Source: Blautia hansenii
GTDB lineage: Bacteria > Bacillota > Clostridia > Lachnospirales > Lachnospiraceae
Reading direction: 5' to 3'
NCBI RefSeq assembly: GCF_013304445.1
Contig: NZ_JAAITA010000001.1
Span: forward strand, 186,001-250,000
Length of the DNA: 64,000 nt
The position numbers and the translations under genes were made by a program. Shown here in pieces: positions 1-64,000 of this stretch (its first letter is position 1; each line of letters starts with the position of its first letter). The notes under the pieces were generated by a model. The model was not told the origin of the DNA and did no database searches. It saw only the letters and a program-made list of their open reading frames with translations.

Positions 1-59
1 TTCAGAATATTTATATACAATTTGATTTTAACGTTTAGAAAATCCAAAGGAGAATAGAA

Positions 60-539
60 ATGGCAATCAGAAAAATCAGAACAGAAGGCGACAGCATTTT
101 AACAAAGGAATGTAGAAAAGTAGAGAAAATGACACCGAAAATCCAGGAACTCATTGATGATATGTTTGACACTATGTACGAGGCTTACGGCGTAGGACTG
201 GCAGCCCCTCAGGTAGGAGTTTTAAAGCAGATTGTAGTCATTGACACCACAGGGGAAGACCCATTGGTGCTGATTAACCCGGAAATTATAGAGACTTCCG
301 GTTCCCAGACAGGAGATGAGGGCTGCTTAAGCGTTCCGGGTATGTCCGGAACGGTCACACGTCCAAACCATGTAAAAGTAAGAGCCTTGGACGAAAACAT
401 GGAGGAATATATCTTAGAGGGAGAGGAACTGCTGGCCAGAGCTATCTGTCATGAGACAGACCATCTCCATGGCAGACTGTATACAGAACTGGTAGAGGGT
501 GAACTTCACCGCACGAGTTATGAGGAGGACGACGAATGA
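60..539 (+). CDS. def: Peptide deformylase
   Basis: This 159-residue protein removes the formyl group from the initiator methionine of new proteins in the cytoplasm. All three deformylase motifs are visible: [10 protein letters not shown] near residue 44, EGCLSVPG with the metal-binding cysteine near residue 88, and HETDHLHG near residue 130, which carries the HExxH-type metal ligands. The length fits a type 1 bacterial enzyme. The ATG has an AAAGGAG ribosome binding site about 8 bases upstream. The stop overlaps the start of fmt by four bases (ATGA), so the two genes that add and remove the formyl group are translationally coupled. The 59 bases before the gene are AT rich and I could not fix a promoter there. 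Confidence 0.97.
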
Positions 540-1468
540 GAGTAGTTTTTATGGGAACTCCGGATTTCGCAGTGGGAACTCTGGAGGAAATCATCAAAGC
601 CGGACACGAAGTAGCCGGGGTAGTGACACAGCCGGATAAGCCAAAGGGCAGAGGGAAAACCCTGATGCCCACACCGGTGAAGGAAGTGGCGTTAAAACAC
701 GAAATTCCTGTTTACCAGCCGAAAAAAGTGCGGGAAGCGGAATTTGTGGAAACGTTAAGGAAAATCGCTCCGGATGTAATTGTAGTGGCGGCCTTTGGAC
801 AGATTATTACAAAGGAAATCCTGGAAATGCCAAAATACGGCTGTATCAATGTACACGCTTCTCTTCTTCCTGCCTACCGAGGGGCAGCGCCCATTCAGTG
901 GTCCGTGATTAACGGAGATAAAGAATCCGGCGTTACCATTATGCAGATGGACGAGGGGCTGGATACGGGAGACATGATAGACAAAGTTGTAGTTCCCATT
1001 GCAGCGGATGAAACCGGAGGCAGCCTGTTTGATAAATTAAGCCAGGCAGGAGCCAAACTCTGTACAGAAGTATTGGAACAGTTAGAAAACGGCACCGCCG
1101 TAAGAGAAAAGCAGCCGAAAGAGAGCACTACGCCATATGCTGCCATGATTGACAAGAAAATGGGAAACATTGACTGGAGAAAGCCTGCAAAGGAAATTGA
1201 GCAGCTTATCCGGGGATTGAATCCCTGGCCCAGCGCATATACAAAGCTGCAGGGAAAAACACTGAAAATCTGGAAGTCAGAGGTCAGAGAGGAAAGCTTT
1301 GGAACTCAGCCGGGACAGGTTGTGGGAATCGAAGAAGACGCCCTGCTTATTCAGACCGGCAAAGGCAGCCTGGCAGTAAAGGAGCTGCAGCTGGAGGGCA
1401 GGAAGCGCATGGACACTTCTTCTTTCCTGCGGGGCTTTTCGGTTTCGGAACATGAGGTTTTAGGATAA
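536..1468 (+). CDS. fmt: Methionyl-tRNA formyltransferase
   Basis: The 310-residue enzyme transfers a formyl group from 10-formyltetrahydrofolate to Met-tRNA for initiation. The N-terminal formyltransferase domain shows FMGTPDFAV at the start, and the signature [14 protein letters not shown] near residue 108 holds the conserved Asn-His-Ser/Leu-rich catalytic region (INVHASLLP). A C-terminal OB-like tRNA-binding domain follows from about residue 205 ([10 protein letters not shown]). It overlaps def by four bases and is followed three bases later by rsmB, so def, fmt, rsmB and rlmN look like one transcript. Length is normal for the family and nothing is missing. Confidence 0.97.
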
Positions 1469-1471
1469 ATT

Positions 1472-2836
1472 ATGATGAACAAAGTAAACTTAAGAGAATT
1501 GATTCTGGAAATTCTTCTGGAAATCAGCAAAGGGGAACGGCACAGTCATCTGATAATACGGGGAACGCTGGAAAAATATCAGTATCTGGAAAAGCAGGAG
1601 AGGGCTTTCATTACCAGAGTCTGTGAAGGCACTCTGGAATACCGTCTGCGTCTGGACTATATTCTGAACCGGTATTCTACTGTTCCCACAGAGAAGATGA
1701 AGCCGGTTATCCGGGAACTTTTGCGAAGCGGTGTGTATCAGATGCTGTATATGGACAGTGTACCGGACAGCGCAGTGTGCAATGAAGCTGTGAAGCTGGC
1801 CAGAAAAAAAGGTTTTTACAACCTTACCGGTTTTGTAAACGGTGTGTTAAGAAAGGTAGCCAGAGAATACGGCAGTATTCGGTTCCCGCAGAAGAGTCAG
1901 CCCGTGGAATACCTCTCTGTGATGTATTCTATGCCGATATGGCTGGTAGAACGCTTTCTGAAGGACTACGGATTTGAAAAGTCTGAAAAAATTTTTGAGG
2001 CTTTTTTAGAGGAGAGTCCTACCACTATCCGTATAAGAGAACATCTGGTGGATAAGCAGGCGGTGCTGGAGAGCCTGGAAAAACAGAAAGTTCTTGTAGA
2101 AAAGGCGCCTTATGTAGAAAATGCCTATTATCTGAAAAATTATGATTATCTTCCTGCCTTAGAGGCGTTCCGTATGGGAAATATCCAGGTACAGGATGTC
2201 AGTTCCATGCTGGTTGCAGAGATTGCAGACCCCAGGGAGGGGGATTATGTGATAGATTTGTGCGCGGCGCCGGGAGGAAAGAGTCTGTGCATCGCGGATA
2301 AGTTAAAAGGCACCGGGAGGGTGGACGCCAGGGATATCAGCAGAACCAAGACGGACTTGATTCGGGAAAACGCTATCCGTCAGAATTTCCTCAATGTGGT
2401 GGTGACTGAAAAAGACGCCACAGAACTGGATTCGGAAGCTCTGGAAAAGGCGGACATTCTTCTTGCAGACGTTCCATGCTCCGGTCTTGGGGTTATCGGA
2501 AGAAAGACGGACATTAAATACAACATCAGCCAGGCAGGTATTCAGGAACTGGCTGCCCTGCAGCGGAAAATTCTGGAACAGGCCTCTACTTATGTGAAGC
2601 CGGGTGGTACCCTGATTTACAGTACCTGTACCGTTACCCCAGAAGAAAATATAGAAAACGTGCGGTGGTTTACAGAGCATTATCCCTATGAACTGGAAAG
2701 TCTGGACCCGTATCTGTGTGAGGAGCTTAGGGGAGAAACTACAAAAGAAGGCTATCTGCAGCTGCTTCCGGGGATTCATCACTGCGACGGGTTCTTTATA
2801 GCCAGATTGAAGAGGAAAACAGAATGGAACAGATAG
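1472..2836 (+). CDS. rsmB: 16S rRNA (cytosine-967-C5)-methyltransferase
   Basis: The 454-residue protein methylates C967 of 16S rRNA with S-adenosylmethionine. Residues 1 to about 135 form a NusB-like RNA-binding domain. The Rossmann methyltransferase domain carries the SAM motif VIDLCAAPGGKS near residue 263 and the two family cysteines in PCSGLGV and YSTCT, one of which is the nucleophile. Two consecutive ATG codons (1472 and 1475) begin the gene and I cannot decide between them; the ribosome binding site is weak, which fits coupling to fmt. The 3' end overlaps rlmN by 13 bases. Confidence 0.96.
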   Translation: MMNKVNLRELILEILLEISKGERHSHLIIRGTLEKYQYLEKQERAFITRVCEGTLEYRLRLDYILNRYSTVPTEKMKPVIRELLRSGVYQMLYMDSVPDSAVCNEAVKLARKKGFYNLTGFVNGVLRKVAREYGSIRFPQKSQPVEYLSVMYSMPIWLVERFLKDYGFEKSEKIFEAFLEESPTTIRIREHLVDKQAVLESLEKQKVLVEKAPYVENAYYLKNYDYLPALEAFRMGNIQVQDVSSMLVAEIADPREGDYVIDLCAAPGGKSLCIADKLKGTGRVDARDISRTKTDLIRENAIRQNFLNVVVTEKDATELDSEALEKADILLADVPCSGLGVIGRKTDIKYNISQAGIQELAALQRKILEQASTYVKPGGTLIYSTCTVTPEENIENVRWFTEHYPYELESLDPYLCEELRGETTKEGYLQLLPGIHHCDGFFIARLKRKTEWNR

Positions 2837-3870
2837 AAATTAAATCACAAAGTCTGAAGGAATTAAAGGAAACCGTGGCAGCACTGGGAGAAAAGCCTTT
2901 CAGGGCGAAACAACTCTATGAGTGGATACACCAGAAACTGGCCGTGGATTTTGAGGAGATGACCAATCTGTCCAAGGCCTTTCGGGAAAAGCTGAAACAG
3001 CAGTGCGTACTGACTGCGCTGGAGCCTTTGGAGGTGCAGACATCCAAAATGGACGGTACCCAGAAATATCTTTTTGCCCTCTCTGACGGGAATGTTGTGG
3101 AAAGTGTGCTGATGAAATACAAGCACGGCAACAGCGTGTGCATTTCCTCTCAGGTAGGCTGTAAAATGGGCTGCCGGTTCTGCGCTTCTGCCATTGGAGG
3201 CTGGACCAGAAATCTGCTGCCTTCGGAAATGTTGGACCAGATTTACCGGATACAGCAGATTTCCGGGGAACGGGTGTCAAACGTAGTGGTCATGGGAACC
3301 GGAGAGCCTTTGGATAATTACGAGAATCTTTTGAGATTTATCCGTATGCTTTCGGACGAAAACGGGCTGCATATCAGCCAGAGAAATATCACGGTGTCCA
3401 CCTGCGGCATTGTGCCCCGGATGTATGATCTGGCAGAGGAAAATCTGCAGATTACCCTGGCCATTTCTCTTCATGCGTCCAATCAGGAGAAAAGGGCGGA
3501 ACTGATGCCCATTGCCAATCGGTATTCTATTGGAGAAGTGCTGGAGGCCTGTCGGAATTATTTTGAGAAAACAGGCAGAAGACTGACTTTTGAGTACAGT
3601 CTGGTAGGCGGAAAGAATGATTCCCAGGAGGATGCAAGGGAGCTGGCAGAGCTGATTCGGGGGCTGAACTGCCATGTGAATCTCATTCCCGTAAACCCCA
3701 TTAAAGAGCGGGATTTCGTGCAGTCAGAGAAAAAAGTTATAGAGAATTTTCAAAATAAACTTGAAAAATACCAAATAAATGTTACTATTAGAAGGGAAAT
3801 GGGCAGAGATATTGATGGTGCCTGTGGACAACTAAGGAAAAGTTATATCGATAAGAAAGAGGACTCGTAG
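2824..3870 (+). CDS. rlmN: Dual-specificity 23S rRNA/tRNA adenosine-C2 methyltransferase (radical SAM)
   Basis: This 348-residue radical SAM enzyme methylates A2503 of 23S rRNA and A37 of some tRNAs. The iron-sulfur motif CKMGCRFC (CX3CX2C) is at about residues 111-118, preceded by QVG. The conserved VVMGTGEPLDNY follows, and the C-terminal cysteine that forms the methylcysteine/thiyl intermediate is in DIDGACGQL near residue 337. An N-terminal helical RNA-binding domain of about 90 residues precedes the barrel. Length is normal. The gene starts inside rsmB and is followed one base later by the phosphatase gene. Confidence 0.97.
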   Translation: MEQIEIKSQSLKELKETVAALGEKPFRAKQLYEWIHQKLAVDFEEMTNLSKAFREKLKQQCVLTALEPLEVQTSKMDGTQKYLFALSDGNVVESVLMKYKHGNSVCISSQVGCKMGCRFCASAIGGWTRNLLPSEMLDQIYRIQQISGERVSNVVVMGTGEPLDNYENLLRFIRMLSDENGLHISQRNITVSTCGIVPRMYDLAEENLQITLAISLHASNQEKRAELMPIANRYSIGEVLEACRNYFEKTGRRLTFEYSLVGGKNDSQEDARELAELIRGLNCHVNLIPVNPIKERDFVQSEKKVIENFQNKLEKYQINVTIRREMGRDIDGACGQLRKSYIDKKEDS

Positions 3871-3871
3871 G

Positions 3872-4615
3872 ATGAAATCATATTCTGTAACGGATGTGGG
3901 ACAGAAACGTCAGGTGAATCAGGACTATGTTTTTGCTTCTGAGGAACCGGTTGGAAATCTGCCGAATCTCTTCGTGGTTGCAGATGGTATGGGAGGCCAT
4001 AAGGCGGGAGATTTTGCTTCCAGCTTTGCGGTGCAGATTTTACTGCATACCATTTTGGAGGACGAAAATCAAAATCCGATTAAAATTATCCGCAATGCCG
4101 TGGAAGAAGCAAATCGAAAAGTTCTCGAAGAGGCGAAACAGCATGCGGAGATGGAGGGCATGGGAACCACCATGGTTCTTGTAACTATCGTTGACGATTA
4201 TGCGTATGTAGCAAATGTGGGAGACAGCAGACTATATTTAATCGAAGACAAGATTCTTCAGATTACAAAAGACCATTCTCTGGTAGAGGAGATGGTGAGA
4301 AGGGGATTAATTACAAAGGAGGAGGCCAAGACGCACCCGGATAAGAACATTATTACCCGTGTGCTGGGAATCGGTCCGGAAGTGGAAGTGGATTTCTTTG
4401 ATATTCACTTAAAGGAAAACAGCACTTTGCTGCTTTGCTCGGATGGATTGTCCAATATGGTTTCCGATGATGATATCTGGAGAATTGCAAATACAAGCAG
4501 GGATTTGAGAGAGACGGGCATGCGCCTGGTTTCCCTTGCAAATGAAAACGGCGGTAAAGATAATATAGCAGTGGTACTGGTACAGCCAGACACAAAAGAG
4601 GTGGAAGTATGTTAA
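3872..4615 (+). CDS. stp: PP2C-family serine/threonine protein phosphatase
   Basis: The 247-residue phosphatase removes phosphate from Ser/Thr residues, normally opposing the PASTA kinase encoded next to it. PP2C metal-binding motifs are seen in order: GQKRQVNQD near residue 10, VVADGMGGHKAG near residue 35, GDSRLYLI near residue 116, CSDGLSNMV near residue 190 and GGKDNIAVV near residue 229. All acidic metal ligands appear to be present. The gene begins one base after rlmN and overlaps pknB by seven bases. This phosphatase-kinase-RsgA order is typical of Firmicutes. Confidence 0.95.
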   Translation: MKSYSVTDVGQKRQVNQDYVFASEEPVGNLPNLFVVADGMGGHKAGDFASSFAVQILLHTILEDENQNPIKIIRNAVEEANRKVLEEAKQHAEMEGMGTTMVLVTIVDDYAYVANVGDSRLYLIEDKILQITKDHSLVEEMVRRGLITKEEAKTHPDKNIITRVLGIGPEVEVDFFDIHLKENSTLLLCSDGLSNMVSDDDIWRIANTSRDLRETGMRLVSLANENGGKDNIAVVLVQPDTKEVEVC

Positions 4616-6828
4616 ATATGGGAGTAATTGTAGGCGAGCGGTATGAGATTGTCGGCTGTGTAGGCTCCGGCGGTATGGCCGATGTATATAAGGCAAAAGA
4701 CCATAAGCTCAACCGCTTTGTCGCTATGAAGGTGCTGAAACCGGAGTTCAGCGCAGATACGAATTTTATCCGGAAATTTCAAAGAGAGGCCCAGGCAGCA
4801 GCAGGTTTGGCACACCCCAATGTAGTGAATGTGTTTGATGTAGGGGAGGACCAGGGCATTAATTACATTGTAATGGAACTGATTGAGGGAATTACCTTAA
4901 AAGAGTATATTTCCAAAAAGGGAAGACTGACGGTTAAAGAAGCGACCAGTATTGCCATTCAGGTATCCATGGGTCTGGAGGCTGCGCACAACCGGAACAT
5001 CGTACACCGGGACATTAAGCCTCAGAACATTATTATTTCAACAGACGGAAAAGTAAAGGTAACGGATTTCGGTATTGCCAGAGTTGCTTCTTCCAATACA
5101 ATCAGCACCAATGCCATGGGTTCTGTACACTACAGTTCACCGGAGCAGGTACGGGGCGGATACAGCGACTTTAAGAGTGATATTTATTCTCTGGGTATTA
5201 CCATGTATGAAATGGTAACCGGAAGAGTGCCCTTTGACGGGGATACCACAGTGGCCATTGCCATTAAGCATCTGCAGGACGAAATGGTACCTCCTTCCCA
5301 GTATGTGCCGGAACTTCCCCACAGTCTGGAAGAGATTATCCTGAAATGTACCCAGAAGAGTCCGGACAGGCGATACAGCACCCTGGCTGAACTGATTAAT
5401 GATTTGAAACATTCTCTCATTGACCCCAACGGAAGCTTTGTCAATCTGTCGCCTCTGAGCAATCATGCACAGACCATTATGATTACACCGGAGGAAATGA
5501 AGCAGATTCAAAACGGCGGATATAACACCTCTTCTTTCTATGAAGAAGACGACGATGATGAGGATGATGACGATGAGGAAATCTACGAAAAGCCCTCAAA
5601 GAAGAAGCGTCGCCGCAGAGATGAAGAAGACGAGGATGACGAAGAAGATGAAGAGGATGATGACGAACGCGGCGGTGTGAATACCAAGCTGGAAAAAGCC
5701 ATGACCATCGGTGGACTGATTATCGGCGGTATTATCATCTGTATTCTGATTTACATGGTAGCTTCTGCAGCAGGACTGGTAAGTCTGGGCAGTAAGAAGG
5801 ACAATGACGCAGATACACAGAAGGAACAGGCACAGGATGCCACAGACGAAACGGTAAACAAAGTGACGGTTCCGGATTTGACAGGTAAGACAGAGGAAGA
5901 GGCTGGAACAGAATTAAATGCCCAGAATCTCGGCAAGAAAAAAGGCGGAGAAGAAGCTTCTGATACTGTAGCAGAAGGGCTGATTACCAGAACAGAGCCC
6001 GCAGCCGGAACCCAGGTGGACAAAAACACACAGGTGGTTTACTATGTCAGCACCGGAAAGGCGGAAGAAGACACTAATGTGACCATTCCATCCGGACTGG
6101 TTGGAGAATCTTTGAGTTCTGTACAGTCTACTTTGCAGGATTTAGGGTTGAAAATCAATGTAGAGAAGCAGCAGAGTTCCAGTGTGGAAGTGGGAAAAGT
6201 TATTTCTCTGAATCCGGGAGAAGGAACTTCTGTGGCAAAGGACACAGAAGTTGTAATTACCGTCAGCACCGGTGAAGGTGACAAGATGGTAGCAGTACCG
6301 AATGTACGGGGAATTGAGGCGTCAGAGGCAGAAGCAACTCTGATAGCCCAGGGCTTGATTGTAGAAGTGGAAAAAAGCGACAGTGAAGATGCCAATGTGG
6401 CTTATGGCGAAGTGTATGCACAGACACCGAAGGCAGGAAACCGCGTAGAAGAGGGAACTACCATTACCATTAAAGTTCGTACAGAAGGAGCTTCTTCTTC
6501 CACTGGAACAACCACAGACGGAACCAAAGTAGAGGCAGGACAGTGGGCAGCTATTGAGCCGAAACTGAAAAAGCCGGACAACTACCAGGGAGGCAATGTA
6601 CAGCTTCGTTTGGTACAGGATGGTGACGGTGACCAGGAGGAAGGCGGTACCGTTATTATGGAAGGATCCCCTATAGATTTTGATTCCAATGGCGGCTATT
6701 ATTCCGTGGGAAGCATTGTAGGAAAAGACGGGGTGGAAAGCGGAACGCTGTATCTGGCGGAGCAACAGGAAGACGGAAGTTACCAGACTTTGTGGTCTTA
6801 TGAACTGAAGTTTTCAGAAGTAGAATAA
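4609..6828 (+). CDS. pknB: PASTA-domain membrane Ser/Thr protein kinase
   Basis: The 739-residue transmembrane kinase senses cell wall fragments or lipid II through PASTA repeats and phosphorylates division, wall and translation proteins. The cytoplasmic kinase domain spans about residues 10-270, with GSGGMADVYKA (glycine loop), VAMKVL (lysine), HRDIKPQN (catalytic loop) and DFGIA. A strongly acidic linker rich in Asp/Glu follows around residues 305-350, then a single membrane segment near residues 365-385. Three PASTA repeats follow, starting near residues 423, 486 and 562, and an extra C-terminal domain of about 110 residues. ATG at 4618 is an alternative start. A strong terminator follows. 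Confidence 0.96.
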   Translation: MLNMGVIVGERYEIVGCVGSGGMADVYKAKDHKLNRFVAMKVLKPEFSADTNFIRKFQREAQAAAGLAHPNVVNVFDVGEDQGINYIVMELIEGITLKEYISKKGRLTVKEATSIAIQVSMGLEAAHNRNIVHRDIKPQNIIISTDGKVKVTDFGIARVASSNTISTNAMGSVHYSSPEQVRGGYSDFKSDIYSLGITMYEMVTGRVPFDGDTTVAIAIKHLQDEMVPPSQYVPELPHSLEEIILKCTQKSPDRRYSTLAELINDLKHSLIDPNGSFVNLSPLSNHAQTIMITPEEMKQIQNGGYNTSSFYEEDDDDEDDDDEEIYEKPSKKKRRRRDEEDEDDEEDEEDDDERGGVNTKLEKAMTIGGLIIGGIIICILIYMVASAAGLVSLGSKKDNDADTQKEQAQDATDETVNKVTVPDLTGKTEEEAGTELNAQNLGKKKGGEEASDTVAEGLITRTEPAAGTQVDKNTQVVYYVSTGKAEEDTNVTIPSGLVGESLSSVQSTLQDLGLKINVEKQQSSSVEVGKVISLNPGEGTSVAKDTEVVITVSTGEGDKMVAVPNVRGIEASEAEATLIAQGLIVEVEKSDSEDANVAYGEVYAQTPKAGNRVEEGTTITIKVRTEGASSSTGTTTDGTKVEAGQWAAIEPKLKKPDNYQGGNVQLRLVQDGDGDQEEGGTVIMEGSPIDFDSNGGYYSVGSIVGKDGVESGTLYLAEQQEDGSYQTLWSYELKFSEVE

Positions 6829-6840
6829 AGAAAATACAGA

Positions 6841-6888
6841 GAATACTCCTTTTGACAGGAAGACCGTCAAAAGGGGTATTCTTTTTTC
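6841..6888 (+). terminator. Intrinsic terminator after pknB
   Basis: A long hairpin pairs GAATACTCCTTTTGAC with GTCAAAAGGGGTATTC and is followed directly by a run of T. It closes the def-to-pknB transcription unit. Confidence 0.93.
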
Positions 6889-6917
6889 TTGCCTTTGAAT
6901 TTCAAAGAGTATATAAT
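6889..6917 (+). promoter_or_regulatory. Probable vegetative promoter for rsgA
   Basis: TTGCCT and TATAAT are separated by 17 bases. The -35 element lies just after the T run of the pknB terminator. About 60 AT-rich bases separate it from the rsgA start. Confidence 0.55.
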
Positions 6918-6978
6918 ATTTACAGTATGCAGATTATGTGATATAAATAAAAAGTTGTAAAAATATAAGGTAGGTTAC

Positions 6979-7857
6979 ATGCAGGGAAGAATCGTAAAAG
7001 GAATTGCCGGATTTTATTATATTGCGGCAGAAGATACAGAAACGTATGAATGTAAAGCAAAAGGGATTTTCCGCAAGGAAAAACTAAAGCCCTTAGTAGG
7101 AGATTATGTGGAAATCGAGGTGCTGGACCGGGAACACAGGACTGGCAGTATTACGGCTGTGCTGCCAAGGAAAAATACACTGATTCGTCCGGCTGTGGCA
7201 AATATTGACCAGGCGCTGGTGATTTTTGCGGCAAAGGAGCCGGGGCCGAATTTCTCACTGTTGGACCGCTTTCTGGTGACGATGGAGCGGCAGGATATTC
7301 CGGTGATGATTTGCATAAACAAGCAGGATTTGGCAGAAGAAGCAGAAACACAGCAAATCCGGGAATGTTATGAAGCCTGTGGTTATGAGGTGCTCTTTAC
7401 CAGCGCCAGCCAAAAAGAAGGCATTGAAACCTTAAAAGAACGTCTGAAAGGAAAGACCACGGCTGTGGCGGGTCCCTCCGGTGTGGGCAAGTCTTCGCTG
7501 ACGAATCTGCTGGCGCCGGGGATTGAGATGGAAACGGGGGAAATCAGCAAAAAACTGGGGCGGGGACGACATACCACCAGACACTCTCAGTTGATTGCGT
7601 TGGGAGAACATACGTATCTCATGGATACACCGGGTTTTACCTCTTTCTATGTGGAAGATATGGAAAAGGAAGAACTGCGGTATTATTTCCCGGAATTTCA
7701 GCCCTATGAAGGACAGTGCCGTTTTCAAGGCTGTACCCACACCCATGAGCCGGGCTGTGCGGTGAAGGAAGCATTGGAGCAGGAGAAAATAGGAAAGCAG
7801 CGATATGGGAACTACCTGGAAATGTATAGAGAACTGGAAGAAAAAAGGAGGTATTAG
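6979..7857 (+). CDS. rsgA: Ribosome small subunit-dependent GTPase A
   Basis: The 292-residue circularly permuted GTPase checks late maturation of the 30S ribosomal subunit. An N-terminal OB fold of about 65 residues is followed by the permuted G motifs: CINKQD (G4) near residue 112, GPSGVGKSSL (G1) near residue 167 and DTPGF (G3) near residue 216. A C-terminal zinc knuckle is visible as CRFQGCTHTHEPGC near residue 247. In many Firmicutes the order is PP2C, PASTA kinase, RsgA, Rpe, ThiN, and the same order is kept here, which supports the call. Confidence 0.96.
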   Translation: MQGRIVKGIAGFYYIAAEDTETYECKAKGIFRKEKLKPLVGDYVEIEVLDREHRTGSITAVLPRKNTLIRPAVANIDQALVIFAAKEPGPNFSLLDRFLVTMERQDIPVMICINKQDLAEEAETQQIRECYEACGYEVLFTSASQKEGIETLKERLKGKTTAVAGPSGVGKSSLTNLLAPGIEMETGEISKKLGRGRHTTRHSQLIALGEHTYLMDTPGFTSFYVEDMEKEELRYYFPEFQPYEGQCRFQGCTHTHEPGCAVKEALEQEKIGKQRYGNYLEMYRELEEKRRY

Positions 7858-7862
7858 GAGGC

Positions 7863-8519
7863 GTGGAATATAAATTATCACCATCCATTCTGGCGGCAGA
7901 TTTTGTCAATCTGGGCGCAGATATAAAAAAGGCACAGGAAGCAGGCGCAGACTGGCTTCACATTGATGTCATGGACGGGCAGTTTGTACCGTCTATTTCC
8001 ATGGGGATTCCGGTTATAGAATCTCTTAGAAAGGCTGTAGATATGTTTTTTGATGTGCATATCATGGCTTTGGACCCCACCCACCTCGTGGATGACTTTA
8101 TAAAAGCAGGTGCAGATATGATTACTGTACACGCAGAGACCTGCCCCCATCTGGACAGAACTTTACGGCTGATTCAGGAGAAAGGCTGTCGGGCAGGAGT
8201 AGCCATTAATCCGGCAACGCCTGTAAATGTGCTGGAGCATGCTATAGAGCTGGCAGACATGGTACTGATTATGACGGTAAATCCCGGCTTTGGGGGACAG
8301 TCTTATCTTCCCTACTGCAGCGAAAAGGTGCGTCAGGTACGGCAGGAGGCTGAAAAGAGAGGTCTGGAACTGGACATTCAGGTAGACGGAGGTATAAACA
8401 GAGACACTATTTCAGAAGTTCTGGAGGCAGGGGCCAATGTAATTGTGGCAGGTTCTGCCGTCTTTAAGGGAGACATTGCAGCCAATGTAAAAGAACTGAA
8501 AGGAATGATGAACGGGTAA
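7863..8519 (+). CDS. rpe: Ribulose-phosphate 3-epimerase
   Basis: The 218-residue TIM-barrel enzyme interconverts ribulose 5-phosphate and xylulose 5-phosphate in the pentose phosphate pathway. The sequence shows LSPSILAADF at the start, the metal and catalytic motifs HIDVMDGQFVPS near residue 36 and VHIMALDP near residue 67, MTVNPGFGGQ near residue 138 and VDGGI near residue 177. The start codon is GTG at 7863; two AGGAG-type sites lie upstream (7846-7851 and 7856-7860), the former at better spacing. The stop codon shares one base with the thiN start. Confidence 0.96.
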   Translation: MEYKLSPSILAADFVNLGADIKKAQEAGADWLHIDVMDGQFVPSISMGIPVIESLRKAVDMFFDVHIMALDPTHLVDDFIKAGADMITVHAETCPHLDRTLRLIQEKGCRAGVAINPATPVNVLEHAIELADMVLIMTVNPGFGGQSYLPYCSEKVRQVRQEAEKRGLELDIQVDGGINRDTISEVLEAGANVIVAGSAVFKGDIAANVKELKGMMNG

Positions 8520-9172
8520 TGGATACGGTTTTAGTGTGCGGCGGCTGTTTGCAGGAGGAGTTTGCACGAAACGTTATAGAACACATGCATCCCGACTGCG
8601 TTATCGGAATTGACCGGGGACTGAATTTCTGCTATAGAAATCATATCCGGCCCGACTATATTCTGGGAGACTTCGACAGCATTGACAAAGAAGTGCTGGC
8701 TTATTATGAAAGTCAGCCGGATGTTTCCGTGAAACGGTATCAGCCGGAAAAGGATGCCACAGACACGGCTATCGGCATGGAACTGGCTTTCAAGGCAGGC
8801 AGTGACCGGATTTTTCTTCTGGGCGCTACGGGAGGAAGGTTAGACCACTATATGGGAAACCTGAAAACTTTGATTACGGCTTCCAGGCGGAACTGTCAGG
8901 CATGGATTCTGGATGAACAGAATGCAATTACTCTGCTTTCCCGATCCGCAGAATTGAAAAAAGCGGAGCAGTTCGGAACGTATATTTCCTTTTTTTCCAT
9001 GGGAGACTGTGTAAAGGGGCTGACTTTGCGGGGATTTAAGTATCCGCTGACGGATTATACCATGGATAATGCAGACGGCATTGGTATCAGTAATGAAATA
9101 GAGGCAGAAACAGCGTCTGTCACCTTTTCAGAAGGACAGGTCTTAATGATTATGTCAAAAGACAAAATTTGA
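8519..9172 (+). CDS. thiN: Thiamine diphosphokinase
   Basis: The 217-residue enzyme converts thiamine to thiamine diphosphate. Conserved features include GIDRGLNF near residue 30, PDYILGDFDSID near residue 44, the ATP/metal motif EKDATDTAIGMELA near residue 80, and LLGATGGRLDHYMGNL near residue 100. The C-terminal beta domain with the thiamine-binding serine/threonine region (FKYPLTDY, near residue 178) is intact. The one-base overlap with rpe (TAATG) indicates translational coupling. There is no TPP riboswitch before the pair, so expression appears constitutive. Confidence 0.93.
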   Translation: MDTVLVCGGCLQEEFARNVIEHMHPDCVIGIDRGLNFCYRNHIRPDYILGDFDSIDKEVLAYYESQPDVSVKRYQPEKDATDTAIGMELAFKAGSDRIFLLGATGGRLDHYMGNLKTLITASRRNCQAWILDEQNAITLLSRSAELKKAEQFGTYISFFSMGDCVKGLTLRGFKYPLTDYTMDNADGIGISNEIEAETASVTFSEGQVLMIMSKDKI

Positions 9173-9205
9173 AGATAAAGCAAAAAGTAAAGTGAGGATT
9201 TTATT

Positions 9206-10303
9206 ATGAAATTAGGTATCGTGGGACTTCCCAACGTAGGAAAGAGTACATTGTTTAACTCTCTGACAAAGGCAGGAGCAGAATCAGCAAACTACCCTTT
9301 CTGTACCATTGACCCAAACGTGGGAATCGTAGCAGTTCCGGACGAGAGACTGAAGCTTTTGGGCGATTTTTACCAGTCTAAAAAAGTAACTCCGGCTGTC
9401 ATTGAGTTTGTAGATATTGCAGGTCTGGTAAAAGGAGCGTCCAAAGGCGAAGGTCTGGGAAACCAGTTTCTGGCCAATATTCGTGAGGTAGACGCCATTG
9501 TCCATGTAGTACGTTGCTTTGAAGATGAAAACGTGGTACATGTAGACGGTTCTATCGACCCGTTAAGAGATATTGAAACCATTAATCTGGAACTGGTTTT
9601 CTCTGATTTGGAAATTTTGGAGAGAAGAATTGCAAAGACCACCAAGTCCGCCAGAATGGATAAAGACGCGGCAAAAGAACTGGAATTTCTGAAAGGAGTA
9701 AAAGCCCATTTAGAAGACGGAAAGCCTGCGGCAACTCTGGAACTGGAAGATGAAGACCAGGAATTATACATGAAGGAATACAACCTGCTTACCTGGAAAC
9801 CGGTTATCTATGCTGCCAATGTTTCCGAGGATGACCTGGCAGACGACGGGGCTTCCAATCCTCATGTACAGAAGGTAAGAGAATATGCTTCTCAGACAGG
9901 CAGCGAAGTTTTTGCCCTGTGTGCAGAAATCGAACAGGAAATCTCTGAACTGGAAGAAGACGAAAAGAAAGAATTTCTGGAAGATTTGGGAATTAAACAG
10001 TCCGGTCTGGAGAAACTGATAGTAGCAAGCTACCGTCTGCTGGGACTTTTAAGTTTCCTGACTGCAGGAGAGGATGAAACAAGAGCCTGGACCATTAAAG
10101 TGGGTACCAAAGCGCCTCAGGCTGCAGGAAAAATACACACAGACTTTGAACGTGGATTTATCAAAGCGGAGGTTGTGAATTATCAGGACCTTCTGGACTG
10201 CGGTTCTTATGCAGGAGCCAGAGAAAAAGGTCTTGTGCGCATGGAAGGAAAAGAGTACGTGGTGCAGGACGGAGATGTGATTTTATTCCGCTTCAACGTA
10301 TAA
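9206..10303 (+). CDS. ychF: Redox-regulated ATPase YchF (Obg-like)
   Basis: The 365-residue P-loop protein belongs to the Obg/YchF family, binds the ribosome and prefers ATP over GTP. Seen are GLPNVGKSTLFNSLT near residue 6, the NYPFCTIDPN switch I region near residue 28, DIAGLVKGASKGEGLG near residue 68, a coiled-coil insertion around residues 130-170, and a C-terminal TGS domain ending in GDVILFRFNV. The G4 position shows YAANVSED rather than NKxD, as usual for YchF and consistent with ATP use. An AGGAGG site overlaps the stop codon and serves the small gene behind it. Confidence 0.96.
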   Translation: MKLGIVGLPNVGKSTLFNSLTKAGAESANYPFCTIDPNVGIVAVPDERLKLLGDFYQSKKVTPAVIEFVDIAGLVKGASKGEGLGNQFLANIREVDAIVHVVRCFEDENVVHVDGSIDPLRDIETINLELVFSDLEILERRIAKTTKSARMDKDAAKELEFLKGVKAHLEDGKPAATLELEDEDQELYMKEYNLLTWKPVIYAANVSEDDLADDGASNPHVQKVREYASQTGSEVFALCAEIEQEISELEEDEKKEFLEDLGIKQSGLEKLIVASYRLLGLLSFLTAGEDETRAWTIKVGTKAPQAAGKIHTDFERGFIKAEVVNYQDLLDCGSYAGAREKGLVRMEGKEYVVQDGDVILFRFNV

Positions 10304-10314
10304 GGAGGGTGCCT

Positions 10315-10485
10315 ATGACCCAGAGTGAACTGAAAGAGAAAATTGAAGAAGTAAGAAAAACTCTTGATACGGCCATTGAAACCAAAGCCGGTTTCGGAAA
10401 AATATTGGATATCAGTCAGTCTTTGGACAGATTGATTGAAGAATACATGCAAATGAATACCCAGAGTTGCATGGTAAAGCAGTAG
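10315..10485 (+). CDS. Spo0E-like aspartyl-phosphate phosphatase (small)
   Basis: This 56-residue gene runs from ATG 10315 to TAG 10485 and has a strong AAGGAGG site overlapping the ychF stop. The protein reads as two helices: residues 5-22 (ELKEKIEEVRKTLDTAIE) and a second that contains the Spo0E family signature SQSLDRLIEEY near residues 35-45. Known family members dephosphorylate Spo0A~P and delay sporulation. The assignment rests on the SQxLDxLI motif and the size. The spacing of 11 bases from ychF suggests co-transcription with it. A terminator follows. Sporulation genes further along the window (spoIIGA, sigE, sigH) make the function plausible. Confidence 0.8.
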   Translation: MTQSELKEKIEEVRKTLDTAIETKAGFGKILDISQSLDRLIEEYMQMNTQSCMVKQ

Positions 10486-10509
10486 GGGAAAGAAGAGATG
10501 GAAGTTTCT

Positions 10510-10538
10510 GGAAAACCTTGATTTTCCGGGCTTTTTTC
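10510..10538 (+). terminator. Intrinsic terminator before mraZ
   Basis: GGAAAA and TTTTCC pair around a six-base loop and are followed by GGGCTTTTTT. It separates the ychF unit from the division cluster. Confidence 0.7.
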
Positions 10539-10572
10539 TCTTCTTTTTTTGCACAAAAACATATGTTCTCCC

Positions 10573-10601
10573 TTGCGCATTTCCCATTCTTGGTATAGAA
10601 T
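10573..10601 (+). promoter_or_regulatory. Promoter of the mraZ division cluster
   Basis: TTGCGC and TAGAAT (within TATAGAAT) are 17 bases apart. Transcription would begin near 10608, immediately in front of the MraZ repeats. Confidence 0.6.
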
Positions 10602-10610
10602 GAACACATA

Positions 10611-10648
10611 AGTGGTAGAAAGTGGTGAAAAGTGGTAGTAAATGGGTG
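10611..10648 (+). promoter_or_regulatory. MraZ operator: four 10-bp direct repeats
   Basis: Four units begin exactly every ten bases: AGTGGTAGAA, AGTGGTGAAA, AGTGGTAGTA and AATGGGTGGC. Known MraZ operators are short direct repeats with a TGG(G/T) core at 10-base spacing, so each unit falls on the same DNA face. The repeats lie at and just after the predicted transcription start, about 85 bases upstream of mraZ, so binding should repress the cluster autogenously. Confidence 0.8.
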
Positions 10649-10730
10649 GCTTGTGGCAGAAGTACCCCGTATGGACCATGGAGGAGACGAAGGGGAGATT
10701 CGTTTCTTCACGAAAGAAGGTGTCGTTCAT

Positions 10731-11162
10731 ATGTTCATGGGAGAGTACAGTCATACAATTGATGCAAAGGGAAGGATGATTATTCCCTCCAAGTTCCGGG
10801 AAGAGCTGGGAGAAGAATTTGTACTGACCAAGGGTCTGGATGGCTGTTTGTCAATCTATCCCAATGATGAATGGAAAGCCTTTGAAGAAAAGCTGAAAGC
10901 TTTACCGCTTAATGATAAAAATGCAAGAGCCTTCTTACGTTTCTTTGTAGCCAGCGCAACTGCATGTGAACTGGACAAGCAGGGGAGAATTCTCGTGCCG
11001 GCAACGCTGCGGGAATTTGCCGGTTTGAACAAAGATGTGGTATTAACTGGAAATCTTACAAGGATTGAAGTCTGGAGTAAGGAAAAATGGTTGGAAAACA
11101 GCAATTACGAGGACATGGATGCCATTGCAGAGGGTATGCAGAGTATGGGCATTATTATCTGA
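10731..11162 (+). CDS. mraZ: Transcriptional regulator / division protein MraZ
   Basis: The 143-residue protein is an AbrB-fold DNA-binding regulator of the division and wall cluster. It has two SpoVT/AbrB-like halves, each with the family DxxGR motif: DAKGR near residue 12 and DKQGR near residue 83. I chose ATG 10731 because AGAAGG lies ten bases upstream and the family begins with an MF(M)GEY-type sequence; an open frame extends 99 bases further upstream but crosses the operator region and has no family similarity. ATG 10737 is a possible alternative. It is followed 18 bases later by rsmH, as in most bacteria. Confidence 0.95.
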
Positions 11163-11180
11163 GTATGCTAGGAGAGAAAA

Positions 11181-12122
11181 ATGGAATTTAAACACCAATC
11201 CGTATTACTGGAAGAAACAGTCGGGAACTTAAGGGTAAAGCCCGACGGAACTTACGTTGATGGAACACTGGGAGGCGGCGGACATTCCTATGCGATATGT
11301 CAGCAGTTATCTGCCAAGGGGAGCTTGATAGGTATAGATCAAGATGAAGCTGCAATAAGAGCTGCGGGAGAGCGGTTACAGGAATTCAGGGAGAATGTAA
11401 CCATCATCCGCAGCAATTATTGCAACATGAAAAAAGAATTACAAAAGATAGGAATCACATCAGTTGATGGGATTGTTTTAGATTTGGGAGTATCTTCTTA
11501 CCAGCTGGATAACAGCGAGCGGGGATTTACCTACAGAGAAGATGTTCCTCTTGACATGCGTATGGACCAGAGGAATCCCCGGACCGCAAAGGATATTGTG
11601 AACACTTACAGTGAAAGTGAACTGTACCGCATTATCCGGGATTACGGGGAAGATAAATTTGCGAAAAACATTGCAAAGCATATCTGTCTTGCAAGACAGG
11701 AAAAGAACATAGAAACCACGGGAGAGCTCACGGAGATTATCAAACGGGCGATTCCCATGAAAATGCGAGCAGTTGGAGGGCATCCGGCGAAAAAGACTTT
11801 CCAGGCTATCCGAATTGAGTTGAATCAGGAATTGGATGTGCTGAAGAATACACTGGATGATATGATTGACCTTTTGAATGAGGAAGGAAGGATTTGTATT
11901 ATTACATTTCATTCCCTGGAAGACCGGATTGTAAAGACTATTTTTAAGAAAAATGAGAATCCGTGTACCTGTCCCCCGGGATTTCCGGTGTGCGTATGCG
12001 GAAACGAATCAAAAGGGAGAGTGATTACCAGAAAGCCCATTCTGCCAAGTGCAGAAGAACTGGAGTATAACAAACGTTCTAAAAGCGCCAAACTGCGGGT
12101 TTTCGAGAGGGTGAAACAGTAA
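11181..12122 (+). CDS. rsmH: 16S rRNA (cytosine-1402-N4)-methyltransferase
   Basis: The 313-residue enzyme methylates C1402 in the decoding centre. It opens with the family sequence [10 protein letters not shown], followed by the SAM motif [10 protein letters not shown] near residue 28, [11 protein letters not shown] near residue 97, and [16 protein letters not shown] near residue 113. The ending [10 protein letters not shown] is also typical. A cysteine cluster ([12 protein letters not shown] near residue 263) is common in Clostridia. An AGGAGAG site precedes the ATG. It lies between mraZ and ftsL, the conserved position. Confidence 0.96.
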
Positions 12123-12152
12123 CAGGAAATAACCTGACAAGGGGAGAGTTTC

Positions 12153-12635
12153 ATGGCAAGTACAAGGAACCGAAACAAATATGACAACAGAAGAGTGCAG
12201 AAGCGCGGGGCGTACTTTGAAGATGGAAACGCTGCGCGCCGTTTGGAAGAGGTACCTGGTCGGCCAAAGAAGAAACTGAGCAGGACGGTACAGAAGAACC
12301 GGGCAAAGAGTACAAATATGGGAAAGGGTTATATTGCCTTTCTTACCTTTGTGTGTGCCTTGGCTACAGGTGCCTGCGTGCATTATATCAAATTGACTGC
12401 GGAGCTGACGGCACAGAAAAGTGCACAGGCGCAATTAGAATTAGAACTCAATGAACTGAAAGCAGATAATGACGCCTACTACAGCGATGTGATGAGCAGT
12501 GTGGATTTGGATGATATCAGAGACCGTGCCATCAATGAGCTGGGGATGGAGTATGCAACAGAAGACCAGATTAAATACTATGTTCCGGGAAACAACAGTT
12601 ATGTAAGACAGTATCAGGATATTCCGGAAGAATAA
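12153..12635 (+). CDS. ftsL: Cell division protein FtsL
   Basis: The 160-residue bitopic protein belongs to the divisome subcomplex FtsL-DivIC-DivIB that activates FtsW/PBP. A basic cytoplasmic tail of about 55 residues (many Arg/Lys) leads to one membrane segment near residues 55-75 (IAFLTFVCALATGACVHYI), then an alanine/glutamate-rich coiled coil near residues 78-105. Sequence similarity is not diagnostic because FtsL diverges fast; the call depends on topology and on its place between rsmH and a class B PBP. Confidence 0.85.
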   Translation: MASTRNRNKYDNRRVQKRGAYFEDGNAARRLEEVPGRPKKKLSRTVQKNRAKSTNMGKGYIAFLTFVCALATGACVHYIKLTAELTAQKSAQAQLELELNELKADNDAYYSDVMSSVDLDDIRDRAINELGMEYATEDQIKYYVPGNNSYVRQYQDIPEE

Positions 12636-12647
12636 GCAGGTGAAAGA

Positions 12648-14804
12648 TTGAGAAAAGACGAGTCAAGACAAAGAAAACTTACAAAAAAGATGAAACTAAA
12701 GCTGGCGGGGGTATTTGGCTGTTCTCTGCTGGCTTTAGTCAGTTTATTGGGAGGAATTACCATTATCAATGCCAAGTCGGGAAACCGTTATACCCAGCAG
12801 GTGTTGTCCCAGTCCCAGCAGCAGTATACAAATACAACGATTCCTTTTAAGCGGGGCAGTATTACGGACCGCAACGGTACTATTTTAGCCAACAGTGTGA
12901 AGGTGTACAACCTGGTTTTGGACTGTGTGGAAATTAACAAGAACCCGGAAAAGTATAAAGAACCTACGAAGGCAGCGCTGGAGGAGTATTTTGGCATTGA
13001 CCAGGATACAGTCGAAGACCTTTTAACCGGGGATGACACCAAGGCGAGCCAGTATCAGATTCTGCAAAAGGAAGTTACCATGGAAGAGAAGAAGGCATTT
13101 GAAGCCTCTTTGGAAATTCCGGAGGATGAGGAAGAGAAGAAGGCTCTGGGCGAGGAGGAAGTGACCCGTCGCCAGAGCGTCCGTGGAATTTACTTTGAAG
13201 AAAACTATAAGCGGATTTATCCTTTGGAGAGTCTGGCTTGTGATGTCATTGGATTTACCGACTCAGATGATACGGCAACCTGGGGGCTGGAAGGGTATTA
13301 CAACAGTACGCTAAATGGCAGCAACGGGCGTAAATTTGGGTATATGGGTGAAAATGAGACACTGGAGCAGACCATTATTGAGGCGGAGAATGGAAAGAAT
13401 CTGACCACTACCATAGATGCTACGATTCAGGAGATTGTGGAAAAGTATATTTCCGCTTTTGACCGGGCGCTGTCTGCCGGTCCTAATAACAAAAAGAATG
13501 CTAAGAAAAAGGGCGCGGAAAATATAGCCGTCATTGTGGAAGACCCCAATACCGGGGAGATTCTGGCTATGGCCAGTTCGGGAACGTATGATTTAAACAA
13601 TCCCAGGGATTTAACGGGAAGTTATACAGATTTGGAAATCGCAAATATGGACGATGAAGAGACAAAAGAAGCTCTGTTTGCCATGTGGAAAAACTATTGT
13701 GTCAGCCAGAACTATGAACCGGGTTCCGTTATTAAACCTATTGTAGTGGCCAGCGCCCTGGAATCCGGCGCCATTACGGAAGACAGCCGTTTTGTCTGCG
13801 ACGGCGGAGAGGAAATCGGAGAGGACTATGTGCGTTGCGCTGTTTATCCCGACAGCCATGGGGCGGAAAGTGTGGGAGAGGTTATTCAGAACTCCTGCAA
13901 TGACGGTATGATGGCCATCGGACGGAAAATGGGGGCCAGTCTGTTTCTGGAATATCAGAGCAAGTTTAATTTTGGTACCAGAACCGGTATTGACCTGCCA
14001 AGTGAGGAAACGGGACTTCTGTTTTCAGAAGATAATATGTATGAGATGGAATTGGCTACCTCAGCTTTCGGCCAGGGATTTAACTGTACTATGATTCAGG
14101 AAATTGCAGCCATGTCTGCGGCAATTAACGGCGGTGTTTATTACCAGCCCCATCTGGTAAAAGAAATTACCGATGAAGATGGAAAAGTTGTGAAAAATAT
14201 CACTCCTACCATTTTAAAACAGCCCATATCAGAAGAGGTTTCTGCAGATGTGCGGGAATACATGGGTATGAGTGTGGAGAGCGGTACCAGTAAGTCAGCT
14301 AAAGTCAAGGGATATTCCATGGGCGGTAAGACTGGTACAGCGGAAAAGCTGAATGAAAAGGAAAAGGGAAACTATCTGGTATCCTTTATCGGTTTTGCCC
14401 CTCTGGATAAGCCAGAAGTCATTATCTATACGGTTGTAGATACACCAAACGTGGAGGAACAGGCTTCCAGTACGTATCCTCAGTATCTGTCCCAGGCGAT
14501 TCTGTCTGAGGTACTGCCGTACATGAACATCTATCAGGACGAGCCGACAGACGAAGAAACCGTACTCTGGGAAGGTTTCTACGGAGTGCCCAAGATGACA
14601 GATATCATCAAAGACGGTGTGTCCAATCCATATGGCACCATACTGGACCAGGGCTTCGGTGACGGAGACCCACAGGAAGAAGAGGCCAACAACGAGGAAA
14701 CAGATGGCATTACCAACGAAGACGCAGGCATTGACGAAGATGACGCCACCTACGAAGAAGATGCCTATGGTATGGAAGACTTGGAAGACCAAATAAGAAG
14801 ATAA
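12648..14804 (+). CDS. pbpB: Class B penicillin-binding protein (division transpeptidase)
   Basis: The 718-residue septal transpeptidase crosslinks peptidoglycan at the division site. An N-terminal membrane segment lies near residues 18-40, followed by the PBP dimerisation domain and then the transpeptidase domain. Active-site motifs are S360-V-I-K363 in EPGSVIKP, SCN in NSCNDG near residue 422, and K561-T-G. The start is TTG at 12648, with an AGGTG site upstream. The C-terminal 60 residues are very rich in Glu/Asp, and no PASTA domain is present, unlike Bacillus Pbp2B. The gene lies between ftsL and a terminator. Confidence 0.93.
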   Translation: MRKDESRQRKLTKKMKLKLAGVFGCSLLALVSLLGGITIINAKSGNRYTQQVLSQSQQQYTNTTIPFKRGSITDRNGTILANSVKVYNLVLDCVEINKNPEKYKEPTKAALEEYFGIDQDTVEDLLTGDDTKASQYQILQKEVTMEEKKAFEASLEIPEDEEEKKALGEEEVTRRQSVRGIYFEENYKRIYPLESLACDVIGFTDSDDTATWGLEGYYNSTLNGSNGRKFGYMGENETLEQTIIEAENGKNLTTTIDATIQEIVEKYISAFDRALSAGPNNKKNAKKKGAENIAVIVEDPNTGEILAMASSGTYDLNNPRDLTGSYTDLEIANMDDEETKEALFAMWKNYCVSQNYEPGSVIKPIVVASALESGAITEDSRFVCDGGEEIGEDYVRCAVYPDSHGAESVGEVIQNSCNDGMMAIGRKMGASLFLEYQSKFNFGTRTGIDLPSEETGLLFSEDNMYEMELATSAFGQGFNCTMIQEIAAMSAAINGGVYYQPHLVKEITDEDGKVVKNITPTILKQPISEEVSADVREYMGMSVESGTSKSAKVKGYSMGGKTGTAEKLNEKEKGNYLVSFIGFAPLDKPEVIIYTVVDTPNVEEQASSTYPQYLSQAILSEVLPYMNIYQDEPTDEETVLWEGFYGVPKMTDIIKDGVSNPYGTILDQGFGDGDPQEEEANNEETDGITNEDAGIDEDDATYEEDAYGMEDLEDQIRR

Positions 14805-14849
14805 AAAACAGTGTTGCTGCAATTCCTTCGTGCGGCAACACTGTTTTTC
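14805..14849 (+). terminator. Intrinsic terminator between pbpB and spoVD
   Basis: AAAACAGTGTTGC pairs with GCAACACTGTTTT and is followed by T residues. It isolates the second PBP gene from the mraZ-pbpB unit, in keeping with sporulation-specific control of spoVD. Confidence 0.92.
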
Positions 14850-14911
14850 GTTCTAAAGAAGAGGCAGGAAATCATATAGTATAGGGATAAGCTGTTTGTC
14901 GGGGCTGAAAG

Positions 14912-16636
14912 TTGAGGAAAAACAGAACCTATCATAAAAAGAAAACCGTGGTAGTCTTTGCTGCCTGTGTGCTGATGCTTATGGGACTTATGGGACGTAT
15001 GGTCTATCTTATGGTCATCCGTTCAGATTATTATGCGAAGAAGGCAGAGCAGCTTCATGAAAGGGAGCGGGACATTAAGGCGGCCAGAGGCAGAATTCTG
15101 GATTGTAAAGGGGAGGTGCTGGCGGATAATAAAGCGGTGTGTACGATTTCTGTGATTCACAGCCAGATAAAAGAGCCGGAAAAGGTTATCCGTATGTTGG
15201 AAAAAGAGCTGGGGCTGTCTTACGAAACTGCCAAAAAGAGAGTAGAAACCGTGTCTGCCATTGAACGGGTCAAGACCAATGTGGAGAAAAGTGTGGGGGA
15301 CAAAATCCGAAGCTATGGGCTGGAGGGCGTCAAAGTAGACGAAGATTTCAAGCGGGATTATCCTTATGAAGAACTGGCCTCCAAGGTGCTGGGGTTTACC
15401 GGAGGGGATAATCAGGGGATTATCGGACTGGAAGTAAAGTATGAAGATGTGCTGCAGGGCATTAATGGCAAGATACTCACCACCACAGATGCCAGAGGGG
15501 TAGAGTTGTCCGAATTGGGAGAGTATCGGGCAGAGCCGGTGCCGGGGTATGATTTGCACCTGAGTCTGGACAAAAATATTCAGATGTACGCCCAGCAGGC
15601 CGCAGAGAAAGTCATGGAGGAAAAAGAGGCGGACGCTGTGTCCATTCTGCTGCTGAATCCCCAGAACGGAGAGATTTATGCCAATGCCAATGTGCCGGAA
15701 TTTAATTTGAATGAGCCGTTTACTCTGAATACGGATATAGACACTTCCGGTATGACAGACAAGGAACTGCAGGATGCCTGCAACCAGATGTGGAGAAATC
15801 TCACAATCAATGATACCTATGAGCCGGGGTCTACTTTCAAAATTATTACCATGGCAGCCGGACTTTCCCAGGGGGTGGTACACCGGGATGACCGCTTTTC
15901 CTGTCCCGGTTTTCGGGTGGTGGAGGACAGAAGAATTCACTGCCATAAAAGAACAGGACACGGGGCAGAAAGCTTTGTGGAAGGGGCCATGAATTCCTGC
16001 AATCCGGTGTTTATTGAGGTAGGGCTGCGGCTGGGCGTGGACAATTATTACCGATATTTTCAAAAGTTTGGCCTTCTGGAGAAGACCGGCATTGATTTGC
16101 CGGGAGAGGCGGGCACCATTATGCACAAAAAAGAAAATATCGGGGAAGTGGAACTGGCTACCATTTCTTTTGGCCAGTCCTTTCAGATTACGCCTATACA
16201 GCTGGCTACCACAGTCAGTTCCCTGATTAACGGAGGAAAACGGATAACACCCCACTTTGGAGTAAGGGTGACAGACCGGGAAGGCAATCTGGTAAAAACG
16301 CTGGACTATAAGGAACAGACCGGAATTGTCACGCCCGAGGTGTCAGAAGAAGTCCGCTACATTCTGGAAAAAGTAGTATCTGAGGGTTCAGGAAAGAACG
16401 CAGCCATAGAGGGCAGAACCATTGGGGGAAAGACCGCCACTTCCCAGACTTTGCCAAGAAGCGCTAACCGCTATATCTCGTCTTTTCTGGGCTTTACTCC
16501 GGCAGATAATCCCCAGGTTCTGGGTATCTGCGTCATCCACGACCCTCAGGGCATTTATTACGGCGGAACCATTGCCGCGCCTGTGATAAAAGACATCTTT
16601 GAGAATATTCTGCCCTACATGGGGATTGAAGGTTGA
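14912..16636 (+). CDS. spoVD: Class B penicillin-binding protein, SpoVD type
   Basis: The 574-residue transpeptidase matches SpoVD in position (after pbpB, before mraY); SpoVD makes spore cortex peptidoglycan in the outer forespore membrane. It has one membrane segment near residues 12-34, the RGRILDCKGEVLA dimerisation-domain motif near residue 60, S307-T-F-K310 in EPGSTFKI, and SCN in NSCNPVF near residue 363. The third motif is K507-T-A509, not KTG. The start is TTG at 14912 with a weak ribosome binding site. No C-terminal PASTA domain is present. A CATATAGT sequence at about 14873 loosely resembles a sigma-E -10 element, but I see no convincing -35. Confidence 0.85.
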   Translation: MRKNRTYHKKKTVVVFAACVLMLMGLMGRMVYLMVIRSDYYAKKAEQLHERERDIKAARGRILDCKGEVLADNKAVCTISVIHSQIKEPEKVIRMLEKELGLSYETAKKRVETVSAIERVKTNVEKSVGDKIRSYGLEGVKVDEDFKRDYPYEELASKVLGFTGGDNQGIIGLEVKYEDVLQGINGKILTTTDARGVELSELGEYRAEPVPGYDLHLSLDKNIQMYAQQAAEKVMEEKEADAVSILLLNPQNGEIYANANVPEFNLNEPFTLNTDIDTSGMTDKELQDACNQMWRNLTINDTYEPGSTFKIITMAAGLSQGVVHRDDRFSCPGFRVVEDRRIHCHKRTGHGAESFVEGAMNSCNPVFIEVGLRLGVDNYYRYFQKFGLLEKTGIDLPGEAGTIMHKKENIGEVELATISFGQSFQITPIQLATTVSSLINGGKRITPHFGVRVTDREGNLVKTLDYKEQTGIVTPEVSEEVRYILEKVVSEGSGKNAAIEGRTIGGKTATSQTLPRSANRYISSFLGFTPADNPQVLGICVIHDPQGIYYGGTIAAPVIKDIFENILPYMGIEG

Positions 16637-16661
16637 TAAATGAAGGAAAAAGCATTATACT
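16633..16661 (+). promoter_or_regulatory. Probable promoter for mraY-murD
   Basis: TTGATA and TATACT are 17 bases apart. The -35 overlaps the spoVD stop codon. It would let the wall-synthesis genes run independently of spoVD. Confidence 0.55.
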
Positions 16662-16696
16662 AGGAAGAGCAAAAATACATAAAAAAGAGGTGTACT

Positions 16697-17656
16697 ATGA
16701 CAGATTTTAAAATGGTTGTACCGGTACTTGTGGCGTTTGCCATCAGTGTCATATTAGGTCCCATTATCATTCCCTATCTGCGGAAACTGAAAATGGGACA
16801 GACAGAGCGTAAAGAGGGAGTACAGTCCCACCTAAAGAAAGCCGGAACCCCCACCATGGGCGGTATTATTTTCCTTCTTTCCACAGTGGTGACTTCCCTG
16901 CTCTATGTAAAAGATTATCCGAAGATCATTCCTGTTTTGTTTCTCACACTGGGATTTGGAATCATTGGTTTTCTGGATGACTACCTGAAGGTTGTGCTGA
17001 AGCGTTCGGACGGCTTAATGCCCATGCAGAAAATGGCATGCCAGATTGTGGTAACGGCTGTGTTTGCCTTTTATCTGGTGAAATTTACCGATGTGCCTCT
17101 GACCATGAAAATTCCTTTTATTCCGGGACATGAACTGGACTTCGGTATTCTCACCATTCCGCTTATCTTTATTGTAGTCATCGGTACGGTAAACGGTGTA
17201 AATTTTACCGACGGACTGGACGGGCTGGCTTCTTCCGTAACCATTATGGTGGCTACCTTCTTTTCCGTTATTGCCATTGGGACAAAGAGCGGGATTGAAC
17301 CCATTACCTGCGCGGTGGTGGGGGCTTTGATGGGCTTTTTGCTGTTCAATGTGTATCCGGCCAAGATTTTTATGGGAGACACGGGCTCGCTGGCTCTGGG
17401 CGGTTTTGTGGCAGGTACGGCGTATATGCTGCAGATGCCACTGTTTCTTTTGATTGTAGGTCTGATATATGTGGTGGAGGTGTTGTCTGTTATGATTCAG
17501 GTGACTTACTTTAAGGCAACCCACGGGAAGAGATTCTTTAAAATGGCGCCCATTCACCATCACTTTGAGTTGTGCGGCTGGTCTGAAACCAGAGTCGTAG
17601 CAGTATTTTCCATTATCACGGCTGTTTTATGTCTGATTGCGTTAATGGGTGTATAG
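16697..17656 (+). CDS. mraY: Phospho-N-acetylmuramoyl-pentapeptide transferase
   Basis: The 319-residue integral membrane enzyme attaches UDP-MurNAc-pentapeptide to undecaprenyl phosphate to form lipid I. About ten membrane segments are apparent. Conserved sites include KAGTPTMGGI near residue 48, GFLDDYLK near residue 93 with the catalytic Asp pair, NGVNFTDGLDGLA near residue 169, KIFMGDTGSLALGG near residue 223, and the histidine loop APIHHHFE near residue 287. An AAAGAGGTG site lies upstream of the ATG. Length is normal. Confidence 0.97.
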   Translation: MTDFKMVVPVLVAFAISVILGPIIIPYLRKLKMGQTERKEGVQSHLKKAGTPTMGGIIFLLSTVVTSLLYVKDYPKIIPVLFLTLGFGIIGFLDDYLKVVLKRSDGLMPMQKMACQIVVTAVFAFYLVKFTDVPLTMKIPFIPGHELDFGILTIPLIFIVVIGTVNGVNFTDGLDGLASSVTIMVATFFSVIAIGTKSGIEPITCAVVGALMGFLLFNVYPAKIFMGDTGSLALGGFVAGTAYMLQMPLFLLIVGLIYVVEVLSVMIQVTYFKATHGKRFFKMAPIHHHFELCGWSETRVVAVFSIITAVLCLIALMGV

Positions 17657-17666
17657 GAGAAAAATT

Positions 17667-19040
17667 ATGAGTTTACACAAAATGGAATTACAGGGGAAAA
17701 AGGTGCTGGTGTTTGGTTCCGGTATCAGCGGAATCGGTGCGGCAAAGCTTCTGGAAGCCGTAGGCGCCCGGGTTGTCCTGTATGACGGCAATGAGAAACT
17801 GAAAAAGGAAGAGCTTCAGAAGAAGCTGCCCAAAGGCTCCGCCTGTGAAATTGTACTGGGCGAACTGAGTGGCGAAGTGATTTCCACTCTGGATTTGGCA
17901 GTGATGAGTCCGGGAGTACCTCTGGACATTGCGCCTGTGGAGCGTATGCAGGCTGCAGGCGTGCCGGTGTGGGGCGAAGTAGAACTGGCTTACCGCATGG
18001 GCGAGGGAACGGTGCTGGCCATTACAGGGACAAACGGAAAGACTACCACCACAGCGCTCCTTGGAGAAATCATGAAGGCTTACGCGAATTCGGTGTTTGT
18101 AGTAGGAAATATCGGAAATCCCTATACAGAGGCGGCTTTGTCCATGAATGAAGACAGCTATACAGTGGCGGAAATCAGCAGTTTTCAGCTGGAAACCACC
18201 CACACCTTTGCGCCAAAAGTTTCTGCTATTCTAAATATTACAGAAGACCATTTAAACCGTCATCATACTATGAAAGAATATATTCGTGTGAAAGAACTGA
18301 TTGCAGCCAATCAGACAAAGGACGATTTCTGTATTCTGAATTATGAAGACGAAGAACTGCGCAGGTTTGCAGAACACTGTCCGGCAACGGTTGTTTTTTT
18401 CTCCAGTGAGCGAAAGCTGGAAAAGGGCGTGTACTTAGATGGTACGAGGATTGTGCTGAAAACGGACGCAGAAGAGGTGGAACTGGTACGCACTGAAGAA
18501 CTAAAGCTTCTGGGACAGCATAATTACGAAAACGTTATGGCAGCAGCGGCTATGGCTTACTGCGCCGGGGTGCCCAAGGAAGTTATCCGAAAGGCAGCGT
18601 CTGCATTTCGTGCCGTTGCACACCGTATTGAGTTTGTGGAAGAGATTCATGGCGTGGCTTATTACAACGATTCCAAGGGAACCAATCCCGACGCAGCCAT
18701 TAAGGGCATACAGGCGATGAACCGCCCGACGTTCCTCATTGGCGGAGGATACGATAAAGAATCTTCTTATGAAGAGTGGATTCAGGCCTTTGAGGGCAAG
18801 GTAAAGGAATTGGTGCTTATCGGACAGACCAGAGAGAAAATAGAAAAAGCAGCTCACGCATGCGGCTTTTACCATACCATTCTGGCAGACAGCCTGGAAG
18901 AAGCGGTGAAAATCTGTGCCGAAAAAGCCCAAAAAGGAGATGCCGTTCTGCTTTCTCCTGCTTGCGCAAGTTGGGGGCAGTTTGACAACTATGAGCAGCG
19001 GGGAGACAAGTTTAAGGAATATGTACGCAGCATGCTGTAA
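17667..19040 (+). CDS. murD: UDP-N-acetylmuramoyl-L-alanine--D-glutamate ligase
   Basis: The 457-residue ligase adds D-glutamate to UDP-MurNAc-L-alanine in the cytoplasm. It has an N-terminal Rossmann-like domain (VFGSGISGIGAAKLL), the ATP-binding ITGTNGKTTTTAL near residue 119, the carbamylated-lysine region, and the C-terminal ligase domain with HRIEFVEEI and YYNDSKGTNPDA near residue 331. I chose ATG 17667, with TAGGAG seven bases upstream; an in-frame GTG at 17649 lies inside mraY and would put the ribosome binding site within the gene. murE is absent from this cluster. Confidence 0.96.
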   Translation: MSLHKMELQGKKVLVFGSGISGIGAAKLLEAVGARVVLYDGNEKLKKEELQKKLPKGSACEIVLGELSGEVISTLDLAVMSPGVPLDIAPVERMQAAGVPVWGEVELAYRMGEGTVLAITGTNGKTTTTALLGEIMKAYANSVFVVGNIGNPYTEAALSMNEDSYTVAEISSFQLETTHTFAPKVSAILNITEDHLNRHHTMKEYIRVKELIAANQTKDDFCILNYEDEELRRFAEHCPATVVFFSSERKLEKGVYLDGTRIVLKTDAEEVELVRTEELKLLGQHNYENVMAAAAMAYCAGVPKEVIRKAASAFRAVAHRIEFVEEIHGVAYYNDSKGTNPDAAIKGIQAMNRPTFLIGGGYDKESSYEEWIQAFEGKVKELVLIGQTREKIEKAAHACGFYHTILADSLEEAVKICAEKAQKGDAVLLSPACASWGQFDNYEQRGDKFKEYVRSML

Positions 19041-19048
19041 GAAAGAAG

Positions 19049-19079
19049 AGGGGACAGTCAAAAAGGGCTGTCCCCTTTG
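19049..19079 (+). terminator. Hairpin after murD, weak terminator
   Basis: GGGGACAG and CTGTCCCC form a stable eight-base-pair stem, but only three T residues follow. It may attenuate rather than stop transcription into ftsW. Confidence 0.5.
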
Positions 19080-19169
19080 TCGTGGGGGAAACTTCTTTGG
19101 AATACGTCTATCTGTTTCCTGTATTTCATATATTGAAAAGAAGCACCGTCACGAAAGGAAGCATGAAAA

Positions 19170-20261
19170 GTGGAGAAAGAAAGAAAAAATGCGGGACACC
19201 AGGATACAGGGCTTTTGTTTCTGGTTCTGTTTCTTCTGATTTGCGGTCTGGTGTTTCTCTATAGTACCAGTGCGTATAACGGCAGAGTCAAATTTCATGA
19301 TTCTGCCTATTATTTTAAGAAACAGTTATTTGCCACTTCCCTGGGGCTTATGGGAATGTATCTGGTTTCCTGTATGGATTATCACATCCTGGTGCGGTTT
19401 GCCCCCTTTTTTTATCTGGTATCGCTGGTTTTGTCCCTGGCTGTTCTCTTGTTCGGAGATGAATATAATGGCTCAAAACGGTGGCTTTCTATAGGTCCGC
19501 TGTCTTTTCAACCTTCCGAATTTGCCAAGGTGGCGGTCATACTGCTTCTGACCCATGTGATTATCCGCAGTGCGGAACAAAAGCAGGGAATTCTTCATAT
19601 GGCAGGCACAATGATGCTTTTGCTGCCCATTGTGGGGCTTGTGGGAACGAACAATTTAAGTACTGCTATTATTATTCTGGGAATCGGAGTTATTTTAATT
19701 TTTGTATCCAATCCCCGCTACCTGCCTTTTCTTGGTATCGGAGCTGTGGGTGTGGTGTTTATCGGAATCTTTCTGGGCATGGCAAGCTACCGTCTGGAGC
19801 GGCTGGCTATCTGGCGGAATCCGGAGGCTTACGAAAAAGGATTTCAGACTATACAGGGGCTGTATGCCATAGGCAGCGGCGGGATTTTCGGCAGAGGGCT
19901 TGGCAGCAGTCTGCAAAAGCTGGGATTTGTGCCCGAGGCCCAGAATGATATGATTTTTTCCATTATCTGTGAGGAAACGGGGCTTGTAGGAGCCTGCCTC
20001 CTGATTCTGCTGTTTGGGCTGCTTATCTGGCGTCTCATGGTTATAGCCACCCATGCAAGAGATTTGAGCGGCGCTTTGATTGCAGCAGGGATTATGGGGC
20101 ATATGGCCATCCAGGTGATTTTAAATATCGCAGTAGTGACCAATACCATTCCCAACACGGGAATTACGCTGCCCTTTGTCAGCTATGGAGGGACGTCTGT
20201 GCTGTTTCTTCTGGGGGAGATGGGGATTGCGCTGTCTGTGAGTCGATACGAAGAACCATGA
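19170..20261 (+). CDS. ftsW: Lipid II glycosyltransferase FtsW/SpoVE (SEDS family)
   Basis: The 363-residue polytopic protein polymerises lipid II in partnership with a class B PBP. About ten membrane segments are seen, with SEDS motifs: GSKRWLSIGPLSFQPSEFAK near residue 93, QGLYAIGSGGIFGRGLG near residue 228, and the C-terminal FVSYGGTSV near residue 334. The start is GTG at 19170, preceded by AAAGGAAG; the nearby ATG 19163 is in another frame. Because it sits between murD and murA close to spoVD it could be FtsW, SpoVE, or serve both roles; sequence alone does not decide. Confidence 0.88.
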   Translation: MEKERKNAGHQDTGLLFLVLFLLICGLVFLYSTSAYNGRVKFHDSAYYFKKQLFATSLGLMGMYLVSCMDYHILVRFAPFFYLVSLVLSLAVLLFGDEYNGSKRWLSIGPLSFQPSEFAKVAVILLLTHVIIRSAEQKQGILHMAGTMMLLLPIVGLVGTNNLSTAIIILGIGVILIFVSNPRYLPFLGIGAVGVVFIGIFLGMASYRLERLAIWRNPEAYEKGFQTIQGLYAIGSGGIFGRGLGSSLQKLGFVPEAQNDMIFSIICEETGLVGACLLILLFGLLIWRLMVIATHARDLSGALIAAGIMGHMAIQVILNIAVVTNTIPNTGITLPFVSYGGTSVLFLLGEMGIALSVSRYEEP

Positions 20262-20340
20262 CTTTATGCACATTGTTCGTCAGGCCGCATAGAATACAGT
20301 ATGAAAGTCTTTGAATCTGAATATAAGAGGAGTGTATGGC

Positions 20341-21585
20341 TTGGCTGGAATTAAAATTACAGGCGGAATTCCTTTAAGTGGTGAAGTGAAAATACAGGGT
20401 TCTAAAAACGCGGCACTGCCAATGATGGCTGCCGCTCTTTTAAATAAAGGAGTTACCGTGCTCCATGGCTGTCCGAAAATTGCAGATGTTTTTGTTATGG
20501 AAGAAATTTTAAAGAAACTGGGGGTAAAAGTCATCTGGGAGGGGCATACCCTTTTGCTGGATGCAGAACAGGTAACAGGATATGAGGTGGACCGGAAGCT
20601 GGGATGTCAGATGCGTTCCTCCATTGTCCTGCTGGGAAGTCTGCTGGGCCGGTGCGGCCAGGCCTGCGTGCCCTATCCCGGCGGCTGCGTCATTGGGAAA
20701 AGACCTGTGGATTTGCATTTGGCGGCTTTAGAGGCTATGGGGGCAGAATTTCAGGAAGGAGAAATGCTGTGCGCCAGAGCAGGGAAAAGGCAGGAAAGCA
20801 GATATCATTTTCCGAAAAGCAGTGTGGGGGCTGCGCAAAATGCCATTCTGGCCGCGGTATGCGCCCCGGGAATCACTTGGCTTTCCGGTTGTTCAAAAGA
20901 GCCGGAGGTCAGCTGGCTGTGCCGTTTTTTGAACCAGGCCGGGGCGAGGATAGAAGGTGTGGGAAGCCAGCAGCTTAAAATTACCGGGGTACGGAACCTT
21001 CATGATACGGAATTTCAGGTGCCTGCAGACCGGATAGCAGCAGGAACTTATGTGTGTGCCGCCGCCATTACCCGTGGAAACTGCATATTGGACCAGGCGC
21101 CGGTGGAGGAAATGGGGGCGCTTTTAGCTGCCTATGAGAAAATTGGTGGACAATATACCTGCAACAGTGGTAAACTGATTCTGTCAGGTCAGAAGGCGGA
21201 TGGCTTTATCCCTTATCTGCAGACCGCCGTGTATCCGGGGTTTCCCACGGATTTGCAGTCTGTGTTTCTGGCAGTGCTTGCAGCCGCCAGAGGAGAAAGC
21301 TGTCTTGTGGAGACCGTGTTTGAAGACCGCTTTAAACCGGTGTACCAGCTGCAGAGAATGGGAGCAGATATTTCTGTATGCCAAAACTGCGCCCGGATTC
21401 GGGGAGGCGTTCTTCTGGGAAATAAGGTTTGGGCTGAGGAACTGCGGGGAGGCGCGGCGCTGGTGCTGGCGGGCTTGGCCGCCAGGGGAGAGACTTATGT
21501 GGAGAACCGCCATTACATTGAGCGGGGCTATGAAGATATCTGCAGAGATTTGGCGTTATTGGGAGCGCAGATTTTCAAAGACTAA
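20341..21585 (+). CDS. murA: UDP-N-acetylglucosamine 1-carboxyvinyltransferase
   Basis: The 414-residue enzyme transfers enolpyruvate to UDP-GlcNAc, the first committed step of wall synthesis. It shows GSKNAALPMMAAAL near residue 20, the fosfomycin-target cysteine in PGGCVIGKRPVDLHL near residue 109, YPGFPTDLQS near residue 298 with the catalytic Asp, and RFKPVYQLQRMGA near residue 324. I place the start at TTG 20341, eight bases after AAGAGGAG, giving MAGIKITGG, which fits the family; the open frame extends upstream to 20311 but would cover the ribosome binding site. It is the only murA copy in this window. Confidence 0.92.
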   Translation: MAGIKITGGIPLSGEVKIQGSKNAALPMMAAALLNKGVTVLHGCPKIADVFVMEEILKKLGVKVIWEGHTLLLDAEQVTGYEVDRKLGCQMRSSIVLLGSLLGRCGQACVPYPGGCVIGKRPVDLHLAALEAMGAEFQEGEMLCARAGKRQESRYHFPKSSVGAAQNAILAAVCAPGITWLSGCSKEPEVSWLCRFLNQAGARIEGVGSQQLKITGVRNLHDTEFQVPADRIAAGTYVCAAAITRGNCILDQAPVEEMGALLAAYEKIGGQYTCNSGKLILSGQKADGFIPYLQTAVYPGFPTDLQSVFLAVLAAARGESCLVETVFEDRFKPVYQLQRMGADISVCQNCARIRGGVLLGNKVWAEELRGGAALVLAGLAARGETYVENRHYIERGYEDICRDLALLGAQIFKD

Positions 21586-21596
21586 AGGGGAAGTTT

Positions 21597-22568
21597 ATGA
21601 GTAAAAGAAGCATACGCAGAATTGTGACAGAAATCATTGTCATAGGAATCCTGATTTTTCTGATTGTGTTTTGTGTGGGATTCCGCGTTACAAAAGTAGA
21701 AGTAAAGGGTAATCAGTTTTATTCGGATGAGGAAATCAAGAAGATGGTGCTGGATGTGCCGGCGGCCAAAAACACGCTGCTGGCAGAACGGTTTATCAAC
21801 ACAGAGGAAAAGACAAAAGAGGAGGCGCTCATTGAACGAATAACCATTAAGAGGAAGAAATGGAATACGCTGGTGCTGCAGGTCAGGGAAAAACAGATGA
21901 TTGGCTATTTCAGTCTCAACGGTCAATGCCTGAATTTTGACCGCCAGGGCGTAATTCAGATTATTACAGAGGAATCCATTGAAAATGTACCTCTGATAGA
22001 CGGGCTGAATGTAAAAGAGGCCAAGCAGGGGGAGAAGATAAAAGGAATCAACAAAAAGAGACTGAACACCATTTTAAGTGTAGGGAAAATGCTGGAAAAG
22101 ACCGAGCAGAAGCCGGACCGTCTGGTGTTTAATGATCTGAAGCAGCTGGTACTGTATTACGGTTCTATTGAAGTCAATATGGGAACCGATGAAAATATGG
22201 ATGAAAAGATGAACCGCCTGATTGGAATCCTTCCGCAGCTGGAAGGTATGGAAGGTGTCCTTCATCTGGAAAATGTAACAGAAGACACAGCCAGTGTTGT
22301 ATTTGACAATGCGGCAGAAGAGAACAGCGAAACAGGACAGAGTGCAGAGGAGGAAAATACGGACACAAACACTTCCGAAGAGGAAGACGGTCAGGATATT
22401 TCCGATGCGGGCAGCGGAGAGGGAACAGACAGCACAGACCAGGGGGAGGATTCCCAGAATTCTGACAGTCAGGACAAAGACCCAGAAGACAAGGGCACTT
22501 TTTCAGAAGGTGATTCCGACACCGGAACGGATGTGGAATACAGCGACGGTTCTGATTCAGCAGGCTGA
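21597..22568 (+). CDS. divIB: Cell division protein DivIB/FtsQ with acidic tail
   Basis: The 323-residue bitopic protein stabilises the divisome. A short basic cytoplasmic end is followed by one membrane segment near residues 10-30 (IVIGILIFLIVFCVGF) and a POTRA domain beginning VTKVEVKGNQFYSDEEIKKM. A beta domain follows to about residue 240. The last 80 residues are low complexity and dominated by Glu, Asp, Ser and Thr. The body has family length; the tail is an addition seen in some Clostridia. It lies 11 bases after murA. Confidence 0.88.
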   Translation: MSKRSIRRIVTEIIVIGILIFLIVFCVGFRVTKVEVKGNQFYSDEEIKKMVLDVPAAKNTLLAERFINTEEKTKEEALIERITIKRKKWNTLVLQVREKQMIGYFSLNGQCLNFDRQGVIQIITEESIENVPLIDGLNVKEAKQGEKIKGINKKRLNTILSVGKMLEKTEQKPDRLVFNDLKQLVLYYGSIEVNMGTDENMDEKMNRLIGILPQLEGMEGVLHLENVTEDTASVVFDNAAEENSETGQSAEEENTDTNTSEEEDGQDISDAGSGEGTDSTDQGEDSQNSDSQDKDPEDKGTFSEGDSDTGTDVEYSDGSDSAG

Positions 22569-22639
22569 CGAAAGTTTGATAAAAAAGGGGGATAATTCTA
22601 AAAAAGGTCTAAAAAATTTTTAAAAAGTGAATTTACCAG

Positions 22640-22668
22640 TTGATTAATTTAAAAAAAGCATTTATTAT
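22640..22668 (+). promoter_or_regulatory. Promoter for ftsZ
   Basis: TTGATT and TATTAT are separated by exactly 17 AT-rich bases. The start would lie near 22675, about 75 bases before the ftsZ GTG. Confidence 0.65.
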
Positions 22669-22748
22669 ATATCTATATGTATATTATGAAAGAAAATGAA
22701 TGTGATACACATTTCAAGCCATACAAGGGAGCTAAAGGAGGAAATACC

Positions 22749-23918
22749 GTGTTAGAAATTATGACAAACGAGGCTGAATCATCTGCAAAGATTATCGTTG
22801 TAGGTGTAGGTGGAGCTGGAAATAACGCAGTAAACAGAATGGTGGAAGAAGCCATCGGCGGAGTGGAATTTATTGGAGTCAATACAGATAAACAGGCGCT
22901 TACATTATGCAAAGCACCCACAGTGATTCAGATTGGTGAAAAGCTGACAAAAGGTCTGGGTGCAGGCGCAAAACCGGAAATCGGTGAAAAAGCTGCGGAA
23001 GAAAGCATCGAAGAAATCAGACAGGCCATCCAGGGAGCGGATATGGTGTTTGTTACCTGCGGTATGGGCGGCGGAACAGGAACCGGCGCTGCACCGGTAG
23101 TTGCCGGAGTGGCTAAGGAAATGGGAATTCTGACCGTTGGTGTTGTGACAAAACCTTTCCGTTTTGAAGCAAAAACCCGTATGAGCAATGCTCTTTCCGG
23201 AATTGAAAAATTAAAAGAAAATGTAGATACACTCATTATTATTCCAAACGATAAACTTTTGGAAATCGTTGACCGCCGTACTACCATGCCGGAAGCTCTG
23301 AAGAAAGCAGACGAAGTCCTGCAGCAGGCTGTACAGGGTATTACAGACCTGATTAACCTGCCTGCACTGATTAATCTGGACTTTGCAGACGTACAGACTG
23401 TTATGATTGACAAAGGTGTGGCTCATATTGGTATCGGTGAAGGCAAGGGCGATGACAAAGCCATGGAAGCTGTTCAGCAGGCGGTATCCAGTCCTCTTCT
23501 GGAGACAACCATCCAGGGCGCATCACACGTTATCATTAACGTATCCGGAGATATTTCTCTTATGGATGCCAACGATGCAGCAACTTATGTACAGGATTTG
23601 ACAGGCGAAGATACCAACATTATTTTCGGTGCCCTGTACGATGATAAAGAAGCAGATTATGTAAGAATTACGGTTATTGCAACAGGCCTGGATGATGAGA
23701 CAGCCAGAAAAGCAAGTGTGGAAAGAAATAAGAAAGCAGCGAAGACAACAACAGCAAGACCAGTAAGACAGCAGGCTGCACCGCAGCAGCAGGAGTCGGT
23801 ACAGCAGCAGACAACAGGCTACCAGATGCCAACCTTCCAGCAGGCGCCAACTACTTTTACCAGCAGTGTGCCGAAAAAAGATATTCAGATTCCTGACTTT
23901 TTGAAAAACAGAAGATAA
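22749..23918 (+). CDS. ftsZ: Cell division protein FtsZ
   Basis: The 389-residue tubulin-like GTPase forms the Z ring. It contains [15 protein letters not shown] near residue 18, the tubulin signature [13 protein letters not shown] near residue 103, and the NxDFAD loop ([12 protein letters not shown]) near residue 205. A glutamine-rich disordered linker at about residues 325-375 leads to the C-terminal partner-binding peptide [10 protein letters not shown] chose GTG 22749 because AAAGGAGG lies seven bases upstream; the ATG codons at 22677 and 22686 precede that site. A strong bidirectional terminator follows. Confidence 0.97.
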
Positions 23919-23932
23919 GAGAGAATAAAAGA

Positions 23933-23979
23933 AGACCGCAGATTTTTAGGAAAGATTCCTTGAAATCTGCGGTCTTTTG
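23933..23979. terminator. Bidirectional terminator between ftsZ and aroE
   Basis: AGACCGCAGATTT pairs with AAATCTGCGGTCT. T residues follow on the plus strand, and A residues precede it, so it can end both ftsZ and the converging aroE gene. Confidence 0.92.
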
Positions 23980-24017
23980 TGTTGTGGCAAATGATAAAAG
24001 GACAGATACAGAAGGGG

Positions 24018-24890
24018 TTAAAAATCGGTCTGCAGGTATTCCCTCACCTGCTTCATAGGCATTTCCCGTCCTGTCCAGATACGGAAAGCTTCGGCCCCCT
24101 GATACAGGAGCATACCGTATCCGTTAAAGGTTTTGCAGCCGGCCTTTTTTGCCAGGGATAACAGGCGGGTTTCCCAGGGATTGTAAATGATATCTGCTAC
24201 GGACAGGGCGGCAGGAAAGGCAAAATCTTCAGGCAGAATACAGGTATCCGGGCGGGGAGCCATACCCACAGAAGTAGCGTTTACCAGAAGTGTGCTTTCC
24301 CGGACTGCATGTTCCAGTGTCTGCAAATCTCGGATATCGTGAATCTGGAACTTACAGCCTGTTTCCACAGAAAGGTTTTCTGCAAGGGCTTCCATTCTGG
24401 ACAGGTGGGAGCTGGTGCTTCTGAGAAAAATATGCATGTGTGCCACGCCGTCCAGGGCCGCCTGGGCACAGATTGCCGTGGCAGCGCCTCCGGCTCCCAG
24501 AAGAGTCATGGTTTTCCCTTTCATCTCAAGACCCTGTTCTGCCACAGAGCGCATAAATCCAATGCCGTCTGTGTTGTGTCCGATAAGCCGCCCGTCTCTG
24601 TTTTCTACGGTGTTTACCGCCCCGATGAGCCGGGCTGCGCAGGACAGCTCATCCAGATGTTCCAGAACTTTATTTTTATCGGGCATGGTTAAGTTAAAAC
24701 CTTTCACATTCAATGCGCGAAGCCCCTGTACGGCATCCTTTAATCCCTGCTCTTTCACGTCAAAGCACAGGTATACATAGTCCAGGCCAAGAGACTGAAA
24801 GCTGTAATTGTGCATAAGCGGGGAAATGCTGTGGGCAACCGGGCTGCCCAGAAGTCCGGTAAGTCCGGTTTCTCCGGTAATGTGTATCAT
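24018..24890 (-). CDS. aroE: Shikimate dehydrogenase
   Basis: The 290-residue NADPH-dependent enzyme reduces 3-dehydroshikimate in aromatic amino acid synthesis. Diagnostic features are GLLGSPVAHSISPLMHN near residue 13, the catalytic lysine in FNLTMPDKNKV near residue 66, NTDGIGF near residue 104, the dinucleotide-binding LLGAGGAATAI near residue 129, and VNATSVGM near residue 200. AGGAGGAGG precedes the ATG. It stands alone, converging on ftsZ and divergent from spoIIGA, so it interrupts the usual ftsZ-spoIIGA neighbourhood. Confidence 0.95.
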   Translation of the reverse strand: MIHITGETGLTGLLGSPVAHSISPLMHNYSFQSLGLDYVYLCFDVKEQGLKDAVQGLRALNVKGFNLTMPDKNKVLEHLDELSCAARLIGAVNTVENRDGRLIGHNTDGIGFMRSVAEQGLEMKGKTMTLLGAGGAATAICAQAALDGVAHMHIFLRSTSSHLSRMEALAENLSVETGCKFQIHDIRDLQTLEHAVRESTLLVNATSVGMAPRPDTCILPEDFAFPAALSVADIIYNPWETRLLSLAKKAGCKTFNGYGMLLYQGAEAFRIWTGREMPMKQVREYLQTDF

Positions 24891-24931
24891 AAGAATATTC
24901 CTCCTCCTGTATCTTCCATTGCTTTATGAAA

Positions 24932-24960
24932 AGTTTAAAGTGAAACTGCGTCGCTGTCAA
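24932..24960 (-). promoter_or_regulatory. Promoter for aroE
   Basis: Read on the minus strand, TTGACA and TAAACT are 17 bases apart, with the start about 35 bases before the aroE ATG. Confidence 0.6.
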
Positions 24961-25227
24961 GTGGAAAAGAGCAGGAAACAGTGTGGGCAATGTTGGAGAC
25001 AATAAGCGACAATTTAGGAGAAATTCCGCTGCTGTTTACCTTCCCCATCCCAGGGGAGGGCGGCTGCCGGGAATTATGTAGGAAGATTATGTAAAGCTGG
25101 CTGTAATTCCTCAAAACAGAAAAGACGGTGGTAACCATGTCCATGGGAGAAGTGGGTATGACCAGTCACTTTCCGGGAAAAATTGACATAAAACAGGTAA
25201 CATAAGGTAAAAAAAGCGGCATTGCAC
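24961..25227. other. Noncoding stretch between aroE and the spoIIGA promoter
   Basis: I see no supported gene here. A 34-codon open frame from ATG 24989 to about 25093 has no clear ribosome binding site and no recognisable motif. A second TTGACA (25183-25188) has no matching -10. The stretch may only hold upstream control sites for spoIIGA. Confidence 0.4.
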
Positions 25228-25293
25228 TGTCGAAAAGATTTTACAGCCAGGCAAGCCGTTTTGACAAAATCAGCACCCCCAAACCTCTATAAT
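25228..25293 (+). promoter_or_regulatory. Spo0A-dependent type promoter of spoIIGA-sigE
   Basis: A perfect 0A box TGTCGAA lies at 25228-25234. A -35-like TTGACA at 25261-25266 and a perfect TATAAT at 25288-25293 are 21 bases apart, too far for ordinary sigma-A use. A reverse-oriented imperfect 0A box (TGTCAAA) overlaps the -35. The Bacillus subtilis spoIIG promoter has the same arrangement with a 22-base spacer and requires Spo0A~P, so the same control is inferred. Confidence 0.75.
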
Positions 25294-25350
25294 GGACAGT
25301 ACTTATTCCAGATAAGTAGAAGAGTCCCTGCAGAGGCTAGGGGGTGTTTT

Positions 25351-26217
25351 GTGTACTGCGAATTTTACATAGATGTGTTTTTCGCGGTGAATCTGCTGAT
25401 GGATTTCTGGGTGCTGTGTCTGACCAATGTGCTGCTAAAGGGCACTGCCAGCCCTTTGCGTGCTTTTTGGGGCGCTGTTTTTGGGGCACTTGGAATGTGC
25501 GGCTTTCTGGTATTCTCAAGAGAAATCCACACAGCAGGACTTGTGATTTTTTACAGTATCAGCGTATTGGTTATGGTGCGTACAGGCTGCGGTTTCAAAA
25601 CCCTGAAGAAGCTGCTGGCCGCAAGTGCCGCTTTTTTTGGAGCCTCCTTTCTTCTGGGCGGAATCCTGCTGTTTGCAGAGCCTTTTTTGAAAGAGAAAGA
25701 ACTTCCGTTTTTGTTTATCACAACTGCCGCTTACCTGATTTTATACACAGGCATAAGACTCTGTAAATACTTAAAAGGAAAAAGCAGTCTTTCGTGCGAC
25801 GTGAAACTTGTGCTGAAAGACAGGGAAAGAAAAGTAAAAGGACTGTATGATACGGGAAACTGTCTGCTGGATACGCAGACAGGAAAACCAGTGTGCGTGA
25901 TGGAATACAGCAGTTTTGAGGGACTGCTGGACAGAGAACAGAGAGAAGCACTGGAACACTTTTGTGCCATGAACCTGGAAGAAGGAAAAGAACAGATGGG
26001 CAAAGGGCTGGAAGAACTACAGCCCAGGTTTGTGCTTTATACCAGCGTGGGCTGCCAAAGAGGGCTGCTTCCTGTTGTGACGGCAGAAAGCATGACCGTA
26101 TATACAGAGGACGGGGAAAAAGAGATAAGGGGAGCGCCCATAGGGCTTTCTCGGACGTCCCTGTCCTTAGACAGGCGTTTTCAAATGATTATAAATCCCG
26201 GTATTTTAAAGAGTTGA
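25351..26217 (+). CDS. spoIIGA: Sigma-E processing peptidase SpoIIGA
   Basis: This 288-residue membrane aspartic protease cleaves pro-sigma-E in the mother cell after a signal from the forespore. Five membrane segments occupy about residues 1-150, followed by a cytoplasmic protease domain with the active-site Asp in LYDTGNCLLD near residue 170. I chose GTG 25351 because AGGGGG lies six bases upstream and the product then begins with YCEFYIDVFFAVNLLMD, as in the family; the open frame extends back to 25222 across the promoter. The sigE gene begins 14 bases after its stop. Confidence 0.93.
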   Translation: MYCEFYIDVFFAVNLLMDFWVLCLTNVLLKGTASPLRAFWGAVFGALGMCGFLVFSREIHTAGLVIFYSISVLVMVRTGCGFKTLKKLLAASAAFFGASFLLGGILLFAEPFLKEKELPFLFITTAAYLILYTGIRLCKYLKGKSSLSCDVKLVLKDRERKVKGLYDTGNCLLDTQTGKPVCVMEYSSFEGLLDREQREALEHFCAMNLEEGKEQMGKGLEELQPRFVLYTSVGCQRGLLPVVTAESMTVYTEDGEKEIRGAPIGLSRTSLSLDRRFQMIINPGILKS

Positions 26218-26231
26218 GAGGAGTATGAAAA

Positions 26232-26957
26232 ATGGATGTTTGTGCAAAAAGAGGGTTTTCGTTTACTGGTTTTACCGGAATCTTACTGCCCAGGGGGAAT
26301 GAGATTCACTATATTGGCGGTGCAGAAGTGCTTCCTGCTCCCTTGCCTGCAGAAGAGGAGGCCGTGCAGCTTGAAAAATTGCAAGGGGAGAAAAGCGAGG
26401 CTGCCAAAGCCTGTCTTATTGAACATAATTTAAGACTGGTGGTCTATATTGCCAAGAAATTTGACAACACCGGGGTGGGGGTAGAGGATTTGATTTCCAT
26501 AGGTACCATTGGACTTATTAAAGCTATTAATACCTTTAATCCTGTGAAAAAAATCAAGCTGGCCACTTACGCTTCCCGGTGCATTGAGAACGAAATTCTC
26601 ATGTACTTGCGGCGAAACAGCAAAACGAAGCTGGAAGTTTCCATTGATGAACCTTTAAATGTGGACTGGGACGGCAACGAACTGCTGCTGTCGGACATTT
26701 TGGGAACCGATGAGGATGTGATTTACCGGGATATTGAAAGCGAAGTGGAGAGGAAACTGCTGGGAAAAGCCATTGGAAAGCTGACGAAGCGAGAGCAGAC
26801 CATTGTGCGGCTGCGCTTTGGCATTAATATGCCGGAGGGAAGAGAGAAGACCCAGAAAGAGGTAGCAGACCTGCTGGGTATCTCCCAGTCTTACATATCC
26901 AGACTGGAAAAGCGGATTATGAAAAGACTGAAAAAGGAAATTGTGCGGTACGAATAG
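26232..26957 (+). CDS. sigE: RNA polymerase sporulation sigma factor SigE (pro-form)
   Basis: The 241-residue protein is the mother-cell sigma factor. After a pro-sequence of about 25 residues comes the processing region [14 protein letters not shown], equivalent to the SpoIIGA cleavage region in known pro-sigma-E. Region 2 shows [14 protein letters not shown] and [13 protein letters not shown]; region 4 shows the helix-turn-helix in [23 protein letters not shown] 26232 has AGAGGAG eight bases upstream. Its pro-sequence is not the usual basic amphipathic helix; such a peptide is encoded in another frame from ATG 26225. No sigG follows, unlike the common spoIIGA-sigE-sigG order. Confidence 0.92.
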
Positions 26958-26970
26958 AGAAGATAAAGGG

Positions 26971-27003
26971 AAAAGGCTGTTTCTGTGAGACGGCCTTTTT
27001 TTC
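26971..27003 (+). terminator. Intrinsic terminator after sigE
   Basis: AAGGCTGT and ACGGCCTT form a short stem followed by seven T residues. Confidence 0.8.
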
Positions 27004-27014
27004 GTGAAACGATA

Positions 27015-27043
27015 TTGACAGAGAAAAAATTTGGTGATATATT
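27015..27043 (+). promoter_or_regulatory. Promoter of the SPFH gene
   Basis: A perfect TTGACA and TATATT are 17 bases apart. The start would be near 27050, inside the repeated TGATATCA sites. Confidence 0.7.
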
Positions 27044-27045
27044 GA

Positions 27046-27064
27046 TGATATCAAAATGATATCA
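27046..27064 (+). promoter_or_regulatory. Twin TGATATCA operator
   Basis: The palindrome TGATATCA occurs at 27046-27053 and again at 27057-27064, start to start 11 bases, about one helical turn. It covers the expected transcription start. Ribbon-helix-helix dimers bind such short tandem sites, and the second gene of this unit encodes one, so autorepression is inferred. Confidence 0.6.
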
Positions 27065-27100
27065 AATTAAATCGAGCTGACGAAGCGAGGAGGATGACCT

Positions 27101-28069
27101 ATGAGTGAAGAAAACAAAGGGAAAAACGAGATTCAGAAAGAAAAGGTGTTGCAGGCGAAATCAGGTTTTGGTATGCTGATACTTGGATGCATACTGGCGG
27201 CAGCCGGAATAGGAGGGTTTGTCTGGGGAGCGCTGCTCTGTGACAGAAATGGGGCAGAGGTACTGGGAATTGCTGCTATAATAGCAGGAACTTTGGCATT
27301 TTTGGCAGGTATCCTAATCCTGTGCGGACTGAAGGTTATCAATCCCAAAGAGGCCCTGGTGCTGGCTTTGTTTGGTAATTATTACGGAACCTTGATGAAA
27401 GAGGGCTTTTTCTGGGTGAATCCTTTTGTTACAGCGATTAATCCCACGGTAAAGGCAGCAGCCAATGGCAAAAGCGTCAACCGTAAGGTATCATTAAAAA
27501 CCATGACACTGAACAATGAAAAGCAGAAAGTAAATGATGAGACCGGAAATCCGGTGGAAATCGGGGCTGTGGCTATCTGGAAAGTGGTGAATCCCACAAA
27601 AGCAGTGATAAACGTAGAAAATTATAAAAGCTATCTTTCCATTCAGTGCGATTCCATCATCCGAAACACAGCCAGAAAATATCCATATGATGCCGCAGAG
27701 GGAAAGGATGAAAAATCTTTAAGAGGAAGCAGCCAGGAAATTGCGGATATCATGTGCAGAGAACTGCAGGAGAAAGTGGAAAATGCAGGCATTAAGATTC
27801 TGGAAGTCAGAATTACCCATTTGGCGTATGCGCCGGAGATTGCCTCTGCCATGCTCCAGAGACAGCAGGCGGCAGCCATTATTGACGCCCGTCAGAAGAT
27901 TGTAGAAGGCGCTGTGGGAATGGTAGAAATGGCTTTGGAAAAATTAAGTGAAAATGAGATTGTAGAACTGGATGAGGAGAGAAAAGCGGCTATGGTCAGC
28001 AATTTGCTGGTGGTACTGTGCGGCAATAAAGATGCACAGCCCATTGTCAACAGCGGCAGTATCTATTAA
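27101..28069 (+). CDS. SPFH/Band 7 domain membrane protein
   Basis: The 322-residue protein belongs to the SPFH (stomatin/prohibitin/flotillin/HflK) superfamily; members scaffold membrane microdomains or hold proteases and do not act as enzymes themselves. Two hydrophobic segments lie near residues 25-47 and 54-77, followed by an SPFH domain (INPKEALVLALFGNYYGTLMKEGFFWVNPF) from about residue 84 to 265. Helices rich in Ala/Glu/Gln follow (SAMLQRQQAAAIIDARQKIV), as usual for oligomerisation. An AGGAGGATG-type site precedes ATG 27101. The exact role is unknown. It pairs with the small ribbon-helix-helix gene directly behind it. Confidence 0.88.
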   Translation: MSEENKGKNEIQKEKVLQAKSGFGMLILGCILAAAGIGGFVWGALLCDRNGAEVLGIAAIIAGTLAFLAGILILCGLKVINPKEALVLALFGNYYGTLMKEGFFWVNPFVTAINPTVKAAANGKSVNRKVSLKTMTLNNEKQKVNDETGNPVEIGAVAIWKVVNPTKAVINVENYKSYLSIQCDSIIRNTARKYPYDAAEGKDEKSLRGSSQEIADIMCRELQEKVENAGIKILEVRITHLAYAPEIASAMLQRQQAAAIIDARQKIVEGAVGMVEMALEKLSENEIVELDEERKAAMVSNLLVVLCGNKDAQPIVNSGSIY

Positions 28070-28082
28070 AAAATAAAAGGCG

Positions 28083-28289
28083 GTGAGACACATTCTGGAA
28101 AACGAAAAGAAACCAAAGGGAAAAGAAAAAGCAAAGAAACAGGTACCTTTAAGACTGTCAGCGACCCTGTGGAATGAAATTGCCCAGTGGGCGGAGGACG
28201 ATTTTCGTTCTATGAACGGCCAGATAGAATATCTGCTGACAGAATGTGTGAAATATAGAAAAAAACACCAGAGAAAAGAGGACGAATAA
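28083..28289 (+). CDS. Small ribbon-helix-helix (Arc-like) DNA-binding protein
   Basis: The protein of about 64-68 residues has a Lys-rich N-terminal arm and then QVPLRLSATLWNEIAQWAEDDFRSMNGQIEYLLTE split over a beta strand (PLRLS) and two helices, the Arc/MetJ ribbon-helix-helix plan. The first in-frame GTG at 28083 lies inside the near-perfect ribosome binding site AAGGCGGTGA (28077-28086), so translation more likely begins at ATT 28092 or CTG 28095. It probably represses its own operon through the TGATATCA pair; it could instead act on other genes. It lies 13 bases after the SPFH gene and before a strong terminator. Confidence 0.78.
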   Translation: MRHILENEKKPKGKEKAKKQVPLRLSATLWNEIAQWAEDDFRSMNGQIEYLLTECVKYRKKHQRKEDE

Positions 28290-28352
28290 AAAAGAGCCAT
28301 ATGGGAAACGTATGCAGAGAAATCAGCAAGTGTTTTCCATATGGCTCTTTTT
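28288..28352. terminator. Bidirectional terminator after the SPFH unit
   Basis: AAAAGAGCCATATGG pairs with CCATATGGCTCTTTT, with a loop of about 27 bases and T runs on both strands. It can end both the SPFH operon and the converging iclR gene. Confidence 0.88.
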
Positions 28353-28378
28353 ATGCACTGCGTACAGACGGCTGATCC

Positions 28379-29137
28379 TTAGCGCATGGCTGCAACAATT
28401 TCTTTTTTGATATGCAGCACAATCTGGGACAGTTCTTCAATACGCCGGTCAGACATTCGCGCCACCGGGGCGGAAATGGAAAAGGCATATTTGGGCCTTC
28501 CCTTAAAGTCAGGAATGCTGACTGCGATGCAGCGCACACCAAGTTCATTTTCTTCGTCATCTAAGGCATATCCTTTTTGCTGAACCTCTTTTATTTTCTC
28601 GAAAAATTGGGTATAATGAATCATAGTATGAGGTGTCAGTTTCTGGATTTGGCTGTTGTCCCAGATTTCTTTGATTTGGGTTTCCGGCATGTCCGCGGCC
28701 ATGGCTTTTCCCACACCGGAACAGTAAAGGGGAATCCGGCTGCCCACCTTGGAAACCATGCGGATGGAATTCTGGTAGGATTCCTCTTTGTAAATATACA
28801 CGGCATCCAGACCGTCCAGTTGTACGAAGTGAACCGTCTCTCCGGTTTCCTCAGACAGCTTCTTTAAGAAGGGGCGTACGGTCTCCAGAATGTCCATATG
28901 GCTCATCAGCTTGTTAGACAGAGTCAGAAGCTTAAAGGACAGGGAATATTTTCCGGTTTCTGCGTCTTGTTTTACATAGCCCATGTAAATCAGGGAACTG
29001 AGCAGACGGTGTACCGTGCTTTTATTTAACTCAAGATGGCGGCACAAATCTGCCAGAGCTGCAGGCCCGGTTTCAGCCAGGGTTTCCAGCACCAGAAACA
29101 GACGGTCAGCCACCTGAATAGGGTTTTTATTTTCCAT
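28379..29137 (-). CDS. IclR-family transcriptional regulator (KdgR-like)
   Basis: The 252-residue regulator has an N-terminal winged helix with LNKSTVHRLLSSLIYMGYV near residue 32 as recognition region and a C-terminal ligand domain (about residues 80-250) with GETVHFVQLDGLDAVYI and IPLYCSGVGKAMAA, typical of IclR proteins. It is divergent from eda-kdgK, which suggests that it controls 2-keto-3-deoxygluconate use in the manner of KdgR; that ligand is inferred from context only. A terminator shared with the SPFH operon lies behind it. Confidence 0.9.
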   Translation of the reverse strand: MENKNPIQVADRLFLVLETLAETGPAALADLCRHLELNKSTVHRLLSSLIYMGYVKQDAETGKYSLSFKLLTLSNKLMSHMDILETVRPFLKKLSEETGETVHFVQLDGLDAVYIYKEESYQNSIRMVSKVGSRIPLYCSGVGKAMAADMPETQIKEIWDNSQIQKLTPHTMIHYTQFFEKIKEVQQKGYALDDEENELGVRCIAVSIPDFKGRPKYAFSISAPVARMSDRRIEELSQIVLHIKKEIVAAMR

Positions 29138-29174
29138 GATAATTCTCCCGGTTTTCTATATTGACATTGACGCT

Positions 29175-29203
29175 ATTGTAACACTTTCAAAAGATTGTGG
29201 CAA
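29175..29203 (-). promoter_or_regulatory. Promoter for the iclR-family gene
   Basis: On the minus strand TTGCCA and TACAAT are 17 bases apart, about 35-40 bases before the start codon. Confidence 0.55.
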
Positions 29204-29228
29204 CAGGAGATTTTTTTCGATTTTCTGC

Positions 29229-29256
29229 TTGACATTTTTTTACACCGTAGTATAAT
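29229..29256 (+). promoter_or_regulatory. Promoter for eda-kdgK
   Basis: TTGACA and a perfect TATAAT are 16 bases apart. This strong promoter fits the highly biased codon use of the two genes it serves. Confidence 0.75.
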
Positions 29257-29281
29257 GCAAATTAAAGAAATACCACATGAC

Positions 29282-29305
29282 GAAACGACATTTCACAATA
29301 TGAAA
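29282..29305 (+). promoter_or_regulatory. Possible IclR/KdgR operator before eda
   Basis: Two overlapping palindromes lie downstream of the predicted start: GAAACGACATTTC at 29282-29294 and TTTCACAATATGAAA at 29291-29305. KdgR-type sites are built from GAAAC/GTTTC-like half sites. Placement after the promoter suits repression. Confidence 0.5.
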
Positions 29306-29335
29306 CACTGAGCAATTATGAAGGAGGAACAAGCA

Positions 29336-29977
29336 ATGAGCACAGTTGCAGAAAAAATCGCAGAATTAGGTGTAGTACCGGTAGTTGTATTGGAAGATGC
29401 AAAAGATGCAGCACCTCTGGCAAAAGCATTAGTAGAGGGCGGACTTCCATGTGCTGAGGTTACATTCCGTACTGCAGCAGCAGAAGAATCCATTAAACTT
29501 ATGACAGCAGAATACCCGGACATGTTTGTAGGAGCAGGTACAGTTCTGACTATTGACCAGGTAGACCGTGCAGTGGCAGCAGGCGCAAAATTTATTGTAA
29601 GCCCTGGATTTGACCCTGAAATCGTAGACTACTGTCTGGAGAAAGAAATTCCGGTATTCCCGGGCTGCATTACTCCATCCGAAGTAGCACAGGCGGTTAA
29701 GAGAGGCTTAAAAGTCGTAAAATTCTTCCCGGCAGAACAGTTCGGCGGCGTTGCTACCATCAAAGCGATGGCAGCTCCTTATGTAGGTCTGAAATTCATG
29801 CCTACAGGCGGTGTAAACGCAAAGAACCTGGAAAGCTACTTAGGCTGTGACAAAATCATTGCCTGCGGCGGAAGCTGGATGGTAAAAGGCGATTTAGTAA
29901 AAGCAGGAAAATTTGATGAAATTAAAGACCTGACAGCAGAAGCAGTAAAATTAGTTGCTGAAATCAGAAATAAATAA
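29336..29977 (+). CDS. eda: 2-keto-3-deoxy-6-phosphogluconate aldolase
   Basis: The 213-residue class I aldolase cleaves KDPG to pyruvate and glyceraldehyde 3-phosphate, the last step of Entner-Doudoroff and uronate breakdown. It has the catalytic Glu in PCAEVTFRT, GAGTVLTIDQVDRAVAAGA near residue 65, PVFPGCITPSE near residue 104, the Schiff-base lysine in VVKFFPAEQFGG near residue 126, and FMPTGGVN near residue 152. ATG 29336 follows AAGGAGG; the open frame reaches back to 29318 but that would include the ribosome binding site. Codon use is strongly biased, suggesting high expression. Confidence 0.96.
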   Translation: MSTVAEKIAELGVVPVVVLEDAKDAAPLAKALVEGGLPCAEVTFRTAAAEESIKLMTAEYPDMFVGAGTVLTIDQVDRAVAAGAKFIVSPGFDPEIVDYCLEKEIPVFPGCITPSEVAQAVKRGLKVVKFFPAEQFGGVATIKAMAAPYVGLKFMPTGGVNAKNLESYLGCDKIIACGGSWMVKGDLVKAGKFDEIKDLTAEAVKLVAEIRNK

Positions 29978-30012
29978 GAACAAGGGAAAAAGATTAAAGG
30001 AGATTAATACAA

Positions 30013-31038
30013 ATGGCAAAGAAAGTAATTACTTTTGGTGAAATTATGTTGAGACTGGCTCCGGAAGGATACTACCGTTTCGTACAGGCAGAAAACTTCG
30101 GCGCAACATACGGCGGAGGAGAAGCAAACGTTGCTGTTTCTTTAGCAAACTACGGATTTGACGCAAAATTCGTTACAAAACTTCCAAAACACGAAATCGG
30201 ACAGGCTGCTGTAAATTCTTTAAGAAAATACGGCGTTGACACAACAGATATCGTGCGCGGCGGCGACAGAGTAGGTATCTACTTCCTGGAAAAGGGCGCT
30301 TCCCAGAGACCTTCCAAAGTTATCTACGACAGAGCAGGTTCTTCTATTGCAACAGCTACAACAGCTGACTTTGACTGGAAGAAAATCTTCGATGGTGCTG
30401 ACTGGTTCCACTTTACAGGAATTACACCGGCCTTAAATGACGAAGTAGCCAACATCTGTCTGGAAGCTTGTAAAGCTGCAAAAGAAGCAGGACTTACTAT
30501 TTCCTGTGACTTAAACTACAGAAACAAACTGTGGTCCAAAGAAAAAGCAGGACAGGTTATGGGTGAAATCTGTAAATATGTAGACGTATGTATCGCAAAC
30601 GAAGAAGACGCAGCTGACGTATTCGGTATCAAAGCAGCAAATACAGACGTTACAACAGGTACTGTAAACCACGAAGGTTACAAAGATGTTGCAAAACAGT
30701 TAGCAGACCGTTTCGGATTCCAGAAAGTGGCTATTACACTGCGCGAATCTTTATCTGCAAATGACAACAACTGGTCTGCAATGTTATACGATGGAAATGA
30801 CTACTACTTCAGCAAAAAATACAAAATGCACATTGTTGACCGTGTAGGCGGCGGAGATTCTTTCGGCGGCGGACTTATCTGTGCATGCTTAAACGGATAC
30901 GATGCACAGGCTACAATCGAATTTGCAGTAGCAGCATCTTGTCTGAAACATTCTATTGAAGGTGACTTCAACATGGTTTCCATGGACGAAGTTGCAAAAC
31001 TGGCAGGCGGAGACGGTTCCGGACGTGTTCAGAGATAA
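30013..31038 (+). CDS. kdgK: 2-keto-3-deoxygluconate kinase (PfkB family)
   Basis: The 341-residue sugar kinase phosphorylates KDG to KDPG, the substrate of the aldolase encoded just before it. PfkB features are the N-terminal substrate motif GGGEANVAVSLANYG near residue 36 and the anion-hole/base motif DRVGGGDSFGGGL near residue 276. AAAGGAGA precedes the ATG. It lies 35 bases after eda in one transcript. Codon use is as biased as in eda. Substrate is inferred from eda and from similarity to KDG kinases of Clostridia. Confidence 0.9.
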   Translation: MAKKVITFGEIMLRLAPEGYYRFVQAENFGATYGGGEANVAVSLANYGFDAKFVTKLPKHEIGQAAVNSLRKYGVDTTDIVRGGDRVGIYFLEKGASQRPSKVIYDRAGSSIATATTADFDWKKIFDGADWFHFTGITPALNDEVANICLEACKAAKEAGLTISCDLNYRNKLWSKEKAGQVMGEICKYVDVCIANEEDAADVFGIKAANTDVTTGTVNHEGYKDVAKQLADRFGFQKVAITLRESLSANDNNWSAMLYDGNDYYFSKKYKMHIVDRVGGGDSFGGGLICACLNGYDAQATIEFAVAASCLKHSIEGDFNMVSMDEVAKLAGGDGSGRVQR

Positions 31039-31104
31039 TTAACTGCATATTTAAAATGAAAAACCCTTATTGCCATTAGGGAACATATTTCATAGAAATG
31101 AGGG

Positions 31105-31151
31105 GCGCCGCATTAAGTTCATAAAATATCTGGCTTAAAGCGGCGCTCTTC
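31105..31151 (+). terminator. Hairpin after kdgK, probable terminator
   Basis: GCGCCGCATTAAG pairs with CTTAAAGCGGCGC (one mismatch), followed by TCTTCGTCT rather than a clean T run. It may stop or attenuate transcription into the next kinase gene. Confidence 0.55.
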
Positions 31152-31187
31152 GTCTGTAAAAAAGTTAGTTCAGGAGGTAAGCAGAAC

Positions 31188-32210
31188 ATGAAAAAGGATT
31201 TTGACTTGTTGTCACTGGGGGAAATTTTGCTGCGTCTTTCTCCGCCGAACAATGAGAGAATTGTAAGAGGAGAAACTTTTCAGAAACAGGTGGGAGGAGC
31301 GGAATTAAACGTGGTTTCCGGTGTCTCTCTTCTGGGACTGCGCACCGGCATTATTTCCAAGCTGCCGGACAATGCGCTGGGCACATATGCCAAAAACCGT
31401 GTGCGTTTCTGTGGTGTCAGTGATGATTATCTGGTTTATGACGAAGACCCGGACGCAAGACTTGGGATTTATTATTATGAAAACGGGGCGTATCCCAGAA
31501 AACCCAGTGTCGTATATGACAGGCGTCATGCTTCATTCTGCAAAATTACAGTGGAAGATTTGCCGGAGGATATGTTTGCTTCCACCCGCTGTTTCCACAC
31601 CAGCGGCATTACGCTGGCTCTTTCCGAAAATACCAGGGAAAATGCAGTGGAGATGATTAAAAAGTTTAAAGAAAACGGCGCAATCATTTCTTTTGACGTC
31701 AACTTCAGAGGCAATCTATGGACAGGAGAAGAAGCCAAGGAGTGCATTGAGAAGATTCTGCCTTATGTGGATATTTTCTTCTGCTCAGAGGAGACAGCAA
31801 AGCTGACCTTTTTAAAGGAAGGTGATTTGCATTCTGTTATGAAGAGTTTTACCCAGGAATACCCCATTTCCATTGTAGCTTCTACCCAGAGAGTGGTGCA
31901 CAGCCCTAAGGTACATACCTTTGGCTCTGTGATTTATAATGCAAAAGAGGACAAGTTTTACGAAGAGGAACCGTACCACAATATTGAAGTGGTAGACCGT
32001 ATCGGCAGCGGAGACGCTTATATTTCCGGCGCGCTGTACGGACTTCTGGCTCATGATTTTGACTGCCAGAGAGCGCTGGAATACGGAAATGCTACCAGTG
32101 CAGTGAAAAATACCATTCCGGGAGATTTGCCTTCCTGTGGATTAAATGAAATTGACCGTATTATTAAGAATCACAAAAATACAGGGATTCAGTCGGAAAT
32201 GGACCGCTGA
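31188..32210 (+). CDS. PfkB-family carbohydrate kinase (KdgK paralogue)
   Basis: The 340-residue kinase resembles the preceding kdgK product in length and plan: LGEILLRLSPPNNERIVRG at the start, the substrate motif VGGAELNVVSGVSLLG near residue 36, and DRIGSGDAYISGAL near residue 274 with the catalytic Asp. AGGAGGT precedes the ATG. Its codon use is ordinary, unlike eda and kdgK, so the pair is probably not a recent duplication. A KDG or related sugar acid substrate is likely but not proven. Confidence 0.85.
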   Translation: MKKDFDLLSLGEILLRLSPPNNERIVRGETFQKQVGGAELNVVSGVSLLGLRTGIISKLPDNALGTYAKNRVRFCGVSDDYLVYDEDPDARLGIYYYENGAYPRKPSVVYDRRHASFCKITVEDLPEDMFASTRCFHTSGITLALSENTRENAVEMIKKFKENGAIISFDVNFRGNLWTGEEAKECIEKILPYVDIFFCSEETAKLTFLKEGDLHSVMKSFTQEYPISIVASTQRVVHSPKVHTFGSVIYNAKEDKFYEEEPYHNIEVVDRIGSGDAYISGALYGLLAHDFDCQRALEYGNATSAVKNTIPGDLPSCGLNEIDRIIKNHKNTGIQSEMDR

Positions 32211-32233
32211 TTTCTTTTTTGTGTGTTGGAAAG

Positions 32234-32284
32234 CCCTCTGTATTCATAGGATACATTAAGACCGTGAATACAGGGGGATTTTTT
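32234..32284 (+). terminator. Terminator hairpin that contains the ribosome binding site of the next gene
   Basis: CCCTCTGTATTCA (32234-32246) pairs with TGAATACAGGGGG (32265-32277) over 13 base pairs, followed by A and six T residues. The 3' arm contains AGGGGG, six bases before ATG 32285, so the hairpin would also mask that site. Confidence 0.75.
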
Positions 32285-32539
32285 ATGCGTGTCTGTGAAT
32301 TAAAGCAAAAAGAAGTGATTAACATCTGTACCTGCAAGAGTCTGGGATGTCCGCTGGATGTGGAATTTGACTGCCGCACGGGACAGATACAAATGCTTAT
32401 TGTGCCGGTGCAGGGGAAGATGTGCGGCCTCTTTGGCTCCGTCAGTGAATATGTGATTCCCTTTTCCTGTATCCGCCAGATAGGGGAGGACATTATTCTG
32501 GTGGAAATACAGGAGGAAAAGTTTTTGAGAAAAGAGTAA
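32285..32539 (+). CDS. YlmC/YmxH-like PRC-barrel peptide
   Basis: The 84-residue protein resembles the YlmC/YmxH sporulation family, small single-domain PRC-barrel proteins: MRVCELKQKEVINICTCKSL at the start and two later strand blocks (VEFDCRTGQIQMLIVP, IPFSCIRQIGEDIILVEI). Its precise function is unknown. Six cysteines in 84 residues are many for the family and could bind metal. ATG 32285 comes directly after the T run of a terminator and its ribosome binding site is in the stem. An open frame back to 32219 would run through the terminator and is unlikely. Confidence 0.75.
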   Translation: MRVCELKQKEVINICTCKSLGCPLDVEFDCRTGQIQMLIVPVQGKMCGLFGSVSEYVIPFSCIRQIGEDIILVEIQEEKFLRKE

Positions 32540-32541
32540 GA

Positions 32542-32576
32542 ACAACTTGTGAATACGTGCGTACAAGTTGTACAAT
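32542..32576 (+). promoter_or_regulatory. araR promoter with overlapping inverted repeat operator
   Basis: TTGTGA (32547-32552) and TACAAT (32571-32576) are 18 bases apart. The perfect inverted repeat ACAACTTGT (32542-32550) and ACAAGTTGT (32563-32571) overlaps both elements. AraR sites in Bacilli carry similar TTGT/ACAA half sites, so autorepression by the following gene is likely. Confidence 0.65.
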
Positions 32577-32595
32577 AGGAAAAAAGGAGGAAACT

Positions 32596-33705
32596 ATGAC
32601 ACAGGAAAACGGCAAGACAAAATACTATGTCCTTATGGAAGAATTGAAGTCCTCCATTTTAAGCGGAAAGGTCAAAGCGGGAGAGAAGCTGCCTTCGGAA
32701 AATGAACTGTCCCAAAAGTATCATATCAGCAGACATACGGTGCGTAAGGCTTTGTCCATTCTCATACAGGAAGGGTATATTGTGGCGGAACACGGCAGAG
32801 GAACTTTTTGTTCGGAACGTATGTGTCATCTGCGGAAATCCGGCAATATTGCGGTGATTACCACCTATATTTCAGATTACATTTTTCCCAGACTGATTCA
32901 GGGTATGGATAAGGTCATGACGGAAAATGGGTACAGCATTATTCTGAAAAATACGGCCAACAGCAGGACAAGGGAAGCCAGAGTGCTGGAAGAAATTCTC
33001 TCTAAGGACATTGACGGACTGATTATTGAACCCAGCAAAAGCCAGATATTGTGCCGACATATGAATCTGTACGGGCTTTTGGAAGAGTATCATATTCCCT
33101 ATGTGTTTATTCAGGGCGTATATCCCCAGATGCAGGAGAAGCCTCATATTCTCATGGATGACTGCCAGGGCGGATATCTGGTGACAAAATATCTGCTGGA
33201 CATGGGGCATGAGAATCTGATAGGGATTTTTAAGGCCGATGATTTCCAGGGGAAAGAGCGGCACAAAGGGTATGTCAAAGCTTTGCAGGAAGCAGGATTT
33301 GTCTATGACCCGGACCGGGTGGTATGGTTTCACACGGAAGACCGGAAGAGCAAACCGGCTCTGATGGCCGGACAGCTTTTGGAACAGGGGATGTATATTG
33401 ACGGAATTGTGTGCTACAATGACCAGATTGCCACAGATGTGATTGGCGGGCTGGAAGAAATGGGGAAAAAGGTGCCGGAGGATATTTCTGTCACGGGGTA
33501 CGATAATTCCCTGATGTCAGCAGGCAGCCTTTGCCTTACCACCATTGCCCATCCACAGGAAAAGCTGGGAGAAATGGCGGCAGAGCTGCTTCTGGAGAAA
33601 ATTCGGGAAGTGCCGGAGGAGAAAAGCCAGATTCCCAGGCTGATTCAGCCGGAACTGATACCGGGAAATTCCGTAAAAGACAGGAGAAAACAGGAGGAAA
33701 AATAA
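32596..33705 (+). CDS. araR: AraR-type GntR/LacI hybrid regulator
   Basis: The 369-residue repressor joins an N-terminal GntR winged helix ([21 protein letters not shown] near residue 38 as two adjoining helices) to a LacI-type sugar-binding domain from about residue 85 ([20 protein letters not shown]; later [17 protein letters not shown] and VTGYDN). This architecture is that of AraR, which releases DNA on binding L-arabinose. ATG 32596 follows AAAGGAGG at five bases. araD begins two bases after its stop. A different pentose ligand cannot be excluded. Confidence 0.88.
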
Positions 33706-33706
33706 G

Positions 33707-34396
33707 ATGTTAGAAGAATTGAAAAAAGCGGTTTACGAAGCCAATATGCTGTTGCCGAAATATGGTCTGGTAACGTTTACCTGGGGGAATGTCAGCCAGA
33801 TTGACCGGGAGACAGGATACTTTGCTATTAAGCCAAGCGGTGTGGACTATGACAAGCTGACACCGGAGGATATGGTGATTATGGATTTGGAGGGAAATAA
33901 GATTGAAGGAAGATACAATCCTTCCTCAGATACGCCCACACACCTGGAACTTTACAAGGCCTTTCCAAAGATTGGCGGCATTGTACATACCCATTCTTCC
34001 TGGGCAACCAGCTGGGCTCAGGCCGGAAGAGGAATTCCCTGCTACGGAACTACCCATGCAGACTATATGTACGGAGAGATTCCCTGTGTGCGCTGCTTGA
34101 CGAAGGAAGAAATCGAAGGGGCTTATGAGAAAAATACAGGACTGCTCATTGCAGAGTATTTTAAAAATAAGGATTATGAGGCAGTTCCGGCCGTATTGTG
34201 CAAAAACCACGGTCCCTTTACCTGGGGAAAAGACGGACACGAAGCCGTGCACAATGCAGTGGTACTGGAAGAGGTGGCGAAGATGGCTGCCAGATGTGAG
34301 CAGATAAACCCACGGGTGCAGCCAGCGCCCCAGGAATTACAGGATAAGCATTATTATAGGAAACATGGGGAAAATGCTTATTATGGGCAGAAATAA
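33707..34396 (+). CDS. araD: L-ribulose-5-phosphate 4-epimerase
   Basis: The 229-residue class II aldolase-fold enzyme converts L-ribulose 5-phosphate to D-xylulose 5-phosphate. It shows [11 protein letters not shown] near residue 24, IKPSGVDYD near residue 43, [12 protein letters not shown] near residue 75, the metal-binding [12 protein letters not shown] near residue 95, and KNHGPFTWG near residue 166. It is coupled to araR. araA and araB are not in this window, so the rest of the arabinose pathway must lie elsewhere or the enzyme serves another pentose route. A terminator follows. Confidence 0.95.
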
Positions 34397-34420
34397 AAAA
34401 GGTATATCCATTTTTTGAAA

Positions 34421-34455
34421 GAAAGCACTTAAGGCGACTTGGGTGTTTTCTTTTT
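34421..34455 (+). terminator. Intrinsic terminator after araD
   Basis: GAAAGCAC pairs with GTGTTTTC (one G-T pair) and is followed by TTTTT. Confidence 0.65.
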
Positions 34456-34533
34456 GCATAAGAAGAAAATGGATAAAAACAGTGCAAATTCTAAAAAACT
34501 ATGATAAGATAGAAACAATCAAAGGAGGTATCT

Positions 34534-35313
34534 ATGGAACTTTTTGCAGGTATTATGATTCCTTTTGCAGGTACGGCTTTGGGAGCCGCCTGTGTGTTCT
34601 TTTTAAAGCATGAAATGAAACCTCTGGTGCAGAGAAGTCTTCTGGGCTTTGCGTCCGGGGTTATGGTGGCAGCGGCTGTGTGGTCCCTCTTGATTCCGGC
34701 TATGGATATGTCCGAAGCTATGGGGAAATTTGCCTTTATCCCCGGGGCTGTGGGATTTTTGCTGGGAATTTTGTTTCTCTTGGGGATGGACAAACTGATT
34801 CCTCACTTACACATAGGAGCCAGTCAGCCGGAGGGAAAGAAGAGCAGCCTGAAGAAAACCACCATGCTGGTATTGGCGGTGACTCTGCACAATATCCCCG
34901 AAGGGATGGCTGTAGGTGTGGTTTTTGCCGGTATGCTGGCAGAAAATACAGAAATTACCCTGGCGGGAGCCATGGCTCTGTCCGTGGGAATCGCTATCCA
35001 AAACTTTCCGGAGGGGGCCATTATATCCTTGCCGCTTCGGAGTGAAAAAGGTATGGGCAAGGGGAAAGCATTTCTCTACGGGGCGCTTTCCGGTGCGGTG
35101 GAGCCTTTAGGGGCTTTTCTCACCGTGCTTCTGTTTCGTTTTGTGCAGCCGGTGCTGCCGTATCTGCTGGCTTTTGCCGCAGGCGCCATGATTTATGTGG
35201 TGGTGGAAGAACTGATACCGGAAGCCAGCCAGGGCGAACACAGCAATATCGGAACCATTGGGTTTGCGGCAGGCTTTGTATTGATGATGATATTGGATGT
35301 GGCATTGGGATAA
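34534..35313 (+). CDS. ZIP-family metal transporter
   Basis: The 259-residue membrane protein has about eight membrane segments and carries divalent metals, usually zinc, into the cytoplasm. The ZIP signature helices are clear: HNIPEGMAVGVVFAG near residue 116 and QNFPEGAIISLPL near residue 154, with the metal-binding HN..PEG and N..PEG motifs. AAAGGAGG precedes ATG 34534. It stands as a single gene between two terminators. The metal is inferred from the family. Confidence 0.93.
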   Translation: MELFAGIMIPFAGTALGAACVFFLKHEMKPLVQRSLLGFASGVMVAAAVWSLLIPAMDMSEAMGKFAFIPGAVGFLLGILFLLGMDKLIPHLHIGASQPEGKKSSLKKTTMLVLAVTLHNIPEGMAVGVVFAGMLAENTEITLAGAMALSVGIAIQNFPEGAIISLPLRSEKGMGKGKAFLYGALSGAVEPLGAFLTVLLFRFVQPVLPYLLAFAAGAMIYVVVEELIPEASQGEHSNIGTIGFAAGFVLMMILDVALG

Positions 35314-35332
35314 AATATTTTTGAGAATTCGG

Positions 35333-35368
35333 AAACGGGAGAAAAGGGGTTGCTTTTCTCCCGTTTTT
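35333..35368 (+). terminator. Intrinsic terminator after the ZIP gene
   Basis: ACGGGAGAAAA pairs with TTTTCTCCCGT around a short loop, followed by TTTT. Confidence 0.92.
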
Positions 35369-35412
35369 ATGCTACACTGTTTTCGTCAAGATTAATACCC
35401 CACGGGGGTGTA
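35350..35412 (+). promoter_or_regulatory. csoR-copA promoter and CsoR-like operator
   Basis: TTGCTT (35350-35355) and TACACT (35373-35378) are 17 bases apart and partly inside the preceding terminator. A dyad TACCCC-ACG-GGGGTGTA lies at 35396-35412, about ten bases after the expected start. CsoR operators are G/C-tract palindromes flanked by TA, so copper-relieved repression of csoR-copA is inferred. Confidence 0.6.
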
Positions 35413-35425
35413 GGGAGGAAAAGAG

Positions 35426-35686
35426 ATGCAGGCAGATAAAGCGAAGATAAACAGACTTTTAAAAACAGCCAGAGGACAAATAGACGGTATACTCAAGATG
35501 GTGGAGGAAGATCGTTACTGTATGGACATTTCACATCAGCTTATGGCTACAGAAGCCATTTTAAATAAGGCAAACAAGGAGATTCTCACAGCCCATTTAA
35601 AGAGCTGTGTTACCAATGCCAAGACAGACGAGGAGAGGGAGGAAAAGGTAGACGAACTGGTGACGATGTTGGGGAAAATCATGTAG
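35426..35686 (+). CDS. csoR: Copper-sensing repressor CsoR
   Basis: The 86-residue all-helical DUF156 protein senses Cu(I). The Cys-His-Cys ligand set is present: Cys in DRYCMDIS near residue 32, and His and Cys in AHLKSCV near residues 57 and 61. RLLKTARGQIDGILKMV at the start is the typical first helix. AGGGAGG lies seven bases before the ATG. The gene is directly upstream of copA and has a matching operator, so the metal call is firmer than for an isolated member. Confidence 0.94.
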   Translation: MQADKAKINRLLKTARGQIDGILKMVEEDRYCMDISHQLMATEAILNKANKEILTAHLKSCVTNAKTDEEREEKVDELVTMLGKIM

Positions 35687-35701
35687 AGAGGAAGTGTGAA
35701 G

Positions 35702-38245
35702 ATGAAGGGAAAATTTGATGTGACAGGCATGACCTGCTCGGCCTGCTCTTCCAGGGTGGAAAAGTGCGTCCGCAAGCTGGAAGGGGTGAAAGAGGTCAGT
35801 GTCAATCTTCTGACTAACAGTATGCAGGTGGAATATGACGATGAAATTCTGAAGGAACAGGGAATTATAGAGGCAGTTGTACATGCCGGATACGGTGCGT
35901 CTCCGGCAGCAGGCTCGTCGGAAACAAGAGGAAAGGCACAAAACGCAGAAGTGAAAAGAGCCAATCCCGTCCAGGAACATTTGATGGAGATGAAGAAGAG
36001 AACAATCTGGTCATTTGTATTTCTGATTCCCCTGATGTATGTGTCTATGGGACATATGGCAGGTCTGCCTTTGCCAGTCGTTCTTTCGGGAACGGAAAAT
36101 GCGGTAGCCTTTGCGTTTACGCAGTTTCTGCTGTGTCTGCCTGTATTGTACATGAACCGGGCCTATTTCAGCAAGGGCTTCAGTACACTGCTTCACGGTG
36201 CGCCCAACATGGATACTCTGATTGCAGTGGGCTCCGGTGCATCGCTGATTTATGGAATTTTTGCCATTTACCGCATGGGCTATGGATTGGGAGTACAGAA
36301 TTTTGAACTGGTGAATCAATATCGTCATGATTTGTATTTTGAATCTTCGGTGATGATTCTGGCATTGATTAATATAGGGAAGTATCTGGAAGCACGTTCT
36401 AAGGGGAAGACGGGAGACGCCTTAAAAAAACTGCTGGATTTGGCACCAAAGACAGCGCTTGCAGAGCGCAACGGTGTGGTCACAGAGATTCCGGCACAGG
36501 AGATACTGCCGGGGGATATTCTGCATGTAAAACCGGGAAAAAGTGTGCCGGCGGATGGGGTGATTCTGGAAGGAAGCACCAGTGTAGACGAGGCCGCGAT
36601 TACGGGAGAGAGCATTCCTGTATTTAAAGCAGCAGGCGACCGGGTCATTGCAGCTACCATGAATAAAACCGGATTTTTCAAAATGAAGGCAGACAAAACA
36701 GGGGACGATACGGTATTTTCCCGGATTATCCGGCTGGTGGAGGAGGCCAGCGCCAGCAAGGCTCCTATTGCCAGAATGGCAGATAAGATTGCAGGCATTT
36801 TTGTTCCGGTGGTTATGGGAATTGCACTGGTTACCGTTGCAGTGTGGCTGCTTCTTGGTGCAGGTTTTGAATTTGCGCTTTCCTGCGGCATTGCAGTGCT
36901 GGTGATTTCCTGCCCCTGCGCTTTGGGACTGGCTACACCGGTTGCCATTATGGTAGGCACCGGAAAGGGGGCAGAAAACGGCATATTGATTAAGTCCGGA
37001 GAAGCCCTGGAAGTGGCGCACAACATTCAGAGCGTGGTACTGGACAAGACGGGAACCATTACCCAGGGAAAACCTGTGGTTACGGATATCTATCCGGTGC
37101 ATACAAGCCCGCAAAAGCTGTTGGAAATTGCGGGGGCTTTGGAAATGAAAAGCGAGCACCCTTTGGCAGAAGCCATTCTGGCAAAGGTAAAAGAAGAAAA
37201 TACAGCTTTGCCGGAGACAGAAAATTTTCTGGCAGTAACGGGAAAAGGCGTGCAGGCCGTTATAGAAGGACAAACCTACTATGCAGGGAATAGCAAGCTG
37301 ATGGAAGAGCATCATGTCGACTGCAGGGAAATACAGCCGCTCATGGAAAAACTGGCAGAAGATGGCAAAACACCGCTGATTTTTGCTGATGAAAAGCAGG
37401 TGCTGGGCATTATCGGAGCCGCAGATGTGGTAAAACCAACCAGTGCACAGGCTGTAAAAGAGTTGAAAAAACTGGGGATTCGGGTTATTATGCTTACAGG
37501 GGATAATGCCAGAACGGCAAAGGCCATTCAGAAACAGCTGGAGATTGATAACGTTATTGCAGAGGTACTGCCCCAGGATAAAGAAAGAGAAGTGGCAAAT
37601 ATCCAGAAATCCGGACAGGTGGTGGCAATGGTAGGAGACGGCATCAACGATGCGCCTGCCCTTGCCAGAGCAGATGTGGGCATTGCCATTGGCGCAGGAA
37701 CAGACGTAGCCATTGAGAGTGCAGATATTGTGCTGATGAAAAATGATTTGCTGGATGTGGTGACGGCCATCCGTCTGAGTAAGGCCGTTATCCGCAATAT
37801 TAAGCAGAATCTGTTTTGGGCCTTTTTCTATAATACCTGCGGAATTCCCCTGGCGGCAGGTCTGCTCTATCCCATGTTTGGATTAAAATTAAGCCCCATG
37901 TTTGGAGCGGCAGCCATGAGTCTCAGCAGTCTGTTTGTTGTATCCAATGCCCTGAGGCTGCGGTATTTCCAGGCTTTGAAAGCGCCGCAGAGAATAGAAG
38001 AAAATGCCGCACAGGCGGTTGAAGATAAGGAGGAAAAAATGATGTATAAGATGAAAATTGAAGGAATGATGTGTCAGCACTGCCAGGCAGCAGTGACCAA
38101 GGCTTTAAATGCACTGGAAGGCGTAAAGGCAGAGGTGAATCTGGAGAAAAAAGAGGCTTATGTGGAAGCAGAAGCTCATGTAACAAAAGAAGAATTGACA
38201 AAAGCAGTGGAAGAGGCAGGTTACGAAGTAATTTCTGTGGAATAA
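35702..38245 (+). CDS. copA: Copper-exporting P1B-type ATPase with C-terminal CopZ-like domain
   Basis: The 847-residue ATPase pumps Cu(I) out of the cell. In order: an N-terminal heavy-metal-associated domain with MTCSACSSRVEKC near residue 10; eight membrane helices, with the transport site CPCALGLATP near residue 402; the phosphorylation motif DKTGTITQGKP near residue 447; SEHPLAEAI near residue 482; MVGDGINDAPALARADVG near residue 642; and finally a second metal-binding domain (residues 780-847) with MMCQHCQAAV. ATG 35702 fits the ribosome binding site better than GTG 35696. The terminal domain is unusual; CopZ is normally a separate gene. An internal AAGGAGG and ATG lie at the junction. 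Confidence 0.95.
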   Translation: MKGKFDVTGMTCSACSSRVEKCVRKLEGVKEVSVNLLTNSMQVEYDDEILKEQGIIEAVVHAGYGASPAAGSSETRGKAQNAEVKRANPVQEHLMEMKKRTIWSFVFLIPLMYVSMGHMAGLPLPVVLSGTENAVAFAFTQFLLCLPVLYMNRAYFSKGFSTLLHGAPNMDTLIAVGSGASLIYGIFAIYRMGYGLGVQNFELVNQYRHDLYFESSVMILALINIGKYLEARSKGKTGDALKKLLDLAPKTALAERNGVVTEIPAQEILPGDILHVKPGKSVPADGVILEGSTSVDEAAITGESIPVFKAAGDRVIAATMNKTGFFKMKADKTGDDTVFSRIIRLVEEASASKAPIARMADKIAGIFVPVVMGIALVTVAVWLLLGAGFEFALSCGIAVLVISCPCALGLATPVAIMVGTGKGAENGILIKSGEALEVAHNIQSVVLDKTGTITQGKPVVTDIYPVHTSPQKLLEIAGALEMKSEHPLAEAILAKVKEENTALPETENFLAVTGKGVQAVIEGQTYYAGNSKLMEEHHVDCREIQPLMEKLAEDGKTPLIFADEKQVLGIIGAADVVKPTSAQAVKELKKLGIRVIMLTGDNARTAKAIQKQLEIDNVIAEVLPQDKEREVANIQKSGQVVAMVGDGINDAPALARADVGIAIGAGTDVAIESADIVLMKNDLLDVVTAIRLSKAVIRNIKQNLFWAFFYNTCGIPLAAGLLYPMFGLKLSPMFGAAAMSLSSLFVVSNALRLRYFQALKAPQRIEENAAQAVEDKEEKMMYKMKIEGMMCQHCQAAVTKALNALEGVKAEVNLEKKEAYVEAEAHVTKEELTKAVEEAGYEVISVE
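38039..38245 (+). CDS. Possible internal start giving free CopZ-like copper chaperone
   Basis: Within copA and in its frame, AAGGAGG (38027-38033) lies five bases before ATG 38039, followed by a second ATG. Translation from here would give a 68-residue heavy-metal-associated protein (YKMKIEGMMCQHCQAAV at its start, AVEEAGYEV near its end), the size and fold of CopZ. The layout suggests a former copZ gene that lost the copA stop codon but kept its own initiation signals. Whether the free peptide is made is inference. Confidence 0.5.
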   Translation: MMYKMKIEGMMCQHCQAAVTKALNALEGVKAEVNLEKKEAYVEAEAHVTKEELTKAVEEAGYEVISVE

Positions 38246-38272
38246 GAGAAAGGATTTGGGAAAGGGAAAATT

Positions 38273-38809
38273 ATGATTCGAGTAGGAATGGGATATGATG
38301 TTCATAAACTTACTGAGGGCAGAGACCTGATTCTGGGCGGAGTGAACATTCCATGGGAAAAGGGACTTCTGGGACACTCTGACGCAGATGTGGTGGTACA
38401 TGCCATTATGGACGCCCTGTTGGGAGCTGCGGCCCTTCGTGATATCGGAAGGCATTTTCCGGATACAGACCCTCAGTATAAAGGGATTTCCAGCATCAAA
38501 CTTTTACAGTATGTAGGCAAACTGCTGGAAGAAAATATGTATGTGATTAATAATATTGACGCCACAATTATAGCGCAGAAACCCAAGCTTCTGCCCTATA
38601 TAGACACTATGATTGCCAATGTGGCTCAGGCGCTGCATATCAGCGAAAATCAGGTGAATATCAAAGCAACTACGGAGGAGGGGCTGGGCTTTACGGGAAG
38701 CCAGGAAGGGATATCCGCCCAGGCTGTCTGCGCTCTGACTCATGTGCAGGATTTGATGGGAGATGACAGAATACAAGGAGGCTGCGGCAGATGCTGCGGC
38801 AGGGAGTAA
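38273..38809 (+). CDS. ispF: 2-C-methyl-D-erythritol 2,4-cyclodiphosphate synthase
   Basis: The 178-residue enzyme closes the cyclodiphosphate ring in the MEP isoprenoid pathway. Zinc and catalytic motifs are [17 protein letters not shown] near residue 7 and [20 protein letters not shown] near residue 38, with HFPDTDP near residue 61 and [10 protein letters not shown] near residue 133. The usual length is near 157; here about 18 extra residues end in a Gly/Cys-rich tail ([10 protein letters not shown]) encoded by a short GCTGCGGCAG repeat. The ABC-F gene follows six bases later. ispD is not nearby. Confidence 0.95.
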
Positions 38810-38815
38810 AAGAAA

Positions 38816-40372
38816 ATGAGTATTTTAAACGTGCAGAATTTATCCCACGGCTTTGGTGACCGTGCTATTTTCCAGGATGTTTCTTTCCGCTTATTAAAAG
38901 GAGAGCACATTGGACTGGTAGGGGCCAATGGCGAGGGGAAATCTACCTTTATGAATATTATTACAGGAAAACTCATGCCTGATGAAGGCAAAATCCAGTG
39001 GGCGAAAAATGTGCGGGTGGGTTATCTGGACCAGCATACCGTACTGGAAAAAGGGATGACAATCCGCGACGTATTGAAATCCGCTTTTGCCTGGCTCTTT
39101 GAACTGGAAGAGCAGATGAATGGAATTTGCGATAAGATGGGAGAGGCTTCCGAAGAGGAACTGACGAAAATGATGGAAGAACTGGGAACCATACAGGACC
39201 TGCTCACCATGCATGATTTCTATATTATTGACAGTAAAGTGGAAGAAGTGGGACGGGCACTTGGTTTAACAGCCATTGGTCTGGATAAAGATGTGACGGA
39301 TTTAAGCGGAGGTCAGAGAACAAAGATTCTTCTGGGAAAACTGCTTTTGGAAAAACCGGATATTCTGCTTTTGGACGAGCCCACCAACTATTTGGATGTA
39401 GAGCACATTGAATGGCTGAAACGCTATCTGCAGGAATATGAGAATGCGTTTGTTCTTATTTCTCATGATATTCCGTTTTTAAACAGTGTGGTAAACCTGA
39501 TTTACCATATGGATAATCAGGAATTAAACCGGTATGTGGGAGACTATGACCACTTCCAGGAGGTTTATGCAGTGAAAAAGGCACAGCTTGAAGCTGCCTA
39601 CAACCGCCAGCAGCAGGAAATCAGTGAACTCAAGGACTTTGTGGCAAGAAATAAAGCCCGGGTGGCAACCAGGAATATGGCTATGTCCAGACAGAAAAAG
39701 CTGGATAAAATGGATGTTATTGAACTGGCAAAGGAAAAACCAAAGCCGGAATTTCATTTTAAGACAGCCAGAACACCCAGCCGTTTTGTGGTGGAAACAG
39801 AGGATTTGGTGATTGGATATGATGAGCCTCTTTCCAAACCTTTGAATCTACGGGTAGAAAGAGGGGATAAAATCGTACTTACCGGATCCAATGGTATCGG
39901 AAAAACCACTCTTTTGAAAAGTATTCTGGGCTTGATTCCGGCGCTTTCCGGGAAGGTACAGTTGGGTGATTACCTGGAAATCGGATACTTCGAACAGGAA
40001 ATGCCAAAAGGAAATAAAAACACCTGTATTCAGGAAATATGGGATGTGTTCCCTTCCTATACCCAGTACGAAGTGCGGGCGGCCTTGGCAAAGTGCGGAC
40101 TTACCACAAAACACATCGAAAGCCTGGTGAGGGTGTTAAGCGGTGGAGAGCAGGCAAAGGTACGGCTTTGTAAAATTATGAACCGAGAGAGCAATGTGCT
40201 GATTTTGGACGAGCCTACGAATCATTTGGATGTGGAGGCCAAGGACGAATTAAAGAGGGCGTTGAAAGAGTACAAGGGGACCATTCTTATGGTGTGCCAT
40301 GAACCGGAATTCTACGAAGGGCTTGCCACAGACGTGTGGGACTGTTCTTCCTGGACCACCAGGATACAGTAA
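38816..40372 (+). CDS. ABC-F family ATPase
   Basis: The 518-residue soluble protein has two ABC domains and no membrane segments, as in ABC-F translation factors that act at the ribosomal E site. The first domain has GANGEGKSTFMNIITG near residue 38, LSGGQRTK near residue 163 and LLLDEPTNYLDVEH near residue 183; the linker near residues 250-320 is charged; the second has GSNGIGKTTLLKS near residue 358, LSGGEQAKVRLC near residue 440 and LILDEPTNHLDVEA near residue 462. The subgroup (EttA/Uup/YbiT-like or a resistance type) cannot be fixed by eye; it resembles YbiT/YkpA-like housekeeping members. Confidence 0.9.
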   Translation: MSILNVQNLSHGFGDRAIFQDVSFRLLKGEHIGLVGANGEGKSTFMNIITGKLMPDEGKIQWAKNVRVGYLDQHTVLEKGMTIRDVLKSAFAWLFELEEQMNGICDKMGEASEEELTKMMEELGTIQDLLTMHDFYIIDSKVEEVGRALGLTAIGLDKDVTDLSGGQRTKILLGKLLLEKPDILLLDEPTNYLDVEHIEWLKRYLQEYENAFVLISHDIPFLNSVVNLIYHMDNQELNRYVGDYDHFQEVYAVKKAQLEAAYNRQQQEISELKDFVARNKARVATRNMAMSRQKKLDKMDVIELAKEKPKPEFHFKTARTPSRFVVETEDLVIGYDEPLSKPLNLRVERGDKIVLTGSNGIGKTTLLKSILGLIPALSGKVQLGDYLEIGYFEQEMPKGNKNTCIQEIWDVFPSYTQYEVRAALAKCGLTTKHIESLVRVLSGGEQAKVRLCKIMNRESNVLILDEPTNHLDVEAKDELKRALKEYKGTILMVCHEPEFYEGLATDVWDCSSWTTRIQ

Positions 40373-40469
40373 TAAATGAAACACATATAGAGAAAAGTTT
40401 CAATTACATTTTATAAAATTGTGGAATATAAGATATAATTAAAAAATATGCAGGAAATGAAAAATAAAC

Positions 40470-40498
40470 TTGCAAAATTAAGAATATGGATTTATAAT
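40470..40498 (+). promoter_or_regulatory. Promoter for gdhA
   Basis: TTGCAA and a perfect TATAAT are 17 bases apart in a very AT-rich leader. A second TATAAT at 40434-40439 lacks a good -35. Confidence 0.65.
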
Positions 40499-40512
40499 AC
40501 AAACCATAATAA

Positions 40513-41877
<1,365 letters not shown>

Positions 41878-41904
41878 TCCATAGATTGATAGAACATAAC
41901 TCCG

Positions 41905-41961
41905 CATAGAAACACCCCGGTTGGGAGAAACACCTCCTGGCCGGGGTGTTTCTATGTTTTT
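41905..41961 (+). terminator. Intrinsic terminator after gdhA
   Basis: CATAGAAACACCCCGG pairs perfectly with CCGGGGTGTTTCTATG and is followed by TTTTT. A small inner hairpin sits in the loop. Confidence 0.95.
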
Positions 41962-41989
41962 GGGAAGGGATTGCAAAACAAAAACAGAG

Positions 41990-42150
41990 GGAAATTCATG
42001 TGTAATCAGTTTTTCTATATCCCACTTGCCACTTTTCATGATATTCAGAACATCAAACACATCTTCTGGCATATAACCACCAGAACCGATGACGCTTTTT
42101 TGTGAATAGTTTTTTCGGAGGAAACTTATAGAAATTTCATTTTCTGTATG
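41990..42150 (-). pseudogene. Remnant of a zinc-type (MDR) alcohol dehydrogenase, C-terminal part
   Basis: On the minus strand the frame upstream and downstream of 42072 reads ISFLRKNYSQKSVIGSGGYM then PEDVFDVLNIMKSGKWDIEK and LITHEFP. This is the conserved stretch near the C-terminus of medium-chain dehydrogenases (GSxxxxPED..DxMxSGKxD...LITHxFP). A stop lies upstream at about 42151 and the usual end after HEFP is lost; no catalytic or nucleotide-binding domain remains. It is therefore a decayed fragment of about 45 codons. Confidence 0.65.
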
Positions 42151-42186
42151 TTAAAATGGGAAAAATGATTTACAAGGAGTGAGTAT

Positions 42187-43203
42187 ATGAAACCAACAGA
42201 AAACATGACTCCGCTTACCATAGGCGTATTCTCTTCCTCTTCTCCCATATCGGCTACCACACCGGTTCGATACGAAAGAGGAAAGGCTTATTTACAGAAG
42301 AAAGGATTTCGGGTTTTAGACGGAAGTTTATACGGAAAAAGTGATTTCTACCGTTCCGGGACAATCCGGGAGAGGGCAGAGGAGTTTAATCAGCTTTTGT
42401 ATCGGGAAGAAGTGGAGATAGTAATGGCGTCTATCGGAGGAAATAACACGAACTCCATTTTGCCTTATATAGATTATGCATACTTAAAGAAACACCCGAA
42501 GATTATCATCGGGTATTCAGATACAACAGCACTTCTTCTGGCTATTTATGAAAAGACAGGTCTGCCGGTATTCTATGGTCCCGCGTTGGCCTCTTCTTTC
42601 GGTGAATTTCCGCCCTTTGTGGACTGGACATATGAGCAATTTGAAACGATGCTCCAGGGATACGGAAATCTGCCGTATACCTTTCCTGTTCCCCAATACT
42701 GGACAGACGAATTTATAGACTGGAGCAGTCAGGACAGGGGAAAGGAACCGAGAAAAAACCAGTGGATTTGCGTGAGACCCGGCAGGGCAAAGGGCAGACT
42801 GATAGGTGGTAATCTGAATACCATGGAGGGCTTTTTCGGAACAGACTATATGCCGGAAATCCGAAAAGGGGATATTCTGTTTATGGAGGATTCCTTAAAA
42901 GATGCCTGCACCATAGAACGCACGTTTTCCCTTTTAAAACTGGCAGGTGTATTTGACCGAGTCAGCGGCGTCATTTTGGGAAAACATGAAAAGTTTGATG
43001 ATAACGGGACGGGCAGAAAACCTTATGAAATTCTATTGGAAGTCATGGGAGAAAGTGAAATTCCTATACTGGCAGAGATTGACTGCTGTCATACACATCC
43101 CATGCTTACCCTGCCTATTGGATGCGAGGTCTCCCTGGATGCAGAAGAAAAGACTGTGGTTCTTCTGGAAAATCCATTGGAGAAAATAGAGTGCAGCAGG
43201 TAA
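42187..43203 (+). CDS. S66-family LD-carboxypeptidase / MccF-like peptidase
   Basis: The 338-residue protein belongs to serine peptidase family S66, which holds murein LD-carboxypeptidases and MccF proteins that give immunity to microcin C-like compounds. Seen are MASIGGNNTNSILPYIDY near residue 81, the nucleophile Ser in IIGYSDTTALL near residue 113, GGNLNTMEGFFGTDY near residue 211, and the catalytic His in DCCHTHPMLTLPIG near residue 301. The longer body and the SIGGNNTN motif favour the MccF-like branch. An AAGGAGTGAG site precedes the ATG. It is a monocistronic gene. Confidence 0.88.
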   Translation: MKPTENMTPLTIGVFSSSSPISATTPVRYERGKAYLQKKGFRVLDGSLYGKSDFYRSGTIRERAEEFNQLLYREEVEIVMASIGGNNTNSILPYIDYAYLKKHPKIIIGYSDTTALLLAIYEKTGLPVFYGPALASSFGEFPPFVDWTYEQFETMLQGYGNLPYTFPVPQYWTDEFIDWSSQDRGKEPRKNQWICVRPGRAKGRLIGGNLNTMEGFFGTDYMPEIRKGDILFMEDSLKDACTIERTFSLLKLAGVFDRVSGVILGKHEKFDDNGTGRKPYEILLEVMGESEIPILAEIDCCHTHPMLTLPIGCEVSLDAEEKTVVLLENPLEKIECSR

Positions 43204-43261
43204 AAAGGATATTTGGAAAGACAAGAGGAAACAAAGAATGTTGAAAATCAGAAAAGAAACA

Positions 43262-43290
43262 TTGACAAATCACTCATTTATGAATAAACT
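43262..43290 (+). promoter_or_regulatory. Promoter of the cysE-cysS T-box transcript
   Basis: TTGACA and TAAACT are 17 bases apart; the start would be near 43297, at the beginning of the leader. Confidence 0.65.
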
Positions 43291-43299
43291 AAAGAAAGA

Positions 43300-43583
43300 C
43301 AGAAAAAGGCTTGGAACGAAAAGAGTACGGAACTCTTCTTTTTCAGAGAGAGGCGGTCATCGGCTGTAAGCTGCCTTAAAAGAATTTTCGGAAAGTGCAT
43401 TCGGGAGCTGATTCGGTGAATGTCTGCAGACTCTTCTAAAGGGGAGACAGGCACAGCCGGGTACGCAGGTCTGCGTTATGGACAAAGGAGTGGCAGACAG
43501 AAATTTTGTCTTCAAATAGAGTGGAACCGCGGAGTATTTCGCCTCTATACCGTAACAATACGGTATGGGGGCTTTTCTTTTTG
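43300..43583 (+). promoter_or_regulatory. T-box riboswitch, cysteine (TGC specifier)
   Basis: The leader carries the T-box core TGGAACCGCGG at 43522-43532. Stem I elements are recognisable: AGAGAGGCGGTCA, GGCTGTAAGCTGCC, and the specifier loop in which TGC (43396-43398) is followed by A and then TTCGGGAGC. The terminator GCCTCTATACCG / CGGTATGGGGGC with TTTTCTTTTT spans 43541-43583. Uncharged tRNA-Cys would stabilise the antiterminator and permit cysE and cysS expression. The exact 5' limit is approximate. Confidence 0.9.
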
Positions 43584-43633
43584 GCAGCAGGAAGAAAACG
43601 GCTTTGCGGTGAATCATGGAAAGGAAGTGCAAC

Positions 43634-44353
43634 ATGGGATTTATTGGACGTATCAAGGAGGAATTTCAGGTAATTCAGGAAAGAGACCCTGCCATTAAGA
43701 CGCCGCTGGAAGTTTTACTGTATCCCAGTTTTCGTGTTATGATACAATACAGAAAGGCACACAGACTGTATGAGAAGGGACATTATTTTCTGGCCAGATG
43801 GATTTCCCAGAGAGCGGCCAGAAAAACAGGTATTGAAATTCATCCGGGGGCTAAAATAGGAAAAGGACTGTTTATTGACCACGGTGCAGGGGTGATTATC
43901 GGCGAGACTACAGTAATTGGCGATAATGTGACCCTGTATCAGGGTGTGACCTTAGGAGGTACCGGGAAAGAAACCGGAAAACGTCATCCGACTCTGCGGG
44001 ACAATGTAATGGTCAGCGCAGGCGCCAAGATTCTGGGTTCGTTTACCATTGGAGAAAACTCCAAAATAGGGGCAGGAAGTGTGGTACTGGAGGAAGTGCC
44101 TCCCAACTGCACGGTAGTAGGAGTGCCGGGACGCGTGGTGCGAAAAGAAAATCAGAAGGTGCCAAGAGTGGATATGGATCAGGTACATTTGCCTGACCCA
44201 ACCCTGGAGGATATTCATTATCTCCAGCGTGAAAACGAACGCCTCCGTTCAGAACTTCAGAAAATGAGCTATGAGATGAAAGATATGCAGGAAAGAGAAG
44301 CAAAATGCCGCAGGGCAAGAGAACTGGCAGAGCAAAAAAGAGAAAAGGAGTAA
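43634..44353 (+). CDS. cysE: Serine O-acetyltransferase
   Basis: The 239-residue enzyme acetylates serine for cysteine synthesis. A helical N-terminal part is followed by a left-handed beta helix with hexapeptide repeats (IHPGAKIGKGLFIDHG, GVIIGETTVIGDN, VTLGGTGKETGKRHPTL), which contain the catalytic His-Asp pair. After the usual end near residue 175 there is a charged coiled coil of about 55 residues (ENERLRSELQKMSYEMKDM), an extension not needed for catalysis. ATG 43634 has AAAGGAAG six bases upstream and is preferred to ATG 43616. Controlled by the cysteine T-box together with cysS. Confidence 0.94.
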   Translation: MGFIGRIKEEFQVIQERDPAIKTPLEVLLYPSFRVMIQYRKAHRLYEKGHYFLARWISQRAARKTGIEIHPGAKIGKGLFIDHGAGVIIGETTVIGDNVTLYQGVTLGGTGKETGKRHPTLRDNVMVSAGAKILGSFTIGENSKIGAGSVVLEEVPPNCTVVGVPGRVVRKENQKVPRVDMDQVHLPDPTLEDIHYLQRENERLRSELQKMSYEMKDMQEREAKCRRARELAEQKREKE

Positions 44354-44361
44354 CAAAAATT

Positions 44362-45768
44362 ATGAAGATTTACAACACACTGACAAAGAGAAAAGAAGAA
44401 TTTGTTCCCTTACAGGAGGGAAAAGTAAGCATGTATGTCTGCGGACCTACGGTTTACAACTTTATCCACATTGGAAATGCAAGACCTATGATTGTATTTG
44501 ACACGGTGCGCCGTTATATGGAATACAAGGGCTATGATGTGAACTACGTTTCCAATTTTACAGACGTGGATGATAAAATCATTGCAAAAGCTGTCGAAGA
44601 AGGCGTAAGTGCGGAGGAGATTTCCACCCGTTATATTAAAGAGTGCAAAAAAGATATGGCGGATATGAATGTCAAACCAGCCACGACACATCCCCTGGCT
44701 ACCCAGGAAATCCAGGGTATGATTGAAATGATTCAGACACTCATAGACAAGGGCTTTGCCTATGAAGTCAACGGAACCGTTTATTTCCGGGTGAAAAACT
44801 TTGAGGAATACGGCAAGCTGTCTCACAAGAATCTGGAAGATTTGCAGTCCGGCTTCCGTTCTCTGCAGGTGTCCGGAGAAGACCAGAAGGAAGACCCGCT
44901 GGATTTCGTACTCTGGAAACCGAAAAAAGAGGGAGAACCTTTCTGGGTATCTCCATGGAGTGAGGGACGTCCGGGATGGCATATTGAGTGCTCCGTCATG
45001 TCCAAGAAATATCTGGGCGAGGAAATTGATATCCATGCAGGGGGAGAAGATTTGGTATTCCCTCACCACGAAAATGAAATTGCACAGTCCGAATGCTGCA
45101 ATGGAAAACAGTTTGCAAGATACTGGATGCACAATGCATTCCTGAACATTGACAATAAGAAAATGTCCAAATCTCTGGGCAACTTCTTTACCGTAAGGGA
45201 AATCGGGGAAAAATATGATTTGCAGGTACTGCGTTTCTTCATGCTGAACGCGCATTACAGAAGCCCGCTGAATTTCAGTGCAGAGCTTATGGAATCCTCT
45301 AAAAATGCTCTGGACAGAATTATTACCTGTGTAGAGCAGCTGAAACATCTTCTGGAAACAGCGCCTCAGGGAGAAAAAACTGAGAAAGAAAAAGAACTGG
45401 AAGCAGAAATTCAGGGCTATGTGAAAAAATACGAAGAGTCCATGGAAGATGATTTCAATACGGCGGATGCCATTGCAGCCATCTTTGAATTGGTAAAATT
45501 TTCCAATACCCAGACAAGTGGGGAAAGCACCGGGGAATTTGTAAAGGAACTGTTGGATACTATCGTGCATTTAAGCGATGTGCTGGGGCTTCTGGTAAAC
45601 AAAGAGGCGGAAGTATTAGACGAAGATATTGAGAGATTAATCGAAGAACGCCAGACAGCCAGAAAAGAGAAGAACTTCAAGCGTGCAGATGAAATCCGCG
45701 ATCAGTTGGCAGATATGGGCATTATTTTAAAGGATACAAGAGAGGGCGTACAATGGAAGCGGGCTTAA
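44362..45768 (+). CDS. cysS: Cysteinyl-tRNA synthetase
   Basis: The 468-residue class I synthetase charges tRNA-Cys. The zinc-binding CGPTVYNFIHIGNARP near residue 28 includes the HIGH-equivalent HIGN, GRPGWHIECSVMSKKYLG near residue 206 holds further zinc ligands, and KMSKSLGNF near residue 268 is the KMSKS loop. ATG 44362 follows AAAGGAG; an in-frame upstream start at 44305 lies inside cysE and is rejected because the family begins at MKIYNTLT. The 3' end overlaps mrnC by 16 bases. Confidence 0.97.
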   Translation: MKIYNTLTKRKEEFVPLQEGKVSMYVCGPTVYNFIHIGNARPMIVFDTVRRYMEYKGYDVNYVSNFTDVDDKIIAKAVEEGVSAEEISTRYIKECKKDMADMNVKPATTHPLATQEIQGMIEMIQTLIDKGFAYEVNGTVYFRVKNFEEYGKLSHKNLEDLQSGFRSLQVSGEDQKEDPLDFVLWKPKKEGEPFWVSPWSEGRPGWHIECSVMSKKYLGEEIDIHAGGEDLVFPHHENEIAQSECCNGKQFARYWMHNAFLNIDNKKMSKSLGNFFTVREIGEKYDLQVLRFFMLNAHYRSPLNFSAELMESSKNALDRIITCVEQLKHLLETAPQGEKTEKEKELEAEIQGYVKKYEESMEDDFNTADAIAAIFELVKFSNTQTSGESTGEFVKELLDTIVHLSDVLGLLVNKEAEVLDEDIERLIEERQTARKEKNFKRADEIRDQLADMGIILKDTREGVQWKRA

Positions 45769-46196
45769 GTTATATAAAGGAACTGTTTCAGCTGGAGGAT
45801 ACGGACATCCGGACGTATTCTCCCCTGACCCTGGCGTATATCGGAGACGCCATTTACGAACTGGTTATCCGCACCATTTTAGTGGAAAAAGGGAATACAC
45901 AGGTGAACAAGCTGAATCAGCGAGCCAATCGCCTGGTGAAAGCTTCGGCCCAGTCAGAAATGATTGAAAAGCTGAAGCCACATCTTACAGAAGAGGAGAT
46001 GGCAGTCTTTAAACGGGGACGCAATGCCAAATCCTATACCATGGCAAAGAATGCCACCATGTCGGATTATCGTCGTGCCACAGGATTTGAAGCCCTTATG
46101 GGATATCTGTATCTGACGGAACAGTGGGAGCGGATGTTGGAACTGATAAAGCTGGGAATGACAGAAGAAACAAAAGGAGAGACAGATGGAGAATAA
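45753..46196 (+). CDS. mrnC: Mini-ribonuclease III
   Basis: The 147-residue homodimeric RNase III-like protein matures the ends of 23S rRNA. It has the catalytic domain only, with LTLAYIGDAIYELVIRT near residue 25 (signature Asp and Glu) and a second acidic/motif block (ATGFEALMGYLYL near residue 109), and no double-stranded RNA-binding domain. It overlaps cysS by 16 bases and rlmB by 11. The cysS-mrnC-rlmB order is the same as in Bacillus. Confidence 0.93.
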   Translation: MEAGLSYIKELFQLEDTDIRTYSPLTLAYIGDAIYELVIRTILVEKGNTQVNKLNQRANRLVKASAQSEMIEKLKPHLTEEEMAVFKRGRNAKSYTMAKNATMSDYRRATGFEALMGYLYLTEQWERMLELIKLGMTEETKGETDGE

Positions 46197-46935
46197 ATTC
46201 CAGGAAACTAAAATAGAGGGACGGAATGCAGTGCTGGAAGCTTTTCGTTCGGGAAAATCCGTGGACAAACTTTTTGTGCTGGAAAAATGTGAGGACGGTC
46301 CTGTCCGTACCATTTTAAGAGAAGCCAAAAAGCATGACACCATGGTGAAATTTGTGAAGAAGGAACGTCTGGAGCAGATGTCGGAAACCGGCATGCACCA
46401 GGGCGTGATTGCCATGACGGCTGCTTATAACTACGCGGAAGTGGAGGATATACTGGAAGTGGCAAGAGAAAAAGGAGAACCGCCTTTTTTGATTCTGCTG
46501 GATAATATCGAAGATCCCCACAATCTGGGCGCCATTATCCGTACCGCCAATCTGGCCGGGGCACATGGGGTGATTATCCCGAAAAACAGAGCGGTGGGAC
46601 TGACTGCTACGGTAGCCAGAACCTCTGCAGGAGCGCTGAATTATACACCCGTGGCAAAGGTGACGAATATGGCAAGAACCATTGAACAGCTGAAAAAAGA
46701 AGGCATGTGGTTTGTATGCGCGGATATGGGCGGCACCACCATGTATGATCTGGATTTGAAAGGTCCTATGGGATTGGTTATCGGCAATGAGGGAGACGGA
46801 GTTTCCAAACTGGTAAGGGAAAAATGTGATTTTATTGCATCCATTCCCATGAAGGGAGATATTGATTCCCTGAATGCGTCTGTGGCAGCCGGAGTGCTGG
46901 CCTTTGAAATTGTGCGCCAGAGAATGGGGCGGTAA
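46186..46935 (+). CDS. rlmB: 23S rRNA 2'-O-ribose methyltransferase RlmB (SpoU family)
   Basis: The 249-residue SPOUT enzyme methylates the ribose of G2251 in 23S rRNA. A short N-terminal substrate domain (IEGRNAVLEAFRSGKSVDKL) precedes the trefoil-knot domain with the three SpoU motifs: LDNIEDPHNLGAIIRTANLA near residue 105, GLVIGNEGDGVSKLV near residue 197, and IPMKGDIDSLNASVAAGVL near residue 223. It overlaps mrnC, and sigH follows after 24 bases. Confidence 0.95.
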   Translation: MENKFQETKIEGRNAVLEAFRSGKSVDKLFVLEKCEDGPVRTILREAKKHDTMVKFVKKERLEQMSETGMHQGVIAMTAAYNYAEVEDILEVAREKGEPPFLILLDNIEDPHNLGAIIRTANLAGAHGVIIPKNRAVGLTATVARTSAGALNYTPVAKVTNMARTIEQLKKEGMWFVCADMGGTTMYDLDLKGPMGLVIGNEGDGVSKLVREKCDFIASIPMKGDIDSLNASVAAGVLAFEIVRQRMGR

Positions 46936-46959
46936 GGATAGAAGATACAGGTTCTGAAC

Positions 46960-47553
46960 ATGAAAAATTATGAAGCATTATCAGATGAACAGTTGATTGA
47001 GCTTTTGCGAAAAGGGGAAAGCGGACCGGAAGAGTATCTGGTGAAAAAATATAAAGGCATGGTGCTGAAAAAGGCCCATGCCATGTTCCTTATCGGCGGA
47101 GAGCAGGAGGATTTGATTCAGGAGGGCATGTTGGGGCTTTTTAAAGCGGTGCAGGGGTATCAGCCCGGAAAGAATGCGTCTTTCTCTACGTTTGCCAATC
47201 TGTGCGTGGAGCGTCAGATGGGCAAGGCCATTGAGATTTCCGGAAGACAGAAGCACAGGCCTTTAAATACCTATATTTCCTTGAGTCAGGAGGACGGACC
47301 TCTGATGAATACAGAGGATACCATACAGCTGAACCCGGAGGAGATTGTCATCGGCAGGGAAAATGCAGATAATCTGTCAAAGAGGATTCAGAAGGTATTA
47401 AGTCCTTTTGAAAACCAGGTGCTGGATTTGTATCTGCAGGGGATGGACTATCGGAAAATTGCAGAAAGAATAGGGAAACCGGCAAAATCTGTGGACAATG
47501 CCCTGCAGAGAATTCGCAGTAAAATCCATGGGATGAAAGAGCATCAGAGGTGA
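46960..47553 (+). CDS. sigH: RNA polymerase sigma factor SigH (Spo0H)
   Basis: The 197-residue sigma-70 family factor matches Spo0H, which drives transition-state and early sporulation genes. Region 2 shows EEYLVKKYKGMVLKKA and EDLIQEGMLGLFKAVQGYQP; region 4 shows the helix-turn-helix in MDYRKIAERIGKPAKSVDNA. The conserved order cysS-mrnC-rlmB-sigH supports the name, although the NYN-domain gene (yacP) that usually lies before sigH is missing. No own promoter is obvious, so T-box read-through may contribute to its expression. Confidence 0.9.
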   Translation: MKNYEALSDEQLIELLRKGESGPEEYLVKKYKGMVLKKAHAMFLIGGEQEDLIQEGMLGLFKAVQGYQPGKNASFSTFANLCVERQMGKAIEISGRQKHRPLNTYISLSQEDGPLMNTEDTIQLNPEEIVIGRENADNLSKRIQKVLSPFENQVLDLYLQGMDYRKIAERIGKPAKSVDNALQRIRSKIHGMKEHQR

Positions 47554-47557
47554 AAAA

Positions 47558-48502
47558 ATGGAGAAAAAAAGAATCTTAACGGTGATTCCATTTACAGAGA
47601 ATCAAAAGAAACGCCTGGAAGAGGCAGCAGCCGGGGCAGAACTTTGCTTTCGGGATTTGCAGTCCATAACTGCAGAAGAGGTAAAGAGAGCAGAAATTAT
47701 ACTGGGCAATGTGCCGGCAGAGATGGTAAAAGAGGCAGAGCGTCTGGAGTGGCTGCATTTGAATTCGGCAGGCTTTGACGATTATGTAAAAGAGGGGATA
47801 TTAAGAGAGAAAACTCTTTTGACCAACAGCAGCGGTGCTTATGGAAAAGCGGTTTCTGAGCATATGTTTGCAATGCTTCTGGCTATGCAGAAAAAACTGC
47901 ATTTATATCGTGACCTGCAAAGACAGCATATGTGGGGAGATGAGGGAGAAGTGACCTCCATTGCGGATTCTGTGATTCTGGTGTTGGAAACCGGAGATAT
48001 TGGTCTGCATTTCGCAGAGCTTGCCCATGCCCTGGGGGCTTATGTGATAGGTGTGAAACGAACTTTGGCCCCCTGTCCGGATTGTATGGACGAACTGCAT
48101 GTTATGAGCGAGCTGGACGAACTGCTGCAGAGGGCTGATTCGGTAGTTTCTTTCCTGCCCAGTACACAGGAGACAAGAGGCTTGTTTGGCAAAAAGCGGT
48201 TTGCGCTTATGAAAGAGGGAAGCTTTTTCTTAAACGGCGGAAGAGGAGATCTGATCTGTACAGAGGATTTGTGTGATGTACTGGAATCTGGTCACCTGGC
48301 GGGCGCAGCTCTTGATGTCACAAGTCCGGAGCCCCTTCCGAAAGAACACAGGATATGGGATATTCCAACTGCGTTTATAACACCTCATATTTCCGGCTCT
48401 TATCATTTGCCGGAAACCCTGAGAAATGTGGTATCTATTGCTGTAGAAAATGTAAGACGGTATATGGCAGGGGAAGAGTTGAAAAATTTAGTGAAAAAAT
48501 AG
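47558..48502 (+). CDS. D-isomer-specific 2-hydroxyacid dehydrogenase-like protein
   Basis: The 314-residue protein has the fold of D-2-hydroxyacid dehydrogenases, which reduce 2-oxoacids with NADH. Catalytic positions are kept: Arg in NGGRGDLICTED near residue 229, Glu in DVTSPEPLP near residue 254, and His in ITPHISGSYH near residue 276. The dinucleotide motif is altered: VLE144-TGDIG replaces the usual VLGxGxIG, with a GAA codon where GGA is expected. NAD binding may be weakened. It begins four bases after sigH. The substrate cannot be read from sequence. Confidence 0.85.
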   Translation: MEKKRILTVIPFTENQKKRLEEAAAGAELCFRDLQSITAEEVKRAEIILGNVPAEMVKEAERLEWLHLNSAGFDDYVKEGILREKTLLTNSSGAYGKAVSEHMFAMLLAMQKKLHLYRDLQRQHMWGDEGEVTSIADSVILVLETGDIGLHFAELAHALGAYVIGVKRTLAPCPDCMDELHVMSELDELLQRADSVVSFLPSTQETRGLFGKKRFALMKEGSFFLNGGRGDLICTEDLCDVLESGHLAGAALDVTSPEPLPKEHRIWDIPTAFITPHISGSYHLPETLRNVVSIAVENVRRYMAGEELKNLVKK

Positions 48503-48512
48503 AAGAAAAAGG

Positions 48513-48541
48513 TTGACAGGCGCATAACTTTTTGGTATAGT
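48513..48541 (+). promoter_or_regulatory. Promoter of tRNA-Thr
   Basis: A perfect TTGACA and TATAGT are 17 bases apart, about 40 bases before the tRNA. Confidence 0.8.
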
Positions 48542-48582
48542 CTATAACTGTGGTAAGCACACAGCAGAAAAATAAAAGTTAT

Positions 48583-48655
48583 GCTGCCTTGGCTCAGTCG
48601 GTAGAGCGTCGCCTTGGTAAGGCGGAGGTCGGCGGTTCAAGTCCGCTAGGCAGCT
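48583..48655 (+). tRNA. tRNA-Thr (anticodon GGT)
   Basis: A full cloverleaf is readable: acceptor GCTGCCT with AGGCAGC, D stem GCTC/GAGC, anticodon stem TCGCC/GGCGG around loop TTGGTAA, and T arm GGCGG-TTCAAGT-CCGCT (one mismatch-tolerant T-G pair). Loop positions 34-36 read GGT, which decodes ACC and ACT threonine codons. The discriminator base is T and no CCA is encoded. It is a solitary tRNA gene with its own promoter and terminator. Confidence 0.96.
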
Positions 48656-48658
48656 CTG

Positions 48659-48688
48659 AAAACTCTTGAGAAATCAAGAGTTTTTTTG
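48659..48688 (+). terminator. Terminator of tRNA-Thr
   Basis: AACTCTTGA pairs with TCAAGAGTT around a GAAA tetraloop, followed by T residues. Confidence 0.92.
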
Positions 48689-48722
48689 TTATACTGATTG
48701 CAAGAGAAACAGGAGAACCTAT

Positions 48723-48971
48723 ATGAGAGAAAGAGTAAAGCGGCTGGTTCTGTCGTTTTCCACTACCACACAGGCCATGGCGGCAGAGCAATGGTTTCAG
48801 CGGAAAAACCTGCCGGGAAGGCTGATTCCCCTGCCGGGCAGTATTTCCGCAGAGTGCGGTCTGGCCTGGTGCACGGAGATAGAACAGAAAAGAACTGTAG
48901 AACAGGCGGCAAAAGAAGGCGCGATTCAGATACAGGGAATACATGAAGTTATGTTATATGAAAGGAAATAG
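48723..48971 (+). CDS. DUF3343 family protein, putative Se/S carrier
   Basis: The 82-residue protein belongs to the DUF3343 family, thought to carry selenium or sulfur and found with selenium-dependent molybdenum hydroxylase genes. It shows LVLSFSTTTQAMAAEQWF near residue 8, RLIPLPGSISAECGLAW in the middle with the conserved Cys, and a second Cys two positions later (AWC). ATG 48723 has AGGAGA upstream; the open frame starts earlier (48666) but runs from inside the tRNA terminator. yedF follows four bases after the stop. Confidence 0.85.
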   Translation: MRERVKRLVLSFSTTTQAMAAEQWFQRKNLPGRLIPLPGSISAECGLAWCTEIEQKRTVEQAAKEGAIQIQGIHEVMLYERK

Positions 48972-48975
48972 AACT

Positions 48976-49596
48976 ATGGAAACAAAAATTGACGCAAGGG
49001 GCATGGCCTGCCCGAAACCGGTCATCCTGACAAAAAAGGCTATGGATAACGGCAGAAAAGGAGAGGAAATCTGCGTGCTTGTGGATAATACCATTGCTGT
49101 GGAAAATCTTCGCAAGCTGGCAGCGTCCCAGAAAGCAGATTATAAATTCCGAAAAAAGGGAGAAAAGGAATATGAAGTTATCCTTACCGTACAGCAGGAA
49201 ACGGATGAAGCCAAGGTACAGGAAACCGTGGAACTGGAAAACTGCAGTATAAAAACAGGAAAGAAAACCGTTGTGGTGCTGTCCTCTGACAAAATGGGAG
49301 AAGGAGAGGAAAAACTGGGGAAAATTCTTATCAAAGGTTTTGTTTATGCCCTGACCCAGTTGGAACAACTACCCTCGGCTGTACTGTTTTATAACAGCGG
49401 CGCCTTTTTATCATGTGAGGATTCTCCGGTTCTGGAGGACTTGAAGCTTTTGGAGGAAGAAGGCGTGGAAATCTGCACCTGCGGTACCTGTCTTGATTTC
49501 TATGGGCTGAAAGAAAAACTGGCAGTGGGAAATGTAGTCAATATGTATCAGATTGTGCAGACCCAGGTCCAGGCAGATTTGATTCTCAAACCATAA
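48976..49596 (+). CDS. yedF: Sulfurtransferase-like selenium metabolism protein YedF
   Basis: The 206-residue protein has a TusA-like N-terminal domain (DARGMACPKPVILTKKAM, with the CPKP motif near residue 11) and a DsrE-like C-terminal domain from about residue 97 (KTVVVLSSDKMGEGEEKLG) ending with CTCGTCLDFYG near residue 176. Such fusions accompany selenium donors and selenium-dependent hydroxylases. ATG 48976 follows AAAGGA at nine bases. It is second in a four-gene unit. Biochemical role is inferred from the family and neighbours. Confidence 0.9.
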   Translation: METKIDARGMACPKPVILTKKAMDNGRKGEEICVLVDNTIAVENLRKLAASQKADYKFRKKGEKEYEVILTVQQETDEAKVQETVELENCSIKTGKKTVVVLSSDKMGEGEEKLGKILIKGFVYALTQLEQLPSAVLFYNSGAFLSCEDSPVLEDLKLLEEEGVEICTCGTCLDFYGLKEKLAVGNVVNMYQIVQTQVQADLILKP

Positions 49597-49609
49597 GAAA
49601 GGACAGAAT

Positions 49610-50446
49610 ATGAAACCTATTATTGTAAGAGGCGGCGGAGATTTGGCAACCGGAACCATACACCGTCTGTGCCAGAGCGGGTATCCGGTGATTATTTTAG
49701 AGGACACGAAGCCTTCCGCTATCCGGCAGAAGGTGTCTTTTTGTCAGGCTGTATATGAGGGAACCATGGAAGTGGAGGGCATTGTGTGCACAAAGGTGGA
49801 CAGTTTTCAGGAAGCCATGGAAACAGTAAGGTGGAACCGTCCCATGCTGTTGACAGACCCCAGTGGGGAGTGCCTGAAACAGTATCACCCGGATATTTTA
49901 ATAGACGGGATTCTGGCAAAGAAAAACCTGGGAACCAGAAGGGATATGGCGGACCTGACTATAGGACTTGGACCGGGCTTTACGGCAGGAGAAGATGTGG
50001 ACTATGTGATTGAAACCAAGCGGGGACACTATCTGGGAAGAAAAATCGAAAAAGGCAGTGCCATACCAAATACCGGAGTGCCGGGCCTTATAGGCGGATA
50101 TGGAAAGGAACGGGTGATGCATGCGCCCTGTGCGGGTGTTTTCCGAAGGGAGAAAGAAATCGGAGACTGGGTGGAAGCAGGACAGCGTATCGGATATATT
50201 CAGCGGGAAAAGGAAAATATTGGAGTGTACACACAGATTTCCGGCGTGGTACGGGGAATTTTACAGGATGGATTTGAGGTGACAGAACATTTTAAGCTGG
50301 CAGATGTAGACCCCAGGAAGGAATCCCAGGCGCACTGCGCCCTGATTTCGGACAAAGCCAGGTGTATTGCCGGAGGTGTGCTGGAACTGGTCTGTGCCTG
50401 GGAAAAAGGAATATTGGGAAAGAAGCAGCTTCATGAAACTTTGTGA
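49610..50446 (+). CDS. yqeB: Selenium-dependent molybdenum hydroxylase maturation protein YqeB
   Basis: The 278-residue protein matches the EF2563/YqeB family linked to maturation of selenium-dependent molybdenum hydroxylases. It opens with VRGGGDLATGTIHRLCQSGY, a Rossmann-like glycine motif as in XdhC proteins, then TDPSGECLKQYHPDILIDGI-type and GLGPGFTAGEDVDYVIETKR blocks near residues 85 and 125. The precise reaction is unknown. It overlaps the next gene by 14 bases and shares the transcript with yedF. Confidence 0.9.
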   Translation: MKPIIVRGGGDLATGTIHRLCQSGYPVIILEDTKPSAIRQKVSFCQAVYEGTMEVEGIVCTKVDSFQEAMETVRWNRPMLLTDPSGECLKQYHPDILIDGILAKKNLGTRRDMADLTIGLGPGFTAGEDVDYVIETKRGHYLGRKIEKGSAIPNTGVPGLIGGYGKERVMHAPCAGVFRREKEIGDWVEAGQRIGYIQREKENIGVYTQISGVVRGILQDGFEVTEHFKLADVDPRKESQAHCALISDKARCIAGGVLELVCAWEKGILGKKQLHETL

Positions 50447-51758
50447 AATGATAGAAGAAATGGGAGAAAGGTCTCATATGCGCGTGGCCTTTGTGGGCGC
50501 CGGGGGAAAAACCAGCTGCATGCTGGAGCTGGCACAACAGTGGAAGAAACAGGGAAAAAAAGTGCTGGTTACGACTTCTGCTCATATGGAGAATCCGAAA
50601 AATTTCCCGCTGAAAGACATAACAGAGGATGACGGAGAAGCAATTTGTGCGCTGCTGAAACGGGAAGGTGCAGCAGCGGCGGGTCTGCCGGTGAAAGAAG
50701 GAGGAAAAATTGGCCCGCTTTCCCGCACAGTCTATGAACAAACCGCAGCAGAGGCGGACTGTGTGCTTTTAGAGGCAGACGGCTCCAGAAGATTTCCCAT
50801 GAAAGTGCCGGGAAAACAAGAACCGATCCTTTATGAGGATACAACGCATATTTTCATTCTAACAGGAGCTTCGGCGCTGGGAAAACCTTTGAAAGAAGTG
50901 TGCCATCGTATAGAAGAAGCAGAAAAAATTCTGGAAACAGAGGCGGGACAGGAAAGCGGAGAACGGATAGTGACAGAAGAGCTGCTGGGGATTCTGTTGG
51001 AACAGGGATATGTCCGCCGTCTGAAACGAGACTTTTCTCAGGGAAAGCTGGCAGTTATTCTGAATCAGGCAGATGTGCTGCAAAATTCCGAAGAAAGCAG
51101 AAAAAAACTACAGGAACAGCTTTCTGTGCCGGTATTTCTTCATGACTGGACGAAAGCTGTACACGGGATTGTTCTGGCCGCGGGATTTTCCAGGAGATTC
51201 GGAGAAAACAAGCTGCTGTATGAGATAGAGGGAAAGCCTATGTATCGGTTTTTGACGGAACGGCTGCTCCATTTGCAGAAAAAGAAGAAACTGCAGACGC
51301 TGACCGTTGTAACGCAGTATGAAGAAATTCGGCAGTATGCAGAAAAACAGGGCATGACAGCAGTGGAAAACCGGGACAGCAGCAGGGGCATTTCCTCCTC
51401 TTTGCAGCTGGGACTTGCAGCCGCTATGGAAAAGAGCCGGGAGGAAAAGGAGAATTATTATCTGTTTTTTGTGGCAGACCAGCCTTTTTTAACAGAAAGA
51501 ACCGTAGAAGAATTTGTGTCCGCATTTTTAAAAACCGGGAAAGGCATTGGCTGTGTGTGTAAGGAGGGGATTGCCGGAAATCCGGTGATTTTTCATCAGA
51601 AATATGTGGAAGAACTGCTGGAACTCACAGGAGATATAGGGGGAAAGCGCGTGCTGAAACACCATTTGGAAGATGTGTTTTATTACGAGGTTTCCAATGA
51701 AGGGGAATTGAGAGATTTAGACAGAAAAGAAGCTGTAGAAACAGGGCTGCCGCTTTAA
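50433..51758 (+). CDS. YqeC-MocA fusion: Se-dependent hydroxylase accessory protein and molybdenum cofactor nucleotidyltransferase
   Basis: The 441-residue protein joins two domains. Residues 1 to about 245 match YqeC, a P-loop accessory protein of selenium-dependent molybdenum hydroxylases (VAFVGAGGKTSCMLELA, VTTSAHMENP, LLEADGSRRFPMK). Residues from about 248 match MocA/MobA nucleotidyltransferases (IVLAAGFSRRFGENKLLYEI, FFVADQPFLTERTV, GNPVIFHQKY), which add CMP or GMP to molybdopterin. ATG 50433 lies inside the yqeB end. Separate genes are more usual, so the fusion supports a joint role. No hydroxylase structural gene lies in the window. Confidence 0.88.
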   Translation: MKLCEMIEEMGERSHMRVAFVGAGGKTSCMLELAQQWKKQGKKVLVTTSAHMENPKNFPLKDITEDDGEAICALLKREGAAAAGLPVKEGGKIGPLSRTVYEQTAAEADCVLLEADGSRRFPMKVPGKQEPILYEDTTHIFILTGASALGKPLKEVCHRIEEAEKILETEAGQESGERIVTEELLGILLEQGYVRRLKRDFSQGKLAVILNQADVLQNSEESRKKLQEQLSVPVFLHDWTKAVHGIVLAAGFSRRFGENKLLYEIEGKPMYRFLTERLLHLQKKKKLQTLTVVTQYEEIRQYAEKQGMTAVENRDSSRGISSSLQLGLAAAMEKSREEKENYYLFFVADQPFLTERTVEEFVSAFLKTGKGIGCVCKEGIAGNPVIFHQKYVEELLELTGDIGGKRVLKHHLEDVFYYEVSNEGELRDLDRKEAVETGLPL

Positions 51759-51820
51759 GCGCATATCGAGAAAATTCTGGATTGCTGCTTAAAGGCGGCA
51801 GCCTTGTTTTGTCAAGAGTA

Positions 51821-52300
51821 TTACTGCGGATAAACCAGGCGCTCTTCGGTGATATTGGTTAAAACTTCCTCTAAGTATTTTTTTGCCAGCCAGTTGGCCA
51901 TAGGCAGATTCATATCCAGATAATTGCCGCAGTCCTTTGCAGAGGACCCTGGTACTTCGCCGCGAAAATCACGGATAAAGGTGAACATCTCCGTAACCAG
52001 AGGAAGAATATCTCTGGAGGAGTCATCTCCGGCAAGAAGCAGGTAAAATCCGGTGCGGCAGCCCATTGGCCCAAAGTATACGGTTTTTGTGCCGAAATCC
52101 GGGTGATTGCGCAGGAAGGTGGCACCCAGATGTTCGATGGTGTGGACTTCTGCGGTGTTCATAACCGGTTCGTCGTTGGGAGAAGTCATGCGCAAATCAA
52201 AGGTGGTGATAACTTCCGCGCCTACATGGTCTTTCCGGGATACATAGACACCGGGTTTTAATTTTATATGGTCAATGGTAAAGCTTGCAATTTTTTCCAT
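51821..52300 (-). CDS. luxS: S-ribosylhomocysteine lyase (autoinducer-2 synthesis)
   Basis: The 159-residue metalloenzyme splits S-ribosylhomocysteine to homocysteine and DPD, the precursor of autoinducer 2. Metal ligands are visible in HTIEHLGATFLRNH near residue 52 (HxxEH) and in DCGNYLDMNLP near residue 126; the catalytic Cys is in GPMGCRTGFYL near residue 80. The ATG at 52298-52300 with AGAGGA upstream is chosen; the open frame extends to 52456 through the promoter. It faces the selenium cluster in a converging orientation. Confidence 0.97.
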   Translation of the reverse strand: MEKIASFTIDHIKLKPGVYVSRKDHVGAEVITTFDLRMTSPNDEPVMNTAEVHTIEHLGATFLRNHPDFGTKTVYFGPMGCRTGFYLLLAGDDSSRDILPLVTEMFTFIRDFRGEVPGSSAKDCGNYLDMNLPMANWLAKKYLEEVLTNITEERLVYPQ

Positions 52301-52334
52301 GCTGTGTCCTCTTTTCTTTTGGTATTGTAGCTTT

Positions 52335-52363
52335 ATTATACTGGTTTTTCTCCAGGGACGCAA
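52335..52363 (-). promoter_or_regulatory. Promoter for luxS
   Basis: On the minus strand TTGCGT and a perfect TATAAT are 17 bases apart, about 35 bases before the start codon. Confidence 0.65.
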
Positions 52364-52385
52364 GGGAAATAACCGGAGGGCAGGG

Positions 52386-52415
52386 TTGTGAAACCGGGGG
52401 AAGACGTGGTATACT
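52386..52415 (+). promoter_or_regulatory. Promoter for the methyltransferase gene
   Basis: TTGTGA and TATACT are 18 bases apart, pointing away from luxS; the start would be about 35 bases before ATG 52455. Confidence 0.5.
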
Positions 52416-52454
52416 TTTTCAGGTAGAGAATTTTGCGGAAACGGAGAAATCAAC

Positions 52455-53210
52455 ATGGAATTATTAGATAAAATCGAAGAATACTGGACGGGAAGAGCAG
52501 AGGGCTATTCTCAGGTGAATCAGGGCGAGCTGGCTACAGAACAGCGGGAAAAATGGAAGAAAAATCTGATGAGCCATCTGAAAGGGAAAAAACCGGAAGA
52601 GACAAAGGTACTGGATATTGGTACAGGTCCGGGATTTTTCGCGATTATTCTGGCAGAAGCGGGATATCAGGTGACAGCAGTGGATTATACAGAAGAAATG
52701 TTAAAAGAAGCGAAACAAAATGCAGGGAAACTTGCAGGAAAAATCCACTGGCAGCAAATGGATGCCCAAAATCTTGCATTTGCATCAGAGACTTTTGATG
52801 TGGTGGTTTCCAGAAATCTGACCTGGAATCTGGAGAAGCCGGAAAAAGCCTATGGAGAGTGGATCAGAGTTCTGAAAAAAGGCGGCATCCTTTTAAATTA
52901 TGACGCCAACTGGTACCATCATCTTTTCGACCAGGAGAAGCGCAGAGCCTATGAAGAAGACAGAGCCAGAGTGGAGGAACTGCAGCTGAGTGACCACTAC
53001 ACCTGTACGGATATTGACGCCATGGAGGAGATTGCAAGAGAGGTGCCGTTAAGCCGGATTGCAAGGCCCACATGGGATAAGCAGGTGCTCGGACAATTTT
53101 CTCCGAACCAGGTGCTTGTGGAAGAGGAGGTCTGGAAGGAAGTCTGGAGTGAAGAAGAAAAAGCAAATTATCAGTCAACTCCGATGTTTCTGATAATTGT
53201 GGAAAAATAA
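52455..53210 (+). CDS. Class I SAM-dependent methyltransferase
   Basis: The 251-residue protein has a UbiE/methyltransferase-11 type Rossmann domain: VLDIGTGPGFFAIILAEAGY near residue 49 (SAM motif I), VTAVDYTEEMLKEA (motif II acidic residue), MDAQNLAFASETFDVVVSRN near residue 103, and LKKGGILLNYDANW near residue 140. The N-terminal helix (YWTGRAEGYSQVNQGEL) is common in a group of Clostridial methyltransferases near transporters. The substrate is unknown. It is preceded by its own promoter and divergent from luxS. Confidence 0.88.
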   Translation: MELLDKIEEYWTGRAEGYSQVNQGELATEQREKWKKNLMSHLKGKKPEETKVLDIGTGPGFFAIILAEAGYQVTAVDYTEEMLKEAKQNAGKLAGKIHWQQMDAQNLAFASETFDVVVSRNLTWNLEKPEKAYGEWIRVLKKGGILLNYDANWYHHLFDQEKRRAYEEDRARVEELQLSDHYTCTDIDAMEEIAREVPLSRIARPTWDKQVLGQFSPNQVLVEEEVWKEVWSEEEKANYQSTPMFLIIVEK

Positions 53211-53233
53211 TAGAAAACAGAGACAGAACAAGG

Positions 53234-53262
53234 TTGCTGACAGAAAAGAAACGTGCTAAAAT
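53234..53262 (+). promoter_or_regulatory. Promoter for trpS
   Basis: TTGCTG and TAAAAT are 17 bases apart. No T-box is present in the short leader. Confidence 0.5.
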
Positions 53263-53304
53263 AGACAAATAAAGGGAAATTGTAGTAGTTGGAGGACAGA
53301 AGAG

Positions 53305-54309
53305 ATGATCAATGATAAAAAAGTTTTATTCAGCGGTATGCAGGCCACCGGAAACCTGACACTGGGAAATTATCTGGGAGCGCTGAAAAACTGGGTGACT
53401 TTAAGCGATGAATATGAGTGCTTTTACAGTGTGGTGGATATGCATTCCATTACGGTGCGCCAGGACCCGGCAACCCTCAGAAAGAGAGCGAGAGCGCTGC
53501 TGACTTTATATCTTGCGGCAGGTCTGGACCCTAAGAAGAACTGTATTTATTACCAGTCTCATGTGTCAGGACATGCAGAGCTGGCATGGATTTTAAACTG
53601 CTTTACCTATATGGGGGAATTAAACCGCATGACCCAGTTTAAAGACAAATCTGCAAAGCATGCGGATAACATCAATGCGGGACTCTTTACGTATCCGGTG
53701 CTGATGGCAGCCGATATTCTTCTATATCAGGCAGATGTGGTGCCGGTAGGCATTGACCAGATGCAGCACCTGGAACTGACTCGTGATATTGCCATCCGCT
53801 TCAATAACATTTATGGTGATGTGTTTACCATTCCGGAAGCCTATATCGGCAAGGTAGGCGCTAAGATTATGAGTCTGCAGGACCCTGCGAAGAAAATGTC
53901 CAAATCTGACGAAAATCCAAACGGCAGTATCTATCTTATGGATGACCCGGATACTATTATGAGAAAGTGTAAACGGGCGGTGACAGATTCAGAAGCCTGC
54001 ATTGCCTATAGAGACGAACAGCCGGGATTGAAAAACCTCATTGATATTTACTGTGCATGTCTGGGCAAAACTTCCGAGGAAGCAATCAGAGAATTTGAAG
54101 GAAAAGGCTATGGAGATTTGAAGATGGCTGTGGGAGAAGCGGTTGTCAGTGTGTTAAAGCCTTTGCAGGATGAAGTGGCAAGACTGGAAAAAGATAAGGG
54201 ATATCTGGATTCCATTATTAAGGAAAATGCAGAAAAAGCCCAGTATTTTGCAAATAAAACGCTGAGAAAGGTACAGCGTAAGGTTGGTTTTCCGGACAGA
54301 ATCCGGTAA
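53305..54309 (+). CDS. trpS: Tryptophanyl-tRNA synthetase
   Basis: The 334-residue class I synthetase charges tRNA-Trp. It shows GMQATGNLTLGNYLGALKNW near residue 11, where the HIGH-equivalent is TLGN, the tryptophan-binding loop with DADILLYQADVVPVGIDQMQHLEL-type sequence near residue 135, and KKMSKSD near residue 196. A GGAGGA site precedes ATG 53305. Length is normal for a Firmicute TrpRS. The next gene follows after 19 bases and may be co-transcribed. Confidence 0.96.
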   Translation: MINDKKVLFSGMQATGNLTLGNYLGALKNWVTLSDEYECFYSVVDMHSITVRQDPATLRKRARALLTLYLAAGLDPKKNCIYYQSHVSGHAELAWILNCFTYMGELNRMTQFKDKSAKHADNINAGLFTYPVLMAADILLYQADVVPVGIDQMQHLELTRDIAIRFNNIYGDVFTIPEAYIGKVGAKIMSLQDPAKKMSKSDENPNGSIYLMDDPDTIMRKCKRAVTDSEACIAYRDEQPGLKNLIDIYCACLGKTSEEAIREFEGKGYGDLKMAVGEAVVSVLKPLQDEVARLEKDKGYLDSIIKENAEKAQYFANKTLRKVQRKVGFPDRIR

Positions 54310-54328
54310 GAGACAGGAGGTGTCTGTT

Positions 54329-54823
54329 ATGACAGTTGAAGAAGTAATTACGGTTCTGGCTATGCAGGAGGAAATTTTGCAGTTCAATCATTTTACCAAT
54401 GAGGATGCATGGGAACTTGGCAATCTGCTGGTTGCGGAGGCAAAGAAGCGGGAACTGGATACCACGGTGGAAATTCGTCTGAACAATGGATACACAGTGT
54501 TTAAGTACGCAGGCAACGGCACAACACCAAACAATGAAATCTGGGCGGACAAGATGTTTGCGTCGGTTTCCCGTATGGAAAAAAGCACCATGCTTCTGTA
54601 CAGCGAACTGAAAAGGAGCGAAGAAACCATGGAAGACATCGGACTGGGAAAAGAAGAATATTCCTGCCTGGGCGGGGGATTTCCGGTGCGTGTGGAAGAA
54701 GTGGGCGTTATCGGAGCCATTATGGTGACCAACCAGAGCCATTTTGTCAATCATGACATTATTGTAAAGGCATTGAGCAGATACCTTCATATCGATGAAG
54801 TTCCCAGAATTCGGGCTTTATAG
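54329..54823 (+). CDS. UPF0303 / GlcG-HbpS-like protein
   Basis: The 164-residue protein resembles the UPF0303 family of the HbpS/GlcG-like superfamily, whose members bind haem or cobalamin or have no known role. Features include FNHFTNEDAWELGNLLVAEA near residue 18, VEIRLNNGYTVFKYAGNGT near residue 43, and a late GGGFPVRVEEVGVIGAIMV strand-turn-strand near residue 114. I chose ATG 54329 after AGGAGGTG; an upstream in-frame start at 54284 lies inside trpS. Cytoplasmic, function unknown. Confidence 0.82.
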   Translation: MTVEEVITVLAMQEEILQFNHFTNEDAWELGNLLVAEAKKRELDTTVEIRLNNGYTVFKYAGNGTTPNNEIWADKMFASVSRMEKSTMLLYSELKRSEETMEDIGLGKEEYSCLGGGFPVRVEEVGVIGAIMVTNQSHFVNHDIIVKALSRYLHIDEVPRIRAL

Positions 54824-54852
54824 AAAAGATTTTAGAAAAAATTTAGAAAATA

Positions 54853-54880
54853 TCCTAAAATGAAATTGACATTTTTAGGA
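54853..54880. repeat. Inverted repeat before the small membrane protein gene
   Basis: TCCTAAAATG and CATTTTTAGGA form an imperfect inverted repeat across a seven-base centre that contains TTGACA (54866-54871). With TATAAA at 54887 the spacing is only 15, so the promoter is uncertain, but the repeat could be a regulator site. Confidence 0.4.
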
Positions 54881-54925
54881 AGGAATTATAAAATGATTAC
54901 AAATTTACGGAGGAGGGCTTTGGTT

Positions 54926-55402
54926 ATGGAAAAAAAGGCACCGGGAAAAGGTTTTTTAAAGGGTGTAGGGATTTTACTGATTATCGGTGGGGTGTTTGGA
55001 TTTATCGGCGCAGCGTCTAATGCGTTTGTAGCAAGTGCATTATCAAGCGGCTCACTGGATTCTGCCACAACTGCCATTTATGAACAGGCGGGACTTACAG
55101 CAGAAACTTTTCAGGCAGGAATTATCACATCTGTCATTCAGGGCGTTATCTACCTGGTAGCAGGAATTTTAGGTGTGGCAAACTGCAACAAGATTGAAAA
55201 AGCAAATATCTGCTTTATCTGCGGAATTGTCTTGATTGCATTTGTGTTAGTCAATGCAGGAATTTCCGCTGCTACAACAGGATTTACTGCATTATCGATA
55301 GTTTCTATTCTGGCTTCTTTGATTCTTCCCTTGTTATACTTCTGGGGAGCATTAAAAAACCGTCAGGCTATGCAGGACGCGCAGAACGGAACAAGTTTAT
55401 AA
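54926..55402 (+). CDS. Four-helix integral membrane protein of unknown function
   Basis: The 158-residue protein has four membrane segments near residues 10-35 (GVGILLIIGGVFGFIGAA), 68-88 (VIQGVIYLVAGILGV), 92-115 and 120-145, and short polar ends (MEKKAPGKGF and KNRQAMQDAQNGTSL). I do not recognise a functional motif. ATG 54926 follows GGAGGAGGG at nine bases; ATG 54860 and 54893 lie upstream of that site. A terminator behind it separates it from the ABC genes, so co-function is not implied. Confidence 0.75.
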   Translation: MEKKAPGKGFLKGVGILLIIGGVFGFIGAASNAFVASALSSGSLDSATTAIYEQAGLTAETFQAGIITSVIQGVIYLVAGILGVANCNKIEKANICFICGIVLIAFVLVNAGISAATTGFTALSIVSILASLILPLLYFWGALKNRQAMQDAQNGTSL

Positions 55403-55420
55403 GGAAAAGATGTAGTGAGG

Positions 55421-55462
55421 GCAGGACAAAACGGGGAAATTTCCTGTTTTGCCCTGCTTTTG
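55421..55462 (+). terminator. Intrinsic terminator before the ABC export operon
   Basis: GCAGGACAAAAC plus GGAAA pairs with TTTCC plus GTTTTGCCCTGC (one bulge), followed by TTTT. Confidence 0.8.
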
Positions 55463-55531
55463 TATACAAAAACGCGATTGGAAACTGCTCTGCAGTTTTT
55501 GATTATATATTATGAGAGAAAGGAAGAACTT

Positions 55532-56266
55532 ATGGAACATCTTATTAAAGTAACGGATTTGTGCAAGGTTTACAATCCGGGTGAGAATGAAGTAAGAGCA
55601 TTAGACCATATTAATCTGGAGGTTGATACAGGCGAGTTTGTAGCCATTATCGGCCAGTCGGGTTCCGGAAAGTCTACATTCATGAATATGCTGGGCTGTC
55701 TGGATACGCCTACTTCGGGTACTTATTTTCTGAATGGTACAGATGTGTCCACCATGACGGACAATCAGCTTTCTGCAGTCAGAAATAAGGAAATCGGCTT
55801 CATTTTCCAGGGGTTTAATCTGATTTCAAATCTGACCGCAGAGGAAAATGTGGAACTGCCGCTGATTTACAGGGGAATTGATAAGAAGACCAGAAGGCAG
55901 CTTTCCAGGGAGGCTCTGGAAATGGTAGGACTTGCCCATCGTATGAACCACAAGCCGTCAGAGATGTCAGGCGGACAGCAGCAGCGTGTGGCTATTGCCA
56001 GAGCCATTGCGGCCAAGCCTCCGGTGATTCTGGCCGATGAGCCTACCGGAAATCTGGATTCGGCTTCCAGCAAGGAAATTCTGGGAATTTTAAAAGACTT
56101 GCACAAAGGGGGAAGAACGGTGATTCTCATTACCCATGATGATGGCATTGCCGCCAGGGCAAAGCGTGTGGTGCGTATTATGGATGGGAAGATAGAATCC
56201 GATATTATAAACCCTGCATTTGACAGTATGGAGGAAGAACATGAAAAAGGGAATAACGAAGAGTAA
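55532..56266 (+). CDS. MacB-type ABC transporter ATP-binding protein
   Basis: The 244-residue ATPase drives a MacB-like mechanotransmission transporter. Walker A is GQSGSGKSTFMNMLG near residue 42, the Q loop lies in GFIFQGFNLI near residue 90, the signature is [15 protein letters not shown] near residue 145, and Walker B with catalytic Glu is VILADEPTGNLDS near residue 165. The LolD/MacB-type ending (HDDGIAARAKRVVRIMDGKI) is present. ATG 55532 follows AAGGAAG. The adaptor gene starts inside its 3' end (26-base overlap). Confidence 0.94.
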   Translation: MEHLIKVTDLCKVYNPGENEVRALDHINLEVDTGEFVAIIGQSGSGKSTFMNMLGCLDTPTSGTYFLNGTDVSTMTDNQLSAVRNKEIGFIFQGFNLISNLTAEENVELPLIYRGIDKKTRRQLSREALEMVGLAHRMNHKPSEMSGGQQQRVAIARAIAAKPPVILADEPTGNLDSASSKEILGILKDLHKGGRTVILITHDDGIAARAKRVVRIMDGKIESDIINPAFDSMEEEHEKGNNEE

Positions 56267-57872
56267 AAACATGATTATGCTGATTACCATAGGGGTAATT
56301 GTACTGGCTATCGGCTTGATTGCACTTGTCGGCAGTATGAACAGTAAAGGGAAGGATGCCGCACCGTCTGTAGAGGTCGTATCCGTGGGGACGGGAAACG
56401 TCACACAGGAAGTGGATGCTACAGGAAATGTGGAAAGCGAACAGAAGAAAACTTTCTACTCTCCGGTCAACGGAACCATTCAGACCATGACCGCAGAAGC
56501 AGGAGACAGTGTAGACGCTGGAAAAAGCATCATTGGTTTTAATCTGGAAGACCTGGAAGCAGAAAACCAGGAGGCACAGCTGACAGCAAAATCCGGCGAA
56601 CTGGATATAAAGGATGCGCAGGAACAGGCAAGCACTGCTGCAAATAAAGTGGCAGAAGCCCAGGCGGCCATTCCGGGACTGGAAAGCCAGATTGAAGAGA
56701 AGCAAAATCAAATCAACAGCCTGCGCCAGCAGATTGCAGACGCACAGACCAACGCACAGAATGATGCCCAGGCACAGATAGAACAGGCTCAGGCAGAGGC
56801 CAAAGCAGAGGCCGACGCAGCTTATGATGCAGCGGTTGCAGCAGCAGACCAGGAATATCAGAAAGCTTTGGATGAGTACAACAACGTTACAAAAAAAGAT
56901 TATGACCAGAAGCTCAGCGATTTGAAAACAAAAATTGACTCTGGTACAGCAGCAGAATCCGAACTGGAAGATTACAGATACCTTCTGAATAATCCTCCGG
57001 CAGAACCGGTGAAAAAAGAGGTAAATCAGGCAGATTACAGCGTTTCCACGGATGGACTTTCCGGCACAGTTACAGCGGATACCTCTGATTTGCAGGCACA
57101 GATGGAAACAGCTTCCTCTGATTTAGCACAGCTTCAGTCTGATTTGGCTTCTAAAAAAGCCATTGCAGAAAATGACACAGCAGGTCTGACAGATGCAGCA
57201 AGAGAAAAAATGACTATTACCAGCAACCTGTCAGAATTGAAATCAAAGAATCTTCAGGAACTCTTAGAAGAAGGCAGAAAAGGTATTCAGGCAGAGTTTA
57301 AAGGGGTTATTTCTGACGCAAAAGTAACACAGGGCGCAACCGTTACCCAGGGAATGGAACTTTTCACCCTGCAGAGCACACAGGATGTATGCGTGGAAGC
57401 CAACGTATCCAAATACGATTTTGACAAGGTAAAAGAAGGTCAGAAGGCAGAAATCACTCTTGGTGATAAAAAGTATAAAGGTACAGTAGACAAAGTCAGC
57501 AAGATTGCCATTCCAAATGAAAAGGGAACACCTCTGATTGGGGTCAGTGTACATATTGACAATCCGGACGATGATATTTTTATTGGTGTGGAAGCCAAGG
57601 TTACCATTCAGGCATCCGAGGCTAAAAATGTGCCGGTACTTCCTGTAGAGGTGGTAAACATCGGAAAAGAAGGCTCTTTCTGCTATGTAGTGAACAAGGG
57701 AAAAATTGAGAAAAAAGACATCGAGACAGGGGTAACTTCAGACTCCATGGTAGAAGTAAAAAGCGGACTGAAAAAAGGAGACCAGGTTATTAAGGATATG
57801 GGCAATTACAGCGAAGGCGACAGTGTGACCGCAAAGGAAGCCAAGACAGAGGACAACAAAGCCTCTAAGTAG
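56241..57872 (+). CDS. Periplasmic-adaptor-like (HlyD/MacA) membrane fusion protein
   Basis: The 543-residue protein is anchored by one N-terminal membrane segment near residues 10-32 (MIMLITIGVIVLAIGLIALV). A split biotinyl-lipoyl domain begins VTQEVDATGNVESEQKKTFY near residue 55. A very long Ala/Glu/Gln-rich coiled coil covers about residues 115-350, and the second lipoyl half and beta-barrel follow (GATVTQGMELFTLQS; VEANVSKYDFDKVKEGQKAE). In Gram-positive bacteria such adaptors link MacB-like permeases to extracytoplasmic substrates. It is longer than typical MacA (about 370) because of the coiled coil. Confidence 0.9.
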   Translation: MKKGITKSKNMIMLITIGVIVLAIGLIALVGSMNSKGKDAAPSVEVVSVGTGNVTQEVDATGNVESEQKKTFYSPVNGTIQTMTAEAGDSVDAGKSIIGFNLEDLEAENQEAQLTAKSGELDIKDAQEQASTAANKVAEAQAAIPGLESQIEEKQNQINSLRQQIADAQTNAQNDAQAQIEQAQAEAKAEADAAYDAAVAAADQEYQKALDEYNNVTKKDYDQKLSDLKTKIDSGTAAESELEDYRYLLNNPPAEPVKKEVNQADYSVSTDGLSGTVTADTSDLQAQMETASSDLAQLQSDLASKKAIAENDTAGLTDAAREKMTITSNLSELKSKNLQELLEEGRKGIQAEFKGVISDAKVTQGATVTQGMELFTLQSTQDVCVEANVSKYDFDKVKEGQKAEITLGDKKYKGTVDKVSKIAIPNEKGTPLIGVSVHIDNPDDDIFIGVEAKVTIQASEAKNVPVLPVEVVNIGKEGSFCYVVNKGKIEKKDIETGVTSDSMVEVKSGLKKGDQVIKDMGNYSEGDSVTAKEAKTEDNKASK

Positions 57873-57889
57873 CAGGAAAGGAAGAGAAT

Positions 57890-59125
57890 ATGGGAAATAT
57901 AGTAGAATATGTCAAAATGGCGATTCAGAATATTCTTGCCAATAAGGGACGTTCCTTTCTTACCATGCTTGGTATTATTATCGGAATTGCGTCGGTCATC
58001 GCTATCGTATCCATCGGTGAGGGTACCAAGAATCAGATGAACAGTGAGATTAACGATGCGGGCGGCGGTCAGATTGCCATTAACTGCAGTACCGATGCCA
58101 TGAATCAGGATGTTTATATGACACCGGAGGACTTGGATGCTATCCGGGAAATCAAAGGTGTGGAAGGTGTTACAGGAACCGACAGTGTTACCGGAGATAC
58201 AGTAACCGGGAAAGGGGAATTTCAGATAAACCTTTCTATGGAGACACAGGATGGACAGCTTTTGAATAACTATTCCATGAAGAGAGGTTCCTACTTCACG
58301 GAGGCAGATGTGACAGAGGGCAGAAATGTATGTGTCATTTCCGACAGCGATGCCAAAAGACTCTTTGGTTCGGATGATGTAGTGGGCATGGATATTGATG
58401 TACAGTGTCTGAATCTGACAAAATCCTTCCGGATTGTGGGCGTTACCACCCACAAAGAAAATGGAACCTTTGTCAGCTATACTTATGAAGGCATGCCGGT
58501 TTCCATCTCCATTCCGTATACAGCAGCCAGAGATTTTCTGGGAGATTCCACGGATGATTTTTATTACATTATGGTACAGGCCGATAAAAAAATGGACTCA
58601 AAAGTCATTTCCGATAAAATCATCAAGGTTCTGGAACAGAAACACCAGTCTGCAGGGGAGGATTACTTCCAGGTACAGAGTTTCCAGGATGTGATGAAGG
58701 TCATGAACCAGATGTTGGGCATGGTAACGGCATTTATTTCCTTTGTGGCAGGAATTTCTCTGCTGGTAGGCGGTATTGGTGTTATGAACATTATGTTGGT
58801 ATCTGTAACAGAGCGAACCAGAGAAATCGGTATCCGAAAATCTCTGGGGGCGAAGACCTCTTCCATTATGATGCAGTTTCTGGCAGAATCCGCCATTCTG
58901 ACTGTTATTGGAGGAATTATTGGTATTATTCTGGGAATTGCAGGAGGATTTGGAATCTGTTCGGTTATCAGTTCCAGCCAGGGAATGACTTTGACGCCGG
59001 GAATCAGTGTCAGCACAATTTTGATTGCAACGGCCTTTTCCTGTGCAGTGGGAATTTTCTTCGGAATTTATCCGGCAAAGAAAGCAGCTTCTTTAAGTCC
59101 TATTGAGGCACTTAGAAGAAATTAA
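57890..59125 (+). CDS. MacB-like ABC transporter permease
   Basis: The 411-residue permease has the MacB plan: one N-terminal membrane segment (residues 20-45, LTMLGIIIGIASVIAIVSIG), an extracytoplasmic MacB core of about 220 residues, and three C-terminal segments of the FtsX domain near residues 280-305, 330-360 and 370-395. Conserved stretches are GGIGVMNIMLVSVTERTREI with GIRKSLGA near residue 293 and the ending IYPAKKAASLSPIEALR. With the ATPase and adaptor it forms a complete tripartite-like exporter, possibly for a peptide or antimicrobial; no regulator or substrate gene is adjacent. Confidence 0.93.
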   Translation: MGNIVEYVKMAIQNILANKGRSFLTMLGIIIGIASVIAIVSIGEGTKNQMNSEINDAGGGQIAINCSTDAMNQDVYMTPEDLDAIREIKGVEGVTGTDSVTGDTVTGKGEFQINLSMETQDGQLLNNYSMKRGSYFTEADVTEGRNVCVISDSDAKRLFGSDDVVGMDIDVQCLNLTKSFRIVGVTTHKENGTFVSYTYEGMPVSISIPYTAARDFLGDSTDDFYYIMVQADKKMDSKVISDKIIKVLEQKHQSAGEDYFQVQSFQDVMKVMNQMLGMVTAFISFVAGISLLVGGIGVMNIMLVSVTERTREIGIRKSLGAKTSSIMMQFLAESAILTVIGGIIGIILGIAGGFGICSVISSSQGMTLTPGISVSTILIATAFSCAVGIFFGIYPAKKAASLSPIEALRRN

Positions 59126-59149
59126 AAGAAAACAGAAAATTGAGAAACA

Positions 59150-59210
59150 AAAAAAGCCCGGTTCAGGACAGACCGCTGCATTTGGCAGCTGAAGTTCTGA
59201 CCGGGCTTTT
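59150..59210. terminator. Bidirectional terminator between the ABC operon and rluA
   Basis: AAAAAGCCCGGTTCAG-type arm pairs with CTGACCGGGCTTTT, with an internal hairpin CTGCATTTGGCAG. T runs occur on both strands, so it serves both converging units. Confidence 0.9.
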
Positions 59211-59241
59211 CAAATGTAAATTCCGGTGTCTTTTGCATACA

Positions 59242-60129
59242 TCAGGCAAACAAATCAGCCATATCTTCCGGCAGAGGAGCCCGAAAGGTGAGGGGACTGC
59301 CAGTCATGGGATGTGTGAAAGAAAGCGCATAAGAATGGAGGGAGACCCGTTTTATCCGTGAAAAATCAGGATAATAGAGGTAATCGCCTAACAGGGGATG
59401 TCCCAGATAGCCCATATGCACCCGTATCTGGTGTGTTCTGCCGGTTTCCAGGGAAAGCTGCACAAGAGAATAGTCGTTTCGGGAATCCAGGACACGGTAA
59501 TGGGTGACAGCCCGTTCGCCTTTTTCAAAATCCACGCACCGCTCTATGGCAGAGCCTTCTTTTCTGGCAATAGGGGCGTCTATAGTACCGCTTTCGGGAA
59601 TGGGGACTCCTTTTACAATGGCTTGATAGGTTCTGTGAATCTCTCTTTTTTTCATTTGAGCAGAGAGAATAGAAGCGCTGAGGGCGTTTTTTGCCAGAAT
59701 CAGCAGTCCCGTGGTATCCCGGTCCAGGCGGTTGATGCAGCGGAAGACAAAAGGTTTTCCCTGCTGTGCGTAATACCAGGCCGCGCCGTTTGCCAGGGTG
59801 TTGTCATAGTTATTGACAGAAGGGTGTACCGGCATGTCTGCGGGCTTGTTCAGAAGCAGAATATCTTCATCCTCATAAACAATAGACAGAGGCATGGCAA
59901 CCGGAACAATGTTCTGAGAAGGGGTGTCTTCCGTTAAGGTGATTTTCAGAAGGTCTCCCGCCTGTAAGGGGGTTCGCACATAAGCCCATTCATTGTTTAC
60001 CAGAATCCCCTTTTCTGTTTTTTTCAAGTGTACCAGAATCTGGTGAGAGCAGCCTTTTCTTTTTAAATACTCCCCTGCGGTGCAGGGGAGGTCAGAATCA
60101 GCCACACAATATTCAAAAATACGGTTCAT
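59242..60129 (-). CDS. RluA-family pseudouridine synthase
   Basis: The 295-residue enzyme converts uridine to pseudouridine in rRNA or tRNA. An N-terminal S4-like part (TAGEYLKRKGCSHQILVHLK) is followed by the catalytic domain with YEDEDILLLNKPADMPVHPS near residue 86, the catalytic Asp in NRLDRDTTGLLILAKN near residue 134, and LETGRTHQIRVHMGYLGHPL-type sequence near residue 227. The family member (RluD/YlyB/YjbO-like) cannot be fixed, so no symbol is given. It lies 19 bases behind the potC-potD gene and may be in the same transcript. Confidence 0.93.
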   Translation of the reverse strand: MNRIFEYCVADSDLPCTAGEYLKRKGCSHQILVHLKKTEKGILVNNEWAYVRTPLQAGDLLKITLTEDTPSQNIVPVAMPLSIVYEDEDILLLNKPADMPVHPSVNNYDNTLANGAAWYYAQQGKPFVFRCINRLDRDTTGLLILAKNALSASILSAQMKKREIHRTYQAIVKGVPIPESGTIDAPIARKEGSAIERCVDFEKGERAVTHYRVLDSRNDYSLVQLSLETGRTHQIRVHMGYLGHPLLGDYLYYPDFSRIKRVSLHSYALSFTHPMTGSPLTFRAPLPEDMADLFA

Positions 60130-60148
60130 AAAAATTTCCTTTTGTAGC

Positions 60149-62017
60149 TTAGTTTGATTTTACTTTATTCCAGAGTTCGTTGTAATAGCTGTCCACATCA
60201 TCTCCCAGGAATTGGAAGGTTTCACAGTTTGTCAAATCTTCCGCGTTGGGAAAGAGAATTTTGCTGTTTCGCGTTTCCTCATCTTTAATCAGCGCTCTGG
60301 CGGCTTTGTTGGGTGTTGCGTAGGTCAGATATTCAAAGTTCATCAGGGCAATGTCCGGACGGCACATAAAGTTGATGAATTTTTCTGCGTTTTCCTTGTT
60401 TTTGGCATTTTTTGGAATGACCCAGGAGTCAATCCAGACATTAGAGCCTTCCTTTGGGATGACATATTCCAGATTGGGATTTTCCCTTTTGGTGTATCCG
60501 GCTTCTCCAGAATAGATAACGCCTAAAGCAGCCTCGTTTCCAATCATTTTATCGCGTACCTGGTCTACAACATAGGCCTGTACCAGGGGTTTCTGGGCAA
60601 TCAGGTCATCCTTAGCCTGTATCAGCTGGTCTACCTTACTGGAATTTAAGGAATACCCACGGCGTTTTAAAGCTACAGCAAAGGCATCCCGGACAGAATC
60701 CTGCATGAGAATACTGTCCGCATATTTAGAATCCCAGAGAATATCCCAACTGTCCACAGGTTCGTGCACCATGGTTTTGTTGTACAGGATTCCCACCGTA
60801 CCCACACAGTAGGGAACCGAGTAAGCATTGTCCGGGTCGAAACTTCTGGACTGTTCCATGTAGATAGAATCCATATTTTTTATATTGGGAATGTTGTCCA
60901 GGTTCAGTTTGGCCAGCAAATCGTTTTCTATCATACGCTGAATCATATAATCGGAAGGGCATACCACATCATAGGCAATAGCCCCGGAAAGAATTTTCGG
61001 ATACATGATTTCATTGGTTTCGTATTCCTCGTAAGTGACGGAAATGCCAGTTTCCTCCTCGAACAGTTCAATGGTTTTGGGGTCGACATAATCCCCCCAG
61101 TTGTACACAATCAGCTTTTCGCTGCCGGCATCTTTGGCGCCTGCGAAGTAATAAAAGGCGCCGCCGCCTGCCAGCACAGCCACAAGCAGCAGGGGAATCG
61201 CCAGACGCAGTCCGCGCTGCAGGGACTTTCTTTTGGAAACCGTTTTTCTGTCTTTTGGTTCTTTCGGACTTGTATTGACCAGTATCATCAGCACCAGTAC
61301 ACTGACAAAAAGCAGCGTGGACAAGGCATACATTTCCGGACGGATTCCCTTTCGTACTTCTGCGTAAATTTTGGTGGAGAGGGTGTCCACACCGGGGCCT
61401 TTGGTAAAGTGGGTGATAATGAAATCATCCAGAGACATGGTGAAGGCCATTAAAAATCCGGAGACAATACCGGGCAGAATATCGGGAAACACCACCTTAA
61501 AGAAGGCGGATACCGGACCTGCACCTAAATCCTGGGCTGCCTCATAAGTACTTTTGCTGGTCTGTTTCAATTTTGGCATGACACTGAGAATCACATAAGG
61601 AATGCAAAAAGTAATGTGGGCCAGCAAAATAGTGGAAAATCCCAGGGTGACTCTGAAGGCAATAAACAGAAGCATCAGGGAAATTCCGGTTACGATTTCT
61701 GAGTTCAGAATGGGAATGTTGGTAATTCCCATCATGATGGTTTTGCTTCTGCCCTTCATGGCATTGATACCGATGGAGGCTGCCGTACCTACAACCGTGG
61801 CAAGAACAGCAGAGAGCAGGGCAATGATTAACGTATTGTAAAGGGCTGTCATAATGGCTTTATCCTGAAAAAGAGAAGCGTACCACTTTAAGGTAAAACC
61901 GCCCCATTTTGCCCTGGATTTTGAAGCGTTAAAAGACAGGACAATGAGGGTGACAATGGGGGCGTACATGAGAAAAAGAATCAGCCCAAGATATATATTT
62001 CGTACTGTTTTTTTCAT
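60149..62017 (-). CDS. Spermidine/putrescine ABC transporter PotC-PotD fusion
   Basis: The 622-residue protein joins a permease and its substrate-binding protein. Residues 1 to about 255 are PotC, with six membrane segments and the cytoplasmic loop YEAAQDLGAGPVSAFFKVVF near residue 158. After a charged linker, one further membrane segment (residues about 272-292) leads to the PotD domain from about residue 300 (IVYNWGDYVDPKTIELFEEE; YDVVCPSDYMIQRMIENDLL; GVIYSGEAGYT). The binding protein is therefore tethered outside the membrane instead of being a lipoprotein. The start ATG overlaps the potB stop by one base. Confidence 0.93.
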   Translation of the reverse strand: MKKTVRNIYLGLILFLMYAPIVTLIVLSFNASKSRAKWGGFTLKWYASLFQDKAIMTALYNTLIIALLSAVLATVVGTAASIGINAMKGRSKTIMMGITNIPILNSEIVTGISLMLLFIAFRVTLGFSTILLAHITFCIPYVILSVMPKLKQTSKSTYEAAQDLGAGPVSAFFKVVFPDILPGIVSGFLMAFTMSLDDFIITHFTKGPGVDTLSTKIYAEVRKGIRPEMYALSTLLFVSVLVLMILVNTSPKEPKDRKTVSKRKSLQRGLRLAIPLLLVAVLAGGGAFYYFAGAKDAGSEKLIVYNWGDYVDPKTIELFEEETGISVTYEEYETNEIMYPKILSGAIAYDVVCPSDYMIQRMIENDLLAKLNLDNIPNIKNMDSIYMEQSRSFDPDNAYSVPYCVGTVGILYNKTMVHEPVDSWDILWDSKYADSILMQDSVRDAFAVALKRRGYSLNSSKVDQLIQAKDDLIAQKPLVQAYVVDQVRDKMIGNEAALGVIYSGEAGYTKRENPNLEYVIPKEGSNVWIDSWVIPKNAKNKENAEKFINFMCRPDIALMNFEYLTYATPNKAARALIKDEETRNSKILFPNAEDLTNCETFQFLGDDVDSYYNELWNKVKSN

Positions 62018-62832
62018 CAGAACATACCTCCTTCCCCGTTTTTATCGTATTTTCCGGTGAGAAGCATACTGATGAAAATAAATACCATCAGTACCAGCGA
62101 AAGTCCGCTTCCCACGTTCCAGTTGCTTCCCTGCTGAAACTGGCGGTCAATGACATTTCCGATGAGGAGAATTTTGCTTCCGCCTAAGAGGTCAGAGATA
62201 ACAAAGGTCGTCAGAGACGGTACAAAAACCATGGTAATGCCGCTGATAATACCCGGCATGCTTAAAGGAAAAATGATTTTCCGAAAGGTATAGGCCGCAG
62301 TGGCGCCCAAATCTCTGGCTGCAAAAATAACGTCTTTGTCTATCTTGGAAAGCACGTTATAGAGGGGCAGTACCATAAAGGGCAGGAAGTTGTAGACCAT
62401 GCCCAGTACAATAGCCCCCGGTGTGTTAATCAGCTGCTGGGAAGGAAGATGAAAAAAGCCCAACGCCTGGTTGATAACGCCGTTTTTTTCCAAAAGAGTC
62501 TGCCATGCAAGAGTCCGCAGAAGAAAATTCATCCACATAGGAAGAATAAAAAGGAGCACAATAAAGCCTGTCCGGTTGACTTTCATATTCGACAGCATCA
62601 TAGCCAGCGGATATGCCAGAATCAGACAGATAAGGGTGCTGATAAGGGACAGCAAAAGAGAAAGGCAGAGTGCTTTGAAATTCTCCACAGTGCCGATAGC
62701 CAGCACATTTTCAAAGGTAAAATGCCCTTCGCTGTTGGTGAAGCCATAGTAAAAAATCATGGCAAGAGGAATCAGGATAAAGGCCACGGACCAGATCAGA
62801 TACGGGCCGGAAAGCAGTTTTCGTTTATTCAT
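62017..62832 (-). CDS. potB: Spermidine/putrescine ABC transporter permease PotB
   Basis: The 271-residue permease has six membrane segments and the loop motif for the ATPase, [20 protein letters not shown] near residue 172. It opens [18 protein letters not shown], as in PotB/PotH proteins. I chose the ATG at 62830-62832, which overlaps the potA end by eight bases, over an upstream in-frame ATG inside potA at 62889. It forms the heterodimeric channel with the PotC half of the following fusion protein. Confidence 0.93.
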
Positions 62833-63898
62833 TGATTCCAATAGCCTCCTCATCTTCGGATTCAGGCTTGTGCATAATCTGTATGTCAAAAGGATTCACG
62901 TGAATGCCTACCTGCTGCCCTACAGGGAACATATCCGTGCTGTGCACCAGCCATTCAAAACCGTTTGCCTGTACTTCCATTTCGTAGTGGACGCCTTTGA
63001 AAATCAGGTGGGACACAACCCCCTGGATTGTGCCTTCTTCCGGAGCCAGCAAGTCCACATCCTCCGGGCGGATAACCACGTCTACTGGTTTGTTCTTACC
63101 GAATCCCACGTCCACACAGGGGAATTTGGCACCCAGGATTTCCACCAGTTTATCTTCCAGCATCATACCGGGAAGGATATTGCTTTCGCCGATAAAGTCT
63201 GCCACAAAGGCGTTCTGAGGTTCGTTATAGATGTCCTCCGGGCTTCCCATCTGCTGTATATATCCCTGGTTCATAACCACAATGGTATCTGACATGGTAA
63301 GGGCTTCCTCCTGGTCGTGAGTGACATAGATAAAGGTAATGCCCAGTTCGTTTTTCAGACGGATAAGTTCATACTGCATGTCCTGGCGCAGTTTTAAGTC
63401 CAAAGCGCCTAAAGGTTCGTCCAGAAGAAGCAGCCGAGGTTCGTTTACAATGGCTCTGGCAATGGCCACACGCTGCTGCTGTCCGCCGCTTAAAGAATCC
63501 GGGAGCCGGTTTTCATAGCCGTCCAGATTGACCAGCTTTAAAGCATATTTTACCTTGTCATGAATATAGGCTTTGCTTTTTCCTGAAATTTTCAGACCGA
63601 AAGCAATATTTTCTTCAATGCTCATATGAGAGAAAAGCGCGTATTTCTGAAATACGGTGTTCAGATTCCGCTTGTTGGGCGGAAGATTTGTAATATCCTT
63701 TCCATCAAAAATGACTTTCCCGCTGTCAGGGGACTCAAATCCGCCCAGAATACGGAGCGTTGTAGTTTTTCCGCAGCCGCTGGGGCCAAGAAGGGTGAGA
63801 AATTCATTTTCCCGTATAGAAAGATTCAGTTCGTCCAGGATTACCTGGTCTCCAAAGCTTTTGGAGATGTCAATTAAATTTACTAAAGTATGGTTCAT
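62825..63898 (-). CDS. potA: Spermidine/putrescine ABC transporter ATPase PotA
   Basis: The 357-residue ATPase powers polyamine import. It has Walker [17 protein letters not shown] near residue 34, the Q loop in [13 protein letters not shown] near residue 78, the signature [18 protein letters not shown] near residue 133, Walker [18 protein letters not shown] near residue 155, and the switch histidine in [12 protein letters not shown]-terminal TOBE regulatory domain starts near residue 270. ATG at 63896-63898 follows AAAGGAGAA; an upstream in-frame ATG at 63973 lies before the promoter. First gene of the potABCD operon. Confidence 0.96.
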
Positions 63899-63929
63899 CC
63901 CAGTTCTCCTTTGTAGATATTCTTTATCC

Positions 63930-63957
63930 ATTATACTAAAGGAAAAAATCATGTCAA
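63930..63957 (-). promoter_or_regulatory. Promoter of the pot operon
   Basis: On the minus strand a perfect TTGACA and a perfect TATAAT are 16 bases apart, about 25 bases before the ribosome binding site of potA. Confidence 0.8.
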
Positions 63958-64000
63958 TATTAGAATGACCCAATCCCTGTAAAATACAGATGAAATAGAA

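Follow-up and report, generated by a model that had tools for sequence, protein, structure and literature searches.

The window (the whole 64,000-nucleotide stretch of DNA that was analysed) comes from Blautia, a member of the Lachnospiraceae. A csoR-like gene at 35426..35686 (+ strand) encodes a metal-sensing repressor (PF02583, E 7.4e-26) and is likely the first gene of an operon with copA. On its 5' side, at 35395..35411 and with no strand assigned, the sequence reads ATACCCCACGGGGGTGT, which may represent a CsoR operator. The copA gene (35702..38245, + strand) translates without an internal stop into a Cu+-ATPase of 847 amino acids that is fused to CopZ. The translation matches PF00122 and PF00702, and has two stretches that match PF00403, the HMA domain: one is N-terminal (residues 5-64, 35714..35893, + strand, by Pfam profile match) and one is C-terminal. 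CopA has the features of a P1B Cu+-ATPase, namely the E1-E2 ATPase and hydrolase domains, the N-terminal HMA domain, and the CPC and DKTGT motifs. It is predicted to transport Cu+, and the neighbouring CsoR-type repressor gene agrees with this.

A ZIP family metal transporter gene (PF02535) lies at 34534-35313, just 5' of csoR-copA, forming a small metal cluster. On the other side, 27 nt 3' of copA, is an ORF at 38273-38809 that is presumably ispF-like. The region contains eight terminator-like matches, against 3.0 expected in shuffles; three are on the + strand, and none of these three lies 3' of copA. Because the terminator scan of the region found no + strand site between copA and the ispF-like gene, the latter may share the copA transcript.

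The last 68 codons of copA encode a full HMA domain (PF00403, E 6.1e-15, residues 5-63 of 68). This domain carries GMMCQHC, which fits the GMxCxxC pattern of CopZ/Atx1-like chaperones, and the 22 PDB matches to it include the CopZ chains 6ff2, 1k0v and 2qif. At the border of the domain, the sequence in the copA frame is GAT AAG GAG GAA AAA ATG ATG TAT AAG. It comprises a Shine-Dalgarno (SD) sequence AAGGAGG (38027..38033, + strand), which is conserved in relatives; the spacer AAAAA (38034-38038); and two in-frame ATG codons (38039..38041 and 38042..38044, + strand). The original prediction had described both a complete HMA domain with MMCQHC in the last 68 codons and, at its border, AAGGAGG, five bases and ATG ATG in the copA frame; the domain, the sequence and the coordinates all proved correct.

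The SD pairing energy is -10.8 kcal/mol at both ATGs, which is the best value among the 30 internal ATGs of the window's copA; copA's own start is weaker, at -8.5. In the relatives described below, an energy of -10 is attained by 88/220 ATGs at the domain border compared to 47 of 5648 other internal ATGs. On these two comparisons, we conclude that the signal in the window is not chance. In the predicted local fold the SD is 88% unpaired, the pair of ATGs 60%, and the stretch as a whole 64%.

The two ATGs differ in their conservation. The position at 38042 is ATG in all 16 Blautia rows of an alignment, from which four Blautia genomes fell outside, while at 38039 only the window's gene (L005) and its closest relative (L006) have ATG. 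ATG 38042 stands 8 nt after GGAGG. Its conservation, together with this spacing, makes it the likelier CopZ start, so that the likely product is a free CopZ-like chaperone of 67 amino acids (38042..38245, + strand, including the stop codon), identified as such by PF00403 and its PDB relatives; 38039 is a possible second start.

We then compared the locus with relatives from several samples. The genus sample comprised 20 genomes; 142 of the 150 genomes in the family sample had a match, as had 273 of the 293 in the class sample. The family and class samples were queried with the ATPase part alone, so that fusions would not be favoured, and at most one match per genome was fetched, giving 139 family and 80 class loci; a further 160 stretches were fetched and added to the relatives' loci. 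The named-genome sample consisted of the best 80 of 589 loci; here, and in a phylum sample, the query included the copZ domain, which favours fused genes. Altogether 333 loci were classified, some of them the same gene: 239 are fused, 53 have an HMA ORF downstream, 33 are without one, four are cut off and four have no ATPase match. Removal of 11 identical copies from the 239 left 228 distinct fused genes. Removal of cut-off, low-scoring, short and identical ATPase cores gave a set of 309 for the tree. HMA matches more than 260 nt behind copA or below 50 bits count as adjacent in the locus classification and as other in the tree set.

The original prediction took CopZ to be normally separate from copA. 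This holds less well here: fused loci make up 101 of the 139 in the family sample, so the fusion is common in that sample rather than odd, and 36 of the 80 in the class sample. Counted by distinct ATPase cores, 97/134 in the family are fused, 92 of them with an internal start, and 36/78 in the class, all 36 with a start. The genus-search rows are all fused with a start (18/18), as are most of the named rows among the best 80 of 589 (77/79 fused, 75 with a start). The phylum sample gave 30 loci, 29 of them new; 24/29 are fused and 24/24 were scored as having a start, under a query that favours fusions and with some genomes recurring from the earlier samples. One of these genes (L339) was scored on a weaker ATG and seems to use GTG. 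Fused copA genes with an internal start were also seen in contigs labelled Erysipelotrichaceae (L043), Acholeplasmataceae (L074) and Spirochaetaceae (L096), which may represent transfer or mislabelled bins.

An in-frame ATG is found 7-18 codons before the CxxC in 220/228 distinct fused genes, and in 172 of these it is exactly 11 codons before. When copZ is a separate gene close behind copA, its ATG is also 11 codons before CxxC in 16/20 printed junctions; the internal ATG therefore sits where the copZ gene begins. The SD energy at the border ATGs has a median of -8.1 kcal/mol; it is -4 or below in 217/220 and -6 or below in 192/220, although both counts take whichever ATG in the interval scores best and are thereby made to look stronger, unlike a test at a fixed position. 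Among other internal ATGs of the same genes, 791/5648 (14%) reach -6. SD-like five-mers, of three overlapping kinds, number 402 at -20 to -11 in the 220 genes, compared to 2 to 15 in the other upstream ten-base bins; downstream, inside the HMA domain, bins contain up to 50. In rows that have GGAGG, it ends 8 nt before the ATG in 73/94. Counted at the last HMA domain, a start is present in 221/228 fused genes with distinct ATPase cores. The alignment of relatives that the original prediction had called for therefore shows SD-ATG and domain to be conserved together in most cases.

The SD could alternatively have a role in the timing of folding, by slowing the ribosome and giving the pump time to fold ahead of the last domain, with the methionine being structural. 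The position of the SD-like stretch exactly at the domain border would suit such a role. Pausing needs no ATG at a set distance. ATG and SD, however, come and go as a pair: with the SD scored at one set position irrespective of the ATG, 212 genes have both, 10 have neither, and the mixed classes have three each (Fisher p 9e-13, a value that overstates because the rows are related and it is uncorrected for relatedness, and that serves as a guide only). A second N-terminal HMA domain has the same kind of border with no need for a free protein; here, an ATG occurs in only 5/31 cases, and an ATG with an SD of -4 or below in 1/31. Moreover, in the four genes with tandem C-terminal HMA domains (L144, L258, L260 and L287), only the border of the last domain has an ATG with an SD (-8.0 to -10.9). 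We consider pausing very improbable. At the first N-terminal HMA domain, which marks the real gene start, an ATG with an SD of -6 or below is found in 212/290 rows, some of which are cut off there; the internal start is therefore marked about as clearly as that of the gene itself.

Codon usage provides evidence on whether the nucleotides or the protein are selected. Of 75 genes with Lys-Glu 5' of the ATG, 55 use AAG GAG for it, against 16.7 expected from codon use in the same genes; of 36 with Gly, 35 use GGA, against 9.7 expected. The SD core lies in codon frames 2, 0 and 1 in 149, 61 and 4 of 220 genes respectively, with none found in six. As the motif shifts between codon frames, the residues under it vary, and include KEE, KED, KG, GG, QEE, EGE, KGE and others. 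When codons were redrawn with the protein kept, the mean SD energy was -5.7, as against -8.7 observed. For single genes, p was below 0.5 in 191/220 but below 0.05 in only 20/220, since the amino acids themselves allow an SD; the force of the synonymous test is therefore in the aggregate. These data show the architecture, its conservation, and selection acting on the nucleotide motif. What is found at the domain border is what characterises an in-frame internal start, that is, an SD and a start codon conserved under selection.

These results bear on an alternative in which the SD and ATG, left over from a recent fusion or present by chance, give rise to no translation. Such a reading can point to the seven fused genes that exist without a start and to the 33% of other internal ATGs that reach an SD of -4. 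Relics would be expected to decay, yet even in Blautia the linkers vary in length and sequence while SD and ATG are kept in 16/16 rows; the start is retained in nearly all fused genes (221/228), and the synonymous bias in both AAG GAG (55/75) and GGA (35/36) is not what an untranslated remnant predicts. We regard this reading as improbable, and prefer a selected internal start.

The exceptions are few. Fused genes with no ATG near the first C-terminal HMA domain number 8/228, and half of these are the tandem genes described above, in which the last domain has the start. Of the rest, L221 and L239 have a separate HMA ORF 30 and 66 nt 3' of copA, and L245 and L268 have neither a second C-terminal HMA domain nor a downstream HMA ORF. 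In L039, L040 and L147 the ATG is present and the SD is weak. L239 and L268 have a fair SD (-9.5 and -5.7) without an ATG. The case that had been named as refuting the original prediction, a fused domain without the start, does therefore occur, but in 7/228 genes. A separate HMA ORF adjoins copA in two of these seven; the five with neither a start nor an HMA ORF directly downstream are L039, L040, L147, L245 and L268.

A further HMA ORF within 200 nt of a fused copA was seen at six loci (L158, L180, L209, L221, L239 and L246). Since four of the six have the start, a downstream HMA ORF is not special to start-less genes. Similarly, a stand-alone CopZ was looked for in 18 genomes, nine of which lack the start at the first C-terminal domain; the intact ones, too, contain small HMA ORFs. 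In one of the Blautia genomes outside the alignment (G001; L016, L026), copA is broken in two places and a 74-codon copZ reading frame is intact. We considered this as a natural split of copA from copZ and rejected it, because the two breaks may be sequence error; the genome was left out of the evidence.

Two further explanations concern the mRNA. The free chaperone could come mostly from a separate short transcript, made from an internal promoter or by cleavage of the mRNA, and be translated from the same SD and ATG. A promoter-like match whose end is at 38005 lies just 5' of the SD; however, the region has four promoter-like matches where shuffles give 3.5, and a short transcript would still require the internal start. 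We consider it highly improbable as the main source. A variation on E. coli copA is also conceivable, in which the SD and a run of six A cause a frameshift or slippage and CopA ends short of the chaperone. GGAGG in the window is indeed followed by six A, and frameshifting does occur in E. coli copA (PMC5009743). A run of A6 or longer near the ATG is present in only 16/220 relatives, and a conserved slippery site of the E. coli type was dropped on this ground (only runs of A6 or longer were scored); we give slippage almost no probability.

Initiation at the internal start is the reading that we retain: one copA mRNA very probably gives both CopA with a tethered chaperone and a free CopZ. Ribosomes initiating at 35702 would make CopA with the CopZ-like domain tethered C-terminally, while other ribosomes would be recruited by the internal AAGGAGG to initiate at 38042, and perhaps at 38039 too, producing a free CopZ of approximately 7 kDa. 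The original prediction of a pump and a free CopZ from an internal start is thus supported by comparative evidence, in that the start is conserved and selected; one correction concerns the position, the conserved start in Blautia being 38042 rather than 38039. From the internal start only, we infer that CopZ would act as a free protein passing Cu(I) to CopA. The model would require that ribosomes initiate there in cells, that the free product is stable and delivers Cu(I) to CopA, and that the cell benefits from having both forms.

The genome of the window has four HMA matches, which are the two domains of CopA and two other proteins. One of these (1339-1698 of locus L002) is a 119-residue HMA protein with an N-terminal hydrophobic stretch, next to a gene that we presume to be feoB-like; the other (L004) is a divergent HMA protein of 80 residues. 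As the first is apparently membrane-anchored and the second divergent, the genome has no other obvious free soluble CopZ. In other genomes of the genus, too, ORFs of some 120-180 codons repeatedly match HMA.

The gene probably goes back to a copA followed by a copZ; the stop separating them would have been lost, and the ribosome-binding site and start of copZ kept by selection. A FastTree tree of the 309 ATPase cores implies no fewer than 17 changes of the fused state. The tree is unrooted and 120 of its 306 inner branches are weakly supported, and gains are therefore not separable from losses; repeated exchange between the fused and separate copZ layouts is likely.

In the open-licence PMC papers searched, we found no description of an internal start in copA, though one may have been published elsewhere. 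If our proposal is true, it would provide a second natural route, beside frameshifting, from one copA gene to a pump and a chaperone; a simple system for asking why cells want one metal-binding domain both tethered and free; and an example of a small protein missed by gene callers that report one ORF.

Several known systems are comparable in part. The CopA of Archaeoglobus fulgidus also reportedly has a C-terminal metal-binding domain (cited in PMC7558416). Meydan in 2017 and Drees in 2017 are said to have described programmed -1 frameshifting in E. coli copA, which reportedly gives CopA(Z) (both cited in PMC7558416). There, as proposed here, a single copA gene would encode the pump and also supply a small copper chaperone in free form, about 70 residues long. 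In E. coli, the 70-residue product comes from the 5' part of the gene by frameshifting (PMC5009743), in contrast to the C-terminal domain and in-frame internal start described here; internal initiation, a different route, is the one that we favour for Blautia. Another parallel is SctQ (YscQ) of type III secretion, in which an internal translation start gives a free C-terminal part, SctQ-C, that matters beside the full-length protein (PMC4295842); SctQ, however, is a structural subunit of another machine and not a metal chaperone.

Listeria has a csoR-copA-copZ operon, which has the same three parts in identical order but with copZ as a separate gene (PMC4938975). The same paper, a metagenomic study, reported that CopZ is absent from the CsoR regulons of gut Firmicutes (PMC4938975). 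The missing CopZ may be explained by a hidden start within a fused copA: as 92/134 distinct genes of the family sample have a chaperone domain with its own start inside copA, annotation may have overlooked it. We think it rather more probable than otherwise that copZ-copA fusions retaining the copZ start have been gained or have reverted more than once within Bacillota, as a selected system of tethered and free chaperone that would be convergent in output with frameshifting in E. coli copA, and a hidden source of CopZ in gut Firmicutes.
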